Below, in pieces: positions 1 through 64,000 of a DNA stretch of 64,000 bases. Position 1 is the first letter of the stretch. Every line of letters begins with the position of its first letter. Where the stretch lies: contig NC_089390.1 of assembly GCF_003171515.1 (NCBI RefSeq), forward strand, positions 1,364,001 through 1,428,000, read 5' to 3'. The stretch is from Pyrenophora tritici-repentis (taxonomy: Eukaryota > Ascomycota > Dothideomycetes > Pleosporales > Pleosporaceae). Under the pieces are notes generated by a model. The model searched no databases, was not told the origin of the DNA, and worked only from the letters and a program-made list of their open reading frames with translations. The position numbers were made by a program, and so were the translations under genes.

Positions 1-914
1 GCGGGGCTACGGAAAGCTGGTTAAAGACACGTGAAAGTGCGGTGGAGTTTGGAACGCTACCTAGGTAGGTACATCGTATGTATGTATGCTGCTCCTTGTC
101 ACTGCCGAGGATCATCGCGGTGTGGTACTGCATTGTGAATCGAGAACCCCAATAGCGGAGTTAGGCACTTGAATTCTCGTATTCTTGTCAATTTGCGAGT
201 GTGTCATGGTGAAGTTCAGCGCTCGTCGTCCAATGCCCATCTTTGTGGGCTACCGGCTGTATGCACATTGTAGGACACGGACCGTCGGGTTATCCGAGCG
301 ATTAACATGCAGCTTAGACAAGCTGCTGTCCAAGGGACGACTTTCCCATGACCTAGATACTCTCCTACAGCTGAAGGATTCGCCGACCATCTGCATATGA
401 TGGTTCGATAGGAGATTGTGCATTGCGGGGTATCTCGTGGTACTTTTTTCTGTAGTTTCCGTTTCGGCAGTACCCCGAATAGTCAGGTGCTCGCTCTGGC
501 ATGCAGTCAACCCTGACTCCGGACGCCATGTGCCTCAACAATTTTCCATTTGAATTTTTTCATTGGTCCATACCCCTCTTTTCGGGACCAGCGGTGTACC
601 TTGTCCACCACACTTGTTGCTATCGGACGCGCGATGAGTTGGTAATACATGGAAGTACATTATGCAGCCAGATTTTTCGCTTTTAGTGCTGCTGCATGAC
701 AGTTTCGAGCCACGAGTGGAAGCATGTATGCGATTGAGGAGCTTGGGATCGAGCTCCGGTCGTGAGTAGAGCGAGTGATGGCTTTGCGCAACGGACCGTG
801 CCCAGTAGTTCGCGCATTTAGCGGTGAAAGCCGATGTGTACGGACTGTGAATGAAACCAAGCCCCCACAAACCACTGAGATCTCCCGCAAGCTTATGACG
901 ATAGGATTTGATTC
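1..914. other. intergenic, no supported gene
   Basis: Downstream of the PXA-domain gene, which ends at 915 on the minus strand. Several short open frames overlap on both strands but none has family-like sequence, a plausible splice partner or a low-complexity pattern worth calling. I see nothing here beyond likely 3' UTR and spacer. Confidence 0.5.
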
Positions 915-3759
915 TTAACTAATGCGTTCTTCTAGTAGATCCTTGACGCCTTGATCACCCAGTTCCGGAAACAGGCGCAGAACAATCAGCTCGACAACCT
1001 GGAAGACAAAATGCTTGTTGAGGTAGGTGTCATCGAGGCAGCTTAGAATATCTTCTATTTGTCGAACTTGGTCTTCGTGTTCGGAACTCGCGAAGAAACC
1101 TGCCGCTACTTTAGATGGTACCAAGTCCAGTAGTGTAGCGGCACACCGGTGCTTGATCACCTTAGCCTCTTCATCGGTTGGCATCTCTCGTGGGGGCCCA
1201 AGCGTATTGCTAGGAAAGAGTGTCGCGCGAAGTGTGCGAAGCGCCACCGGAAGGAAAGCGGGGTTCAGGATCCTCGTGTGGATAGTATGCGAAAGGAATC
1301 TGCAGTTGCAAATGGTCAGCAAACGAGAGGCATGACGAAGAAACCCCATTGGTGCAGCATGAACCCAGTGCGATTATCTTAGGCTTCGATGGATAAAGCA
1401 GTCCGCGGGACCGTCAACTGGTGATCGGACATAGCGGAGGCCATAGTGCACATAACCAATGAGTTGAACAACAGTGGATATGAATACTGATGTGGTCCGC
1501 AAAGTGAGGCGCATGCCCACGTCAAGCGAGATTGACTGCTCAGCTCAACGCAGCATGCATGTCGTGGTGTTGAAAAGATCCAGACCGCCCCAAGCATTCG
1601 GACACATTATCATTCGTCCAATGTTTCAACGCACTGATCAAACAAACTATGCCGTGCTGAGCCGGAGGAGTGCATGCTTGCTGCGATCGTCAATAGGAAG
1701 ACGAGATGACCGCAGCAGAGTTGCAGGCCGCTAGATTGAGCAAGGCCGAGGAATGAGGCGCCATCAGCTGTTGGCGCTCACCGGGGCAAGGTCGAGATTC
1801 GTGGCCAATGTCGTACTTTGACCTTTAGTGCGGCCAGTCCCGAGATGGACAGATGGGTGTAGGCAGATCAACCGGCGCGTAAGCGACCCTACTAGGGATG
1901 CTGGTATCATGATAAGACGGCTCAGGCTGCGCAACACCCTAGGCTCATACTGTAGTGCACTTCCGCTAACAGTAACGAGAAGGTACCCTATAGGATTCGC
2001 CGGGTCGTGATGCAAGCATCGTGTGGTCGATCGTGGTGTTGACAGAAGTGAGGGGCTAACCACGCCAAGCCCCCTTGTCCGAAACGTGTCGAGTTGCCGC
2101 CCGGAACGGGTGCCGAGGCTTGCATAAGATGATGCGCCACAACAAGGGTATTCCGGTGTGTAAGCCAGCGGGCCGTCGCATTCGCTGAAGCGAAGTCAAG
2201 TGACTGAAACCGTATGCGGAGCTATATCATCCTAGGTCGCACAGACCCACAGAGCATGCCAGCCTAGCCAACCAGAGAAAGGATGTCAAGATGGAAATAT
2301 TATCAAAACTTACCTGTCCAATACGCCATCAGTATCACCCACACTACCTGGACCGACCAACGCTCCATGATGGAGCATGGAGATGAAGCCCAACAGCCAA
2401 GGCATGCGGACATCTAGCTCAGCAAACTGTGCTGCACAACTCCACAAAGCCATGTTGACTACAGGCCGTTTGGCTCCCAACGGGCGCCTGGATGCCGTAG
2501 TGTCTGCGTGCGGCATTTTAGATTGGCCAGACATCTCCACCGATGACTGTTCGCTTATGGCAGATCTGGACGGAAGGGAAGATGATGTCGCAAGACTGAA
2601 GATCACTGCACGCGCCGCAGTAAACGCCAGAAATGCGTATTGGACAACAGTCCAGAATAGCCCCGAAGTGTATCCGGTCGTAGTCTGATGACAAGGCTGA
2701 CCGATGTCCAGTTGCTCTTTCGATCTGACGTCTGACCCTTCATGCGGCAGAAGACCGTAACGCTCTAGACGTGTCAATGACTGCTCTGTACTGGCATCTT
2801 CTGATTGGGAGTCCACCTCTTTAGGAGCATCGGTCTGTAGGACCTCACCTATTCTTGTAATACCTTCCCATAACACCCAGCCTTCACATGCTTTGCCACT
2901 GATGCCATTTCCAAGGATCATCTCTGCAAAGATTTCGGCAACTAGCGTGCGAAGGCAACCGTTTTCCAGATCCTCTGTTGGTAACAAGAGAGCTAACACG
3001 CCGTGGACCAGCAACTGGCGCCACGCGGACTCGCTTTCCCGTTGCTCAAAAACTGTTGACGGCACGAGATCGGTAGGGACAGGAGAGAGTGCAGGGTGCG
3101 GGTGGAGTGCGTGATAAATCGTGCGAGGATCCGATGCTAGTGAAGTGGATGAGGCGGCTTGATGCATCGCCAGGCGAAATGCTGACCAGAGCGCAATTAG
3201 ACACCCTCCATGCGATAGTCCAGGGTCGGAATCACCTACAGCTCAGATGCGCCTGGAGTAGCTCAGGGATCTCGTCTAGCAATAGTGCTTCCAAATCAAC
3301 CTTCCGGAGGCGTTGTTCGAGACCTCGCGTACAGTGGGCGATGATCTGAATTACTTCATTGACAAATACTTGATCTGGTGTGATCTTCGTGTACCACGTC
3401 TGTACGAACTCCTTTATGATTACAGAAATGATACCGTACAACTGGAGATCGACCTCATTTGAGCTTGTCAGGGGTGGTAGCATGTCTCCAATAGGGCGTG
3501 GCGTACTGCGTCCCTTCTCGCCGTTACCAAGTAGCACATTGTGAGAACAGAGCGTGCGTCGAATGAACGCTGCGGTCGCTTTATCCGAAGTTGTGTCTAG
3601 TGGAGCCTTCTGCGTCTCCACATTTCGAGTTGCACTCGTTGCACGAGGAAGGGGTAGCGAGTTGCTCCCGGGGACTCCTAGGGTAGACGATGCCGAAGAT
3701 TGGAGGCTTGGTGGCTGCGAAGGAGGGCCTTCGACATCCCGATGCGTGCTCTCCGTCAT
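915..3759 (-). CDS. PXA-domain (PX-associated) protein
   Basis: Three exons on the minus strand, 3759-3240, 3181-2314 and 1299-915, give about 590 aa. The first intron (58 nt) is ordinary. The second is 1014 nt, but its donor CAG|GTAAGT and acceptor CTGCAG join in frame exactly where the family sequence continues (GDTDGVLDR then FLSHTIHTRILN). Residues 1-90 are Ser/Pro-rich and probably disordered. From about residue 95 the PXA signature is clear (LQLYGIISVIIKEFVQTWY, ITPDQVFVNEVIQIIAHCTR), followed by LLLPTEDLENGCLRTLVAEI. PXA domains occur in sorting-nexin-like membrane-trafficking proteins. No PX or RGS domain follows, so this is the PXA-only fungal type and its exact role is unknown. It is divergent from MED10 with 245 bp between start codons. 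Confidence 0.85.
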
Positions 3760-4004
3760 CGCAGACTGATGCTCATTATCGCCGAAATTCGATGATTTCT
3801 ATAACACGTGATAGCGCGCGGAGGTGCCGTCTAGATGAGAGTTGTGTGGAAAGATATGGTAAGGTGAGAGCGATGACGACAGAAAGCCGGCAATAGTCAA
3901 GTAAGTACAGCCGAAGCTTGGCGGCGCGTTAGTAGCGCGCCCTCACCTCGCATCAACATCAGGAATCACCAAACCTCACAGAACGGCAAACTTCTAGCAT
4001 CAGC

Positions 4005-4534
4005 ATGGCCACGATAGATCCTGAAGGTGGGCTACTATACGCGTTATTGGGGTTATACTCACGATTTCTACAGTGGCGATAGTGACCGTGGAAGCGCAAC
4101 TAAAAGACATTGTGCAGAACCTCTACAACCTTATCGTGCAAGCGTACGATCACCATGGCAGTAAGACACAAGAGGCCATGAAGCGTGAGATGTATGTGGA
4201 CTGTCGAAAAGCCCTGCATGGTCAGATAGATTAACCGACTCACAGCCAAGTCCTCGTCCAGAACCTAGTACAACTGTCGCGAACGGCTCCTTCGATACAG
4301 ATCAATATCCCACCGGAGGTCATGAGTTATGTTGAAAACTCGAGGAACCCCGATATCTTCACCCGCGAATTTGTTGAGACTGTGCAAAGAATGAATCAAA
4401 TGCTAAACGGCCGAGTCGACGCATACCGCATGTTGCAGGAACAACTCGCGCGGCAAGTCTCTAGCGCCATCCCAGAACTTAAGGAAGACGTTTCCTCTCT
4501 AGTCGAGGCTACCGGAGGCAGGGTGACAGTCTAA
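4005..4534 (+). CDS. MED10: Mediator complex subunit 10 (Nut2 family)
   Basis: Three exons (4005-4026, 4074-4191, 4246-4534; introns of 47 and 54 nt with GT-AG ends) encode 142 aa. The spliced product starts MATIDPEVAIVTVEAQLKD and contains the family landmarks LKDIVQNLYNLIVQAYD, a Pro-containing segment around SIQINIPPEV, and RNPDIFTREFVETVQRMNQ. MED10 is a small helical subunit of the Mediator middle module that links transcription factors to RNA polymerase II. Length and landmarks match the family. The first coding exon is only 22 nt, so automatic gene finders may miss the true N-terminus. It shares a short bidirectional promoter with the PXA-domain gene. Confidence 0.9.
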
Positions 4535-6590
4535 CAGCCTTCTTCGTTTCCATTATTCTTATTCGCATTCATATGTTAGATTAAACTTCTGGGCTTGGGT
4601 AATTCTGGCAGTGACAACCCTGGGTTACATCTGAACGCGACCTCAAAGACAGCTACGGAATATCGTTCAAACTGAAAAGAGTGGATTTCATTGCATGGGG
4701 TTGAGTATTGTCAAGCGACGCGGAGGATCCCATAACCAGTAGTCCGTCCAGACTGCGAGCACGTCTCATCAACGCACTGTGTATCGGTCCAGATTCGATG
4801 CCTTCGGTACAGTTGCAAAAGCATACCGGAGCGGCAAACGATGTTACATTTTCAAAGTGCAAATCAAGGTTTTGGAATTGTTTCATCCCCAACCCTGCAG
4901 GTACCCGGTTGAAGATAATAGCAGGGATGGGTGTTATCAAACGTCGAAATTGCCATACCCGCGACACCCATGTCTTCATAGCGAAAACCAGACCAAGCAA
5001 GATGTTTCAACGTAACCGCCCCTGTTCTCTTTTACCTTGATCCATGATACAAGTCCATTGCACATTGTAATGTATATGCGCTCCCATCATCGAAGTCAGA
5101 CTAGCGCGACGATGCTTCTCTGCTGTCATCCAGCGGCAACGGATTTAACATGTCAGCGCGCGATCATCCGTCCCTGTGGTCTGAGAAGCCGGTGAAGAGC
5201 AAGAACCGCGCGCTTGGGTTGCAGCTGTAAGGCGCATTCAATACTCCGACATGATACGATTGGACATGACAAAGTTGATCAAATGTCACCAAAATGTCAC
5301 CCAGTCGGGGTCTCTAGACCCACAACGCCATAGAGAAACCATGAGTCCCACATTATCACGCCAGTGGTGACATCAATTCAGAACCTCTCTAGGGTCGGTA
5401 GACCACGGCATCTATACCGAGACACCAACGAGTCATGTCTCAATAAACTTGCTATTACTCACGGATTACTCACGTCTGCAAATTCATATCCTCGCACGTG
5501 CAAACGCCGGCTTCGGATACTCGCCACTCGCCGCGATAACCTGTACAATAATCGGACCGATGGGATGGCTGGCCTAACGACTAGGGGTCCGCGTCAAACA
5601 AACGTTCTCGCCCCACGTGCTGTTATTCAGCCGATGTGGGTATGTAAAGCCGAACCGTCGATACGAGGGAGGGGAGCATAGAGCTAGCTGAATTTCTTCC
5701 TTGTGGGTGATACCGTTGGGCGGGCTGTCAACTTATTAAGGTTTATCGTGGGGTGGCCTTCGCTGCGTTGCCTACAAATGGACTGAAGGGTGGGATGACG
5801 GTGGGGTAACCGCTGAAGTAAGCTCTTTATTGACAGTACACGAGCAGGATTTGGAAAATATGATACGATTTCACTTACATGAATGGATCATCTATTGAGT
5901 GAAACGGGATGAATAAGGAGCGTAAAGCCCAGGGCAGGGCATCATAGAGTGGTTACCGTTTCCGCTTGTGAGTCTTCTGTGCTTGTAGTAACCATGCATG
6001 AACTGTAGTCCAGCGATAGAACCAATTCCAATAGGAAAATGACGGGAAAAGACAGGTAATTCATGTTTATTAAACTATGCTAGTTTCTCGTCGGAAAACT
6101 AGCAAGCGACATGGTAGGATATCGGCCTCTATTTATATCTTAAATTTTATTGAAGTACGTAGGCTACGCAAAGTATCGTTTTCGAGCGATACTTGGGTAA
6201 GAAGCAAAATTCTCGTTCTTTATCCAACGACCCAGTACCTTGAGACTATTCTCTATAGAGTGAAGTCGAATAATATGGATTTGAGTGAATATATATCGTG
6301 GCAAATAATCCAGCTGTATCCTGAATTTCTCTGTAGTGATGTGCTGTGGTTGGCAACAATGATTATTATAGATACATTTACTAGACAGAGAAAGCGTTTC
6401 CACCAGATATGTAATGCAACAATACATCTTCTCTTGAACCCCTTTCTCTCATACATTCAGCAGTAATCGTGACTTGAATTATACGGTGCTGCTAGTTAAA
6501 CTACCCTACTTTCATGGCCGGTAGCGAACTCTGTCAGACCAAGGTTTCATAGATTAGATGTGCCAGCCCAATAGACCCACTATATACTTG
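4535..6590. other. intergenic; AT-rich in its right third
   Basis: About 2 kb without a supportable gene. From about 5820 to 6500 base composition drops; by hand count 6061-6480 is about 37% G+C, while neighbouring genes are near 50%. Open frames here (for example 6077-6466 plus and 4653-5000 minus) lack family-like sequence. The AT-rich part ends at the small secreted protein gene. It may be an old repeat-induced-mutation relic, but no recognisable transposon remains. Confidence 0.5.
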
Positions 6591-6897
6591 TCACTGCCAG
6601 TTCTTCTTATTGTGAACAACTTTGGTCTTACCGTCATAATTATGCTCAGCATCCCGACAGCAGTAGTTTCGCACAAAAAGCCAATCGAACTTGACCGTGA
6701 CTTCCCTACACCCTGATCCATCTTCCGCAGTACATCTTCCACTGTTGAGAGAGATTGGGATAGTAAGACGAATGGATCGACGTGGATACTGTGGCGTGTA
6801 GAGGGTAGACGTACGAGGTTGCAGGACAAACTGAGCATCCTGCTGAGACAAGCGATGCCGCATACAGGAAGATGGAGAGTTGGGAGAGAATGTGCAT
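6591..6897 (-). CDS. small secreted cysteine-containing protein (effector-like candidate)
   Basis: Two exons on the minus strand, 6897-6832 and 6788-6591, joined by a proposed 43-nt intron (donor GTTTGT, acceptor CACAG), give 87 aa. Residues 1-19 (MHILSQLSIFLYAASLVSA) are a convincing signal peptide. The mature part is about 67 aa with five cysteines (GC near the N-terminus, GRC, SGC, YCC) and is rich in charged residues. Without the intron the signal peptide runs into a different frame and the cysteine-rich frame has no leader; splicing unites them. I do not recognise a family. Size, leader, cysteines and position beside an AT-rich stretch fit a secreted effector or antimicrobial-type protein, but this is inference. 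RNA evidence for the short intron would decide the model. Confidence 0.5.
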
Positions 6898-7621
6898 GAT
6901 GGTGTTGTTTGCAGATGTGTGATGATGGTTCTTGATGGAGGTATTGGAGTTTACCTTCCTATCGACTTATTTATGTCTCATCTCATGTCCTTCTTTCGGA
7001 CACCATTGAATATGCTGTAAGAAATTAGCGGCGGAGACTTTCGTATAAGATGCGCACGTGGCAAGATTAAACGACGAGAAAGTGGATTATGTACGAAGAG
7101 AGCTCCGTGATCCCTTCACTACTATGAATTTACCACTCGTTCTTGGTCTAGGTGATGTTGAGATGAAGCGCTTTCACCATCTCTAGGTATGTCGGACTGT
7201 GAAGTAGAAGAAAAGGGACAGTTCTCTGGTAACTCTCTCAGTCTCATAACCAACTTCCCGAGCCACCAACAATTGGTTGATCAAGAACAACGCTGACGTG
7301 ATCCAACAATACCTGATATACGACAACCCCATAGCAACAATAACATGTGTATATATCTATGTATGATATGGGAAATTTTTGTAATGTTAGAGCATGATAT
7401 TTGGGGCAACTATAGGCCGCAATGATGCGTTGTCAGCCAAACGGCCGATGGAATCGTACGATATGTAGCAACAGTGTAAGCCCATTTGCATAAATTGACC
7501 GCCTTCAGGGTATGGTGACCAGAGGAGGGCACAGAAAATTCAAACAAAACATTTTAAATGCGATTCGATTCGATTCGATTCAACCCATACCAAGCTAATC
7601 CAAAGAAAACATACAACACAC
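6898..7621. other. intergenic, with a (CGATT)4 microsatellite
   Basis: Upstream of the small secreted protein gene and downstream of the GT90 gene. A pentanucleotide repeat, CGATT four times, lies at 7561-7580. Nothing else is recognised. Confidence 0.5.
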
Positions 7622-10600
7622 TCACGGCCCCGGATACCCAATCTCCTCCCTCTTATCATCAACCACTCTCCCATATTCCAACAACAACCTAAAAAACCAC
7701 GCCTCGAAATCCACATTCCGCAGCACCCTATCATGCCATTCGGTACTTCTCTCCGCGATGAGTCTAGCCTTTCTTTCCCCCTCACTCTGTCCGTTACCTC
7801 CTTTCCCACCATCAGCATCGCTTCTGTCCTTCTTCCCATCCTCGTCGTCATCAAAGACGTGCGTGCCGCTGAACCAGCGCACAAGATCTAAATGCTCGTC
7901 GCCGCGGAGACTTAGCGGAATATAGTGGACCCAGGGTTTGAGCCATTCAGTATGCCATTCTCGGAAGAGGGCCATTTTGTAGGTTAAACTACGGCTTTTG
8001 AGAAAACTGTAGAAACGGCCGGAGAAGGCATTGCCGTCCATGTCGAGTAGGTGCTTGTAATACCACGCGTCCTGGCCATCGACACGCTCTGTAACTTTGA
8101 AGAATTCTTTTTGCGCATCACAATCTCCAGGGTCGCATTGGCCGACGTGGGAGAAATGGACGTCGATGAGGTTTCGGAGCGCTTTGCGATCGACGTCGGT
8201 GACTTTGTATTTTGTGGTAGCTGGCTTTGCATTTGGTGCTGCGGCTACTGGCTCAAGGATTTGAGCGGTATCGGGCGCGTTGATCCGTTGGACAACACGT
8301 TGGCGGTGCTGGCGTCGCCATCCGCCGTTGCGACTGAAGCCACCCGTTGTGGAGCCGCGCCAGTACAGACTGTTCGTCTTGTTCTCCCAGGTCGTGTCGT
8401 GCGCTTCATCATAGCCTACTTTACCAATCCAGTACCAAGGGCTAGGATACAAGATGTCCTGGAAGCTGGAGATCTTAGACTGCGAAAAGATGGGCGTGAG
8501 TTCGTGGATGATACTGAAGGCGTTCGGGCGCTCAAAAAACCCATACGTTGAGGAAAGCGAAGGTGAATTGCAGATATCAGAAAAGGCCGTCGTGTTGTAG
8601 ATGAACCCAAGCTCGCTCGTGGCATATGCAGTAAGGTTGTCAGCAGCATAGTCTTCGAATGTCTGAGCTTGTGTATTGGCAGAGCATGACAGCCGTGAAT
8701 GCGTCCATGTCTGTTGATGCGCGAAGCGATTAAACTTGGTCGTGCTCGATTCAATGAAACGTGTCCCGTCGTTCATATCGTCGGGACGATTCGAGAAGGC
8801 GTTGCGAGGCGCAGTGTTTTTCGCAGCGCGCGGAAGAGTCTCATCCCGGGCTTTGGCTACCATAGACGCCAGGAGATCGTTAGGCACAACGACCCGTGGC
8901 TCGTCGTGCATGTTGAAGCCCAGGTCCATGTCGGGTAGATACTGTACGAACGGCTTCATCATACCAATGGTAGCTTGTTGTTGCCACTCTTCCCCGCCCT
9001 GGAAGTTCTCTACTGCCCCATGGCGCACCGCGACCGCAAGAAGTGCACTATCTTCATGGCCTAGGGCACTTGCAATACGTGAACGAATAGTTGCCGGCTT
9101 GAGCGCCCAGAATGGCAACAGCATCTCGTTGATGGTATCGTACTCGTCGATCATGATGACATTATTTCGTCTAGCAAATTCGTACCATTTATCAAAATGT
9201 GGAGGCGGCGATATTCCGTTCCGGCGGCGATATTCTTGAACTGCTTCGCCCAAAGACTTTGATTGCCGCTTGAGAGTATTTTGGAAGTCTGCTTCAGCCG
9301 CAGCGATCAGTTGAGCGGCCGGATGTCCCTTGCTCAGATCAATGGGTACTGGGGCGAGCAATGACTGAGGAGGATTGACAGGGAATGAGGTAGCGGAACC
9401 ATCAAGCCTGATTTGGCTTGTATTGAAGCGGCCAAATAGCAAAGATCCCATTGCTAAGACAGTGACGACTATGACGACCAATCTTAACCGCTTGGAGTGT
9501 CGCAAGTCTATAGTTATCGACGAATATGGCGATTCGAAAAAGTAGAGTAGCGCTGCGGAGTCGTATATAAGGGTGAAAAGGACAAACGAAAAGGTCAGGA
9601 CCGAGTGCAGTTTTGCACCGATGTGCGAAAATACAGTCAACAGAGTTGTAGCTACAGCGCCAAACTTGAAGATCTATAAAGCAGTTAGACAAGACCAAAC
9701 CAGCAACGGGCACTAGTGGAGTGAATGTCTCAAACACGAGGTTGTGAAGGCCAAAGTGACAGACGGTATGGAGAGTACGTACCATGATGAATGTAAGAAG
9801 ATTTACAATAGCGTTCACTGGCAACATCCAAAGAAAACGCTGCAGAATGCGGAAATTATGCACGTCTCTCCACTCACGGTCATACTGTGAATATACAGGC
9901 TCCCAAGAAATGGAGCTGGCAGTCAATGATGGCTCCATGAGAAGGCAGGCAGCACCACAAACGGCCGCAGTAGCCATGGCGACATCTCTCAGCACAGCCA
10001 GTCGCTGTGTCCTCTGGGTGACGCTCACCGAGGCACGCCGCGCAATGGACCCATTGGCAGACACAAGTCCGCGTCTGCTACCCTCGCCCTCTTCCCCTGT
10101 CGCTCTTATCGTGGACTCGAGTATGACCAGCCCGGCGGCCGCAAATATGGCGCTGCTCAGCCCAATGACAAACGTGCTGGACAGAGTGTAAATGCCGAGC
10201 GCAGCACTCGCAGCGACGGTTAGTACTGCCAGCGTACCATATGAATCGGTATGGCTTCGTCGGTCCAAGAGTGTCTTGGACTCGACCGCAGGACTATCGG
10301 GCACGGCGTGGGTAGGTAATGCGAGATGCTTGGCGAGGAGTTCACTCTCGGAGAAGAGGACGGCGAAGAAGGGAAGAAAAGCCTGTAGTCACGTTACTAT
10401 GCTGTCCCCTATACCCATCCGCCCTGTCTAAGCTACCTTTGTCGCCCCAATGCCGTGCTTGTCGCATGCCGCGCGGTCGCATATGGCGGACAGGGCCAGC
10501 AGTGCGCCAGCCAGCCAGCTCGTCTTTCTCTTTGGCCTGCTACTGTTTGAATATATGCCCACCCAGAAGACTGTCGGCACCCATACAATTAGCCATGATA

Positions 10601-10718
10601 TCGTCGTGATGAGGAGCGAGTGTTGTGCAGGCGTGTGCACGTGTCCGACGGCTGCCAGGACGCTGAAGAGCAGTGGAGCGACGACATTATCGGCAAGTAT
10701 GGAGACGGCCGGGTGCAT
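7622..10718 (-). CDS. membrane-anchored GT90 (CAP10/CAP1-like) glycosyltransferase
   Basis: Three exons on the minus strand (10718-10438/10437, 10382-9783, 9673-7622; introns of 54 and 109 nt) give about 977 aa. The N-terminal third is a multi-spanning membrane region: several hydrophobic segments lie in residues 1-110 (start MHPAVSILADNVVAPLLFSV), then 130-200, then TLLTVFSHIGAKLHSVLTF and LRLVVIVVTVLAMGSLLFG. The C-terminal part is lumenal and GT90-like: DILYPSPWYWIGKVGYDEAH, then NSLYWRGSTTGG, a conserved feature of the CAP10 family, and KYLL-type helices such as WYYKHLLDMDGNAFSGRFYSFL. Family members add xylose or other sugars to capsule or cell-wall glycans in the Golgi. The donor sugar here cannot be read from sequence. 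A D/G/K-rich insert lies near the C-terminus (DDDEDGKKDRSDADGGKGG). Confidence 0.87.
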
Positions 10719-13049
10719 TGGGGCAAGTGGTCAGCGCTCGTCGGAGGGCATTGAGTTGTCTGGCATGTGTCGAGATTGTCGTCGTCGTGACAGCCATGGC
10801 TTGGTGCGTGTCCGAGTAAGACCGGCGCGGAAGGGCCGCACAGATCCCTAGGGTCGAGTGACGCCATGTTGCTGGGCACCAGGTATGACGAGGTGGGCGC
10901 TTTCTTTTGTATCACAAACAGACTATAGTTTGTATATACAAAGTGAGATGTCTCCGTCTATGAGCGATTGACCGTGCGTATGACAAGTCGTGTTTGAGCG
11001 TATACCATGGACGCAAAGACTTGCATATTGGTACGCAACGGAACTTCCACAAGGCATTGCCTCTATCAACAGGCCAAGAAACCGTTAAGCAGTATGCAAC
11101 GAATACCTCACATGGCAATTCTTCATTGATAATCGCAACCGCCAGCAAGACCGGCCTTGATTGCAGCGAATCTTGGAAACCCATGTACCCATGTACCGTA
11201 CAACACGTGCTATCACAATATGAACATGATTACTCGGCACCCATGAAACACATAGCGCAAAGCTTTTGCAACTACTACATCATACGCATAAACACCATCC
11301 CGCCTCCCCTCGACGTCCGCGTGACTGCCCCTCCGATGACGGGCAACAACATTATCCACCGCCGTACCTTCCCAAACGAACAGCCTCCCACCACGTACCT
11401 CCCCCATAAAGCATCGTCACCAGCCCCCCCTCCAAACATCTCACCCGCCCATGTACCCGCCATACGAACCCCCAACCCGCTCCGCCTCAACCACCACCCA
11501 GCATGATCCCCTTCTCCCGTACATACGCGCCCACGACATGTACGTACAGTACACCTACATACGTACCATGAAGATCCCAATCTCCACCTCAAACACCAAC
11601 CAAACCCGCAGCACACGAGCACCTTGCGCCTCATTCGCGTTCGCAAACCAGCCCGCCCGCTCCCACGTCTCCCAGCCCCACAAAACACCTTATGACATGC
11701 GTCAATTTTGCGCAGATCAACCGTCGATCTAAGCGCCTTTTAGCAGAATCTAGGTAAGGGAGAGAAGGTACGTATGTAGGCTCGAGTCTTAGATGAATGG
11801 GGGGTACGTCAGCTGCAGGTGCTCTGTTTTTTTTTTCAACGGGGGTCCACTCGAGCTTATGCCCCAGCAGTGGGGGGAGCGTATATAAAGAGGGCTGGCT
11901 AAGGTAGGCTGTGTATTGCCTGTGTTTGTTTTCTCCTCTTCTTGCTGTTGTTGGCTTGTTACGTCCGTATGGTGCGTGGATGAAAAGCTTCGTCGTGTCA
12001 CATGAACTTCACGGCTTTCCGAACTCCACTATCATGGCGACTACCTGCTACGATACAACAACACCAACATCGACGCTTCCCATGTAAACTCCTCACCTCG
12101 ATGTCGCATTGCTTCGCCTCTTGCGCTTCTGCACATGCAACACTGCCTGCCATCGCTTCCGCAGCGCCCTTTTCAGCTCGACCAGGCGCTAGACAGCATT
12201 AGTCCGATGCCAGGTGCCCGCATTCCCCGAATCACGATGCTTCACCGAAGAAGCTAGCAAGCCTAGCCGTTGCTGGCCACAGTAAGAGGGGAAGGGAAGC
12301 AGGAGGGAAGGTAAGGCAGCATTCATCCGCGCCGTTATCAACCTTTCGGCCGTTCTTTGGAATCGTGCAAAAGGACCGCTGCTCCCTCACCGCCCTCCCC
12401 CTCATGTCAAACCTCACGGCAAAGGACGCAGGTTTGTTTCCTCTTTGTGATTGAAATGTGTGTGTTTTGCGCATTCAATCTCTACTTTCTCGCAAACTTA
12501 TCCTAACATTCTCCCCACTACTACTGTTCATGCATGTCCCCCCACCACCCCTCAGTCCTGCCGAATATACACGGAGGTGGCTCAACATACACGCACACGC
12601 ACATGAATCTTGTCTCCCCCTCAGGCTGCGCTAGCCAGCGCATCCCAAGTAAACCCCGCTGTCGAAAAAGTGTTGTTGTTGTCAAAGTTATATGAGTTTC
12701 TGTTTGAAATAGGCTGAAATGTGAAGAGAGTTGTCGGCGAAAGAGATGAAAAATCAAGACCAAAAAAAAACTCTGGCTTGTATGAATAATCGAGGTATTG
12801 CCAGGCTCTCGACGCAAAAAAGATAACCAATTCGGAGTTGAACCTGCACTTCAACCTCAAGGGTGTCGACAGCACGGGAGCTAAAGACCCTCTCATCGGT
12901 GTCCAGGCTGCATCTTTTGCGGAGATGGACATGGCTGATTGGCTCATGTTTTGTTGTTGTGGTACAGAATGAGATTTGTGGCAAAGATCAAGGCAAGAGA
13001 GATGGGATCGAAATGGTCGTGAAGGGCATGTCGAGCGCGGAACGCGGAA
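10719..13049. other. long intergenic region (GT90 promoter side and C2H2 3' side)
   Basis: About 2.3 kb without a supported gene. 11400-11690 is strongly C-rich on the plus strand. A T-run lies near 11827-11837 and a short A-run near 12763. A 170-codon plus frame at 10994-11506 and a 137-codon minus frame at 11275-11688 overlap each other and look compositional. Probable long 5' and 3' untranslated and regulatory sequence. Confidence 0.4.
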
Positions 13050-14644
13050 CTACTCCTCCATTCTTCCAAAGATTTCGTCGTCGTCCTCGTCGATGCGGCC
13101 GGTGCTGCGCGAGTTTGAATAGCGGTAGTCCTCTTCGTCGGCGAAGTGGTCGTCATCCATGTCGACATCTTTGCTCTCGCTGTGGTAGCGGTAGCTGTTG
13201 CGCATGCTTGACTGCTGCGCCGTGACCGTGGTGCTGCCAGACAAGGAGCGCGTGTGGAAGTCGAGGAACTTGGCCGGCAGCGGTGGCACGGGAGGCACGT
13301 CCGGCGGCAGTGCGACAGGACCCGTCTTGGGGGTGCCGTAAGAGCAGCTCAGCAGGCCGACGGCAGCAGCGAGGTCAGCATGGTCATTACCGTCGTCGTG
13401 ATAGGAGCCGGCAACCGAGGTGCCTGAAGTGGTGGGACGGTCAGACACATTACTCCATTGACGGAAGTGGCCGCCGTTGTTGTTGTGGTGGTGGCTGTTG
13501 CCGTGGTCGGAGAAGACGGTGGACTGGTACGACTGGCTGTATGCGGAGCTGTTTGTGGAGTAGCGCTTGGCGGAGCGGGAGCCAAAGTGCGAGTGAGGGA
13601 AGGAGCCCACGGCATGGTCATGGTCATCGAGTTGCGGGGGCGGGGTAGTTTCAGTGGAGCTCAACTCCTCACGCAGGTCAGACGAGCCGGAAGCCGGGGG
13701 AGAGGAGCGGTCGCTGTGCTCGCCGTCGCTCTCCTTGTTCATGGCGACGAGGACCGAGGCGGCCTCGAGCAGCTGCACCTGCTGGTGCTTTGAGATGAGC
13801 AGCTTAGACGTGTACTGCCACTCTGGCGTGTGCTCCCAACTAGAACAAAAGTCAACGCAGAACGTGAGAGAAGCATTGCAATTTGTGTATGCGTGCAAGT
13901 GAGGAAAGGGCATTCGTCATGAGGCATGAAAGTATGTGGGAGGGCCATGGTTGTTGGCAAAGGGTGACTAACAGGTGCTTGGTCAGACAGCTGCTATGCT
14001 TGTAGCCTTTCCCACATTTTTCACATCTCAGATCGCTACCACTTCGCTTGCTGGCGTCGGCCTTTGACAGGCGAGAGCCCTCGCTGGCGCGACGATTCCG
14101 CGACTTGGAGCCGGCCTTGTCCTGCTCCAGCATCGTCGCCAGCGAGGGTCCGTCGGTGAGGGCCTCGCTCTTGGCCGCCGCCGCGCCGTAGCTACTGGGG
14201 CCAAACTGCGTATGCGCACCATTACCTGGCATGCTCGAGGCCATGGCCGCTGAGTTGAGTGCCATGCCCGGCCCCCGGAACTGCGAGGCCGGCTTCGACG
14301 AGCGGCGCGGTCCGTTGCTACTGCTGCTACTACTGCCAGCCTCCAGCGGAGCCCCCGATATGCCCTTGGCCGCAGCAGCCAGAGCGGCGACATTGCTGAC
14401 GGGCGTCTGGCTCATGCTCTTCCTGCGGGTGACGCGATGCGCCGGGTTGAGGCTGGCGGCCGATATCGAGTGCGAGTGCGGCCGGTTCTTGGGTAGCGAG
14501 CCGGCCATGGTGCTGGACGAGTGCCGTTGCTGGCTGGCAGGTCGGACGTTGATGGGTTCCTTGCAGGTCGAATATGGTCAGCGCAATCCAAGAGCTGCAA
14601 TTGCCGCGTCGGCAGTGTGTTGTAGGTACCTTGAGGACAGTCAT
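13050..14644 (-). CDS. single C2H2 zinc-finger protein, putative transcription regulator
   Basis: Three exons on the minus strand, 14644-14630, 14559-13973 and 13839-13050, with introns of 70 and 133 nt, give 463 aa. The first exon encodes only MTVLK; it splices in frame to EPINVRPASQQRHSSST and then MAGSLPKNR. The 133-nt intron interrupts the zinc finger and splicing completes it: CEKCGKGYKHSSCLTKH, then LWEH, a C-x2-C-x12-H-x3-H finger near residues 180-200, followed by TPEWQYTSKLLISKHQQVQ, a strongly conserved extension in fungal homologues. The rest is disordered: an R/S-rich N-terminus, His/Asn runs, a Pro-rich segment and an acidic C-terminus (VDMDDDHFADEED). One finger plus the conserved extension suggests a regulator; targets are unknown. 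Unusually long non-coding regions flank it on both sides. Confidence 0.85.
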
Positions 14645-17275
14645 GTTGGTTTAAAAAAAGTCTCGCCGACCTCGGGTGTTTGCTTTGTTCTCCCAGCTTC
14701 GTCAGCAGGGCGCCGCGGATTTGTTGCACAGCCTACGAGTCGTCGGGGCTACAGGGCAAATGCAGGGCAGCGCCGGGCGTGGGCGTGGGCGTGTAGAAAT
14801 AATTATCAGCGGATGTGTGCGAAGAGGCGTCTGCTAGCTGGACAGGCGCTTTTGGCTTCGGCTTCGTTCAAAAATAAAGCGTGTGGACAGGTCCCGGAAT
14901 GCTATTCGACAAGTGGGGGGACGCCCGAGCTTCTGATATTGAGTTACTGTGTCCAACGGAGAGTCTCGATTGCGCAGCCTGAGAAATGCGGCCAATATGC
15001 CCAGTTTCAGACGCGATAGCAGTCGTAGCTAAGGTAGGGGACGATGGAGATTGTTGCAACAATTACACATGCAGCAACTTTTTATTGTTTGGTCGCAAAC
15101 ATGGCACGCGGCATCTGGGGTCAGCCGGACGCTTCACAGCCCTCAGCCCGACCAACGTGACTGATAACTTGACCCCCCGGCCGCCTCCTCTCGAGGTACC
15201 CGGCAAGACAGTTTGTAGTGGCTGACGCGAGCGACTGCGACGAGGCCCCCTCTGCCACTTTCTATTAAAGCCGCGCTGGTCCGTGGAAGTGATGGGACGC
15301 GGCCATTCCCTCACCCTCTGATTGCGTGTTTCAGCGCTCCTACACGCGGCCTCTGCCCACCAGCCTCTGACTCTGCCTCCCTCTCTTCCACCTTCCATGG
15401 CCATGCAGGAATCCAGGAACCTTTTTTTGTTCCTGGCCCAACCCAGCTTATCGAGGCACCGTTCAGAGTGGACCGCCTCTTGTGCGTCCCCGCTTCTGTG
15501 ATTCGAGCATGAATTCATGTCAGGACACCATGTACCGCAATGGGTAACGCCGATCGCTGCCATAGCCGCTTGGACCAGTCCGGTTCGGGCGGATCAAGGA
15601 CACGGGGAACCGAGCGCGTCTGGAGACTTGTGGCTAACCAAGAGCCGATCGCTGCTGTGTCTGGCCCTGCGCTACACAAAGATCATCGGCCGCCAACATG
15701 TGTTTGCGCCATGCTCGTCTGCGACACGCATCGCTTTGGTTGCAACTTTGTCAGACACCGAAGTAGAGACTAGAGGCCATTTCCCAACGCCTTCGGATAG
15801 CGAGACAGACGCTTGGCGCAATCGCGATCGGTCGACGGCCGGGCGTCTGTGCTGCACATTATCGCGCAGGCGAGCCCCCCAGTCTCGCTATTCGCTCCTG
15901 TGGGGGCGCTGCCTGTAAGACGCACCACACATTGAGCGACACATGACGACCTGACAGCCGTCCAAAAAAGCCGCTCCTTTGCTGCACTGCAACTCATGGC
16001 TGGACCACTGCCGTCGTAATATGTAGCTGTCGGGATCGGCCACGATCAACAAGGTCGAGATCGCGGCCTGTCGCAGGGGTACATGGAGCGCCACAATCGC
16101 GGTTGCAGTTGCGGTTGGCTGCTTGCGAATGCGATGGCTCCGGTGAGGACAATGCCATAGCCAACACATGTCGGATACGATCCGGTTGTATTGGCATCCA
16201 ATCAAAGAACCACTCACACAGTCTGGATCCCGAGCCGGCTTTGTTGTGGGGAAGCAGTACACTGTACGTAACTCCAGCGTCCAGTCGTGTCTTTATTCAT
16301 ATGCACGTCGTGCAAGAGGGGTTCAATTTCGCGCCTGCCGATTCGGGAGTGCCATGGCACTGGATTTCCTCCCACTGACAGATTGCACACCTGACTGAGG
16401 GGTAGAGACGCGCGAATGTATACATTTGCATCCCATCTTTCATCAACTAGTACCCTAACTGCCACCGTGTTTCCCACTCGGCCCGGAACCCTGCCCGACG
16501 GACAAAGAGGAGAAAGATCCACCGCGGCCGAAACCTCCGCCTTGTCCACCGTGGCTGAGCTTGTCACTAGCACGTGCAACTTGCCAGTCTGAAGCCAAAC
16601 AAAGCAAGTTTCATATCACTCGTGTGACGTCAGTCGTGATTTTAATAAAAAAAAATCAATGTCACAACAGCACAAGTAACATAACTACAATCCATCATTC
16701 ATCATGACGTGGGCAGCCTTGGTGTCACTGGGACATGACACAAGACTAAATGTCTTCAGATTGCTTGTCACCAACATCGCAATCTGCTTCCATGCCGACG
16801 AGAAAAAGAAACGGTCAAGACAATTTCTTGCTGCAGATACGTAACAGTTGCAAGCGTCGTACACTTGTTTCTACATGAGACTGTCGAACCATGGACCCGT
16901 GACATGTCGAGTAATGTGCTGCTGTCGATTGCCCAGAAGCCTAAGCTACGGCGAGTGTCAAACAAACAAGGCATCCGTTGCCTCACTTTGACTGGAAATT
17001 TGTTGAGATTTGAGCGAATGTGTTCGGCCTCAGTGACGGTGAGCAAGGTCCGAGGTGCGATGGCAGTGCAACTCCAACACTCCTTAGTCAGCCGCTCACG
17101 TGACGTACATTCGTCACTGCTCGCAGCCATGTCCAGACACAGCTGCCTGTGTCGCAATCTTGACCGCACCCGCACAGTGTACACAATTCTCAACCACTGT
17201 CTCGCAAACCGGAAAGAACCAAGCTAGCGCATATATCCCATAAGTCTCCGACAGCACTTTTCTACCGCTTCCACA
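14645..17275. other. long divergent promoter region (C2H2 gene / Rab5 gene)
   Basis: About 2.6 kb between two divergent start codons. Open frames on both strands are short and unlike proteins. The length is typical of a regulator gene with a long leader. An ATATAT element lies at about 17231, 45 bp before the Rab gene's start. Nothing else is supported. Confidence 0.45.
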
Positions 17276-18090
17276 ATGGCGGACGCATCCGCGCAACCGA
17301 AGCCCAGCAGCAGCGTCAAGCTGGTGCTGCTAGGAGAGGCAGCTGTCGGAAAGTCTTCCCTGGTCATGCGCTTCGTGAACAATGACTTTCAAGAGAACAA
17401 GGAGCCTACTATTGGAGGTAAGTGCATAAGCCGGGCCCGGCGGCGACTCTGTTGCAGGAACCATTCAGCGGCTGGGACTATGCTAACTGAAGCTCGATAG
17501 CCGCCTTCCTTACGCAGAAATGCAATCTGCCCACCAGGACTATCAAGTTCGAGATCTGGGATACCGCAGGTCAAGAACGCTTCGCCTCACTCGCACCCAT
17601 GTACTACCGTAACGCCCAAGCCGCCCTCGTAGTCTACGATATCACCAAGCCCTCCTCCCTCACAAAAGCCCAACATTGGGTTGCTGAATTACACCGCCAA
17701 GCTTCACCGGGCATTGTTATCGCGCTCGTGGGAAACAAGTTCGACTTGGCGGCTGCAGCTGGCGAGGAAAGCCCGGAAGACGCAGATGCTGCGCCAGCCG
17801 CTGAGGGCGACGAGGAGCCAACAGAAGACGGCGCCGACTCAAGGAGAGTACCCAGCAAGACCGCAAAGTCATATGCGGATGAGGAGAGTTTACTGTTCTT
17901 CGAGACGAGTGCAAAGACCGGGCACAATGTCGCAGACGTCTTTACAGCCATCGCGAACGCAATTCCGGAGACAAGTCTGAAAGGACCCCGCGGTGTGGGC
18001 GGTCAGACGAACCTCGGCAGGCAGGAGGATGCGCGAGTGAACCTGGGCAGCGCGCGGACAGAGGGTCCCAAAGAGGGCTGCGCATGCTGA
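17276..18090 (+). CDS. RAB5: Rab5-family small GTPase (Ypt52-like, with acidic insert)
   Basis: Two exons (17276-17417, 17501-18090; 83-nt intron with branch site TGCTAAC) encode 243 aa. All G-protein motifs are present: P-loop GEAAVGKSS near residue 22, [13 protein letters not shown] and ETSAKTG. The C-terminus ends CAC, a CxC motif for double geranylgeranylation. Rab5 GTPases direct early endosome fusion and vacuolar sorting. Between NKFD and the next helix there is an insert of about 35 residues rich in Ala, Glu and Asp ([20 protein letters not shown]). Yeast Ypt52 also carries an insert here, so I place it in that branch rather than the Vps21 branch, with moderate confidence. Confidence 0.92.
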
Positions 18091-18570
18091 GGGGTTGGGC
18101 GTCCACATTGTAATCATTTTCTAGACCAAATTTCAGTGCACCAAGAAACCAGTCTTTACCCAAGCCTATACCCGTCCTCCATCGTTAGTAATTAGCTCTA
18201 TTCGATTTTTCTCTTGTCGACATCAGGCGCTGGACGGGATAGTATCACATATATTACGAGCAACACCATAGTTCATAAATTGCACATGATATCACTACAA
18301 TTCAGAAGCCTTGGGTCGTTCTTTCTCGTCATGTTTCTCGCCGCAGCTTAGACACTGTTTTGACAACGTGTGCTCAGACCACACATATCTTGTCTCGGAG
18401 TCTTGACTCGACAGCTACTAGTTAGTTAGGCTTTGCCGAGCTTGTCAGCCTGCCCCACATGTGCGGTCCTGTACACTGACGTTTTCATTTACTGTACCTC
18501 TTCAGACTCCTCCCTACAGTTCTTACTCCTCGCGCTCCAGACACTTGGCCGCATATATCAAAACCCAAAG
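18091..18570. other. intergenic, nothing recognised
   Basis: Spacer between the Rab5 gene and the broken gene at 18571. No RNA gene, repeat or coding signal is recognised. Confidence 0.5.
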
Positions 18571-19585
18571 ATGGAGAACAAAAGCTCATCTGAGAAACCT
18601 GCCCAACGTGTCATATCACCAACAGAGCTAGAGGAATTTCTATGACCTTCTTCAGGCACAATGAAAACTACCTCTGGACAAATGGCTCAACAAGAATCAC
18701 TGTTCTTCAATTTACCCCTCGAGCTTAGGTGGCGGATTCTGGATTATACCTTTGCCAACCTGCGCGTATCTTTCAATCACATCAACATGCGGATTGGAGC
18801 AGTATACCCTCCTCCAAGAACTGACGAACACAACTATCTTCGCCGTAATATGTACAGGACCAGGTACTATGAGAAACTACCAACAGGATCACCTACGTGG
18901 ATGTTGCTCAACAAATAAATGTAGTCCAAATGTCTCCAACACTTCCGCCCATATACCGAATTCTACTGTATGAACGGTCCCAAAACGCCATTACAACTAC
19001 ACGGAACGCCACTCGGATCGCATGGTCTTCGCTTAGACCATGCCCATGTCATCAGCTCTGACGACTCAATAGTTCATACGTTGCATGTAACGCAAAAGCT
19101 GGACGCAAGAAACAAACGGTACTTCGAATATAATTTGGAGCCCAAGAGTGAAGCATTTTCCTGACAAGCGACTAGCTTTCTTGCGCGATCTTCCGCTTTT
19201 TAAGGACCTGTCGCTGATCCTCCGCCTCAAGTTTTGGATTCCGGGGGATTTCAATCCTTGGGTTGACCCAGTACATTCTGGTATTGCCTTTCTTGAAGAG
19301 CTACCTAAAGGCTTGCACGAGGCCCACACTGTATTGCAGATGAATAGATACCAGTATCTGATGCTTGATAAGATCAAGCTAGAGTTGTGGCGTATTGCGC
19401 GAGAACTCAATACCAGCCCTGGAGAAGAGATGAAGGAGGATTGGCTCTGCTACGACATTGAACATAAGCAGCCACAACCAGTGGACGACTGTGGGCATCC
19501 ATACTATCACTGGCGTATGATGGTTACCCCTGCAGCTCATAGGCGAAACTGTGTACTACATGTAAAAGAGGGAAAAGGGGTATGA
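18571..19585 (+). pseudogene. broken LPxEIR/F-box-like (2EXR-like) gene
   Basis: One frame reads MENKSSSEKPAQRVISPTEL up to a TGA at 18643, continues with SLFFNLPLELRWRILDYTFA, an F-box/2EXR-like start, to TAA and TAG codons near 18916-18924, then continues as HVISSDDSIVHTLHVTQKLD to about 19160. There a frameshift moves coding to another frame (HFPDKRLAFLRDLPLFKDL), which runs to 19585. Sequence between the stops is still protein-like, so these are recent lesions rather than introns; no suitable donor precedes the TAA. All three stops could arise by single C-to-T changes from Arg or Gln codons. The family is common in Pleosporales and of unknown function. A complex intron structure is the alternative, but I found no consistent one. 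Confidence 0.6.
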
Positions 19586-20021
19586 GTAGGTGTGGATTTG
19601 GATATCAGGGCCGTGTCGATTGGTCCACTCTTTTGCGCTTTCACAAGTAACGATTCATATAGTCACCTTAGATACTTGAACATATATAAATCTTTATAAT
19701 CAAAGACATACTAGACAATAACTGTCTCTGCTATTTTCATGTCGAACTTTCGTGACGTTGGCTGTTTTGTCACTTTGACATTATCATAGCCCCTCAGCGC
19801 GTCCAATCACTGCGGGGTCGCTGCACATTTCTCGCACTAACCTTTTGCGCACACCTCATCACCAAGACGAGACCACCTTCCAAGGCCACCATACGTGACT
19901 CAATATTCATCCAAAGCAAAGCATTCGCCCAACTGAATCTCATTCACACCATATTGACTCTGGGAAGATCTTGCAGTACCTCGCCAAAATTTCACGACTA
20001 TTTACAAGAGCAGTCAACACC
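19586..20021. other. intergenic, Tpt1 promoter region
   Basis: Spacer between the broken gene and Tpt1. AT-rich around 19670-19740. Nothing else is recognised. Confidence 0.4.
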
Positions 20022-21169
20022 ATGGCAAGAGGCGGCCGGGGTGGAGGTAGTCGCAACCCAGGGAATCAGCCAAGAGAAGTGCAAGTATCGAGAAAGATCA
20101 GTTGGCTGCTGAGGCATGGTGCCAGTCAAGAAGGATTGAACTTGGGCAAGGGTGGCTATGTCAATGTGCAGGACGCGGTAAGTCTGATTGAAGTCATTAT
20201 CTGCAAAGTCTATCTGGTCACATCCAAAAGAAAGAAAGTACCATCAAAGAGCAAGGGATACTCGCGGAAATTCAAAGTTGCAATGAACTTCTATAGTAAA
20301 GAATACATTGGAGTCAACTACATACTGACACCCTCTCACAGCTCAACACCCACGCCCTGAAGAGCCTGAGAATCACATTCGTAGAACTCCGCGACATAGT
20401 CGCAAACAACGACAAACAGCGCTTCTCCATGATCCCCGCATCATCACTCGACCAAGTCCCAGCCGACGACAACACCACTGATCAGCCAGCCCCGGAACAA
20501 CCGTTCCCAAGCATCTCCGACTCCGACAACCCAGCAGACTACCTGATCCGCGCAAACCAAGGCCACTCCATCAAAGTCGACTCCGAAGGTCTCCTCGTCC
20601 CAATCACCAAAGAGACCGGCAACATCCCCGACACAGTTGTCCACGGCACCGATGAGCGTGCGTGGAACCTTATCCTCAAGGGCGGCGGCCTGCGTCGTAT
20701 GGGGCGGAATCATATCCACTTTGCGTCGGGCTTGCCCGCTGGCTTCAAGGCCCTCGATTCGAGCTCTGCGTCTACAGAGGAGAAGGAAGCTGCGCCTGTC
20801 ATCTCTGGTATGCGCAAGAATTCGTCTGTGCTCATCTATGTTGATATCGAGACTGCCATGGCTGCTGGTATCAAATTTTTCGTGTCGGAGAATGGCGTTA
20901 TTTTGACGGAGGGGGATGAGAACGGACTGTTGTCATATACCTTCTTCAAGCTGGTGGAGAGTAGGAAGAAGGATGGGGGTGTGTTGATGAGTGATGGCAA
21001 GTTGCCCGAGGGGGTGGTTGTGAATGTCGAGGAGTGGGAGGCTGAGATCGGTGATGGCAAGAGAGGCAATAGGGGAGGACGGGGAGGAAGAGGTGGTAGA
21101 GGCGGTCGTGGTAGGGGAGGCAAGGCAAGAGCAGGTGAAGATGCGAAGGATACGACTGCCGAAGCTTAG
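20022..21169 (+). CDS. TPT1: tRNA 2'-phosphotransferase Tpt1
   Basis: Two exons (20022-20177, 20342-21169; 164-nt intron) encode 327 aa. Tpt1 removes the splice-junction 2'-phosphate left after fungal tRNA ligation, transferring it to NAD+. Family motifs are present: SRKISWLLRHGASQEGL (catalytic Arg-His), then HGTDERAWNLILKGGGLRRM and GRNHIHFASG (catalytic Arg and His). I chose ATG 20022 because of its strong context (CACCATGG); an in-frame upstream ATG at 19971 would add 17 residues (MQYLAKISRLFTRAVNT) that look like a weak organelle leader. Both ends carry RGG-type sequence: ARGGRGGG at the start and a GGRGGRGG tract in the last 35 residues, likely aiding RNA binding. An acidic/Pro linker of about 50 residues splits the two conserved lobes. 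Confidence 0.93.
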
Positions 21170-21382
21170 GTACAACACCACGATCACCATGCAAAAGAGG
21201 TAAAGGGGTTAAAGTTCCCACACGACCTTGTCGCGGACTGATCAGAAATTTTTGCTACTGAAGAAAGGAAAATTATGTATGTATAATACAAAGAGGTATA
21301 TCGCAGAAGTTCCGCCCGCGCCAGAATATGCGTCTAATGCATGGAAACGCCGGTTGAACCCAAACAGGAAAACAAAGGAGGA

Positions 21383-24030
21383 TTAGCACTTTTCGTTCAC
21401 TTGGCTCAACCGCTTCTGCCTTTCGGCAGCCTCAGCAAAGTAATCTTTCGCAACAACACCCTCGCTCCTCAGCTGCTCACTGCTCGGGCGACTGGCACCC
21501 GTGAACTGTGGGGGATGCAGACCAGGAGAGTGCGCATGTTCAGGCTCAGTGATGATAGCATACGAGATGCCACCACCCGTGTCGACACGATCGAGATCCG
21601 CCGAGCCACGCACCTCGTCGTCCTCAGAGTTACCACGGCCTCTCTGTCCAACCGTGCGAACAGTAAGGCGACGACCAACACCGCAAGCTTGTTCCTCTTC
21701 GAGACGGATGACGCACTCGACGGCCTTTTCGTCTTCGATGACCTTGGGATGACGCTTTGCGAAGTAACGGGCGTACTTGTAGAGAGACCAGTAGCAGCTT
21801 GCGACGTTGACAAAGGTCAAGACGATCTTGTACGGTAGGTAGTACACGTACATGAGCTGCCAGCCTACGCGCTCGTTCTTCTTGCGGAGGTGAACCTCGT
21901 TGAAGATGATGACGTTGATGAGGTACATGACGATTGTAGCGGCGAGGAGGTAACCACAGAAGGAAGGACGCACAATAAAGGAAATGGGGAGAATGAATGG
22001 CGTGAGTAGGTAAAGGAGAGTTTCGTAGACCTAGAGGGAGAATTTGTTAGCATGCTGGTGTATTGGAACGGTCAAGTTAGGGTGCTTACTTCTTGGAAGA
22101 CGAAAATCTTTGCGCCGACCTCCCACCACCCGAGTTTCCAGCTACCGAAGATGTAGGCCATGTTGTAGTACATTCCGTTGACGAAGAAGAAGTTCCATCG
22201 CTTAAAGCGTTGGCTGAAAATTGTCATTTCGCCGAAGCCACCGCGCGAGCCGCCGCTGGAGATGAAGACTGCGGTCGGGGTTTCCGTTTCGACAAAGACG
22301 TGCGAGCACATCTTGATGCGCGATCCCAGTTTGCGGGCGACGTGACCAAAAAACCAATCCTCAGAGACGCTGAAGCCCGGGTGTTCATGGAAGGTCTTAA
22401 CGAGAAGTTCACGGTCCCAAAGTGAGATGGCGCCGTGAGGGAAGGTGGCGGATCCGACTTTGCCTGCAAACTCGCGCTGAATACCGCTGAGCTTGTACTC
22501 GAGATCCTGGGCCTGCTGGCAAAGGTTTCCTTTCGATGAGTTGGGGCCGACACTTTTGATAGTGTAGCCGATGCACATTACTCTGCCGGTCAGACGTTCG
22601 GTGACGACAGGGAAGTTGTCAGGGAGAGCGCAGTCATCGTCGATGAGCAGAACGTTCTTGAATGCCTTTGCAGCATAGCAGCCAACGAATTGAGCAACGA
22701 TTTTGGAACCGATAGGTGACCAAATATGGTTCACACCATATGGGCGACAGACCTCTTCAGTGTTGTCGAGCGGTGTGGGACTGTTTCCGTTGGCGATGAC
22801 GAAGATGTGAGACGGAGGGAAGATCTTCAAAGCGGCTTCGAGTGTGTTGGCAATGAGTCCTGCAGACTTGTAGCATGGAATCATGAGGCAGGTATCTGAG
22901 ACGTTGGACTGAATCTTGGTTTCACCACTCGTGTCGGCAGGCGGAGGGTCTTTCTCGAAGAGGATGAGAAGAGGAGCGTATGCGTAGCTGTGGATGAGTC
23001 AGTTTGGAGTTCATACTGTTCAAGAAGCCGAGAAAACTCACAATAGCGCGATTCCGAGGGTAATACCAAATCCACCAGGTAGAACAAACTTGGTTTGTAC
23101 CACCCAGTACATCCACCAAACGGCGCCTTTCCACAAAGGCAAGCCGATGAGAACAAAGTACACGAAAAGAACCAAGAACAGGTAGATGGAACCCTCGAAA
23201 GTATTCTGCACCCACTTCTTTCGCTGGATGTCAACACCCTTCTTCTTCGCCTTCTCATATGTTCCGTACATTTCGCTTCTCTTGAAGTAAGATGCATTCG
23301 TCATACTTCGCTGGAGAGCATCAGGCACTATACGGTCAACGATAGTTCGCACTGTTCCTTTCCGTTGGGGCATGCCATCGTGTGTAGCCGCAGGTTGTCG
23401 GGGCAAGTTGTCCACTGATGTGCGGGCCGAGTTGTTCTCTGTTGCGAAAGGATTGCTTCGGATAGAGTTTGCCTTGGACGCAAAGGGATCACTATCAGAC
23501 CATTTGGATGTGCTGGAACTCCTCTTGAGGTTCTCACGCGAAGGAGCACGACTCATTCGAGGGGTGGATAGAATTTCGTTGTCGCCCTGGATGTAAGAGA
23601 GAGTTCTGTAGGCTCTTGGGTTTTCGTCTTCTTCAGTGGGTGATGCTAGTCCACTCATGTGTGAATTCCTCTTGCCACTGTTGCTGAACCATGATAATCT
23701 GCTGTGCCTCTTTCGTTCGCCCTGTGTATCCGTCCGCTCGAGGTGGGCAGAGCCTTGAGTGTGATTGCGACGTAAGCTTCCCATCCGCTCCGGATCGAGG
23801 AATGGGTTTTCTTGTGAGGGCTCCCATCCACCGGCGTGTGTGGTGTGTGTGTTGTCCCGCTTCGATCCGAGTTTACCCACAGTGCGGAGCAGATGTGCGG
23901 GAACTGTGACATCTTGAGTAGGAGAGGGGATGATCTCGCTGGATCGACGGGTAGCAGCAGGTCTATCAAAATACTCTGCTCTTTGGGAAGGTACGGCAGA
24001 CCCGTATGGGTGATCTGAAGGAGACGGCAT
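21383..24030 (-). CDS. GT2 polysaccharide synthase (Cps1/hyaluronan-synthase-like)
   Basis: Three exons on the minus strand, 24030-23042, 22987-22090 and 22030-21383, with introns of 54 and 59 nt, give 844 aa. Residues 1-230 are disordered and Ser/Arg-rich. Transmembrane segments follow (GSIYLFLVLFVYFVLIGL and GFGITLGIALF...PLLILF). The GT2 catalytic domain starts at LMIPCYKSAGLIANTLEA and includes VLLIDDDCALPDNF (metal-binding Asp residues), SEDWFFGHV (catalytic Asp) and a QxxRW-like motif, FSQRFKRWNF. More membrane segments follow (TLLYLLTPFILPISFIV, GYLLAATIVMYLINVIIF). Homologues include Cryptococcus Cps1, and I believe the Zymoseptoria GT2 protein needed for hyphal growth on surfaces. 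The sugar polymer made here is not known. The C-terminal 150 residues are again disordered. Confidence 0.88.
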
Positions 24031-25778
24031 AGTGAAAGTAAACGCTAAAGATTAAACAAAAGGATGTATGGCTCCGGAAGGTACTTGTGTCTGGGGGATG
24101 GCGAAGGTAGTGTACCCCGTTAATTGCAGGGGGCCAACAACAGATATGATACCTTGTATTTCTACTCGGATAGACGGACGGCGACATCGGGCGATCCGTC
24201 TCTTGAAATATCAGATGTGTCACTGACCCACATGGTGGCCGGTGGTGCACCCCAGTGTCGATCTGTGTGGGAACCCTCAGGCACATTTGGAAAGCGTGTC
24301 GAATTATGCGCCACAGATGGTGGAGATATCGTGACTTTGAGGGCTAGGCCTAACCTAAAGGGAGTCTACGCCGCTAGGCAGACGATTCAGTTTAGCTAGC
24401 TTCCGTGGATATTAGCTGAATGAAGGATCTGTGTTTCGAACGGCTTCATTTGGATGACGCCGACTAGGCTCGTCGGGCTGTTGCGATGCAGTCAAGACGC
24501 ATCACCGGCGCTTGCCACGGACAGAGGATGATAGACATGCAGTCATCTGGATAAACTTATGCAGGTGTCGTATTTGTAGAAACAACAGTATGTACGAATC
24601 AGTGGGCAAGGACTGGAAACGCAGCAACGCCAGTGATAGCATTTACTGTACGCCTTCACACATGTTTGTGCTTGGACCAGGTTGCTGGAAGGTCCAATAT
24701 TGGACGACATGCATGACAGATCGACGGTGTTAGGCCAAAGTCAGAGCCAGGGGTATATCCCGGGTCGATGCAGTGAGCTCCCACGCCGGAGGCCAACAAG
24801 GGACCTCGGGGGATGGATGAATAGTTCGAGACGTAGGCTGACGCTGTGGCCATGGCACATGCTGTGGCCGAACGGTCAGACTACTGCCATAGCCTGAACC
24901 ATTGGAAGATTTCGCGAATTGACACACTAGAGTAGGACTGAGTCGGGGAAACTCCTGCCTGTGTCAAAATGCGTGCACGGAGATTTTGTAAGCATCGCGC
25001 TTGACAGAAGCCGTGTTGGGGGTGGGGGCTGCGATCGATTCGTCGGGCTTGTACATTGTCTGGCTCTAGGCTGCTGGGAAAATGGCGGCTGAAGAGATTT
25101 CATGCAGACTTTGACTTGGTCGACGCAGGTCCCAGGGTGAAAGGCTTCCGCCGCGGTGCCACACGTGGACCGCTGTTTCGGTGAGACTTACTTTCCGCCA
25201 CGCTTGTGCCGGTACTAAAAATGTGTCGCGGTGATGAAACCCCGATGTCGTCCCGGCCATAGAGTGTGCCAACACCTGGAAGCCTCGTAGAAGTACTCTA
25301 CAGACCCACATTACGCAATTTCGCGGGGTTTCGCGCAGAAGCGCACTCGGATTCGGTAACTCTGCGAATTTTGAAGGGTTAACGCTACGAGTAGCGCAGC
25401 TTGTCAGGGCGGGCTCGGTGTCAGCACCAACATGTTCCAGGCCCGCCAGGGTCTAAGATTTCTCAACCGTCATCAAAAGAAAAGCCAGGTAAACGTTTCT
25501 CCGGGACACGACATTTGTCGAGGCCATGTTGTGTTGGCAAGTGCTCGGACGAACAGGCCGAGTGGTGGAACGCAGGTTGAGGCTCCAAGACATCCATACC
25601 TAGAACGCCGCTCCCGCCCGGCCCGCATCTGATGGCGCGGTCATTTGTTACGTCAGGCCCGCGACATCCGAACAGGCTTCGCTGGCTGTTTGACCAGGCC
25701 TCATAGTCACGCTCACTATCCTTGATCCTGAGCAGACAACAAACCATTCATCTAATTCCAACGTTTCCACAAATAGTC
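24031..25778. other. intergenic, nothing recognised
   Basis: About 1.7 kb between divergently transcribed genes. Short open frames only, none protein-like. No repeat or RNA gene is recognised. Confidence 0.45.
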
Positions 25779-26384
25779 ATGACTTCCTACGCCTCCCAGT
25801 ACCCGCCATCTATCGATTTTGACCCTGCGTACAAGAAGTTCTTCGAGAGCTTCTATGCCGCCTCCGACACGCCGGGAGCGCAGGCGCACGATGAATACAC
25901 CAAATATTTCACGGAAGATGCAACGCTAATCATGGCTTCCAAGAAAGTCGCCGGGCGTGCAGGTTAGCCGCACTTTTGCTTTTCTCATCAAGCCCAGCTC
26001 CGGCATGAGAGGACCCTGTTGACCCCAAAACTCTATTTCTTTTGCATCGGCGCATTGGCTAATCCTTAGCCGTTCTTAGAGATCAAATCCCTGCGCGAAG
26101 CTATGTGGGAAAAGGTTGCCAGTAGAGCGCACGAGCCTGTGAAGATATTTCCGTTTGGGCCCAACGCAGACCAAGTTATGCTGTACGGAACGGTCAAATA
26201 CGGCCTCAAAGCAGGGGGCGAATCTAGCAAGGACTGGGCTGCCAGAGCGCAACTTGTCAAAGACGAAGATGGCCATGTAAAGTTGAACTTCTACCAAGTA
26301 TATCTAGTGCGACCGCCCACCCCCATCCGTGTCAGTACATGTGGAGTTGCGGCTGATGATTTAATCTAGGATACCGCAGCTTGA
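25779..26384 (+). CDS. NTF2-fold (SnoaL-like) small protein
   Basis: Three exons (25779-25962, 26080-26306, 26370-26384; introns of 117 and 63 nt) encode 141 aa. The last exon holds only four codons, and the spliced C-terminus NFYQVYLDTAA is the usual ending of this family. The sequence follows the pattern YKKFFESFYAASDTP, then YTKYFTEDATLIMASKKVAG and REAMWEKVASRAHEPVKIFP, typical of SnoaL/NTF2-like single-domain proteins. Such proteins form a cone-shaped pocket and serve as isomerases, dehydratases or binding proteins. No substrate can be inferred. There are no other metabolic genes next to it. Confidence 0.8.
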
Positions 26385-27696
26385 GCCAGGTTATAGGTAA
26401 ATCTTACGTTAATATGGCCCCAACTATAGGGGCTTCCCTTGGCTTGGTAGTTTCAAATAAGCTCGGTAAGCGGATAGGACATGGCCGAATGCTACCTCGT
26501 GTTAGACGAGGCGAGGTCCTAGCGATGGTTCGTTTTTCATCATGAGGCTGTGCTGGCTAGGTTGGCCATGTTTTGAAACGCTCGCCGCTGGCCTCACCCG
26601 AACGTCAGTTTAATGAACCACATATCTCAGCTGGAGTGCATCCGTGTGGCTTATTGATGCCGGCTATTCTGACCGGATTTCCCATATCGTTTGTGAAAGA
26701 GACGCTTTAAATACTCGTCTCCCCACATGCGACTGTTGATTATCCTATGGCCACCACATTTTCATTTCAACACTTCCCAGTCAACTACAAACACTAAGTA
26801 AACTCATTGCGGCTAGGGTCCGGCGGGACGGCAAAACAATATCCTCTAACCCGTCGACGTGGCACTAATCCGAAGCTCCGTACGAAAGCACAGCACGTCA
26901 TTGATGCTGATATTTGTGATTTCCGGGAGATGCTGTCGCCGCCACTACCGTTCAGCTGCATCACACAGCAGGGCTGTAAGCAAGTGAATTACTCGTGATT
27001 CCTGTGTACAGGTTACCAGAAACGCCTGAATGTGAACGTGGCCCAAATACAAGCACAGACGTGTTGGGGGCTGCCTAACATGCAGTGTAACCTCGTGTAC
27101 TTATAATATCCCTAGGAAGGCGAAAGAAGAATGCGATCTGCTGAATACGAGAGAGCAGTCATCATCACTCTATCGCTAAGATATTTTGAGCATCAGGCAC
27201 CACGGTCGTATTGCTTTGCGCACTAGAGAGCCCTACATGTGGTTTGGGAATGTTACCCGACGTCGCATTGACGGTACTCCGCAACTGATCGACATATGGT
27301 GAATCGTGATTCCCGTTATCTGGTGTGAGCATTGTGTGCGATTAGATTTCTGGAGGGTTGCTTAGAACATACTTTTCGTTGAGACCGCTGAAGTGTTGTC
27401 GTCGACCACATGTCTCATTTTTCCCGGTCGCTAAAATGCTTCAAAACGTCATTACCCCTGCCAACCCCGGACACTTTCGGCATGTAGCATTAGCCGTTCG
27501 ATTGCTTAAACATCGGCACTGAGGCATTGGTAACTTGGTACTGTACCCCGCATTTTCGAATTTTCTTTGGTCCACTTCCAACTTTTGGGCACAGTACAGT
27601 ACAGCCCTGGCACTCATTCTCGTCTCTTTCGTTCATTGCTTCACTATATACCGTTACTAAAGCATCGTTCTTTCATCAAACAGCTGTACAGCATCT
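26385..27696. other. intergenic, nothing recognised
   Basis: No gene is supported. A TTTAAATA element near 26707 followed by a pyrimidine-rich stretch resembles a promoter, but no convincing coding sequence follows it. Confidence 0.4.
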
Positions 27697-27804
27697 GCCC
27701 GGCTAGCTCAATCGGTAGAGCGTGAGACTCTTAGCACTCACGTCCTAACAGACACGATTACTCAGTACATCTCAAGGTTGTGGGTTCGACCCCCACGTCG
27801 GGCT
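27697..27804 (+). tRNA. tRNA-Lys (CUU) with a 35-nt intron
   Basis: The acceptor stem pairs GCCCGGC (27697-27703) with GTCGGGC (27797-27803), including one G-U pair. The D arm is AGCTCAATCGGTAGAGC. The anticodon arm is TGAGA, loop CTCTTA..A, TCTCA, with anticodon CTT at 27730-27732. An intron at 27734-27768 sits one base 3' of the anticodon, the standard nuclear tRNA intron site. The T arm is GTGGGTTCGACCCCCAC. The intron's removal would need tRNA endonuclease, ligase and Tpt1, the last being encoded 7 kb upstream. Confidence 0.95.
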
Positions 27805-27813
27805 TGTACGTTC

Positions 27814-27819
27814 TTTTTT
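27814..27819 (+). terminator. RNA polymerase III terminator
   Basis: A run of six T begins ten bases after the tRNA-Lys gene, a standard Pol III stop signal. Confidence 0.75.
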
Positions 27820-29468
27820 GCTGGTGGACACGGTGGTTGAGGTGAGGTTTCGGGGTTTTTTTGCCGGCAACACCCACTGCCTCGTATTCCGGCATACCCA
27901 GTACTCAGCACTCCATTCTTTCCCCTGTGCTCTTACAGTCACTCATTCTTTTGCCTTCACGGCTTTGCGCAATGCATTCACTTAGTCAGCATCGCTTTTC
28001 TGCAGTCTTTCAGCGAGCGCATGTGGGGAGTCACACAACACATATGAACGCGTGTTTATTCTGCTCCGCATCTTCAAAGCAACCAGTCTTGCATGCAAAC
28101 AGCCGAAACGCCCGAGAAGCACGTCGCGTTTCGTGGTACCAAGCCGAGAGCAATTTTGAGCCTTACCCTTCACCGCGAGTCCGAGTCTGAAAGCGGAAAA
28201 GAATAAGAACGAATATATGAAGATCACGGAGACCAGACAACGCATCTGGCGAGTACGAGGTTACGTACGCAGGGCTGGAAGAAGTGTGGATAGATCATCG
28301 CAGTCAACACGAAGCGATCGACAAGGCCACACTAACTTTTAGGACACGATCCAATAAGTTGCTCAGGGGTAGAAGACCAGAAGCGGGATGAGACAGTAAC
28401 TTTGATGCCGTGGGAATACGGTGAGAAAGAGGAGACACGCATAATGGTTGGGAGGCTTTTGTGCAGTTGCACTGGATTTGAGACGGGACCAGTTAGTCCG
28501 AGATCAAGTGGGTAGAGGATGTGCTACTTTTATTCATGGGTTCAGTGTGCATATGCCTTCTGATGGGGTATGGTATCTGCTGCTCCGTGAACGAACCATC
28601 GGCGTTTGAACTATGCCGCGAAAACTCTAGTGGAGACTGCGCGGTTAGCGGGAAAGACTGGAGATATCTCGCTTTGCCGCGTTATGTTACTGACATGGAG
28701 AATGTTGACTAACTTCGTTGTCTGTCTAGCCGTCCGTATACTCCAACTCGCTGATACTCTAATGAACATCATTGTAACAGAATGCCACCGTCGTCGATGT
28801 AGATCCTAGGTCAAAGCCTTGAGAGCTCGAATTCCATTACAGAGCAGTGGAAGGCGTCCAAAAATCGACATCCGGGATATGTATTATCTCGTCTCTTGGG
28901 TCTGACTTAAGTTTGGGGATTGGGAGGAGTAGGGGTAACATGGTTCGGTTCAAAGTGAAATCATGCATTTTTGCTGTGCGGTGGGCAGGAGTGCCAGACG
29001 GACAAACAGGCGGGGGATTCGAGGACAAGGAGAAATGAGTAGAGGATTCATGAAAGTGTAATGGAAGAGGTCAAGGGTAAAGTCTTGTATGTGTAACCAT
29101 ATACTTTAACAAGATTATGAAGGAAGAGTTTAGTGTAAAAGAGAAGTGAAATGGGTGTCAAACTAGGCAGTGGCTTCAATATCGACCTTGCGTATACTCA
29201 CATCAGGCAAGCAGCAAACAGACGGCAAGGGGACGATGCATACACGGATGTGGTCAATAAGTTCGAAGAAAGATTACAATATTACTAGTTTACCAAATTG
29301 CACCGTAGAAAATCAACATTTACAACGCTCCCTCCCTACAAATACACACGCTATGCCACGCTGGCTGAACCCTCACCTCCTTCAATCTATCAGGAACAAT
29401 GTATAACGCTAATTTAAAAGATAATACAACCGAGAAAATAGTCCACCACAACCAAACAAACGGGCCGT
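27820..29468. other. intergenic, nothing recognised
   Basis: About 1.6 kb between the tRNA and the 3' end of the Cdt1 gene. Short open frames only. 29030-29460 is AT-rich, consistent with the 3' untranslated region of the convergent minus-strand gene. Confidence 0.45.
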
Positions 29469-30587
29469 CTACGCGCCCAGCGCGATCAATCTACTCTTGA
29501 TATCCGTCGGCCTCATCATCTGATTAATAACAACGCTAGAAATACTGCCCATGCTAACCACGGAAACGTATCCAGGCGCAACCTCGTTCGCTAACACTTC
29601 CACACACTTCATGGCTTCTTCTTTCGAGATGGGGGAGCGGATCGAGCCCTGTAGTGCCTGCAGCAGGGTAGTTGTGGAGAAGGAAACGCGCGCACCAGGC
29701 CTGTTGGCGCAGAGAAGGGAGAGAACGCCGAGGACCTCTGGAGTACGTTGGAGCGCTGCTTTGCGTTGAAGTTCAGCAGGCGACGGTGCCGCAGGACCGG
29801 CTTTGGCAGCTTCTTGCTTTGCGAGGATACGATCAAGAAGGTTTGTTTTGCGGACGGCGGCGAATTCGGTGATCTTTGGTTGCGCGGGCTGGGCTGATGT
29901 GGTGGATGTAGGTTCATTCTCCTTTCCAGAGACTGCTCTTGTCTTCTTCTGAGCACGACCTTGCTGTACGCTCTCCTTGAACTCTCTCAATCGCTTGCGG
30001 CCCTTTTCTTGTGCGGGTACGAGGGCAGTGAGAGATTCGCAGGTGGTGATGTCGGCAAGGGGGAGTTGGGCGAGGAACTTGGACATGCTGCTCTCATCGA
30101 GGAACGTCTCCACGCGTGCTTGCTTGGCGTCTGCCTTCTTTGGGCGTCCTCGTCCGCGTTTGGGTACTGCAATCGGTCGAGTCATCATCTTCTGCGAGGT
30201 GCACCATTCCGACCACAGCGTGTCTAGGCCTTGTTTGAACATATCCTGCAGTCCTTCCTCGTTCATGTGTGACATTCCACCCATCAACGAGCTATCGTCC
30301 TTGATCTCAATGCAGATTTTACCGCGGCCATAGTCGGAAAGGTAGTATGGGTTGTTGTGGCCGGATGGACCGTGGTCGAGGATACCGATGAGCAACCGAA
30401 TATCATCATTGGTAACTTTACGTTGCCGCCAGACTAGTGTCGTCGATGCCACGAGGTCTCGAAGATCAGCGGGTGTCGAAGTGCCATTGTGCGCATAGTG
30501 TAATGAAAGCGCCGTCAGAAAGGATGAGTGCAGGGCGAGGAGGTTGACAAGCTCTGTCGGGAGCTGACCGGGAGCAATGGGCGACAT
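29469..30587 (-). CDS. CDT1: DNA replication licensing factor Cdt1-like protein
   Basis: Single exon, 372 aa from ATG 30587 (MSPIAPGQLP). An in-frame ATG at 30635 would add 16 residues but lies outside the conserved part. An N-terminal winged-helix-like region (about 1-130) is followed by an AT-hook (KRGRGRPKK near 145-151). A KEN box (SGKENEP, 222-224) and a PIP-box-like motif (Q236, I239, F242 in QPKITEFA) come next. The C-terminal Cdt1 domain (NLLDRILAKQ, LQRTPEVLGVLSLL) reaches ALGA. Cdt1 loads the MCM helicase with ORC and Cdc6. The AT-hook suggests DNA binding; the KEN and PIP motifs suggest cell-cycle-controlled destruction. Assignment rests on the C-terminal domain and layout. Confidence 0.75.
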   Translation of the reverse strand: MSPIAPGQLPTELVNLLALHSSFLTALSLHYAHNGTSTPADLRDLVASTTLVWRQRKVTNDDIRLLIGILDHGPSGHNNPYYLSDYGRGKICIEIKDDSSLMGGMSHMNEEGLQDMFKQGLDTLWSEWCTSQKMMTRPIAVPKRGRGRPKKADAKQARVETFLDESSMSKFLAQLPLADITTCESLTALVPAQEKGRKRLREFKESVQQGRAQKKTRAVSGKENEPTSTTSAQPAQPKITEFAAVRKTNLLDRILAKQEAAKAGPAAPSPAELQRKAALQRTPEVLGVLSLLCANRPGARVSFSTTTLLQALQGSIRSPISKEEAMKCVEVLANEVAPGYVSVVSMGSISSVVINQMMRPTDIKSRLIALGA

Positions 30588-31063
30588 TGTTGATAGAATA
30601 GTGGGATGAATACAAGGATGAGATAGCGGTACCAATGTCGATGAACGATCTGTTGTGAGTAGGCGGATCGAGGGAGGGTTGAGTGTTTAAGTGCCGAGGG
30701 GGTGGAAGGTACGCCCGACGCGCTTCCTCTGCGCGTTCGCGACGCGTTTCCGCCCCACTAATTTGAGACCTAATGCAGACGTGCCGTTGCTCCACACTAC
30801 CGTCATGCCTCCACCAAACTTGTTAATTCTTGCTTTTGCCGACGCAGTGAGTTGATTTTCCTTTTTCTCCCATGGAAGTTCTTGTATTATGCTACTTCTA
30901 TCGTCTGCTTTCACGCATCGAAATCCAGGACTAGGCGCAAATGTATCAAGTCGTATTGAGATGAAAAGAAGCCGCCCATAGACTCCAAAGCTCATGCAAG
31001 GTCCCAATAACAGTTCTTCTCTTCCCATATTAACATTACATGACTAGATGCTGCACTCTTCGC
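30588..31063. other. intergenic, Cdt1 promoter region
   Basis: Contains CGACGCGTTT-type sequence near 30738-30752 (TTCGCGACGCGTTTCCGC), with an ACGCGT core at 30742 that resembles the MluI cell-cycle box used by MBF in G1/S genes. This would suit a replication-licensing gene, but a single hexamer is weak evidence. Confidence 0.35.
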
Positions 31064-31608
31064 CTACTTTCCGCCGAACCATCCGCCAAACCATGACGAT
31101 GTCTTGGCGGCCTTGTCCTCTACGACGGCATCGAACTTGTTTGCCGCAGCGTTGACCTGCTTGCCAGCTGCATGAAACTCCTTCTCAGCAATGAGCTTAG
31201 CATCCTCATACTGTTTCTTCGCATCTCTGCTATAGGTGTCTAACTTTTGCTCAGCCTTCTTGGCTTCCGCCCTGGCTTGGTCGGCCTGTAATATGTCAGA
31301 TGTCACTCAGCCTTCAGACTCCGATATACATACGTATTGCTCGGCGCGGGCACGTACTGCCTCGTAACCCTCCTCACCAGCCTTTTTCAATTCCTTGTCT
31401 TGGCCAGGGTAATCGCCTCTTAGCTTGCGTGCGGCAGTCGCAGCATCGTCTACACTGACTGTTAGTTTATGCGGTCATCCGGGTCTGGGATACACGAACG
31501 CTCAGCCTTCTTCTCTGCGAGCTTTGGGTCACCTCCAGCGCTGTAGAGGTAGTAGGTGGCACCACCAACAGCAGCGAGACCACCGTATGTAGCGAATCTG
31601 CGAGACAT
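31064..31608 (-). CDS. helical 'calcofluor white hypersensitive'-type protein
   Basis: Three exons on the minus strand, 31608-31500, 31449-31334 and 31285-31064, with introns of 50 and 48 nt, give 148 aa. The start MSRRFATYGGLAAVGGATYYLYSAGGDP has a short hydrophobic stretch near the N-terminus that could anchor it in a membrane or mark mitochondrial import. The rest is a long amphipathic Lys/Ala/Glu helix (RARAEQYADQARAEAKKAEQ) ending in SSWFGGWFGGK. This layout matches a conserved fungal family annotated in databases as calcofluor white hypersensitive protein. The molecular function is unknown; similarity to LEA-like helices could be compositional. Confidence 0.75.
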
Positions 31609-32139
31609 TGTTGATGTGGTTGGGGACTTGTGGGTGTATGAATTGATTGGATTTCGAGAACAACTCAAGCTGTATTATTTGCAGATTAGAGATGAAGAAT
31701 CAGATGCAGTGAGAAGGGAGGGGAACCTTGAGAGGCTTTCAAGGCAGCACAGCCAGGCGTGACGTCACACTAGCAGCCGGCACGGACTTTGGACCACGGC
31801 GCGAACCAGATCGCCAGCTAGCTGCCTGTGAACAATCGAAGCCATGCCGGGCTTGGTCCACACCACGTCTATTCGCATTTATTTCTTATGTTTATTTATT
31901 GCATCTAGCGCAATATCATAGCATCTTTCTTCGTTGCGTTGCGAGTGCATCTGTGCCCTGCCGTGCGAGTCAACAAGGCGTTGCCACACCCCCTAATACG
32001 ACAGCTGCTCCTACTCTGCATACTACAACCAGCAAGACGAAGGGTACCGTGCCTGCCCGATCTCATCGACCTCATGTATTTACGATAGCAACGGCCCCGG
32101 CCTTTTAGTTTCCACCCCTCCTACACAAAACTGGGCAGC
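31609..32139. other. divergent promoter region
   Basis: Spacer between two divergent start codons. No specific element is recognised. Confidence 0.4.
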
Positions 32140-33210
32140 ATGGCAGACCAACAAATAAACCTCGTGGATCACACGACAAATGGCGCGAATACCCCGAGTA
32201 CGCAGCCCGAACGGCAGGCCAGTCCAGACTCGCACGTCGAAGTCCTCTATGAAAACCAGCGCGGTTGGTTCGTCTTCGGCATACCACTCTTTTCCCACAA
32301 AGCGCTATGGAACTTGAGGATCGACCCTGCGCCCTGGCAGGACGTCAAATTTAGGCCGTCCGCTGTCAACATTACAAATGCTCAGGTGCCTGACCCTAGC
32401 TGGGTATGGGATTGGAAGAGCTGGTATGTTGACATGAGTCTGGATGTGGATGAGGAAGGATGGCAGTATAGTTTCCTGTTCAAGGGCTCGCCATGGCACG
32501 GCAACCACCCTTGGTTTCATAGCTTTGTGCGGCGACGGCGCTGGCTCCGGAGGCGAGTCAAGCAGAAGCTGCCACCCAAGACAAAGGCGAATGCCAGGGA
32601 GCGCATGTTTGGCGAGACTTTCAGCATCGGTACAACACTAGCCAGGTCGACGACGTTTGGTACCGGCAGCGGCTTGTTGGATAGCACTCAAGTTTCCCTA
32701 GACGAGGAGATCGGGAATATACCGACCTTGATGAAGAAGTTGAAGGCGGCGGCAATTGATCGCGAGAAGATCATCTACATCCACAAGTTTATTGACGATG
32801 GAGGCGAGGAACTACACTATCTTGCAGAACAGGTAACCAACCATGTCCGCCTCTTCGATACCCACAGCTAATTTTTGTAGATACCCGCCATCATGTCTAT
32901 GCTCATATTCCAAAACTCGCGCCGCCAGCTCCTTTCCACACTCATGGACCGATTTGAAGCTGCCAAAGACCACCGTGAACAACACGAAAAAGATCACAAG
33001 CCCGAGGGCGACGCCGAGCAACGGCGTATCAACAACCTGCTCAAAGCTATCGAGGCAGCGGACAACGAGTGCAAGAAGTTGGAATATTGGAGCGATATCA
33101 AGAATCTCACCGAAGAGGGCAAAGCGGGCAATGCAACAGACCCGAGCATGGGCTGGGATGAGAAGTGGCAGGGCATCGATGTAAGCGGCGCCAAGCATCC
33201 GGAGTGTTGA
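32140..33210 (+). CDS. peroxin/dysferlin-domain protein (Mug65/Spo73-like)
   Basis: Two exons (32140-32832, 32881-33210; 48-nt intron) encode 340 aa. The dysferlin N part is VLYENQRGWFVFGIPLFSH with WNLRIDPAPWQD. The C part is PSWVWDWKSWYVDMSLDVDE with GWQYSFLFKG and WFHSFVRRRRWLRRRVK, showing the typical Trp/Arg repeats. The C-terminal third is helical and charged. Similar proteins act in peroxisome and ER membrane control (Pex30 family) or in spore membrane growth (Spo73, Mug65). The absence of reticulon-type membrane segments points to the Mug65/Spo73 group. Confidence 0.82.
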
Positions 33211-33377
33211 GATGAAAGCATGATTTTGGAGTTGGGAAGACATGGCCATGTTTGGGAAATCGGCGTTGAGAGCATTAGCGTTTTGGGTCAGTCCAAGTTT
33301 TTCGGCATTTCCAGCATCGCATCACCATCACCTCTAGTAATGTAATGAGCACAGACTTGTACAAGGTTTTCGACATG

Positions 33378-33674
33378 TCACTTCTTGATGTTCCTCACTC
33401 GTATCGGTCCTCTGACATGCTCCAAACTCTCAGCCTCTACCAATTGGCCCTTCTGCATGACCTCCACCTCACCAGCAGCACGCTTCTCCCACACCAGCTC
33501 CCGTATGGCGTCCATCGTGTCCCTCCATTCCGACGCGTCAAGTGTTTCCAGCTCCTGCCGTGACAAGGCGCGAGCGATCTCGGAGGGGCAGATGGTTTTG
33601 GGCCAGGCCCTTGTGCTCAACAGGCGGTCGGCATGGCGCAATATGACCTCGCGCTGGGCATCGTCGAGAGCCAT
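33378..33674 (-). CDS. DUF3253 protein
   Basis: Single exon, 98 aa from ATG 33674 (MALDDAQREVILRHADRLLS). An in-frame ATG at 33752 would extend it to 124 aa with no added conservation. The core TICPSEIARALSRQELETLD and WRDTMDAIRELVWEKRAAGE, then VEVMQKGQLV, is the DUF3253 winged-helix-like domain found in bacteria and fungi. Function is unknown. It converges with the dysferlin-domain gene and diverges from the carbonic anhydrase gene. Confidence 0.75.
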   Translation of the reverse strand: MALDDAQREVILRHADRLLSTRAWPKTICPSEIARALSRQELETLDASEWRDTMDAIRELVWEKRAAGEVEVMQKGQLVEAESLEHVRGPIRVRNIKK

Positions 33675-33964
33675 TGCACTGGTCGGGCAATTTATTCTGC
33701 GCAACGTATCGATCGGGACAAGAATCTTGACGTGTCGTACGGAAATACCCACAAGGGAAGGATCGGGATGTCAACGCTAAATCGACGTCCGATCTGCATC
33801 AAGGTCCGATTCACACTATAACCAATCTCCGGACGCCAGAGCGCCCAATCGGCGCGGCAGCGCAAAATAATTCGACAGAAACATTTTTTTGTCGCGTGTC
33901 CCCTCCACCGATACTGCCCGCATATATCCAGTCATCCAGTAGTTAGTGCTGGCGCAGTTCGCTT

Positions 33965-35016
33965 TTGCCATTTGTTCCTGTCATGCCACACCGGTTACCC
34001 CACGCTCTCCGAGAGCTAGTCGCAGCGGGGCAGTTCTGCTCCCCATCCCGATCGCAACTCTTATCAACCACCCCATTCCCGACCTCGGCATCCGCATTAT
34101 CCGCGATCTCGTTGCTGAACCGGATATCTCCCGTGCGATCCTGCCATACTGCATGTAAACCGCCTGGTCTGCACGCTACAACTACAACCACAGAGCCCAT
34201 CGGTGCTAAGCGACACTTTTCGTGGCCCACAATGACTGGAAAGGAAGAACCAAAGGAGGTGCGCAAGTACCTGCAGCAAAGCCATGACCGCATCTTTGAG
34301 AACAACAAGAAGTGGGCCGAGGAGATGAAGGCGAAGAAGCCAGAGTTCTTCTCCGACCTGAGCGCTGGCCAGGCGCCCGAGTATCTATGGATTGGTGAGT
34401 TCTGCTTTGTGAATCAGAAGCTTGTAGTTGGAGTTGAAGCCTACCATTACCTCACGGAACATATGCTAACAAAACTTCCCCAGGCTGCTCCGACTCGCGC
34501 ATTCCCGCCGAAGCCATCACGGGTCTCCAACCCGGTGAGATGTTCATCCACCGCAACATTGCCAACCTCGTCTGCAACATTGACCTCAACGTCATGTCGG
34601 TCGTAAACTATGCTGTGCGCCATCTGAAAGTCAAGCACATTATCGTATGCGGACACTACGGCTGCGGCGGTGTCAAAGCTGCTATGACACCCAAAGACAT
34701 GGGCCTCTTGAACCCCTGGCTACGAAACATCCGCGACGTATACCGCCTACATCAAAAGGAGATTGACGATGTGGTTGCAAACGGTGGCACAGAAGACGAC
34801 AAGTACAACAAGCTGGTTGAGCTGAACGTGTACGAGCAGTGCCGCAACATCATCAAGACGGCGGCGGTGCAGCAGTGCTGGGCCGAGAATGAGTTCCCCG
34901 TTGTTCACGGATGGGTGTTTGGGTTTGAAGATGGATTGCTGAAGGATCTGAAATTCGATCATGAGGGTCAGCTGAGGGATATCCAAAAGATTTACAATCT
35001 TACGGATGCTGCATAG
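33965..35016 (+). CDS. NCE103: beta-carbonic anhydrase, possible dual cytosolic/mitochondrial forms
   Basis: Two exons (33965-34394, 34484-35016; 89-nt intron with branch site TGCTAAC). From ATG 34232 the product is 231 aa, the usual fungal length; from in-frame ATG 33965 it is 320 aa. The core has all zinc and dyad motifs: CSDSR, then VCGHYGCGGVKAA, with HRNIANLV between. It interconverts CO2 and bicarbonate. The 89-residue extension has no stop, almost no acidic residues and many Ser, Arg, Thr and Pro, ending with KRHFSWPT just before MTGKEE; this looks like a mitochondrial leader. I suggest leaky or alternative starts give two forms. Which start dominates needs 5' transcript ends. Confidence 0.93.
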
Positions 35017-35422
35017 ACGGGCATGGGTAGAGAGGAGTAGTGGCGTAGTGGCGTAGAAATGTCTTTGTGATGAGACTGGATGTAGTTGGATAGACGACTC
35101 GTATGTTTTACACGATGAAATATGCTGCTATTGACGCAGCCAGTTATTCAATCATCTCTGGATCACTCATAGAACGCGAAGGCGACGTGTCCATCCACGT
35201 TGCCAGTCAAGCTGTCCGCCAGCAGCATGGAAGCAAGCATTCACTACTCTGCACCCATATATCCCATTGAAGTCCGCAGCTTCACGCCCATCACAGCATA
35301 TCTCTTCACTACTAAATTCCTTATAACATCCTGCACCTCCTCCCCCTTCTCACCACATCTCCACACTTTATAAAAATCACAAACCACCTCCAGAACCAGC
35401 ATCAAACTCACGAATCAAAATC
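35017..35422 (+). promoter_or_regulatory. LysM gene promoter with TATA box at 35369
   Basis: Spacer between the carbonic anhydrase and the LysM gene. TATAAAA at 35369-35375 lies 48 bp before the LysM start codon, and a C/T-rich stretch precedes it. Nothing else is recognised. Confidence 0.5.
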
Positions 35423-35989
35423 ATGACGTATCTACCTCTCCTTCTTCTCGCCCTTTTTCTCCAAGCCTCACGCGTAACCGCAACATCTATTGTCCCACAC
35501 ATCCACTCCAACAACTGCGCCTGTAAACCCGGTATGCCTCTCGGCACCGGTCTACCTGGTTCTCCCAACATGACGATACCAGCCTTTCCCGGTACGCCCC
35601 TCAATACCAGTCTACCCGTTCCTCCCAGCAACACCATACCAGTCCCACCGCGTCTAACCCCACCTCCCAATATCCCCATACCAGGCTTACCCGACGCGCT
35701 AACAACGCTAGTCACCAGTATCATGGGGTCGATGACGGTTTCGTTTAAGCCGTTTGGTTCGACAGCTGCAGTGTCAGCTCCATCAGCGGCTCCCGGCACA
35801 GCAACAATAACTATCAAACCGGGCGACACGCTTGAATCCATAACCAAAGCGAATAACGTGGGCATATGCGATCTTGTAAAGGCGAATGAGATTGTAGATC
35901 CGGATATGGTTCTTTCGGGGGAGACGCTGGTTGTACCGAACGAGAAGGGGGATCCAGGGGACATGAGTTGTTTGGTTCATGAGTATTGA
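35423..35989 (+). CDS. secreted single-LysM protein (LysM effector-like)
   Basis: Single exon, 188 aa. Residues 1-21 (MTYLPLLLLALFLQASRVTA) form a signal peptide. A Pro/Gly/Thr-rich spacer (35-95) contains two tandem 20-residue units, GMPLGTGLPGSPNMTIPAFP and GTPLNTSLPVPPSNTIPVPP. One LysM domain lies at about 128-172 (TITIKPGDTLESITKANNVG then ICDLVKANEI and SGETLVVP). Four cysteines (32, 34, 149, 183) could form two disulphides. No catalytic domain is attached. Secreted LysM-only proteins of fungi bind chitin oligomers and shield hyphae or dampen plant chitin sensing; whether this one does so is inference. Confidence 0.85.
   Translation: MTYLPLLLLALFLQASRVTATSIVPHIHSNNCACKPGMPLGTGLPGSPNMTIPAFPGTPLNTSLPVPPSNTIPVPPRLTPPPNIPIPGLPDALTTLVTSIMGSMTVSFKPFGSTAAVSAPSAAPGTATITIKPGDTLESITKANNVGICDLVKANEIVDPDMVLSGETLVVPNEKGDPGDMSCLVHEY
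35531..35650 (+). repeat. 60-bp tandem duplication inside the LysM gene
   Basis: Two adjacent 60-bp units (35531-35590 and 35591-35650), both in frame, share GGTAYGCC, ACCGGTCTACC-like and ACCATACCAG blocks and encode matching 20-residue Pro-rich units. Confidence 0.7.
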
Positions 35990-36048
35990 GGGGTTATCGA
36001 GAAGGGGATTTCTGGCATTTTTGTTTCTTGTGTTTGTATGTCTATGTG

Positions 36049-36051
<3 letters not shown>

Positions 36052-36081
<30 letters not shown>
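36052..36081. repeat. (GA)15 microsatellite
   Basis: Thirty bases of alternating G and A in the convergent 3' region between the LysM gene and the NDUFS5 gene. Likely length-polymorphic. Confidence 0.95.
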
Positions 36082-36084
<3 letters not shown>

Positions 36085-36196
36085 GCATGTTATATCACTA
36101 TTCCATTGCAACAGTTTGGTAAAATCAAAGATTGAATTCATTTCTGCTTCCCATGTCTTGTCGTGTGATCCCTCGTACATAAACAACCCACCCCAC

Positions 36197-37140
36197 TTAG
36201 TTAATCTCCTTGTGCGGGAACCATTTGCTCGCTTTGAGGTTCTTCTCCTCTAGCGGCGCATCGAGCACACCCAATCGCCTTATTTCCCCCGCGCTGGGTG
36301 CATCGTCGCGTTTTATGTTTGCTTCGGCTTTGCGGTAAGCCGCTTGGAGGGCGAGGGTACGTGCAGCCTTTTTGAGGTAAGTGTTAATTTAATGTACTTT
36401 GTTTCTTGTGGTAGGGCAGCAGGAAATGGAGCAAGGCTAGTTGTCGCTATCATGACATGTAAGAAAGGACTGTCGTACCTCCTTCTTGTGGTGCAGACAC
36501 TCGTAGTAGTCTTCAAGGACGGGGGCGCATTTTGCTTTGCCAGAGTCGTCTTCGGCGTTTGTGTTGGTCGTGTAGCAGGCGAGGACTTCTTGCCAGAAGG
36601 GGAAGCAGCGAGAGGGGCCTGAGAAGGGGATTTGTTAGCGTTTGATTGGCGGGAGAGGGTGGAGGTGAGGTTTGGGTGAGCTGTTGGACTGTAGTGGAGA
36701 GCTTGGATGGAGACGGCGGAGATGTGCGGCAGGCCTGGAAGTGTATCGACGACTAGCGATATGAATAGACGTGAAGCGTTTCGTTGTTACTGCTGGGAGC
36801 ATGCGCCGGGAGTCGGTATTGTGTGCTCGTTTCCATCGGCCTTTTGCAATGTCGTTGTTGTCGCAATCGTTCTATGCTCGCTGACACCCTCTACCTGCTA
36901 TGCTGTAGAACCGGAAACCCATCCCTTTCCAGGCTCCTTCAATGTCCCATGAAGTCTCAGATATGCCCGCAGTCTCCTCATCTTGTGTTCGTAGTCGTTA
37001 TCCGCAATTGTTCCGGGTTGGCTCGTCATTGTCGTGCCATTGCGCTCGCCTCCAAGCCTCGGCCGATCTCGCAAGCTTCTCTAGAGTCGGGCAGTTGATT
37101 CGCTATACGTACCACCAGCAAGTCCGTATCCTGAAGCCAT
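36197..37140 (-). CDS. NDUFS5: complex I subunit NDUFS5 (15-kDa CHCH protein)
   Basis: Three short exons on the minus strand, 37140-37113, 36618-36479 and 36367-36197, encode 112 aa; no single open frame reveals the gene. Exon 1 gives MASGYGLAGG and splices at a phase-1 site to GPSRCFPFWQEVLACY, then KCAPVLEDYYECLHHKKE, then AARTLALQAAYRKAEANIKR. The four cysteines form a twin-Cys CHCH layout as in NDUFS5, an accessory subunit on the intermembrane-space side of NADH:ubiquinone oxidoreductase. Introns are 494 nt (donor GTACGT, acceptor CTTCTCAG) and 111 nt. The first is unusually long for this genome. The reading frame, length and cysteine spacing make the call secure. Confidence 0.9.
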
Positions 37141-37610
37141 TGTCGCGGTGTAAATGTGGGGTTCTTGAGCCGCGACTTGCAGTTGCTTCGCAGGTGAGGA
37201 CGAGCTTGTGTTACGTCAGCAGCGCACGACCCACCTTCTTAGATGACATCTTCAGACGAAGGAAAGCACATTGATTTGACTGTCACAATTCATTTGGTTT
37301 CTGTATACAACAATTCTATCATACTAGTGATATGAATTTGTTGGCTGATAACCACGCGGGAAGGCCGTCGAGGCCATTCTTGTCGTTTACCTTGGTAGGC
37401 ATCCTGCATGATTGACAGGTTGATACGGGCCTTTCGTTTGCCGCCCTGTCTTCACACGATGTGCGGGGCACAGCGACAGGCAAAAAAACTTGGCAGCTTT
37501 CTTCGTGTCTGCTCTCTAGCTTGGATCTAAGGCAGCAGCCTGTTACTCTCTTTGTTGCAGTAAATTGGGACCCCTATCTAAGTTCTATTCTCAGCCTTCC
37601 CAGAAGTCCA
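37141..37610. other. divergent promoter region (NDUFS5 / HET gene)
   Basis: Spacer between divergent start codons. Nothing specific is recognised. Confidence 0.4.
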
Positions 37611-38285
37611 ATGGAATCAAAGAAGCATTCGCCCAGTCGCTGCTCCGTCTGTTTTTCGTGGCAAACGGATGACATTGTTAGTGGAGATCTAACATTCTCC
37701 GATTCTATCACTACCTCATCTAAATATCTTATAGCCGCGGCAAAGAAAGGATGTAGAACTTGCGGTCTAGTCGTCGACGCCGTCTCGGCTTATACCGATA
37801 GCAAGTTCCGAGCCTCTGCTCGTCTTATCTCAATAAGTGAATTGAGGACGAGACGCTCGATTGAGATAAAGCTCAGTGAATACAGATACAAAGTGATACG
37901 TCTTGTGAGTATGTATCTCGAAAAATAACGCAAATGCGCATTTTTGAACTCACAGCGTATGTAGATCACGAATTACATCATTCTAAATGGAAGGGCGATG
38001 AGAGCGATACCTGGAAGATCATCAGACCCCGATCACTATCACATAACACATGTTCTGATGAAACATTGCGTCAAATTGCAGCATGGATTGCAGATTGTAT
38101 CATACATCATGGATGCTGCAAAAGGAAGTCATCTGGTGTACTTCCAAAGAGGATCCTCAAGATAATGGCTGACAGCATCCATCTTCGAGAGCATCCCATG
38201 GGGTTGGCTGAATATGCATGTCTCAGTCATCGCTGGGGTTCAAAAGGCCCGGCGATCAAGCTCACAAGTCATACTGTGAAGAACC
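37611..38285 (+). pseudogene. HET-domain gene, 5' part, cut by a hAT transposon
   Basis: Two exons (37611-37908, 37956 onward; 47-nt intron) encode the N-terminal half of a heterokaryon-incompatibility protein. It starts MESKKHSPSRCSVCFSW, has the usual GCRTCGLVV cysteine pair near residue 45, and reaches the first HET block, GLAEYACLSHRWGSKGPAIK. Coding ends at KLTSHTVKN, where the hAT element starts after the 8-bp GAAGAACC copy at 38278-38285. The next codons belong to the transposon and soon hit a stop. HET proteins trigger cell death after fusion of unlike strains. The allele seen here should be non-functional while the element is present. Confidence 0.88.
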
Positions 38286-38404
38286 CAGAGATGGCAACAA
38301 ACAAAACAACCAACATTTGAGGCATAGATGTTGATTGACTGGCTCATTTCTTAGGGCTACAGTTTGTTTGTTTGAGTTGATGAGACTGAAGAGCCAATTT
38401 TTGG

Positions 38405-38420
38405 TTGGTTGATTGATTGA
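38405..38420 (+). repeat. hAT subterminal repeat (left copy)
   Basis: TTGGTTGATTGATTGA, identical and in the same orientation as the copy at 41500-41515 near the right end. Probable transposase binding region. Confidence 0.6.
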
Positions 38421-38454
38421 ATATTGATAGACTTAAGGTTCTGAAGGGACGTTT

Positions 38455-41133
38455 CTATGACAATTCTGCAGGCGGCTCTTCCCACGTTCCTATCGCAAAC
38501 TCTTCCGTGAGCTCCTCATCAGTATGCTTTGCTGCTGTTGTCGTGCTTGGTGTTGTAAAACCTGCACGAGTCCACCGTTGCAAGCACACCAAAGCAGCCA
38601 GTAACTGCGCGCCAATTTTCCGCCTTTGTGGCTCAATTATATCGCCAGTTCCCGCAAAAACGCGCTCACAATCAGAGCTGGAGGCGGGTATAGTCAACAC
38701 GTCGATCGCCAATCGTGAAAGATGTGGATACTTCGGCTTCAACGATAACCAGTACTGTACAGCTGTTGGACCCTCCTTGTGTTGATCAGACGTCCACATA
38801 GGCTCTTTTAACCAGCTATCGTACTCATCCTCCACCTCCAATGTATGCTCGCCGTCCTCATCTAGTATAGCGTCGATAGCGTCGTCAAAGCTGCTCATGG
38901 TAGGTTTTGGCGCAGGGGTTGGTGTTGTGGCAGCAGCGGCAGGCTTGTAGGCAGCCCAAACCCGCAGAAACTTCGCGTGCGCGGTGCTCAATTGTGTAGG
39001 TTTGTCGCGCCAGAAGCGCTTAGAGTATGTTTTATATCGTGGATGTAGTGCCGTAGCTGCGTAGTAAATGGGACTTTGGAGGATCTTAGTAAAGTAATTG
39101 CTCGCTTTTCGCCTCGCGGCTCGCAGGTTGATCGGGATGTGATCTTCGGGCGCCTCAGATGGCTCGTGGTTGACCGATTCGTATGGCCGAAGGCGTGCAT
39201 CCAGCTCAGTTATCACACTCTCAAATACTGGGATGACCTCGTAGAGTGCGCCAAAACGGCCACACTTGCCGCGGCCTTGGAGGCGATCTGTAGCAAACTT
39301 GAGCGGCTGCAGTATCGCCATGTACTCAGTAATCACCGCCCAGTCAGCCGCCGTAAGGCCGTCTGACCTCATCCACCGCGGCACATCAGGCAGCTTGTTT
39401 CCTCTAATAGCTGCCTGTTCGTCAGCCTGTTCAGTCTCGCGAATGTGGTACGTGGCGTATGCGTTGATAGCTTGTTGGAGCTGAACTCCGCGCTTAAAGC
39501 AGTCGTAATAGCTGTTCCAACGTGTAACACACGGCTTAATTGGCTCGCGAGTGCCGCCGCTGGCGCCTGTGGGCATGCTGTTAACTGCCTCGCGTTGGCA
39601 ATCTTCAAAAATACTCCACTGCTTCGGCGTGTTGATGTAGTTGATAATATCAAGATACACGCCAAGCGGTCCTTCTTTCCGCCACTCCTTCATGTAAAAA
39701 TCCTCCATCTTTGTGTTCTCCAGGGCGTTGTTATACGCGTCAGCATCCCTCCCGAACATAATCGTTTGGCCAACAAGGTTAAGTATGTGGCAAGCGCAGC
39801 GGAGGCGGCGATCGGAGGCAGAAAAGTGGTACATCGCGGCGAGTTTGTTAACAGCGGTGTCGTTATTGTAAGCGTTATCGAGCACAAAGTAGCCGAGTTT
39901 GCTGCGATTAATGCTGAAGGATTGCAGGATTTTGGTTACAGCGTCAGCTATCGCCTCACCAGTGTGGGCACCCACCAGCTGCGGCAGCGCGATGGGTAGG
40001 TCAACTATCGCGCCCTTACTGTTGGCGTAGTGAGCAACTACAGAAAAGAAGCCACGTTTGCCGCCTTTTGTCGTCCACCCATCGAAGCTTATATGTACCT
40101 TGCTCTCGGCTTCAGCCAACGCGCGCACCACCTGAGGCCGTAGCCAACTGTACAACCTCATCACGAACGCTGACACGCTGTTATGAGACCTCCATAACGC
40201 CGCCTCTGCCTCAGGATTAGCAAGCCTGATCATCTTGCGAAAAGCCGGCGTCTCAAACTCGCGGAGTGGTCTGTTGTTGTCGACCAGCCAGAGCGCAGCT
40301 GCCTGCCGAAATTCTTGTACGTCGAAGTTTCCTATAGTCTTGTACGCCTCTAGACTAAATTTGACACCGCTTAGAGCTGCCTGACGAAGTGATTGTTGTC
40401 CATGTTTGCGGAGAGGTTTGCTTAGGATTGGACCATCTTTGCTGAGCCGATGACCAGGTTTATCAAGCTGGAGGTGCCCGTTGGCGGCAGTGGTTGACTT
40501 CGTTACTCGGTGTACACCATTAGGTAGCTTATGAATATGACAGTACTTGCACACAAAGTACAACTCATCTGGGTGGTGAGTACCCTCCTTCCAGACACGC
40601 CAGCCGTGTTGAAAAATCCAGCTTGCCTTGCCTCGTGGAGTGCTCAGCGGCGCGACAAACCCCTTTAATCGCGACCAATCGACGCCCTCAAAGTCGCGAA
40701 AATCGACGCTCACAGCGCTATCCTCCTCCACCGAAGCCTCAGTGGCAGCGCTAGAGAAAGCTAAAGGCTGTACAATAGAGTCCTCTGGCTTATCAAACAT
40801 TAACTGCGACTCCCAGGCTGGCTCATCAGTGAGCCGAGAGGCTTGTGAGGCAGCCAAAATAGGCAGTGGTGATGCCCGCCGAGGGCGCTCCTCGGGTTGT
40901 TGTACAGGCTTACATGGCGGTTCAATAGCCCGTGTGGGCGGCTCGATAACTTGTGTAGGCGGCTCTGTAGGCGGATCCGGCGTACTTTCTGGCAGCTCTA
41001 TCGGCTGGGTTGGCTGGCTGCCGTCACCCAACAGCGCTTTGAGCGTAGGTTTGCGCGTACGTTGTGCTCGCTTGAAGGGAGTATCAGCTTCTTCGGCAGC
41101 CTCGGGCTTGCGTTTTGCTGGTATAGAGGGCAT
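38455..41133 (-). CDS. hAT transposase (intact)
   Basis: Single exon, 892 aa, no internal stop. Residues 1-130 are Pro/Glu-rich, with repeats of the type EPPTQVIEPPTRAIEPP. A BED-type zinc finger lies at about 165-230 (CKYCHIHKLPNGVHRV, then a Cx2C...H pattern). The RNase-H-like catalytic core includes HISFDGWTTKGGKRGFFSVV (first Asp), YFVLDNAYNNDTAVNKL (second Asp) and the CxxH block RCACHILNL. The C-terminal dimerisation domain (hATC) contains VLTIPASSSDCERVFAGTGD and ends near WTRAGFTT. It catalyses cut-and-paste movement of the element. All blocks are present, so the element may be autonomous. Confidence 0.95.
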   Translation of the reverse strand: MPSIPAKRKPEAAEEADTPFKRAQRTRKPTLKALLGDGSQPTQPIELPESTPDPPTEPPTQVIEPPTRAIEPPCKPVQQPEERPRRASPLPILAASQASRLTDEPAWESQLMFDKPEDSIVQPLAFSSAATEASVEEDSAVSVDFRDFEGVDWSRLKGFVAPLSTPRGKASWIFQHGWRVWKEGTHHPDELYFVCKYCHIHKLPNGVHRVTKSTTAANGHLQLDKPGHRLSKDGPILSKPLRKHGQQSLRQAALSGVKFSLEAYKTIGNFDVQEFRQAAALWLVDNNRPLREFETPAFRKMIRLANPEAEAALWRSHNSVSAFVMRLYSWLRPQVVRALAEAESKVHISFDGWTTKGGKRGFFSVVAHYANSKGAIVDLPIALPQLVGAHTGEAIADAVTKILQSFSINRSKLGYFVLDNAYNNDTAVNKLAAMYHFSASDRRLRCACHILNLVGQTIMFGRDADAYNNALENTKMEDFYMKEWRKEGPLGVYLDIINYINTPKQWSIFEDCQREAVNSMPTGASGGTREPIKPCVTRWNSYYDCFKRGVQLQQAINAYATYHIRETEQADEQAAIRGNKLPDVPRWMRSDGLTAADWAVITEYMAILQPLKFATDRLQGRGKCGRFGALYEVIPVFESVITELDARLRPYESVNHEPSEAPEDHIPINLRAARRKASNYFTKILQSPIYYAATALHPRYKTYSKRFWRDKPTQLSTAHAKFLRVWAAYKPAAAATTPTPAPKPTMSSFDDAIDAILDEDGEHTLEVEDEYDSWLKEPMWTSDQHKEGPTAVQYWLSLKPKYPHLSRLAIDVLTIPASSSDCERVFAGTGDIIEPQRRKIGAQLLAALVCLQRWTRAGFTTPSTTTAAKHTDEELTEEFAIGTWEEPPAELS

Positions 41134-41499
41134 GGATAAGGCTAAAAGTAAGCCGGAGCCGCGAGAAAGTAAGGTGTTGTTAAATGTTATAAGCCTGATG
41201 TCAGTAGCACTAGGAATAGAACATGTGTGAATCGTGTTGTGTATTGTGCTACAGGAATTGAGATCTATGTCTCTGCCAGCTAGCGTTGTGGGCGCTAAGC
41301 CTCGTACGTACTAGCCTGGAGTGAGTGAGAGATGGGATGGAACCTAGGTCATATAACTTACACGCGAGTAGGCTTAGTAAGCAAGATCCAACACTAAGAA
41401 TTCGTCGTTGAGCAGCTATCCCAGAGGCCTCACCTAGGTATCCCCCTCCCTCGCTTACTATCAAACAACACCAATCCTATCAACATTTTGTTCTCAAGA

Positions 41500-41515
41500 T
41501 TGGTTGATTGATTGA
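41500..41515 (+). repeat. hAT subterminal repeat (right copy)
   Basis: TTGGTTGATTGATTGA, exact direct copy of 38405-38420. Confidence 0.6.
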
Positions 41516-41619
41516 CAGAAATACAGTGGCTAACTGTTGGTTAGTTGGTTGGCTCCGAATCAAACAAATCAAACAACAATATTGATGAGATATTGATTAC
41601 TGACAACCTTGGAAGAACC

Positions 41620-43217
41620 TGACTGAGGGCTATCCGATATCCGAACTACCGAAGACATTCCGAGACGCGGTGCAGGTGTGCCAGTCCCTTGGTATATCGT
41701 ATATTTGGATTGATGCGTTATGTAAGTCTAGTTGTTCTCATGTATCAGGCGGTTAATCATTGTATGGTGCACAGGCATCTTGCAAGATAGTAAGGAGGAT
41801 TGGGAAGAAGCAGCTGCTACGATGGCCAACATCTACCAAAATTCACATGTCACAATTGCAGCTACGTTCGCGTGGAATAGCAATGAGGGTTTGTTCTCGA
41901 ACCGTGATCCTGCGGCTCTTGCGAAGCGCCTAAAATTGCATCCTCATCTTCACGCCATGGAGGCACCAGTGCCCTTCCCTCACAATCTATCCGAGCAAAA
42001 CCTGGATCTATGGCCACTACTTGCTCGGGCTTGGGTATATCAAGAACGTATGTTCTCTCCTCGTACTATACACTTTGGCAAATATCAAGTGTATTGGAGA
42101 TGTGACCATTACTTTGCTTCAGAGGATGGTTGCGAAGATATGATATGGTCAAAAAAATCAGGACATCCTCTGTCGGGACATGCGCGTACAGCCAGCCCGG
42201 CGAGTTTTTCCGGGCCGGAAGCTTGGATCACTAGTTAGACCAAGCTTCCCGCTTAGCTCGCACCCGTACATATGGAGATCTCTCCACCCAGCTCTTGCTC
42301 ACTACTAATCAAATATCATATACTTTGTTCGTTGCAACGACAGTGATATTCGACACCTTTGCCGTGTCAACATCCTCGGTAGCTTGGAAAATCGGACTGA
42401 GAATCCCTCGTTCGATTGGCACAGGTTTGTCACGGAATACACGGGCCTTGAACTGACCTACGAAACCGACCGTTTACCGGCCATTGCAGCCGTGGCTGAG
42501 CGAATATCACGAACGATGCGAGCAGATGATATCTATGTTACTGGGTTATGGAAAGATAGCATCATCTCTGATATGTTGTGGTGTCCGATGATCCCTGGCC
42601 GTCGCACACCCCTCCATCAGCGAGGAAAGCCCTCCTGGTCTTGGGCCTCATATCCAAGGATGAAAATCACGTTCCTCGGAGATCCGACAGTCCCGTATAT
42701 GGCCGATTTTGTGAGTCTAGATTACACTGCTGTAGGATCAACGTACCTGGGAGAAGTCAAGGACGCTAGCGTTGTAGTAAAGGCGCCCACCCTGACTATC
42801 ACGGACCCGGACGGACTATCTCAGATGGAATTGAAAGACCTTCTGAAACACCCTGCTGAGTACTTTCGGGACACCCTCCCACGAAAGTATGGGCAGAGGT
42901 ACCCTATGTCATTTGAGCCTTTGCCTGCCGAGTGGGGAAACTGCCACCTGGGTGTGTTCTTACGCAACGACTACGATCCTACGACTGCCATTCCACCCTA
43001 CGCAACAGGAACTGTTCTGAAGGTACAGCTTTTTCAGCGCTCCGAAGGTACTATATGGGCACTAGTTCTGCGATCACTGCCAGTGACTTCTCGTCAATAC
43101 GAGAGATTTGGGACGATAATGTTACGTTTCTCGCCACTTGGGGGAGAAGAGATTGCGTATGATTTAGTTCTGAAATTTCTACAATCCCTACCGCTAGAAA
43201 AATTAAAGATCGTATAA
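41620..43217 (+). pseudogene. HET-domain gene, 3' part
   Basis: Directly after the right GAAGAACC copy the HET frame resumes as LTEGYPISELPKTFRDAV, then CQSLGISYIWIDAL. A 53-nt intron (41722-41774) follows, then CILQDSKEDWEEAAATMANI, YQNSHVTIAATFA and LLARAWVYQERMFSPRTIHF, all typical HET blocks. This frame stops at 42236-42238. Family-like sequence continues in another frame from about 42309 (NPSFDWHRFVTEYTGLELTY, DRLPAIAAVAERI) to 43217. I found no canonical intron joining the two frames; a weak donor at 42172 could do so in phase. Either a non-canonical intron or a second lesion is present, at a site where a hairpin lies. Confidence 0.8.
42217..42249. repeat. perfect 10-bp hairpin inside the HET 3' part
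   Basis: GGAAGCTTGG (42217-42226) and its exact reverse complement CCAAGCTTCC (42240-42249) flank a 13-base loop. The flanks show weaker inverted similarity out to about 42185 and 42270. The HET frame stops inside the loop. Confidence 0.6.
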
Positions 43218-43257
43218 CATGACGATCGAATTATTACAAAGAGTGGCAAAGTCCGAG

Positions 43258-43370
43258 CACGTGGGTGACATGAAATACTTGAAAGTGTGGGTAAGCACCT
43301 AACAAGCATACCTGGCGACTAAAATGGCCTTTTTACACTAGTATGTCAAGTAGTTTATGTCACCCAGGTG
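43258..43370. mobile_element. 113-bp inverted-repeat element (MITE-like)
   Basis: The outer 25 bases, 43258-43282, starting CACGTGGGTGACATGAAA, match the reverse complement of 43346-43370, starting CACCTGGGTGACATAAAC, with three mismatches. A CGAG copy borders each end (43254-43257 and 43371-43374), and matching continues to CGAGCAC if three end bases are counted as flank. The interior is 63 bp with no coding. Size, long terminal inverted repeats and flanking duplication indicate a non-autonomous DNA element; the superfamily is uncertain. Confidence 0.7.
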
Positions 43371-43686
43371 CGAGCACCTAAATCAGCAGTTTTCGGCTTC
43401 AACAAACCGCGAAGACAGAAAGAACAATGGAAAAGACAACCATAGATTAAGAGCTGTTTGTGTACCCATGAGAAGGTAACTACGTATAGTTCACGATAAA
43501 ATTGCGGACGGCATGTATATAGTGTGAATAAAGAACAGTGCATCTTCTGTGGAGCTAAGCTACAATGGGAAGCATGAATAGAATTAGACTTGGAGAATCA
43601 TTGCTGCATGTCAAACATTCAGGCTGAGTCATACCAACTAAGCACCCGCGCATCATTCGCGTACGATCGCCACCCTGACCATAGCT
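43371..43686. other. intergenic, nothing recognised
   Basis: Spacer between the MITE-like element and the 3' end of the minus-strand BTB-like gene. Confidence 0.4.
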
Positions 43687-44697
43687 CTAGGTGGGGACGT
43701 TCTTCCCATAGATGCGGCGGATATAGCCAGCCTCATGAGCTTTCCAGATCTTCTTGCCTGGTGCCGCCATTTTAGCCTTGACACGGGCCGCCAACTCCGC
43801 TTCCGCCTTCTTCTTCTCCTCCCATTTGGCCTTGCTCTGCGCTGCCTTGTCCTTGGCCATTTTTACGCGTGCCTTGTTCTTCTCGGCGATGTTAGCCGCC
43901 CGCTCAGCTGCCGCGGCTTCCTCGCGATTCTTTCGCTCGAGGTATACAAAGTAGGCCTGGCGTTTGGCCTTTGCTACCGCGACCGCCTCGCGGAAGTGCT
44001 GGTTGGTCTGAAGATACTCTTGGTAGTCTTCTGGGTCCGGGATGCTATCCTCGAAGTCGAGCTTGGCGACGAAGTTGACGAGCTTCTGGAAGAGCGCCTC
44101 GCCTGGAATTGTCCGAACATAGGTGAAGGCGTCGATGTCGCTGTAACCTGGGAGGTGACCGGAACTGATGCTCGCGAAGTACCAGTTGAAGATGTGCTGG
44201 GTGTACATCTTCATGCCGAGGTACTCACCCACGCTACAAGTTTGCAGGTCGTGGTAGGTGGACTCGTAAGAGGGCAACATTCGAGCGTGTTGCTTCCAGG
44301 TGACTAGATCCATGAAGTGCTGAATCAAGTTGATAATCATCAGTTCGTCGAGGTTTTCAGGCAATGTAATAATACCCGGCTGGTTGCCAGGCTTAACCAA
44401 TTCCTTCTTGGTAGAGATTGCGCGGAAAAGAGCATGCGGCAGTTGGCAGATGGTGATACCCTGATGGTCGCAAATGTGCACCTGAGCTCCCTTGGCGAGG
44501 ATCTTGCGGTCAGCGAAGGACAAATTGTAGATGCTGATAGTGTTCGATGCCTGAGATTCAGCGTCGGAGGGCGAGTTTCGGCCCAAAGTGGTCACGAAAG
44601 CTTCGGTGAGCATGGTAGAAGCGGTTGTCGGGGAAGCAGCTGGGATTCTCTCAATGTTCGTGGTGGCGAACATCTGGGTCATAGGCGAGGGTGTCAT
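43687..44697 (-). CDS. BTB/POZ-like protein with charged helical tail, function unknown
   Basis: Single exon, 336 aa. After a Thr/Ser-rich start, residues 55-150 resemble the BTB-like fold of many Pleosporales proteins: QVHICDHQGITICQLPHALF, then ITLPENLDELMIINLIQHFM. Helices follow (EYLGMKMYTQHIFNWYFASI, ALFQKLVNFVAKLDFEDSIP). The last 100 residues are a Lys/Ala/Glu coiled-coil-like tail (REEAAAAERAANIAEKNKAR, KAKWEEKKKAEAELAARVKA) ending in KAHEAGYIRRIYGKNVPT. I do not recognise a named family. Layout resembles the gene at 57339, and the two bracket the putative biosynthetic cluster. Confidence 0.65.
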   Translation of the reverse strand: MTPSPMTQMFATTNIERIPAASPTTASTMLTEAFVTTLGRNSPSDAESQASNTISIYNLSFADRKILAKGAQVHICDHQGITICQLPHALFRAISTKKELVKPGNQPGIITLPENLDELMIINLIQHFMDLVTWKQHARMLPSYESTYHDLQTCSVGEYLGMKMYTQHIFNWYFASISSGHLPGYSDIDAFTYVRTIPGEALFQKLVNFVAKLDFEDSIPDPEDYQEYLQTNQHFREAVAVAKAKRQAYFVYLERKNREEAAAAERAANIAEKNKARVKMAKDKAAQSKAKWEEKKKAEAELAARVKAKMAAPGKKIWKAHEAGYIRRIYGKNVPT

Positions 44698-45847
44698 GTC
44701 AACTGCTATTTTGTAACTGTTGTTGAGGTGTGTGCGAAGAGTTGTTCTGAATGCTTGTCAAGAAAGCAAACGGCTAGTTCGAGGGGTTGGTCGATGAGTT
44801 GAGTTTGATCAGGAGTTCGAAGCAAAGTTGAGCTGACGTTACTGGACTGTAATAATAGGAAAGTTGTCCTAGGCTTGGAAGAGAGGTTATTATATACTTA
44901 GTAGGCTCGCGCTACTGCCCCCACTACTCAATTACTTTGGTGAGTGAACCATAGTTAGAGGTGTTTGTTCACACACAAAGTGGGTACGGCGAAGCATGCT
45001 GATTGCTCGTTGCGCGTAATCGTGTCATCATGTAATGACTCCTCACAGCCTGCCTCACCATAAAGCTGTATTCGCTTAATGGATATCAACCAGCTCGACA
45101 GATAATAACCAGTAGGAACAAACAAGTGGGCAACATATAGTATTATCTGGGTGCAAACGAATTGTTAGGCTTTAGGTAATTGTACAATGTAGACTAGACG
45201 CAGTGTGTTGGTAGGCCTTGTACGATCGTACGGGTGAATAACAACAACGAGGTTCTTCTGGTGACTGGTATTGGTATTGATTGTCTACGAACATAGCTGC
45301 TACGAAGGTACACCTAAGCTCTGCGCAAGGTGGGCCGAAGTCGGGCCGAAGTGTCAAGCAGCCGACGTCTCTACCGATACTCACGATCCGACACAGTGCA
45401 TATATCCTTAAAATACGGTCTTGCACTACACACACGACACAGTCAAACTCTTAAAAAAAGCATTGAAATTTCAATGGGGTTTCAACCTCACAGCTAGCAG
45501 AGTCCCATGGTTAAGGTAAGAGGTAAGAGTGAAGCTTAGTAGAGCTCTCGTTCAAACCGTAGTTGAGGGGAGCCTAGCGTACCAACAAGAGTTTACACAA
45601 TTACATCATGACTTTACTACCTTCAAATCCACCAGTTTCAGGTAGACTAATCCGGAGCCGCAGCGAAAAGATTCCTCCGCGAACCTTTGTTGGAAGGGCT
45701 AGTCTCCCACAAAAATGATCTCGAATTCGGCTTCGCTTACAAAGCAGTCATACGGCCTAAATGCAACAATTTGGATGTTTTCAGAACAGAATATATTTCT
45801 AACCTAGCCCGACTCTACTCTCATCCCACACGATAGTAATGCCGCTT
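44698..45847. other. intergenic, nothing recognised
   Basis: About 1.1 kb between the BTB-like and dienelactone-hydrolase-like genes. Only short, non-protein-like open frames. Left limit of the proposed cluster. Confidence 0.45.
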
Positions 45848-46770
45848 TCAAACGTGCTTGTCGAAGAAAGCGATGACAAGCTTGTATGCCCTCTCGTACT
45901 CAGCCTTCACCTTCTCGTCCTCGAGGTCGGCACGCGCCGTCATAAAGCCGTGGAGCTGATCATCGAAGCGCTCAAAGTGCTTGGGCACGCTCAGTCCCTT
46001 CTCGAATTCCTTCACCACCTCCACTTCTTCGTCGCCGGAAGCAATCATGAGATGCGGCATTTCGATGCCAGCCGCTTCTTTGGGGTCGAGCATGGCCGGG
46101 TGGCACTGGGCACCAGCCGCAAACTTGCAGAGCTTGTTGGACGTGACGACGGAAACGATCTTGCCGCCCCAGCAGAACTACGCGTATGTTTATCAGATGA
46201 CGATCCCAGTTTCGTTCTTTTCTGGATACGGGACTTACTCCTAGGATACCCCAAGATTTGATGCTGGTGTACTTTTTGCCAATCGCGTCGACCATGCCGG
46301 GGAGCTTGCCTACTGCGGTCTGAGGGTTGCCTGTCGATCCGAAGAAAGCTCCCAGCGGTCCGTCCATACCCTGTGCCATCCAGCTCATCTCGGCCGGCTT
46401 TCCGTCGAAGAAGTCGGGCATGAAGACCTGGTACTTGCCTGAGTGCGCAAGCAGATCAGCGCCTTGCACCGTTTGGTCGAAGAAACCGAAGATGTCGTAG
46501 ACGACAAAGATAGCTTTGGAGGCATCTGATGGACCAGTGACATCTACATGAGTGTCAGCCACGTGAAAAAGAGTATGGTGAAATTCATTTTGTTGCTGGG
46601 AGATTCCTACACATTTTGGTGTCGCCAATAGTCTCATAGCGGCCCTTGGGGGTATAGCCCTTGGACACAACCGGGGGGATGGAGCAGCATGCTGGGGAGT
46701 ATTCGGACATGGTGGCTTTACTGTAGGATTTCTCCTTTAGTGACTTCTCCTTGGAGGGAAAACAGCCCAT
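45848..46770 (-). CDS. dienelactone hydrolase-family alpha/beta hydrolase with N-myristoylation-type start
   Basis: Three exons on the minus strand, 46770-46611, 46543-46239 and 46177-45848, with introns of 67 and 61 nt, give 264 aa. Family landmarks: CCSIPPVVSKGYTPKG, FVVYDIFGFFDQTVQGADLL, MPDFFDGKPAE, then SWGILGFCWGGK with the nucleophile Cys (an intron splits GILG|FCWGG), MIASGDEEV (Asp region) and FDDQLHGFMTARA (His). Fungal members cleave lactones or esters; few have known substrates. Unlike typical members, which start near MSEYSP, this one begins MGCFPSKEKSLKEKS, a classic Gly2 myristoylation site with adjacent Cys3 palmitoylation site and basic residues, predicting membrane attachment. 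It lies 1.1 kb from the multicopper oxidase gene, in the same orientation. Confidence 0.88.
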
Positions 46771-47834
46771 GGTGCAGATACTGTGGTGACTTAAAGAGAT
46801 GGGTATGAGACTAGAGAAAAGATCAAGGGGTCAGCGCACCGGTGCTTATGTGAACCTGTGAGATAGATCGAGTTCCTGGAGTGTTGGGTACAGTGTAGTC
46901 GGAGATGCGGATGTGAAAGTGATGTTTGATCAAGCAGACAGGATAGTGAGTCCTTTATGTATTTACTGTCGAGCATAGAGATGTGAGACACACGGCCTTA
47001 ACGGGAATCACAGCGGCATTACCGGGATTTACTTCTGATATCGAGTGCATGTAACCGCAGCACTATCGCATTACCAAGACGGAGATATCGGAATCAACCT
47101 GACATTCATCCCTTGCGTCTAAGAGACGGGGCCACAAGCACGATAGCAAGGCTGAGCTGCTGCACAGCTGGGATGGTCCGAGCGTTGGCGTTCATGTGGC
47201 ACAGCATGTAACCATGTTCGCTTCGGGATCCGAGGGCGTGGGATAAAGTAAGCTGACCGCAGACGGGACTCGCTTAGATAATGACCCCTTTGTTTCCCGG
47301 ACCCCACGTCAACGCCACGAAGTTATGGCGGTCAGAACTCTAGCTGACATGATAGGCTCTTTGTTTCCCGAACCCTTGCGCAAAATCACAAAACAGTGGT
47401 GGTCAGGTCTCTAGGGACCGGTAAAATGCCACCATTCTGCCACGATTATCAGTCATGTAAACTAAACGCAGCTCTGGATCAATATCACAGCATGCACACA
47501 GCAAAGAAAATCCTAATGGACAATAGTCTACACAATTAAGCATGTAGGAATGGTAGAGGTCAACCTGGTATCTTGACCAGACTACCAGCGTTGTGCAACA
47601 TGTATTTGTAATTGAAATGATCAATGCAAGATATATACGGTAACTATGCAAATCTGATTTAGAAATAGTATTTATAGAAAGACTCGAATGCGCAAAACAT
47701 GAAAAACACAACCTCGTCTATCGTAAGAAAAGAACTAAGCCCAAACAAACAAGTGTACTAGTAGAAGAACTGAAGATACATGCCTATATACAAAATGAAA
47801 AAAAATTGCGAATGCAACCTTAGATACACGCACC
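46771..47834. other. intergenic with a degenerate 71-bp tandem repeat
   Basis: Spacer between the hydrolase gene's start and the oxidase gene's stop. It holds the repeat at 47288-47429. The rest, including an AT-rich stretch at 47580-47830, shows nothing recognisable. Confidence 0.45.
47288..47429. repeat. degenerate 71-bp tandem repeat, two units
   Basis: Both units begin CTTTGTTTCCCGRACCC (47288 and 47359) and share GTGGYGGTCAG-like and CTCTAG blocks at matching offsets. Other positions have diverged. Confidence 0.5.
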
Positions 47835-49616
47835 CTACACTCCGCTATCCACCTGATCTACAACGTTCTGACTACTGTACTTGTCCCAAGCCCGACAAGT
47901 ATTCTTGTTCTGCGCTGGAAAGTTCATCTTTGCAACGTCCTGCGGCCTCTCTATCAAGCTCGAAAACATGCCAGTGGAAACATGCCAGGCAACGTGGCAA
48001 TGCAACGACCAGACACCTGGGTTGTCCTGTTCGTACTGAATGACCAGATGACCTGAAGCGCGCAGCTGGTGGACATCGCGACGGTGAGGGTTCTGTGGAC
48101 GAACAATTGTATGGCCGTCCCAACGTCCCGGCCCCTCTGATAAAACCTGCATGTTATGGCCGTGCAGGTGCATAGGGTGGTGCGTGTTATTGGACTTGTT
48201 GTACATGATTATGCGCACGGTTTTGTTCTGGCCCATGTTGTGCACGTTCCATTCTGGGTGGGTGGGGTATGAAGTGTTGCGGTTCTTCACAAGCTCTAGA
48301 ATGGGGTTGTTGTAGTTTGCGCGGAAAGCTGAGTCGTTGACTGTCCAGGTCTGGTGGCCAGTGGCATTGATGACGCGATCGTAATCAAGGTTGATAATGC
48401 TGGTAGGGTTCTGTTTGACGGCTATAGGGTAGCTAGGCTCTGTCTTCTCAAGAGGATCGTTGATACAGGTATGGTAGACATCGGTGATGGGGTGAGCGGT
48501 ACTATTGGGACGCTGACGTTCATCCGCTTGATCGTAGTAAATAGCTGCCAGAGCTAGAGGCTGATGCGAAGCGGCGCATAGATCAGATATCATGGACCGC
48601 ATCCAGAAAGCGCCTTTCCGGTCTTTCTTTGCCTTGACAAGGATGTCAGTGCGCTGTCCAACGCCCAATGTGATCACATCTGTGTTGTAAGGCTTGACGG
48701 GGACAAAGTCGTTTGCGATAACAGTCATCTCATGTCCGTCAATGGAGAAGTGCTGTAGAGAAGCTGCGCCGGAATTGACCAAGCGCAATCGATGTGTCTT
48801 GCCAGCCCGGAAACGGAATTTTGACAATCCAGCGTTCGATACGCATGGCCTGCCATCTGTAATAGTCGTGCAATCAAAGTCCATTTTCCCGTTGATCATG
48901 TTGTTGTCTGCCCAGGGTCGCCAGAGCGTTTGATTTGTGCCGACTGCATCGTCGATCAGCTCGAGATAGTCTTTATGCCACCAGTCGTTGATGAATACAG
49001 GGCCGAGATCGATTTCGTGGCCCTCAGAGGCCGGACCATGTACTACAACGGGGCCCATAAGTCCTCCAATTTGCTGACCAGAGTAATGACTGTGATACCA
49101 GGACGTGCCGTATAGATCAGCTTTGAACTTGTAGGTAAAGGTTTCTCCAGGAGCAATTGGACATTGGGATACTGACGGAACTCCGTCCATCCAGGGTGTA
49201 TCCTTCATGGTGAAGCCATGGAAATGCATAGCGGTTCCTTCAACTGGGCCAGCAATCTTGTTATGAATCGTGACTTCGATCATATCTCCCCAGTTGGCTT
49301 CGAGTAGAGGTCCGGGAAATTGGCCATTCACAAGAAGTACGTTCTTACTGTAGCCGTCTGGAGATAGTGGTTTTCGCTCAAGCGTCCAATCAACCTTAAC
49401 CGTCTGGCCCGTATGTGGGGCATCAATATATGGGTTCGAGTTCCAGCAGTTCCGGCCTCCCCAGGGGTTTCCATGGCCGCGGTCGATCCAGTTATTGAGT
49501 AGAGGTGCATCTAGTGTGCCCCAGTTGGATAAGCCATTGGTCTGACTTTGTGGAAGAGCAGGCTGGAATGGAATGGTTCCTGCGAAAAGCTTCGTAATGA
49601 CTGATGAGTTGACCAT
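47835..49616 (-). CDS. multicopper oxidase (laccase family)
   Basis: Single exon, 593 aa. All four copper-binding blocks are present: HFHGF (131-135), WYHSHYSGQ (173-181), HPMHLHGH (480-487) and HCHVAWHVSTGM (539-550), the last with the type-1 copper Cys. Cupredoxin domains cover about 70-200, 210-370 and 430-570. Laccases oxidise phenols by one electron and reduce O2 to water, coupling or polymerising aromatic compounds. The N-terminus, MVNSSVITKLFAGTIPFQPA, has only a weak hydrophobic stretch, so secretion is doubtful; no upstream exon with a better leader was found. A TATA-like sequence lies about 85-92 bp upstream (49701-49708). It is divergent from the DAHP synthase gene, suggesting shared control and a role in the same pathway. 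Confidence 0.92.
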   Translation of the reverse strand: MVNSSVITKLFAGTIPFQPALPQSQTNGLSNWGTLDAPLLNNWIDRGHGNPWGGRNCWNSNPYIDAPHTGQTVKVDWTLERKPLSPDGYSKNVLLVNGQFPGPLLEANWGDMIEVTIHNKIAGPVEGTAMHFHGFTMKDTPWMDGVPSVSQCPIAPGETFTYKFKADLYGTSWYHSHYSGQQIGGLMGPVVVHGPASEGHEIDLGPVFINDWWHKDYLELIDDAVGTNQTLWRPWADNNMINGKMDFDCTTITDGRPCVSNAGLSKFRFRAGKTHRLRLVNSGAASLQHFSIDGHEMTVIANDFVPVKPYNTDVITLGVGQRTDILVKAKKDRKGAFWMRSMISDLCAASHQPLALAAIYYDQADERQRPNSTAHPITDVYHTCINDPLEKTEPSYPIAVKQNPTSIINLDYDRVINATGHQTWTVNDSAFRANYNNPILELVKNRNTSYPTHPEWNVHNMGQNKTVRIIMYNKSNNTHHPMHLHGHNMQVLSEGPGRWDGHTIVRPQNPHRRDVHQLRASGHLVIQYEQDNPGVWSLHCHVAWHVSTGMFSSLIERPQDVAKMNFPAQNKNTCRAWDKYSSQNVVDQVDSGV

Positions 49617-50582
49617 ATTGTAGATGGACTGCTGGTTTGAGGAAATGAGAGACTGTAAATCTTGTCGTTGCTGTTTTCGCAGACACCCGGCAAAGAGACA
49701 TATTTATGTATCTCTTCCTACACGACGCTCTTCCGTCGGTGACTCTAGTTCAGGTTCATCACGGCCTCCGCCGTGAGTTCCAGCGTATCTCGAGGTCTCC
49801 AGCGTGGCTAAGCACACACATCCTCAGCGTGGCTTCAGGATAGCCACCCCATCAGGCCTTCAAACAATCCGAGACGGGCGCTGATATCAGGTCGTCAGAG
49901 CTGGGTCCAAACTTGACTCCGTATGGAACTGCACCGTGAGATGTGGACAAAGCTGAGACATTTCTATCTACAGCCTCATCATCGATCTCGTGATAGAGAT
50001 GATGAGTTTTGATGAGAGTTTTCCCATCTGTTCAGCGCTGATACGGGCATAAAGTGTACTAAATTTGCTACTGGTGATATCTAAACTCGACCAAGAAAGT
50101 TATCATGCAGATATGAAGGATTCAATCTCTCGTTGCTAAGCGTGAGACTGGATTGGTAGAGTGGCTTGAAACATGTTGTGGCTTGAACTATGCTGTGGCT
50201 TGCCTCTGCTCGCGTAGTATGGAGAAGCGAAAGCCATGTACCAATGTGACCGAGCCTAGGCCTCAACCTGAGGCTGAGTACAAGTCTAGAAAGCACAGGC
50301 TTCTACCATGTTTAGAAACCAGGCTCTGACTTCGTCCGGTTGGGATGCCAGCTTGTACTGTAGGTGTAAAGAGAGTGCCTAGGCACCTGATCTCAAGGTC
50401 AGATCGAGGCGCACAGTTGCCATGGGTGAGCTGAGTTAAGCAGTGGTCAAGATACGAGGCTTGGCATCATCTTATTACTTTATCGGGAAGTCTACCAGCC
50501 AAGCCGCGAGCGGCTGAGAGCGGATAATGGCGCCAGTCTTGGAGGATTAATCAACACTGCTTACTCGTCGATTACCCCCACG

Positions 50583-50618
50583 CCGCTTACCCTTCCGCTT
50601 ACCCTTCCGCTTACCCCT
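50583..50618 (+). repeat. three tandem 12-bp units in the divergent promoter
   Basis: CCGCTTACCCTT occurs twice exactly and a third time as CCGCTTACCCCT, head to tail. Such short clustered repeats in a cluster promoter could be regulator binding sites. Confidence 0.8.
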
Positions 50619-51131
50619 ACGCAGTTAAGGTACCCTTCGCTTCCTATTTGCTTATCTGTGCCTATTAAATTCAAGACTCGATAAGGATTAGAAGCTTGGT
50701 GGGCTTATCTGGGTTGCAGAGCCACTGCAATGCAGGGCGCGCGACTCAGTCCTAGGAATTAGTCAGTTCCGACTACAGAGCTCGGGTAATCGTACAAGGA
50801 CCCCTAGAAGATAGTAATTACCTAGATAGCCTTGATTTCATATCTGTGAAGCAGATATAGCCCATGCCTGGATCACATGTGTGCAAAGTTAGATCCTGAT
50901 GGAAGCTTGTGTAACGTAGAGCAGCTCCTTGGTTCGCAGATCTTTTGAAAGACCCACCTCCTGCAACACCACACAGTGTGTTAATCTTACCATCCCGTCG
51001 TGGACGCATGTCAGATGAGTAGAGTGGATGGTTATACCGATGGCTCATGTGTCTTGTATCAAGGTACACGAGAGCGGTCAAGAGATGCTGGAGTTATGAC
51101 TTCCGAGGTCGAACAAGGGCATATCAAACTA

Positions 51132-51137
51132 TATAAA
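51132..51137 (+). promoter_or_regulatory. TATA box of the DAHP synthase gene
   Basis: TATAAA inside CTATATAAATCGG, 91 bp before the start codon at 51228. Confidence 0.55.
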
Positions 51138-51227
51138 TCGGCCTGGACACCCCAAGAATATATCCATCGCTCAGTCATATTCCAGAAGAGTTCCTATCTT
51201 TCTGCCAACATCCACTTATCATTCACA

Positions 51228-52382
51228 ATGAGTTCTCCATTCTTCACCACAAAGCTCAAGCTCGCATCTGCTGCAGGTCTCCAAGCCGAAGGAACAAGAG
51301 TGACTCAGCTCTTGCCCTTGGTGCCGGCTGGCCTGTTGCAATCCGAGGTCCCTCTCTCGGGGTCTTCTCTAGACACTGTCCTTCAAAGCCGACAAGACGT
51401 GTCTGCAGTGTTGGCCAAGCTAGATGATCGCCTTCTTGTCATAGTCGGTCCGTGCTCCATTCATGACCCTGTCGCCGCAATGGAATATGCGAGACGCCTG
51501 AAGGAGCTCAGTGAGCGCCTCTCAGGTGAAATCTGCGTTGTTATGAGGGCTTATCTCGAAAAGCCACGCACATCTGTTGGCTGGAAAGGCTTGATCAACG
51601 ACCCTTACCTAGACGAATCCTTTGCCATCAACGATGGATTGAAGATTTCTCGGAAGCTTCTAGTCGATATCAACAGTATCGGCCTCCCCGTCGCTACAGA
51701 GCTGCTCGACACACTCTCTCCACAATACTTCGCCGATACAATCGCTTTCGGGGCTGTCGGTGCTCGTACGACGGAGTCCCAGCTTCATCGCGAACTTGTC
51801 TCAGGTGTTTCGTTTCCCGTGGGCTTCAAAAACGGAACCGATGGTGGCCTTACTGTAGCCATGGACGCTATGAAGTCGTCTGCTTCGCCGCATCGCTTTC
51901 TAGGCGCGACCAAAACCGGCCTTACTGGCATAGTGCATACGAGTGGAAACAGCGACACAGCTGTCATTCTCCGTGGCGGTTCTAAAGGCCCTAACTACGA
52001 TGCCGACAGTGTTGAACAAGCTCTGGGATCTCTACGCTTCCGTGGGCAGCGAGATGTGGTCATCGTCGACTGCTCTCACGGAAATTCCAGCAAAGACTAT
52101 CGCAACCAGCCCATCGTGGCTGGCGTGATCGCCGAACAAGTCGCACGGGGACAGCGAAACATTGTTGGGGTGATGTTGGAGTCGAACATATACGAAGGTC
52201 GTCAGGACGTTCCAGCCACTGGTGCAGGCGGACTTCTTCCTGGCGTGAGTATCACGGATGGGTGTATTGGATGGGATGCTACGGTCCAGGTCCTTGAGAG
52301 GCTTGCAGAGGCTGTCCAGCTACGACGCACGGTGATGCCCACCGCCACTCTGACACCAGAGGATAGTGATAATGGCTGCTAA
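51228..52382 (+). CDS. 3-deoxy-7-phosphoheptulonate (DAHP) synthase, class I
   Basis: Single exon, 384 aa. The frame is open upstream to 51000, but ATG 51228 (CACAATGAG) starts the family-like part and lies after the TATA box. The enzyme joins phosphoenolpyruvate and erythrose-4-phosphate, the first step to aromatic amino acids. Motifs: VIVGPCSIHDPVAAMEYARR, RAYLEKPRTSVGWKGLINDP, VGARTTESQLHRE, GFKNGTDGG, ATKTGLTGIVHTSGNSD, VILRGGSKGPNYD and DCSHGNSSKDY. All expected catalytic and metal residues (Cys in GPCSIHD, His in CSHGN, Glu in MLESN, Asp in SITDGCIGWD) appear present. A single housekeeping copy would not need to sit here: next to a keto-acid synthetase it probably serves as a dedicated, possibly differently feedback-controlled, precursor enzyme. 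Confidence 0.93.
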   Translation: MSSPFFTTKLKLASAAGLQAEGTRVTQLLPLVPAGLLQSEVPLSGSSLDTVLQSRQDVSAVLAKLDDRLLVIVGPCSIHDPVAAMEYARRLKELSERLSGEICVVMRAYLEKPRTSVGWKGLINDPYLDESFAINDGLKISRKLLVDINSIGLPVATELLDTLSPQYFADTIAFGAVGARTTESQLHRELVSGVSFPVGFKNGTDGGLTVAMDAMKSSASPHRFLGATKTGLTGIVHTSGNSDTAVILRGGSKGPNYDADSVEQALGSLRFRGQRDVVIVDCSHGNSSKDYRNQPIVAGVIAEQVARGQRNIVGVMLESNIYEGRQDVPATGAGGLLPGVSITDGCIGWDATVQVLERLAEAVQLRRTVMPTATLTPEDSDNGC

Positions 52383-53458
52383 AGTCATTGGTAGCCATAT
52401 TTTATAAGGTTTTTAGGTGGCGTGTTGGATTTCCATAGAACTTTTCGTAATAGAACCTTGCCAATACATGAGATTTGCCTTACCTACTCGCCTGATAATC
52501 TCCAAGGCTCCAGTACCTGTTGTCCATCGTGATTCACGTTATCTCTCTGAGTCTAGTTTATCGCTTATTGCTATGATTCAAGCGTCAGGCCGACTACCTC
52601 TTGTTAGTACGAGCTGGGGCGGGCGTTCCTGGCTCGACCAGATATGGTGTAACGTTGGCCTCTAAGCTCCCACCGTCTCACCGCCTGGCATAGTACATCC
52701 CGAGAACTTCCGTAAACCTGAACCCTGCTCTTAGACAAATCGTGGTTAATACCCGGGTAATACCCATGTACGCCCGATGCAGAAGGATTTGGCAAGTAGA
52801 TGCTGTTTGTGTAACAGTAAGCTTACCCCACCCCACGCCTAGCAACCTTGGCAGATAAGCTTGTGTTAAGCGAACCAAATATGTGCAACATCATGCCCGC
52901 TTTGCTATATACGGAAGCCGATAACTTGAAGGATGCAGTTGATGTTACAGGCTTGAATCAAACACATGGGCTGTTTTTACCAGGTAGGAGACGTTGGGGA
53001 TTGACGGCCTCACGGTCAATACTTGTCTCAACTTACAGATGTTTTCCATGCCCCACGTATCCTGCAGGAGACTGCTTTGGGATGCAGAGACAAAGACATA
53101 AGCCTTGCGCCGGCTTGGATGAAACAGAGTTCATATTTAATGCGCATTTCGGGCTGGATGCTGCGAGCCCACCGGGCAGGCACGGTGCATTGGTCTGAGT
53201 CAGATGTGCCTAGTAGGATTCATATCGCGGAATATGCAATTAAACTGATAACGGTATCATGGCTGCTGAAGGAGTGTTCAAAATGTTGGGGTGGAGGATA
53301 TCGACGGTAGAGTTGGGAGACAAGGGAGAGAAGTCCGTCGATATCCAAGATGGGCGTCCGAGTAGCTGAAAGGTTTGAATTTAAGATGCGTTCCGTTCCA
53401 GGTTTGATAGAAGAAAGAAGCATCACTTCGCACCACTGAGTTCTTCTCTACTACCAAC
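52383..53458. other. intergenic, nothing recognised
   Basis: About 1.1 kb between two co-oriented genes. I looked for an aminotransferase or other tailoring gene here and found no protein-like frame. Confidence 0.5.
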
Positions 53459-56215
53459 ATGGCTGTCACAAATTTATCCCAGTTGCTTCAGCACAGTGCT
53501 ACAGCCTTTCCCAACAAGGGAATCACCTGTCTCCAGGATGGTAGAACTTGCCACACGTCCTATAGCGATCTGTTCAGTATTGCAGAGATCAATGCGGCCC
53601 AGATTCGAAAGCTCGCAGGGCGCGGCAGTCCAATATTCCTGATTCATTTCGACAACCATTGGGACAATATTGTCTGGTTCTGGTCCGTGGTTCTCGCAGG
53701 ATATATTCCAGCAATGTCTACTCCATTGGTTTCAGATGGTGAACAGCGGGAGAAGCATCTATTACACCTGCACCGCCTCCTGGAAGATCCCATTGTATTG
53801 ACGTCAACCCGTCTCCAGAGCGATCTAGCCACCTCAGATTCTCAGTTCCAACTCCAAATTCGACCGATTGAGAAATTTGGCGATGAGAGTTCAGAATGGA
53901 GTGGTACAAGCTCGTCAGTCATGGGAAGCAGCGACATTGCCGCTCTCATGTTGACATCCGGAAGTACTGGGCACGCGAAAGCTGTAACATTACGGCATGG
54001 CCAAATTGTCGCTGCGCTCAATGGAAAGAGCCAATATCATGAAACGACATCGGAGGACGTCTTTCTCAGTTGGATTGGGATGGACCATGTCGCCAATCTT
54101 ACGGAAATCCATCTCCATGCCATGCATCTGGGTGCCGACCAAGTCCAACTTCCCGCAGGAGACGTCATCAACGATCCGCTATTGTTTCTGCAGCAGTGTG
54201 CGCAACACCGTGTGTCGTACACCTTCGCTCCAAACTTTTTCTTAGCAACCCTTCTTCGTAGCCTCCAAAAGGGCGAGCAGCTGTCGAGCATGGATCTATC
54301 CCGCCTGCGCGCATTGATATCCGGTGGCGAAGCCAACGTTGTCGAGACGTGCGACGATCTCTCGAAGATACTGATGGATTACGGTGCACCCAGGAGCCTC
54401 ATCAGGCCAGGCTTCGGTATGACAGAAACATGCGCCGGGTCGATTTATGGGAAGAACTGCCCGGAGTATGACATCTCGCGAGGGCTGGAATTCGCATCTC
54501 TTGGTTCTTGTGTTCCTGGCATGTTTGTCAGAGTGGTGGAGAGCTCCGGCAGGGTACTGAACAGTAGCGAGGTCGGGTATCTGGAGGTTTCCGGGCCGGT
54601 TGTGTTTAGCGGGTATTACAACAATTATTCCGCAACAACCGAAGCTTTTCCGACTAAGGAATGGTTCCGCACAGGTGATCTCGCTTTCATCGACGATGCA
54701 GGCCAGCTCACCATGACCGGCCGGGCCAAGGACACCGTGAACATCAACGGCCTGAAGTACCCAATCCAGGAACTGGAAACAGCAATTGAGGAGGCTGACA
54801 TAAAAGGCCTGACGCCCAGTTACACAGCCATATTCCCGCATCGTGTCAAAGGGTCTTCGACAGAAGCTATAGTTGTTGTGTATCTTCCCGATTACAGCCC
54901 TGAGCATGTGGAAACCAGGGTCAAGGTTGCAAGAAGTGTGTCGCAGGTTCTCTTGCAGATCTGTGCAGTCCGGCCTTGCGAGATACTCCCGCTTACCGTT
55001 GAACATCTCCCCAAGTCGTCACTCGGCAAACTTTCGCGGGCTAAACTTCGTCGCGCTTTCGAGGAGGGCAAGTTCAAAGAGATTGTGGATATGAACAATC
55101 GTCTTGTTGCTGAGTACCAGCAGCACTTTTATACCGCGCCGCGAAACAAAACCGAAGCCAAACTCCTGGACGTAGTGCGAAGCAGTTTGGACATAGCAGA
55201 GAGCATCAAGATTGGTATCGATACCGATTTCTCCGACTTGGGTGTGACTTCTGTTGAAATTCTTAGGCTAAAGTCGCGCATCGACGTTGCTCTTCGGCTT
55301 TCCAAGTCACTGCCCATTGGCACTCTTTTAGTCAATCGCACAATCCGTCAACTTGGAAAGGCGATTGCCGCGTTGCAAGAATCGCCGTACGAGCCAATGA
55401 CCATCTTGCAACCAGATGGCAACAAGACCCCTCTCTGGCTGGTTCATCCTGGAGTGGGTGAGGTCCTGATTTTCATCCAACTCGCACGGTACATGACAGA
55501 TCGTCCAGTGTACGGTCTTCGAGCTCGGGGCCTTGACGGCGAGCAGCCATTTACCAGCATCTCTGAAGCCGTTCAGGCTTACCATGAGTCGATCCGCCGA
55601 ACCCAACCGAAAGGCCCATACGCCATCGCAGGTTATTCCTATGGATCCAATCTTGCCTTTGAAGTCGCCAAGCTCATCGAGGCAGACGGAGATGAGGTCA
55701 AATTTCTGGGGGCTTTTGATCAGCCACCGCACCTCGCGGCGCGATCTCAACAGTTCGACTGGGTGGACTGTGTGCTTTTTGTTTCCTTCTTTCTCGGTCT
55801 GATCACCGAAGAGCAAGCGAAGCACACCCTCGGATGTCATTTGAGGAACTTGTCTCGGGAAGATGCACTGTCGCATATTCTTGACAATGCACCCAAAGAT
55901 CGTGTCGACGAATTGGCCATCACGAGGAAGAAATTGGCCGATTGGGCCGGTGTTGCGTTCCAGCTCAAAGTCATAGGTCGGGAATATGACCCCACTGGTA
56001 AAGTAGCGAGGCTCGACTGCTTCTATGCTGCACCACTACCCGAAGTGGCATCTACAATGAAAGAGTGGGATGCTATCATCGCCGAGTGGGCACCCTTTGT
56101 GAAGGGCGACGTAGGGTACCATCGTGTTGACGGTGGACACTACGACATGATCACGACTCATGTGCGCTCTTTCCAGAAACGTTTGAAGCAGGTCCTAGAG
56201 GATCGTGGGGTGTAG
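53459..56215 (+). CDS. NRPS-like A-T-TE synthetase of the aryl-pyruvate (atromentin/terrequinone) type
   Basis: Single exon, 918 aa. Adenylation domain, about 1-535: TSGSTGHAKA (166-175), SWIGMDHVANLTEIHLHAMH (204-223), GFGMTETCAG (318-327), TGDLAF (405-410), GRAKDTVNINGLKY (421-434) and K524 in SLGKLSRAK. Thiolation domain, about 560-640, with the carrier Ser598 in DLGVTSVEIL. Thioesterase, about 650-918, with GYSYGS (Ser727), Asp754 and GGHYDM (His894). There is no condensation domain. This layout, and the DHV...E.H motif where amino-acid-activating enzymes have a conserved Asp, mark synthetases such as TdiA, AtrA, MicA and the aspulvinone synthetase, which condense two aromatic alpha-keto acids into quinones, furanones or butenolides. 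Exact substrate and ring type cannot be read from sequence. Confidence 0.9.
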   Translation: MAVTNLSQLLQHSATAFPNKGITCLQDGRTCHTSYSDLFSIAEINAAQIRKLAGRGSPIFLIHFDNHWDNIVWFWSVVLAGYIPAMSTPLVSDGEQREKHLLHLHRLLEDPIVLTSTRLQSDLATSDSQFQLQIRPIEKFGDESSEWSGTSSSVMGSSDIAALMLTSGSTGHAKAVTLRHGQIVAALNGKSQYHETTSEDVFLSWIGMDHVANLTEIHLHAMHLGADQVQLPAGDVINDPLLFLQQCAQHRVSYTFAPNFFLATLLRSLQKGEQLSSMDLSRLRALISGGEANVVETCDDLSKILMDYGAPRSLIRPGFGMTETCAGSIYGKNCPEYDISRGLEFASLGSCVPGMFVRVVESSGRVLNSSEVGYLEVSGPVVFSGYYNNYSATTEAFPTKEWFRTGDLAFIDDAGQLTMTGRAKDTVNINGLKYPIQELETAIEEADIKGLTPSYTAIFPHRVKGSSTEAIVVVYLPDYSPEHVETRVKVARSVSQVLLQICAVRPCEILPLTVEHLPKSSLGKLSRAKLRRAFEEGKFKEIVDMNNRLVAEYQQHFYTAPRNKTEAKLLDVVRSSLDIAESIKIGIDTDFSDLGVTSVEILRLKSRIDVALRLSKSLPIGTLLVNRTIRQLGKAIAALQESPYEPMTILQPDGNKTPLWLVHPGVGEVLIFIQLARYMTDRPVYGLRARGLDGEQPFTSISEAVQAYHESIRRTQPKGPYAIAGYSYGSNLAFEVAKLIEADGDEVKFLGAFDQPPHLAARSQQFDWVDCVLFVSFFLGLITEEQAKHTLGCHLRNLSREDALSHILDNAPKDRVDELAITRKKLADWAGVAFQLKVIGREYDPTGKVARLDCFYAAPLPEVASTMKEWDAIIAEWAPFVKGDVGYHRVDGGHYDMITTHVRSFQKRLKQVLEDRGV

Positions 56216-57338
56216 CTTAGAAGGCAACACCCACAAGCGTTCTCTCATCCTTCTGCCCTTTCTGGTTTCTCGGTACGTTCTTCACTGTCCAGCCTTCTTT
56301 ACCTCTCATCCTTTCCTCCTATAGACTCTATTTTTTACATTACACCAGTTTGCATGTTCCCTTACTAGACTGTAGAGTTAGATTCAGTGAAATGACTAGA
56401 TATGGTTTACAGTCAGTACGATATCCTGAAGTGAATGATAAGATACGCTGTGGAATTCCGAAGTGTAATCCAACCCCTACTTTCGACAAGAGTGAAACAC
56501 TGTGAGTCCGTGCTCTCGATCGTAGCAAGCAAACAAATTTCCTACAGGGCGATAAGATGTAGTTTGTCGATCGCCAAGGTCAGGTTCTCAGGTCTGGAGA
56601 TTGTCGGGTCAAAATGCCGGTCCGCCTTTTCCGCGTTGTTTCCATGAAGTACGGTCTGATTTTCGACGGCAAGGTTATGGTTCCCGAGTGCATCAACGAA
56701 CACGCTGTGACACATCTTGTCTCCTGGCTCTTGCAGCCCCTGCTAAGCACTTTGAAAGATTCACTCAATCGGCAATGACTCTGACTATAATGATTCCTCT
56801 GAAAGTCTTGTACTTCTCATTTTACGAATGCACAAATTCTGTATAGTGTCGCCATATCTGCACATGTATACGGGAATATCGAGCTACTTCTAGATATCCC
56901 AGGGGATTTATCAAATTAACTGAGTATCAGTCACCTAGAAGAAGACCGACCCACAAAACCATGGCTCCCAAACGGAAGCAGGAAACGACTTTAACATCGC
57001 TGCCTAACACAACACCATCTACCGTTCTCTATGATAATCAATTATAACTTCCTAATTGCAATCTGCCAACTGTGCCAATAGAGCGCATGTTATAAATTCA
57101 CCCTTGCAACCGTCACTCGGATTTGACCCTACGCTTAGACCATTCGCCTAAATTACGCCTATCCCGAATGGCTGCCCAACTATCACTCACGCTCATGGTA
57201 CGGACGTCCCACAGACCATATAGTCTACCCAGGTGTTTTTGTTCTCTCCATTCAGCAAGCTTGGATTGTATTTACTTTCGACTGAAACAATTCTATTAGC
57301 TCCAATCTACCAGTCCAGACTATCCGCCGATCTACAGG
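56216..57338. other. intergenic; one 54-codon protein-like frame
   Basis: No gene is supported. A short plus frame at 56614-56778 (MPVRLFRVVSMKYGLIFDG then VMVPECINEHAVTHLVSWLL) reads like a protein fragment but has no clear start context, leader or family. It may be the remnant of a lost cluster gene. 57000-57120 is AT-rich. Confidence 0.4.
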
Positions 57339-58148
57339 ATGTCAATCACAATTGACGACACGCGAGCTTCCAATGATAACCGCAAGAACAACCGCCGCAA
57401 CCGCCGCAGTTCACAGAAGAACAGCTGCATAGCCACCCTCTCGGCTATCGCTCAAGTCCAAAAGGTCCTCTATCATGTCAATAACTTCAATGGTAGCTAC
57501 CACCTGCGTAACTGGTCTGCCTCAGCCCGTAAGGAGCGAGCTCCTTACATCGGTATCAAGCTCGAGCTCCTCCACGATGGCTCTTACATTGCTTTCAACG
57601 TCCCAAAGCTAGCCTTCATTGCCGCCTCTCCCGCATTCGCCGACCACATGGCAATAAGCCCCGATGTCAAGCTTCTCCGCTTCTGCAGCTCTGAAGTGGA
57701 CTTCTATGCCGTCAAGGCCATCGTCATCTGGCTGCGGAAGATTTGCTCGGAGAAGGTTCACACTGACCTACCAATTCCCGAGGACATTGAGGAGGATCTG
57801 CAACTCCGTCGTACAGCTCGGAGATTGGGCATGTCGCAGTATGTAGCCGATATCATCGAGCGCTACATCTTGGATTTGGCCGATCGAGTTCCGGATGTTA
57901 GTGAACTCGTTTTGGTCTGTGAATGCACAAAGGATCAGGGCATCGTGGATCCCATGTCGGAGGTGCTGGCGAATTGCGTCGGGTACCTGTTGAAGTACAA
58001 TCAGGTTGATGGTATGAAGGTGGGATTGTACGCAGAAGTGTTGAAAACGAAGAAGTGCCAACGCTTGCTGGATGCAATTTGTGAGGAGAAGTTGGATAGG
58101 ATCCACCGGGTTGGATGGTTGGCGGTATATAAGAAGCCATGGAAGTAG
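57339..58148 (+). CDS. BTB/POZ-like protein, function unknown
   Basis: Single exon, 269 aa. A basic Asn/Arg-rich N-terminus (NRKNNRRNRRSSQKN) is followed by a BTB-like region at about 75-175: GIKLELLHDGSYIAFNVPKL, AFIAASPAFADHMA, LRFCSSEVDFYAVKAIVIWL. Helices follow (RTARRLGMSQYVADIIERYI) and a conserved-looking C-terminus, KLDRIHRVGWLAVYKKP. Pleosporales genomes carry many such proteins, mostly uncharacterised. No transcription-factor or ubiquitin-ligase domain is attached. It shares layout with the gene at 43687. Position just beyond the synthetase gene makes it the likely right border of the cluster. Confidence 0.65.
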   Translation: MSITIDDTRASNDNRKNNRRNRRSSQKNSCIATLSAIAQVQKVLYHVNNFNGSYHLRNWSASARKERAPYIGIKLELLHDGSYIAFNVPKLAFIAASPAFADHMAISPDVKLLRFCSSEVDFYAVKAIVIWLRKICSEKVHTDLPIPEDIEEDLQLRRTARRLGMSQYVADIIERYILDLADRVPDVSELVLVCECTKDQGIVDPMSEVLANCVGYLLKYNQVDGMKVGLYAEVLKTKKCQRLLDAICEEKLDRIHRVGWLAVYKKPWK

Positions 58149-58668
58149 TTTAGAGGATTGTATACTTGCAAGGGAGAGAGTGCGGTGTGCTGTATTGGTA
58201 TAACCCGTTGGATGTGGTTGATTTATATCAAGAAAAACTCGGGTTGTAGATTCTGTGGATTTCCGGCCATGTGCCTCAGTCAACGAATGATGTTCCAGTG
58301 AGCAGCCATACGTGACAGCATAGTTGAAAAACAAAGTAATCGCAATGTGTCCACAGTGATGAATGGAAGTTGAGAGACGCGATGCCTAGAAGTGGCGCCC
58401 CGGAAACGGCTAGCGCGTTGCGCCGCGTGTGGCAGTCGCGAAAATCGACATAACGTCATTGTTCAGGCATCGCTTGGTGACAGCTGCCCACTTCCCGTTC
58501 AACAGGTTTCGCTCTCTTCACAAATTACGTGTAGAGGCCTTTAATACTTCACTCACATGTGGAGAGTTTGCAATTGCTTCTAGACACATCTTGGTCCCGA
58601 CAATCATCTCAGCTCCTACCACATAGAGGTTGCTCCCTCCGAGCACCTTACCCACTACTCACACGAAT
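58149..58668. other. intergenic, nothing recognised
   Basis: Spacer before the FIT-family gene. Nothing is recognised. Confidence 0.4.
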
Positions 58669-59652
58669 ATGGCAACACGTCGCAAACTCGAAGCCAGCGA
58701 TAGCGACAATACGCAATTCTCCACAAGCACGTCTAGCGACACGATGCGGCCACCCACGTCGTCGGCACGTCGCTCGCCCTTTCTCCCCACGCGCCTCGAA
58801 GCGCAACTCATAGCTATCTACCCCATCACCCTACTTCTTGGGAGCATATTCAGCACTCTTTCACCTTCAACGCGTAGCGCCCCTTATTCAGCAAGCCTAC
58901 AATCACACCCCACCGAATTCGCGCCCTCGTACTTTGCGCAAAAGAAGAACGTCTTCAATGTATACTTTGTGAAAGTAGGCTGGTTCTGGACAACACTGGC
59001 TTTTACCTTTTTCGTCACCCTCCACCCTGGCTTTGGGCAGGGGGCGAGCGCGAGGCGGATCAGGGCGGTGCTGAGGTATGGCCTTGTCACGACGTGGTGG
59101 TGCTTTTTGACACAGTGGTTTTTTGGCCCGCCGCTGATCGACCGCGGTTTCCGATTTACGGGCGGTCAATGCGAGTTGTTGAGGAAGTCAGATGCAAGGG
59201 AAGACATGAGCAATACAAGAGAGTACATCACAGCGGCTACATGCAAGGCCGTGGGTGGGACATGGAAGGGCGGTCATGATATTTCTGGACACGTCTTTTT
59301 GCTCATACTAGGAAGCTCGCTCCTTTGGCTAGAGTTCCTGCCTGCATTGACGCACGTCGAGGGCTTGAGAGATGGTAGGTTAATCACGCTACCCGATGGC
59401 AAGGTCGCCAGTGTCGCTGTGGAGAAGGAGCTGGTCAAGGAAGAGGGCGAAGCCACTGCAAGAGGAGTCAAGTTTGCGCTCGGTGTTGCAGGTCTGATGT
59501 GGTGGATGTTACTCATGACGGCTGCCTACTTCCACACTTGGTTCGAGAAGTTTACGGGACTCCTGGTTGCCTTTGCGGGGTTGTGGACTGTCTACTTTCT
59601 ACCGAGAGGCGTACCTCAATTGAGAGCATGGCTCGGAATGCCTGGCGTTTGA
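58669..59652 (+). CDS. SCS3: FIT-family ER lipid phosphatase (Scs3/Yft2-like)
   Basis: Single exon, 327 aa from ATG 58669 (MATRRKLEAS); an in-frame ATG at 58630 would add 13 residues. It has about six hydrophobic segments: LIAIYPITLLLGSIFSTL, GWFWTTLAFTFFVTL, VTTWWCFLTQWFFGPPL, GHVFLLILGSSLLWLEFL, FALGVAGLMWWMLLMTA and FTGLLVAFAGLWTVYFL. The two conserved catalytic His regions of the FIT family appear as GGHDISGHVFLL and AAYFHTWFEK. FIT proteins act at the ER membrane on acyl-CoA or phospholipids and are needed for normal lipid droplet budding. FTGGQCELL and AATCKAVGGTWKGGHDISGH match the fungal Scs3 branch. Confidence 0.88.
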   Translation: MATRRKLEASDSDNTQFSTSTSSDTMRPPTSSARRSPFLPTRLEAQLIAIYPITLLLGSIFSTLSPSTRSAPYSASLQSHPTEFAPSYFAQKKNVFNVYFVKVGWFWTTLAFTFFVTLHPGFGQGASARRIRAVLRYGLVTTWWCFLTQWFFGPPLIDRGFRFTGGQCELLRKSDAREDMSNTREYITAATCKAVGGTWKGGHDISGHVFLLILGSSLLWLEFLPALTHVEGLRDGRLITLPDGKVASVAVEKELVKEEGEATARGVKFALGVAGLMWWMLLMTAAYFHTWFEKFTGLLVAFAGLWTVYFLPRGVPQLRAWLGMPGV

Positions 59653-60584
59653 ATATTTGCCACTAGGCATCTAACGATATTCGGATCACTCCGGCCCTAC
59701 TCGATGCCAAAGCTAGTACATCACATGGCCCTGATGACAAAGTTGATGAGTTGAGTATAATGAGCGAAAAGCATCGTCGAGGTAGTTTTGTTTGACAGTA
59801 TGTATCACCACATTCAGTATCCTCTTGCTTTCTTACTCGACCCTCGTCAGATCATGTCACATTGTAAAGGGGCACTTGTTTGGATCGACACTGTGATACT
59901 ATTACCCCCGTTATTTGACCGAGACGTGGACATACGATGTGGTGCGAAAGCGCTCTTCCCCTCTTTTGCATTTCAGATTTGCAACCCGTGCCCACAATAT
60001 TGCCATGCTTCTTTTTTCAAGTACGTCAGCCCAGCATTTGTTTTGCGTGCTTTACAAAATGCCGTGAATGAAAGCGCAGACTAATTTTATCCGACTTTCG
60101 TCCCGATGCACAGCATGGGAAAGGATCTCGTACCGCCTTCCTAATCCCCCGAGCCGCACCAGAGCCCATGTGTGAGCGATCCTTTATTGGTCACATGTAA
60201 GCATAACGGCAGTGCATCTGTGGTACTTGCATCGATCCATAGCTGGTGTTACGGTGTGAACCGGGTAAAAAGCCGCTAGAATCTGCTTTGGTCACCAAAG
60301 TGTACCTCACTAAACTCTTCTGCGTATTCTACCCGCCAAGTTCCGTGCCGTGCTCCAATCACACCATTCTCCGCAAGTTTCCCGCTAACCCACAACCGTA
60401 GAAGACGTATCCGTTGACAATTCGTTGAACCCCAAAGTTTCCCCACTTCCCCTCTCGATGTAATGTCCGAGTTGCTGGAGTCGGGCATCGTAAGCTCGGT
60501 ACGCAGGTACCATTGTAGGGATATATATTACGATGTCGTTGAAATCTTACACGATGCGTTGCTTCTACCAAATTCACCTTTGCA
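59653..60584 (+). promoter_or_regulatory. intergenic; alpha-galactosidase promoter with TATA at 60531
   Basis: Spacer with no supported gene. ATATATATTA at 60531-60540 lies about 45-50 bp before the start codon and is the probable TATA box. A repeated regulator site was not found. Confidence 0.45.
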
Positions 60585-62891
60585 ATGGTCGGCATGAAGG
60601 GTGTTTACACGTTGAGCCTGTTGGCCGGCGTCGCTGTTGGGCAAAATGGCAAGTGTAGATATTCGGCGCATTGGAGACTGACTAGCTAACCAGAGGCAGC
60701 AATCAAGGCAGCTGGAACAAATTTCACGTTGACCGCCGATGGCATGTCTTACCTCTTCCACGTGGATACGAAGACTGGAGATCTCATCTCCGATCACTTT
60801 GGAGGCCCGACTACCGACTTCACACCACCCGCCAAAATCAATCCTTCCGGCTGGGTCGATAAATTAGGCAACACCCGTCGCGAGTTCCCTGACATTGGCC
60901 GTGGCGACTTCCGCTTACCTGCAATTCACATTGAGCACGCGGATGGTGATACCGTGACCGCCTTCCGTTACCAATCCCACGAGATTGTCGATGGAAAGCC
61001 TGGTTTACCTAAGCTTCCTGCTACGTATGGAAAAGTTGGAGATGTCACGACTGTCATTGTGCACATGTACGACAACGTATCCGATGTCTCGGCTGCCTTG
61101 TCATACTCCATCTTCCCGCGTTACAACGCTATTGCACGTAGCTTCAGCATCAGCAACAATGGAAGTAGCGATATCGTCATCGAAAGAGCGTCGAGCTTCA
61201 GTACCGATTTCCCCAACCTCGAGTTGGAAATGATCGAGCCGTACGGTGATTGGTCGCACGAGTTCCAGACTGTAAAGCGCAAGATCGACTATGGCGAGAC
61301 CTCTTTCCGCAGTACGGCAGGTTACGCTTCGCATCTACACAACCCTTTCTTCACACTTGTTTCGCCCACTACGACTGAATCGACTGGTGAGGCATGGGGC
61401 TTCAGTTTGGTGTGGACTGGTAGCTTTGCCGCGACCGCCCAGCGTTTCGCTAACGGCTATGTGCGCGTGCTTATGGGCCTCAACTCCCTACATGCCAGCA
61501 TCCGTGTGGCGCCAGGAGCAACTTTCCAGTCGCCCGAAGCGGTGGGCGTCTACTCCTCTAATGGTGTTGGTGGCATGTCTCGTTCATTCCACGATCTCTA
61601 CCGAAACCATCTCTCCCGCTCAAAGTTCACATCCCAGACGCGACCCATCCTACTCAACTCGTGGGAAGGCCTAGGATTCAACATCAATGAAACATCGCTG
61701 GTCAAGTTAGCCGGTGAGGCGGAGGAGATTGGCATCGAGCTGTTTGTCATGGACGATGGATGGTTCGGTGTCGAATACCCGCGTAACAATGACTCCATGG
61801 GTCTCGGAGACTGGACGCCCAACCCAGCAAAATTCCCCTCTGGACTGCGCCCATACGTCGAACAAGTCAACAAGTTCAACATACTGAACTCCACAACACC
61901 TTTACAATTCGGTATCTGGGTAGAACCCGAGATGGTCAACCCGAATTCGACCTTGTACAAGGAGCATCCCGACTGGGTCTTGCATGCCGGAAAACATGAG
62001 CGAACTCTTACACGAAACCAACTCGTCTTGAACGTGGGACTGACCGAAGTACAAGACTTCATCATCGACAGTGTCTCGCGCGTGCTCGACTCGGCCAACA
62101 TCCAGTACGTAAAGTGGGACAACAACCGTGGTATGCACGAGCTTGCTCGTCCATCAGACGACTACACCTACATCCTGGGTCTCTACCGCGTCATCGACAC
62201 CCTCACCACAAAGTACCCTGACGTTCTCTTCGAAGGCTGCGCTTCAGGTGGTGGTCGCTTTGATCCAGGACTGCTACACTACTGGAGCCAACATTGGACA
62301 AGTGACAACACCGACGCCAGCAACCGTCTCACCATTCAAATGGGCACCTCGCTTGTCTACCCACCATCAGCAATGGGCTGCCATGTCTCCGCCGTCCCCA
62401 ACCAACTCACCAAACGCAACATCAGCATCGAGTACCGCGGCCACGTAGCAATGATGTGCGGCTCCTTCGGTCTCGAGCTGAACCCCTCCGAGCTCTCCGC
62501 CGAAGAAACCGCACTTATCCCATCCATTATGGCAGAAGCCAAAGCCGTAAACCCCATCGTCATCTCCGGCCACTTCTACCGCCTCGCGCACCCTGATGTA
62601 TCGAATTGGCCCGGTGTCCAGTTCGTCAGCGCTGATGGCGCGCAGGCGGTCGTGTTTGCGTTCCAGCAGTCGTACATGGTGAAGCCGGCGGCACCGCCGC
62701 TGAAGTTGCAGGGCTTGGATCCCAAGGCGAGGTACAGTAATGATTTGGATAATGCGACGTATAGTGGGGCTACGTATATGAATGGTGGGCTTAATATCCC
62801 CTGGCCTCAGGGCGATTATCAGAGTAAGCTTATTTGGCTGAACAAGGTTACTGCGAATGGATCGCAAGCGAGGGAGGCACCTATCTGCTGA
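60585..62891 (+). CDS. secreted GH36 alpha-galactosidase (AglC-like)
   Basis: Two exons (60585-60648, 60694-62891) encode 753 aa. The 45-nt intron starts with GCAAGT and ends with AACCAG, so it is a GC-AG intron; the splice joins GQN to EAAIKAAGTNF in frame. Residues 1-19 (MVGMKGVYTLSLLAGVAVG) are a signal peptide. GH36 signature blocks: LFVMDDGWFG, GIWVEPEMVNP, YVKWDNNRG with the nucleophile Asp near residue 496, FEGCASGGGRFD, and HWTSDNTD with the acid/base Asp near 558. The N-terminal beta-sandwich covers about 30-310, the TIM barrel about 320-660, and a C-terminal beta domain follows. It releases alpha-1,6-galactose from raffinose-type sugars and galactomannans. Family AglC members also transglycosylate. 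Confidence 0.94.
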
Positions 62892-63061
62892 TGGGACGGA
62901 AGTTGGTGTGTTTAGAATTAACTCTAATAATCTAAACGGTGAAGCAATAGTTTCCTTTGATGCATGTGAAGTAACATTTGGGTGCATGGTTGTTCACATT
63001 TCAGCGAATAGAAGTTACCAACTACCCTACCTTCTGACCTCCTCATACTACCACCGCCCAC

Positions 63062-64000
63062 CTACATCCTCGGCGGCAACACAGTAGGCACTGGCGCCCT
63101 ACTCGTCGTCCTAGGTAACTCGGGCACTGCAGGCGTCGGTACACAAGCACACGCACTACTAACCCTAGCCACGACCTCCTCCCCCGCACAAGCCTGTCTC
63201 GCAAAATCCGGCACCACCCCCACATCCTCGACCAACCTCTGGGTAAACTCGCCGCAAAACTGCTGCGAAGCCTCCAACCTACCCTCCACATTGGCCGTCC
63301 TCATCGCACTCAGACAAGTATCCGCTTCGCAGACACTCGGCTTCTTACACTCCTTGCTCGTCATCTTGACAACAAAGGACCCGCGCTCAATGGTATGCAC
63401 GAAGATGAACCCGGATTTGAACTCTGCATAGCTGGACCATGAGCCTGTGAAGGCTACAGTGCCTCCGCCTTCATTCTCGTCGTCTTCGGGATAGATGTCG
63501 AAGAAGCCTGCTTCGCAGAGCCCTGCGCCACTGGGGTCCTGGGTGATGGATGCGATATCCAGGACGCTGAGACCGTTGCCGTAGTTGGATTGGTACAGAT
63601 GCTCTCCAACGATGTACTGGTTGTGATCGATTGCTCTGCGGGTTCCCTCGTAGTTGCCGCTGTAGAATGGGTTTTCCAGGTCGCGGATGTCGAAGATGTG
63701 TGTGGTGGGTAGGCCTTGCGTCATGGGGCCTACGCGGGCATCGCGCTCGTCAAATTCGTCATCGAGGAAAATGTATTCTTGCCATGTTTCGTTGTTGACG
63801 ACGCCTTGGTGGACGTATTCGGCGCCAGGGTAAGTGGTGCGTGAGATTATGGTTGTTGTGTTGCCCGCTTTGTTTGTTACGTCGTAGATGGTCAGCGTGT
63901 CTTCGTTGTAGCCGTAGCAAATGTCGCGGCCATAGTATCTCTTGTCGGGTCCGCGGTACACGAGACATTGGGCGTCGTGCACGTAGCCGTCTGCGGAGGC
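63062..64000 (-). CDS. choice-of-anchor-B / LVIVD-type repeat protein (N-terminus beyond the window)
   Basis: The frame is open to the right edge, so the 5' part is missing; 312 codons are visible, ending in VPTVLPPRM. The sequence shows the choice-of-anchor-B signature: DAQCLVYRGPDKRYYGRDIC, then CYGYNEDTLTIYDVTNKAGN, YIFLDDEFDERDA, THIFDIRDLENPFYSGNY, AIDHNQYIVGEHLYQSNYG and GLSVLDIASI, each a blade-like repeat of a predicted beta-propeller. A Cys-rich C-terminal part follows (ECKKPSVCEADTCL). In fungi these are usually secreted or membrane-anchored proteins of unknown role. Any signal peptide lies outside the window. It converges with the alpha-galactosidase gene (170 bp gap). Confidence 0.82.
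   Translation of the reverse strand, partial: ASADGYVHDAQCLVYRGPDKRYYGRDICYGYNEDTLTIYDVTNKAGNTTTIISRTTYPGAEYVHQGVVNNETWQEYIFLDDEFDERDARVGPMTQGLPTTHIFDIRDLENPFYSGNYEGTRRAIDHNQYIVGEHLYQSNYGNGLSVLDIASITQDPSGAGLCEAGFFDIYPEDDENEGGGTVAFTGSWSSYAEFKSGFIFVHTIERGSFVVKMTSKECKKPSVCEADTCLSAMRTANVEGRLEASQQFCGEFTQRLVEDVGVVPDFARQACAGEEVVARVSSACACVPTPAVPELPRTTSRAPVPTVLPPRM

Follow-up and report, generated by a model that had tools for sequence, protein, structure and literature searches.

An A-T-TE synthetase accompanied by a DAHP synthase is already known from two fungal gene clusters. In Ascocoryne sarcoides, the ascocorynin cluster is built around the A-T-TE gene acyN and a DAHP synthase gene that is co-expressed with it, and also has a Zn-finger regulator (cluster description of PMC9047271). 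In the allantofuranone (alf) cluster of Allantophomopsis lycopodina, the A-T-TE synthetase AlfA is paired with a cluster DAHP synthase, AlfS, and a reactive terphenyl intermediate is described as dimerising with O2, in air (pathway sections of PMC12105029). In the Asp-melanin route of Aspergillus terreus, as summarised in PMC5488105, the synthetase MelA takes 4-hydroxyphenylpyruvate as its substrate and is paired with the tyrosinase TyrP.

The stretch analysed here (the window) comprises 64,000 nucleotides of Pyrenophora tritici-repentis, the wheat tan spot fungus, and carries, in order, genes for a dienelactone hydrolase (DLH)-like enzyme, a laccase, a DAHP synthase and an A-T-TE NRPS-like synthetase (Table 1). 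All four were present and intact at the positions assigned to them in a preliminary description of this DNA, as judged by Pfam domains and by active-site and copper motifs. The DAHP synthase and synthetase genes are separated by 1.1 kb. The arrangement, first described as two divergent pairs, is a single divergent junction, between the laccase and DAHP synthase genes, that separates two same-strand pairs. The supposed BTB-like genes on both sides gave no Pfam match in either flanking ORF at E 0.1, and their mutual similarity was unclear (E 0.007 over 48 residues). We consider it reasonably probable that the DAHP synthase and the synthetase form a small inherited cluster of the ascocorynin/allantofuranone kind, likely dimerising phenylpyruvate, with the laccase as a candidate tailoring enzyme and the DLH-like gene probably outside.

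Table 1. Features of the P. tritici-repentis locus (positions within the window)
Feature	Position	Strand	Basis
A-T-TE NRPS-like synthetase, core enzyme, 918 aa, intronless	53459..56215	+	Pfam AMP-binding, PP-binding, Thioesterase
DAHP synthase, 384 aa, Aro4 (tyrosine-inhibited) type, divergent copy	51228..52382	+	Pfam; NCBIfam aroFGH
Asco-laccase, 593 aa, axial Met550, C-terminal DSGV	47835..49616	-	three Pfam Cu-oxidase domains, copper motifs
Divergent upstream region common to laccase and DAHP synthase, 1,611 bp	49617..51227	.	sequence
DLH-like gene, 264 aa, exons 46770-46611, 46543-46239, 46177-45848	45848..46770	-	own splice model, Pfam DLH

The stop-to-stop ORF of the synthetase matched AMP-binding (5e-38), PP-binding (9e-6) and Thioesterase (2e-26), with no C or R domain by Pfam at E 0.001. 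Its A-domain motifs, carrier serine (DLGVTSVE), thioesterase serine (GYSYGS) and thioesterase histidine (DGGHYDM) are intact, and the protein is identical to P. tritici-repentis P0001 save for a 23-residue stretch absent from P0001. With code positions located by motif rather than by alignment to GrsA, position 1 is Val, as in all 122 aligned rows; Val at this position is given as the rule for keto-acid rather than amino-acid activation in the code discussion of PMC10316625. By these features the synthetase is classed as an alpha-keto-acid enzyme of the non-reducing NRPS-like A-T-TE group. The earlier assignment to the aryl-pyruvate-dimerising type thus held, given the Val, the terminal thioesterase and the lack of a reductase. 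Position 5 is Ile, as in AcyN; according to the same discussion, Ile or Val there correlates with phenylpyruvate use, although specificity is not strictly fixed by this residue (PMC10316625). The substrate is most likely phenylpyruvate, position 5 being a correlation and not proof.

Among the matches listed, the synthetase was 48% identical to AcyN and 85% identical to P0003 of Pyrenophora seminiperda, in which the active-site motifs are the same. A tree built from 61 of the 122 rows put the synthetase outside the 21-row clade containing the polyporic acid synthetase AcyN, which rules out orthology to AcyN. Of the 120 matches listed, AcyN was the sole synthetase both named and characterised.

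Besides this DAHP synthase (Pfam, 7e-85; best NCBIfam model aroFGH, 3e-144), a genome search found two further copies, one of Aro3 type (C2) and one of Aro4 type (C9). Among the matches listed, the window copy was 89% identical to P. seminiperda P0122, and the next match was at 63%. In the tree, these two proteins share a long stem of 1.47 changes per column, against a median end branch of 0.079. The enzyme deviates at 34 columns where at least 93% of 118 homologues keep one residue, and 31 of the 34 deviations are common to the P. seminiperda relative. D161, Q166 and K229 (Aro4 numbering) are all unchanged, which rules out the classical feedback-resistance changes; the GYDPL stretch and Leu194 are altered. 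Given this degree of divergence, the regulation of the enzyme merits measurement.

In P. seminiperda CCB06, P0003 and P0122 are located on one 761,060-bp contig. Because a single contig carries close relatives of both, the core gene pair looks inherited together; this co-location is known at whole-contig level, and we infer tight linkage there. Four species were named in both the synthetase and the DAHP synthase listings, with one contig for both only in P. seminiperda; in the remaining species the matches may represent ordinary copies. The proposal of a dedicated DAHP synthase beside the synthetase is borne out to this extent, and such an enzyme may raise aromatic flux.

Like AcyN's cluster, the Pyrenophora locus has a DAHP synthase adjoining an A-T-TE synthetase that carries Ile at position 5; it differs in the separate clade of its synthetase and in its adjacent laccase. 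With the alf cluster it shares an A-T-TE synthetase plus its own DAHP synthase. The novelty claimed for the gene combination fails for this pair, since the ascocorynin (PMC9047271) and allantofuranone (PMC12105029) clusters, as described there, already have both. The ascocorynin cluster has its Zn-finger regulator, and the alf cluster, as tabulated, has a dehydrogenase, an O-methyltransferase, a ring-cleavage dioxygenase and a regulator, whereas none of these was recognised among the 31 Pyrenophora window ORFs scanned. Conversely, the alf gene table (PMC12105029) lists no laccase. Pfam likewise recognised no cluster-type regulator, transporter, aminotransferase or methyltransferase among the 31 ORFs, and no Zn2Cys6 domain of a zinc-binding cluster transcription factor, though an intron-split gene could escape an ORF scan; one sub-threshold C2H2 finger lies at 13852-14577, about 39 kb away.

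In this cluster, the dedicated DAHP synthase would feed carbon to the shikimate pathway. An aromatic alpha-keto acid, which is most probably phenylpyruvate, would be adenylated by the A domain and transferred to the T domain; at the TE domain, two such units would be coupled, giving a core of the terphenylquinone, furanone, butyrolactone or dioxolanone type. The laccase, which may serve for oxidative tailoring or coupling, would have been gained or retained in some lineages only. On this reading, a fungus that is an important pathogen of wheat would make an aromatic metabolite from a gene set that is small and directly testable, and the locus would add one more lineage to the pattern of A-T-TE synthetases accompanied by a dedicated DAHP synthase.

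The laccase has three Pfam Cu-oxidase domains, four copper motifs and a C-terminus of the DSG[L/V/I] form, a tail that we take to be an asco-laccase mark. Its axial Met is found in 6 of 120 homologues and may suit an easily oxidised substrate. In the tree, the laccase was sister to three laccases of Botryosphaeriaceae (SH-aLRT 100). The preliminary description regarded it as the polymerising or coupling enzyme, and participation in the pathway is possible. The Asp-melanin parallel drawn at that time is weak. Both systems have an NRPS-like synthetase and a copper oxidase, and MelA/TyrP make a pigment; in the portion of PMC5488105 describing that route, however, the substrate is 4-hydroxyphenylpyruvate and TyrP is a tyrosinase, whereas in Pyrenophora the code is of the phenylpyruvate type and the oxidase is a laccase. 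This code speaks against a simple copy of Asp-melanin.

It is possible, though on balance unlikely, that all four genes constitute one pigment pathway, with the laccase coupling or polymerising the dimer and the hydrolase modifying a lactone intermediate at a membrane. The genes are adjacent, the laccase and DAHP synthase genes diverge from a common upstream region, the rare axial Met may fit such a role, and the alf terphenyl intermediate forms dimers in air (PMC12105029, pathway sections). The GC3 values of the DAHP synthase (0.543), synthetase (0.564) and laccase (0.567) are close and lie below those of three flanking genes (DLH-like gene, 0.713; FIT gene, 0.616; alpha-galactosidase ORF, 0.634), which, with six genes in all, is a weak sign tying the laccase to the core. 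Laccase P0305 and A-T-TE synthetase P0027 of Thelocarpon superellum are on one 13,047-bp contig, both families within 13 kb; more weakly, both families are on one 801 kb contig of Caeruleum heppii. The laccase/A-T-TE pairing may thus recur. However, the laccases of both contigs belong to another subclade, the Thelocarpon enzyme has an axial Leu, and no DAHP synthase of T. superellum was among the matches listed for the Pyrenophora DAHP synthase. The laccase tree rules out a single conserved cluster common to Pyrenophora and Thelocarpon, so any laccase/A-T-TE link would be independent.

Other evidence also counts against a single pathway of four genes. Conserved adjacency was proposed earlier as a check: synthetase and DAHP synthase relatives share one P. 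seminiperda contig, and the laccase had no relative from that species among its best 120 of 1,918 matches. A phenylpyruvate dimer would be without the phenols used in Asp-melanin. The longest exact word common to the three upstream regions was 12 bases; together with several CGG/CCG half-site pairs in these regions, this gave nothing convincing as a shared regulatory motif. The DLH-like hydrolase (Pfam DLH, 2.5e-14) showed only family-level identity, its GC3 is higher than in the other three genes, and a copy 49-51% identical is found on C5; it is probably a passenger outside the pathway. Its N-terminus, MGCFPSKEKS, resembles an acylation motif.

More broadly, and tentatively, laccases may have been recruited more than once beside A-T-TE aryl-pyruvate synthetases (axial-Met and presumably low-potential in Pyrenophora; axial-Leu in Thelocarpon, perhaps Caeruleum), where they would couple or polymerise dimers of keto acids. 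Such routes would form a class of pigment pathway separate from Asp-melanin, and the one in Pyrenophora would draw on a specialised DAHP synthase. Should the laccase link hold, it would be a new fungal way to pigments from aryl-pyruvate dimers.

Less probable still is that synthetase and DAHP synthase have a common history of linkage but that the pathway is silent or decayed in P. tritici-repentis. A second genomic A-T-TE copy (C1:4354156) is without the end of its TE domain, but all four genes here are intact, the active-site motifs are unchanged in P. seminiperda, and the DAHP synthase and laccase clusters were counted on 23 and 24 public contigs, respectively. A chance neighbourhood of an ordinary amino-acid DAHP synthase and an unrelated synthetase is very improbable: DAHP synthases are universal in fungi, but this genome has two further copies, the one at this locus is highly divergent, and in P. 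seminiperda its close relative is on the same contig as the synthetase relative.

Three intergenic stretches, including the divergent region, matched only themselves in the genome in a search that skips very common words; insertion of the laccase by a transposon was set aside on this result. The hydropathy peak of the laccase signal peptide was 1.37, compared with 1.84 to 3.06 in nine others; the measure is crude, and a weaker signal peptide was dropped as a candidate feature.

Within the window (C1:1364001-1428000; the genome is 40.9 Mb in 41 contigs), an A-T-TE synthetase and a DAHP synthase make up a genuine core of a type already known, and their relatives in a second species are evidence of shared inheritance. 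The ascocorynin cluster contains an A-T-TE enzyme with a neighbouring, co-expressed DAHP synthase (PMC9047271), and enzymes of the same two types neighbour each other in the allantofuranone cluster (PMC12105029). Thus the view in the preliminary description that no such combination had been described does not hold for the synthetase and DAHP synthase. Judged by title, no paper among those listed in literature searches covering a subset of journals deals with a laccase combined with an A-T-TE enzyme and DAHP synthase, or with this combination in Pyrenophora. Surveys of strain M4 counted six (PMC7232245) and four (PMC5913888) NRPS-like clusters, and the locus may well be among those in their supplementary tables. 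The only divergent junction in the cluster is the 1,611 bp between laccase and DAHP synthase.

Features of the candidate cluster and its flanks (window positions)
Feature	Position	Strand	Remark
hAT-type transposase ORF	38455-41310		left flank; Pfam 3.8e-17
HET-domain ORF	41732-42238		left flank
DLH-like hydrolase	46770-45848	-	intact
laccase	49616-47835	-	intact
DAHP synthase	51228-52382	+	intact
A-T-TE synthetase	53459-56215	+	intact
FIT-domain gene			right flank
family-36 alpha-galactosidase			right flank

Conservation of the locus was judged by eye from species names and contig sizes across three sets of 120 best matches. Among the matches listed, four named species had both a synthetase and a DAHP synthase. 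Only P. seminiperda CCB06 carried the two (P0003 and P0122) on one contig, of 761,060 bp; Caeruleum heppii, Watsoniomyces obsoletus and Phyllosticta citriasiana did not. For the laccase, the best 120 of 1,918 matches (down to about 50% identity) included none from P. seminiperda, although a badly predicted gene could escape this search. Among the matches listed, nine named species besides P. tritici-repentis had both a synthetase and a laccase, and in two of these the genes shared a contig: P0027 and P0305 on a 13,047-bp contig of Thelocarpon superellum, and P0010 and P0275 on an 801,228-bp contig of Caeruleum heppii. The 13-kb pairing is hard to explain by chance, while the 801-kb pairing is weak evidence of linkage. 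The Thelocarpon contig is itself a candidate A-T-TE/laccase cluster in another fungal lineage.

Pfam identifies A, T and TE domains in the synthetase but no reductase. Its specificity code, located by motif rather than by alignment to GrsA, was compared across 122 rows (the window enzyme, its paralogue and 120 listed matches). Position 1 was Val in all 122 rows, a residue reported to mark keto-acid activation (PMC10316625). Position 5 was Ile in both the window enzyme and the polyporic acid synthetase AcyN, and across the alignment was Ile in 96 rows, Ala in 13, Val in 5, Thr in 3, Leu in 2, and Gly, Asn and Pro in 1 each. In the same study, Ile or Val at this position accompanies phenylpyruvate and Asn 4-hydroxyphenylpyruvate; swaps relaxed specificity in some enzymes, but not in CorA (PMC10316625). 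A quick tree built from 61 of these 122 rows grouped the window synthetase with P. seminiperda and two further relatives (support 100); P0005 and Phyllosticta joined them next (100), and the window enzyme fell outside a 21-row clade containing AcyN. No protein named as P. teres occurred among the 120 matches listed. The P. tritici-repentis Pt-1C-BFP protein P0001, deposited as luciferin 4-monooxygenase, is identical to the window synthetase except for a missing 23-residue stretch that is open frame in the window genome; this gap is probably a falsely predicted intron.

Genome searches found three DAHP synthases: an Aro3-type copy on contig C2 with Ser at the Aro4-226 position, an Aro4-type copy on C9 with Gly, and the window copy, also with Gly. 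The closest match to the window enzyme after its own record was P. seminiperda (89%), followed by a match at 63%. A quick tree was built from 62 rows, namely 60 of the 120 listed sequences (among them the window enzyme's own record) and the remaining two genomic copies. The window and P. seminiperda enzymes there shared a stem 1.47 changes per column long, and joined P0123 and P0143 with support of 98, a joining made unsure by long branches. P0143 is from the lichen Bacidia gigantensis and P0123 is a metagenome protein. These four may represent a specialised DAHP synthase family. The window enzyme deviated at 34 columns from a residue conserved in 93% or more of 118 homologues, and P. seminiperda had 31 of these 34 deviations. 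Altered regulation is plausible on sequence grounds, since the enzyme differs in the N-terminal GYDPL stretch and at Leu194 and Val227, but D161, Q166 and K229 are kept. In yeast enzymes, change of K229 relieves feedback, as does change of D161 if equivalence to Aro3 D154 is accepted (PMC10349828).

The laccase is a candidate extension of this core. A tree built from the complete list (best 120 of 1,918 matches) placed it as sister to laccases of Neofusicoccum parvum and two Diplodia (support 100); those on the Thelocarpon and Caeruleum contigs lay elsewhere. The axial residue by the type-1 copper (10 after the copper Cys) was Met in the window and three sister laccases; among the 120 homologues it was Leu in 95, Phe in 19 and Met in 6. 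In the solved pair 3sqr/3v9e, an unmutated Botrytis aclada laccase and its lower-potential variant, this position reads Leu/Met. If its potential is low, the window laccase would be expected to act best on readily oxidised compounds such as hydroquinones.

In the proposed pathway, DAHP synthase would pull carbon into the shikimate pathway, phenylpyruvate would accumulate, and the synthetase would activate and then dimerise it. Direct polymerisation by the laccase, as proposed in the preliminary description by analogy with Asp-melanin, is not expected because a phenylpyruvate dimer has no phenol. Asp-melanin uses 4-hydroxyphenylpyruvate, with MelA and the tyrosinase TyrP (PMC5488105), whereas the present locus combines a position-5 Ile with a laccase. 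By analogy, the laccase could instead oxidise the enol or hydroquinone form of the dimer, since expression of alfA and alfC without the later alf genes reportedly left a terphenyl intermediate that was re-oxidised or dimerised (PMC12105029).

GC3 weakly favours laccase (0.567), synthetase (0.564) and DAHP synthase (0.543) as one unit with the hydrolase outside, since values were alike in these three and higher in the DLH gene (0.713), as in the FIT (0.616) and galactosidase (0.634) genes. Nothing ties the DLH-like enzyme to the pathway; a copy on C5 is 49-51% identical.

A second A-T-TE synthetase lies on the minus strand at C1:4354156-4356525 (L019:7069-9597, in the surrounding stretch). It is about 44-46% identical, has Thr at position 5 and lacks the end of its TE domain, which was not seen by eye in the following 970 bases. 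Nearby are a fragment of a class I/II aminotransferase (L019:2732-3184) and, by eye, a hAT-like ORF.

In the flanks, the two ORFs previously described as BTB-like had no Pfam match at E 0.1. Pfam detected no Zn2Cys6 regulator, transporter, aminotransferase or methyltransferase domain in 31 window ORFs, a search that short exons and intron-split genes could escape; ORF 13852-14577 has a C2H2 finger below the Pfam cut-off. The transposase frame appears intact, with 951 uninterrupted codons and a hAT dimerisation domain. ORF 35327-35989 may encode a secreted LysM protein: its product is small, contains a single LysM domain (Pfam 5.7e-9) and has a hydrophobic segment close to the N-terminus.
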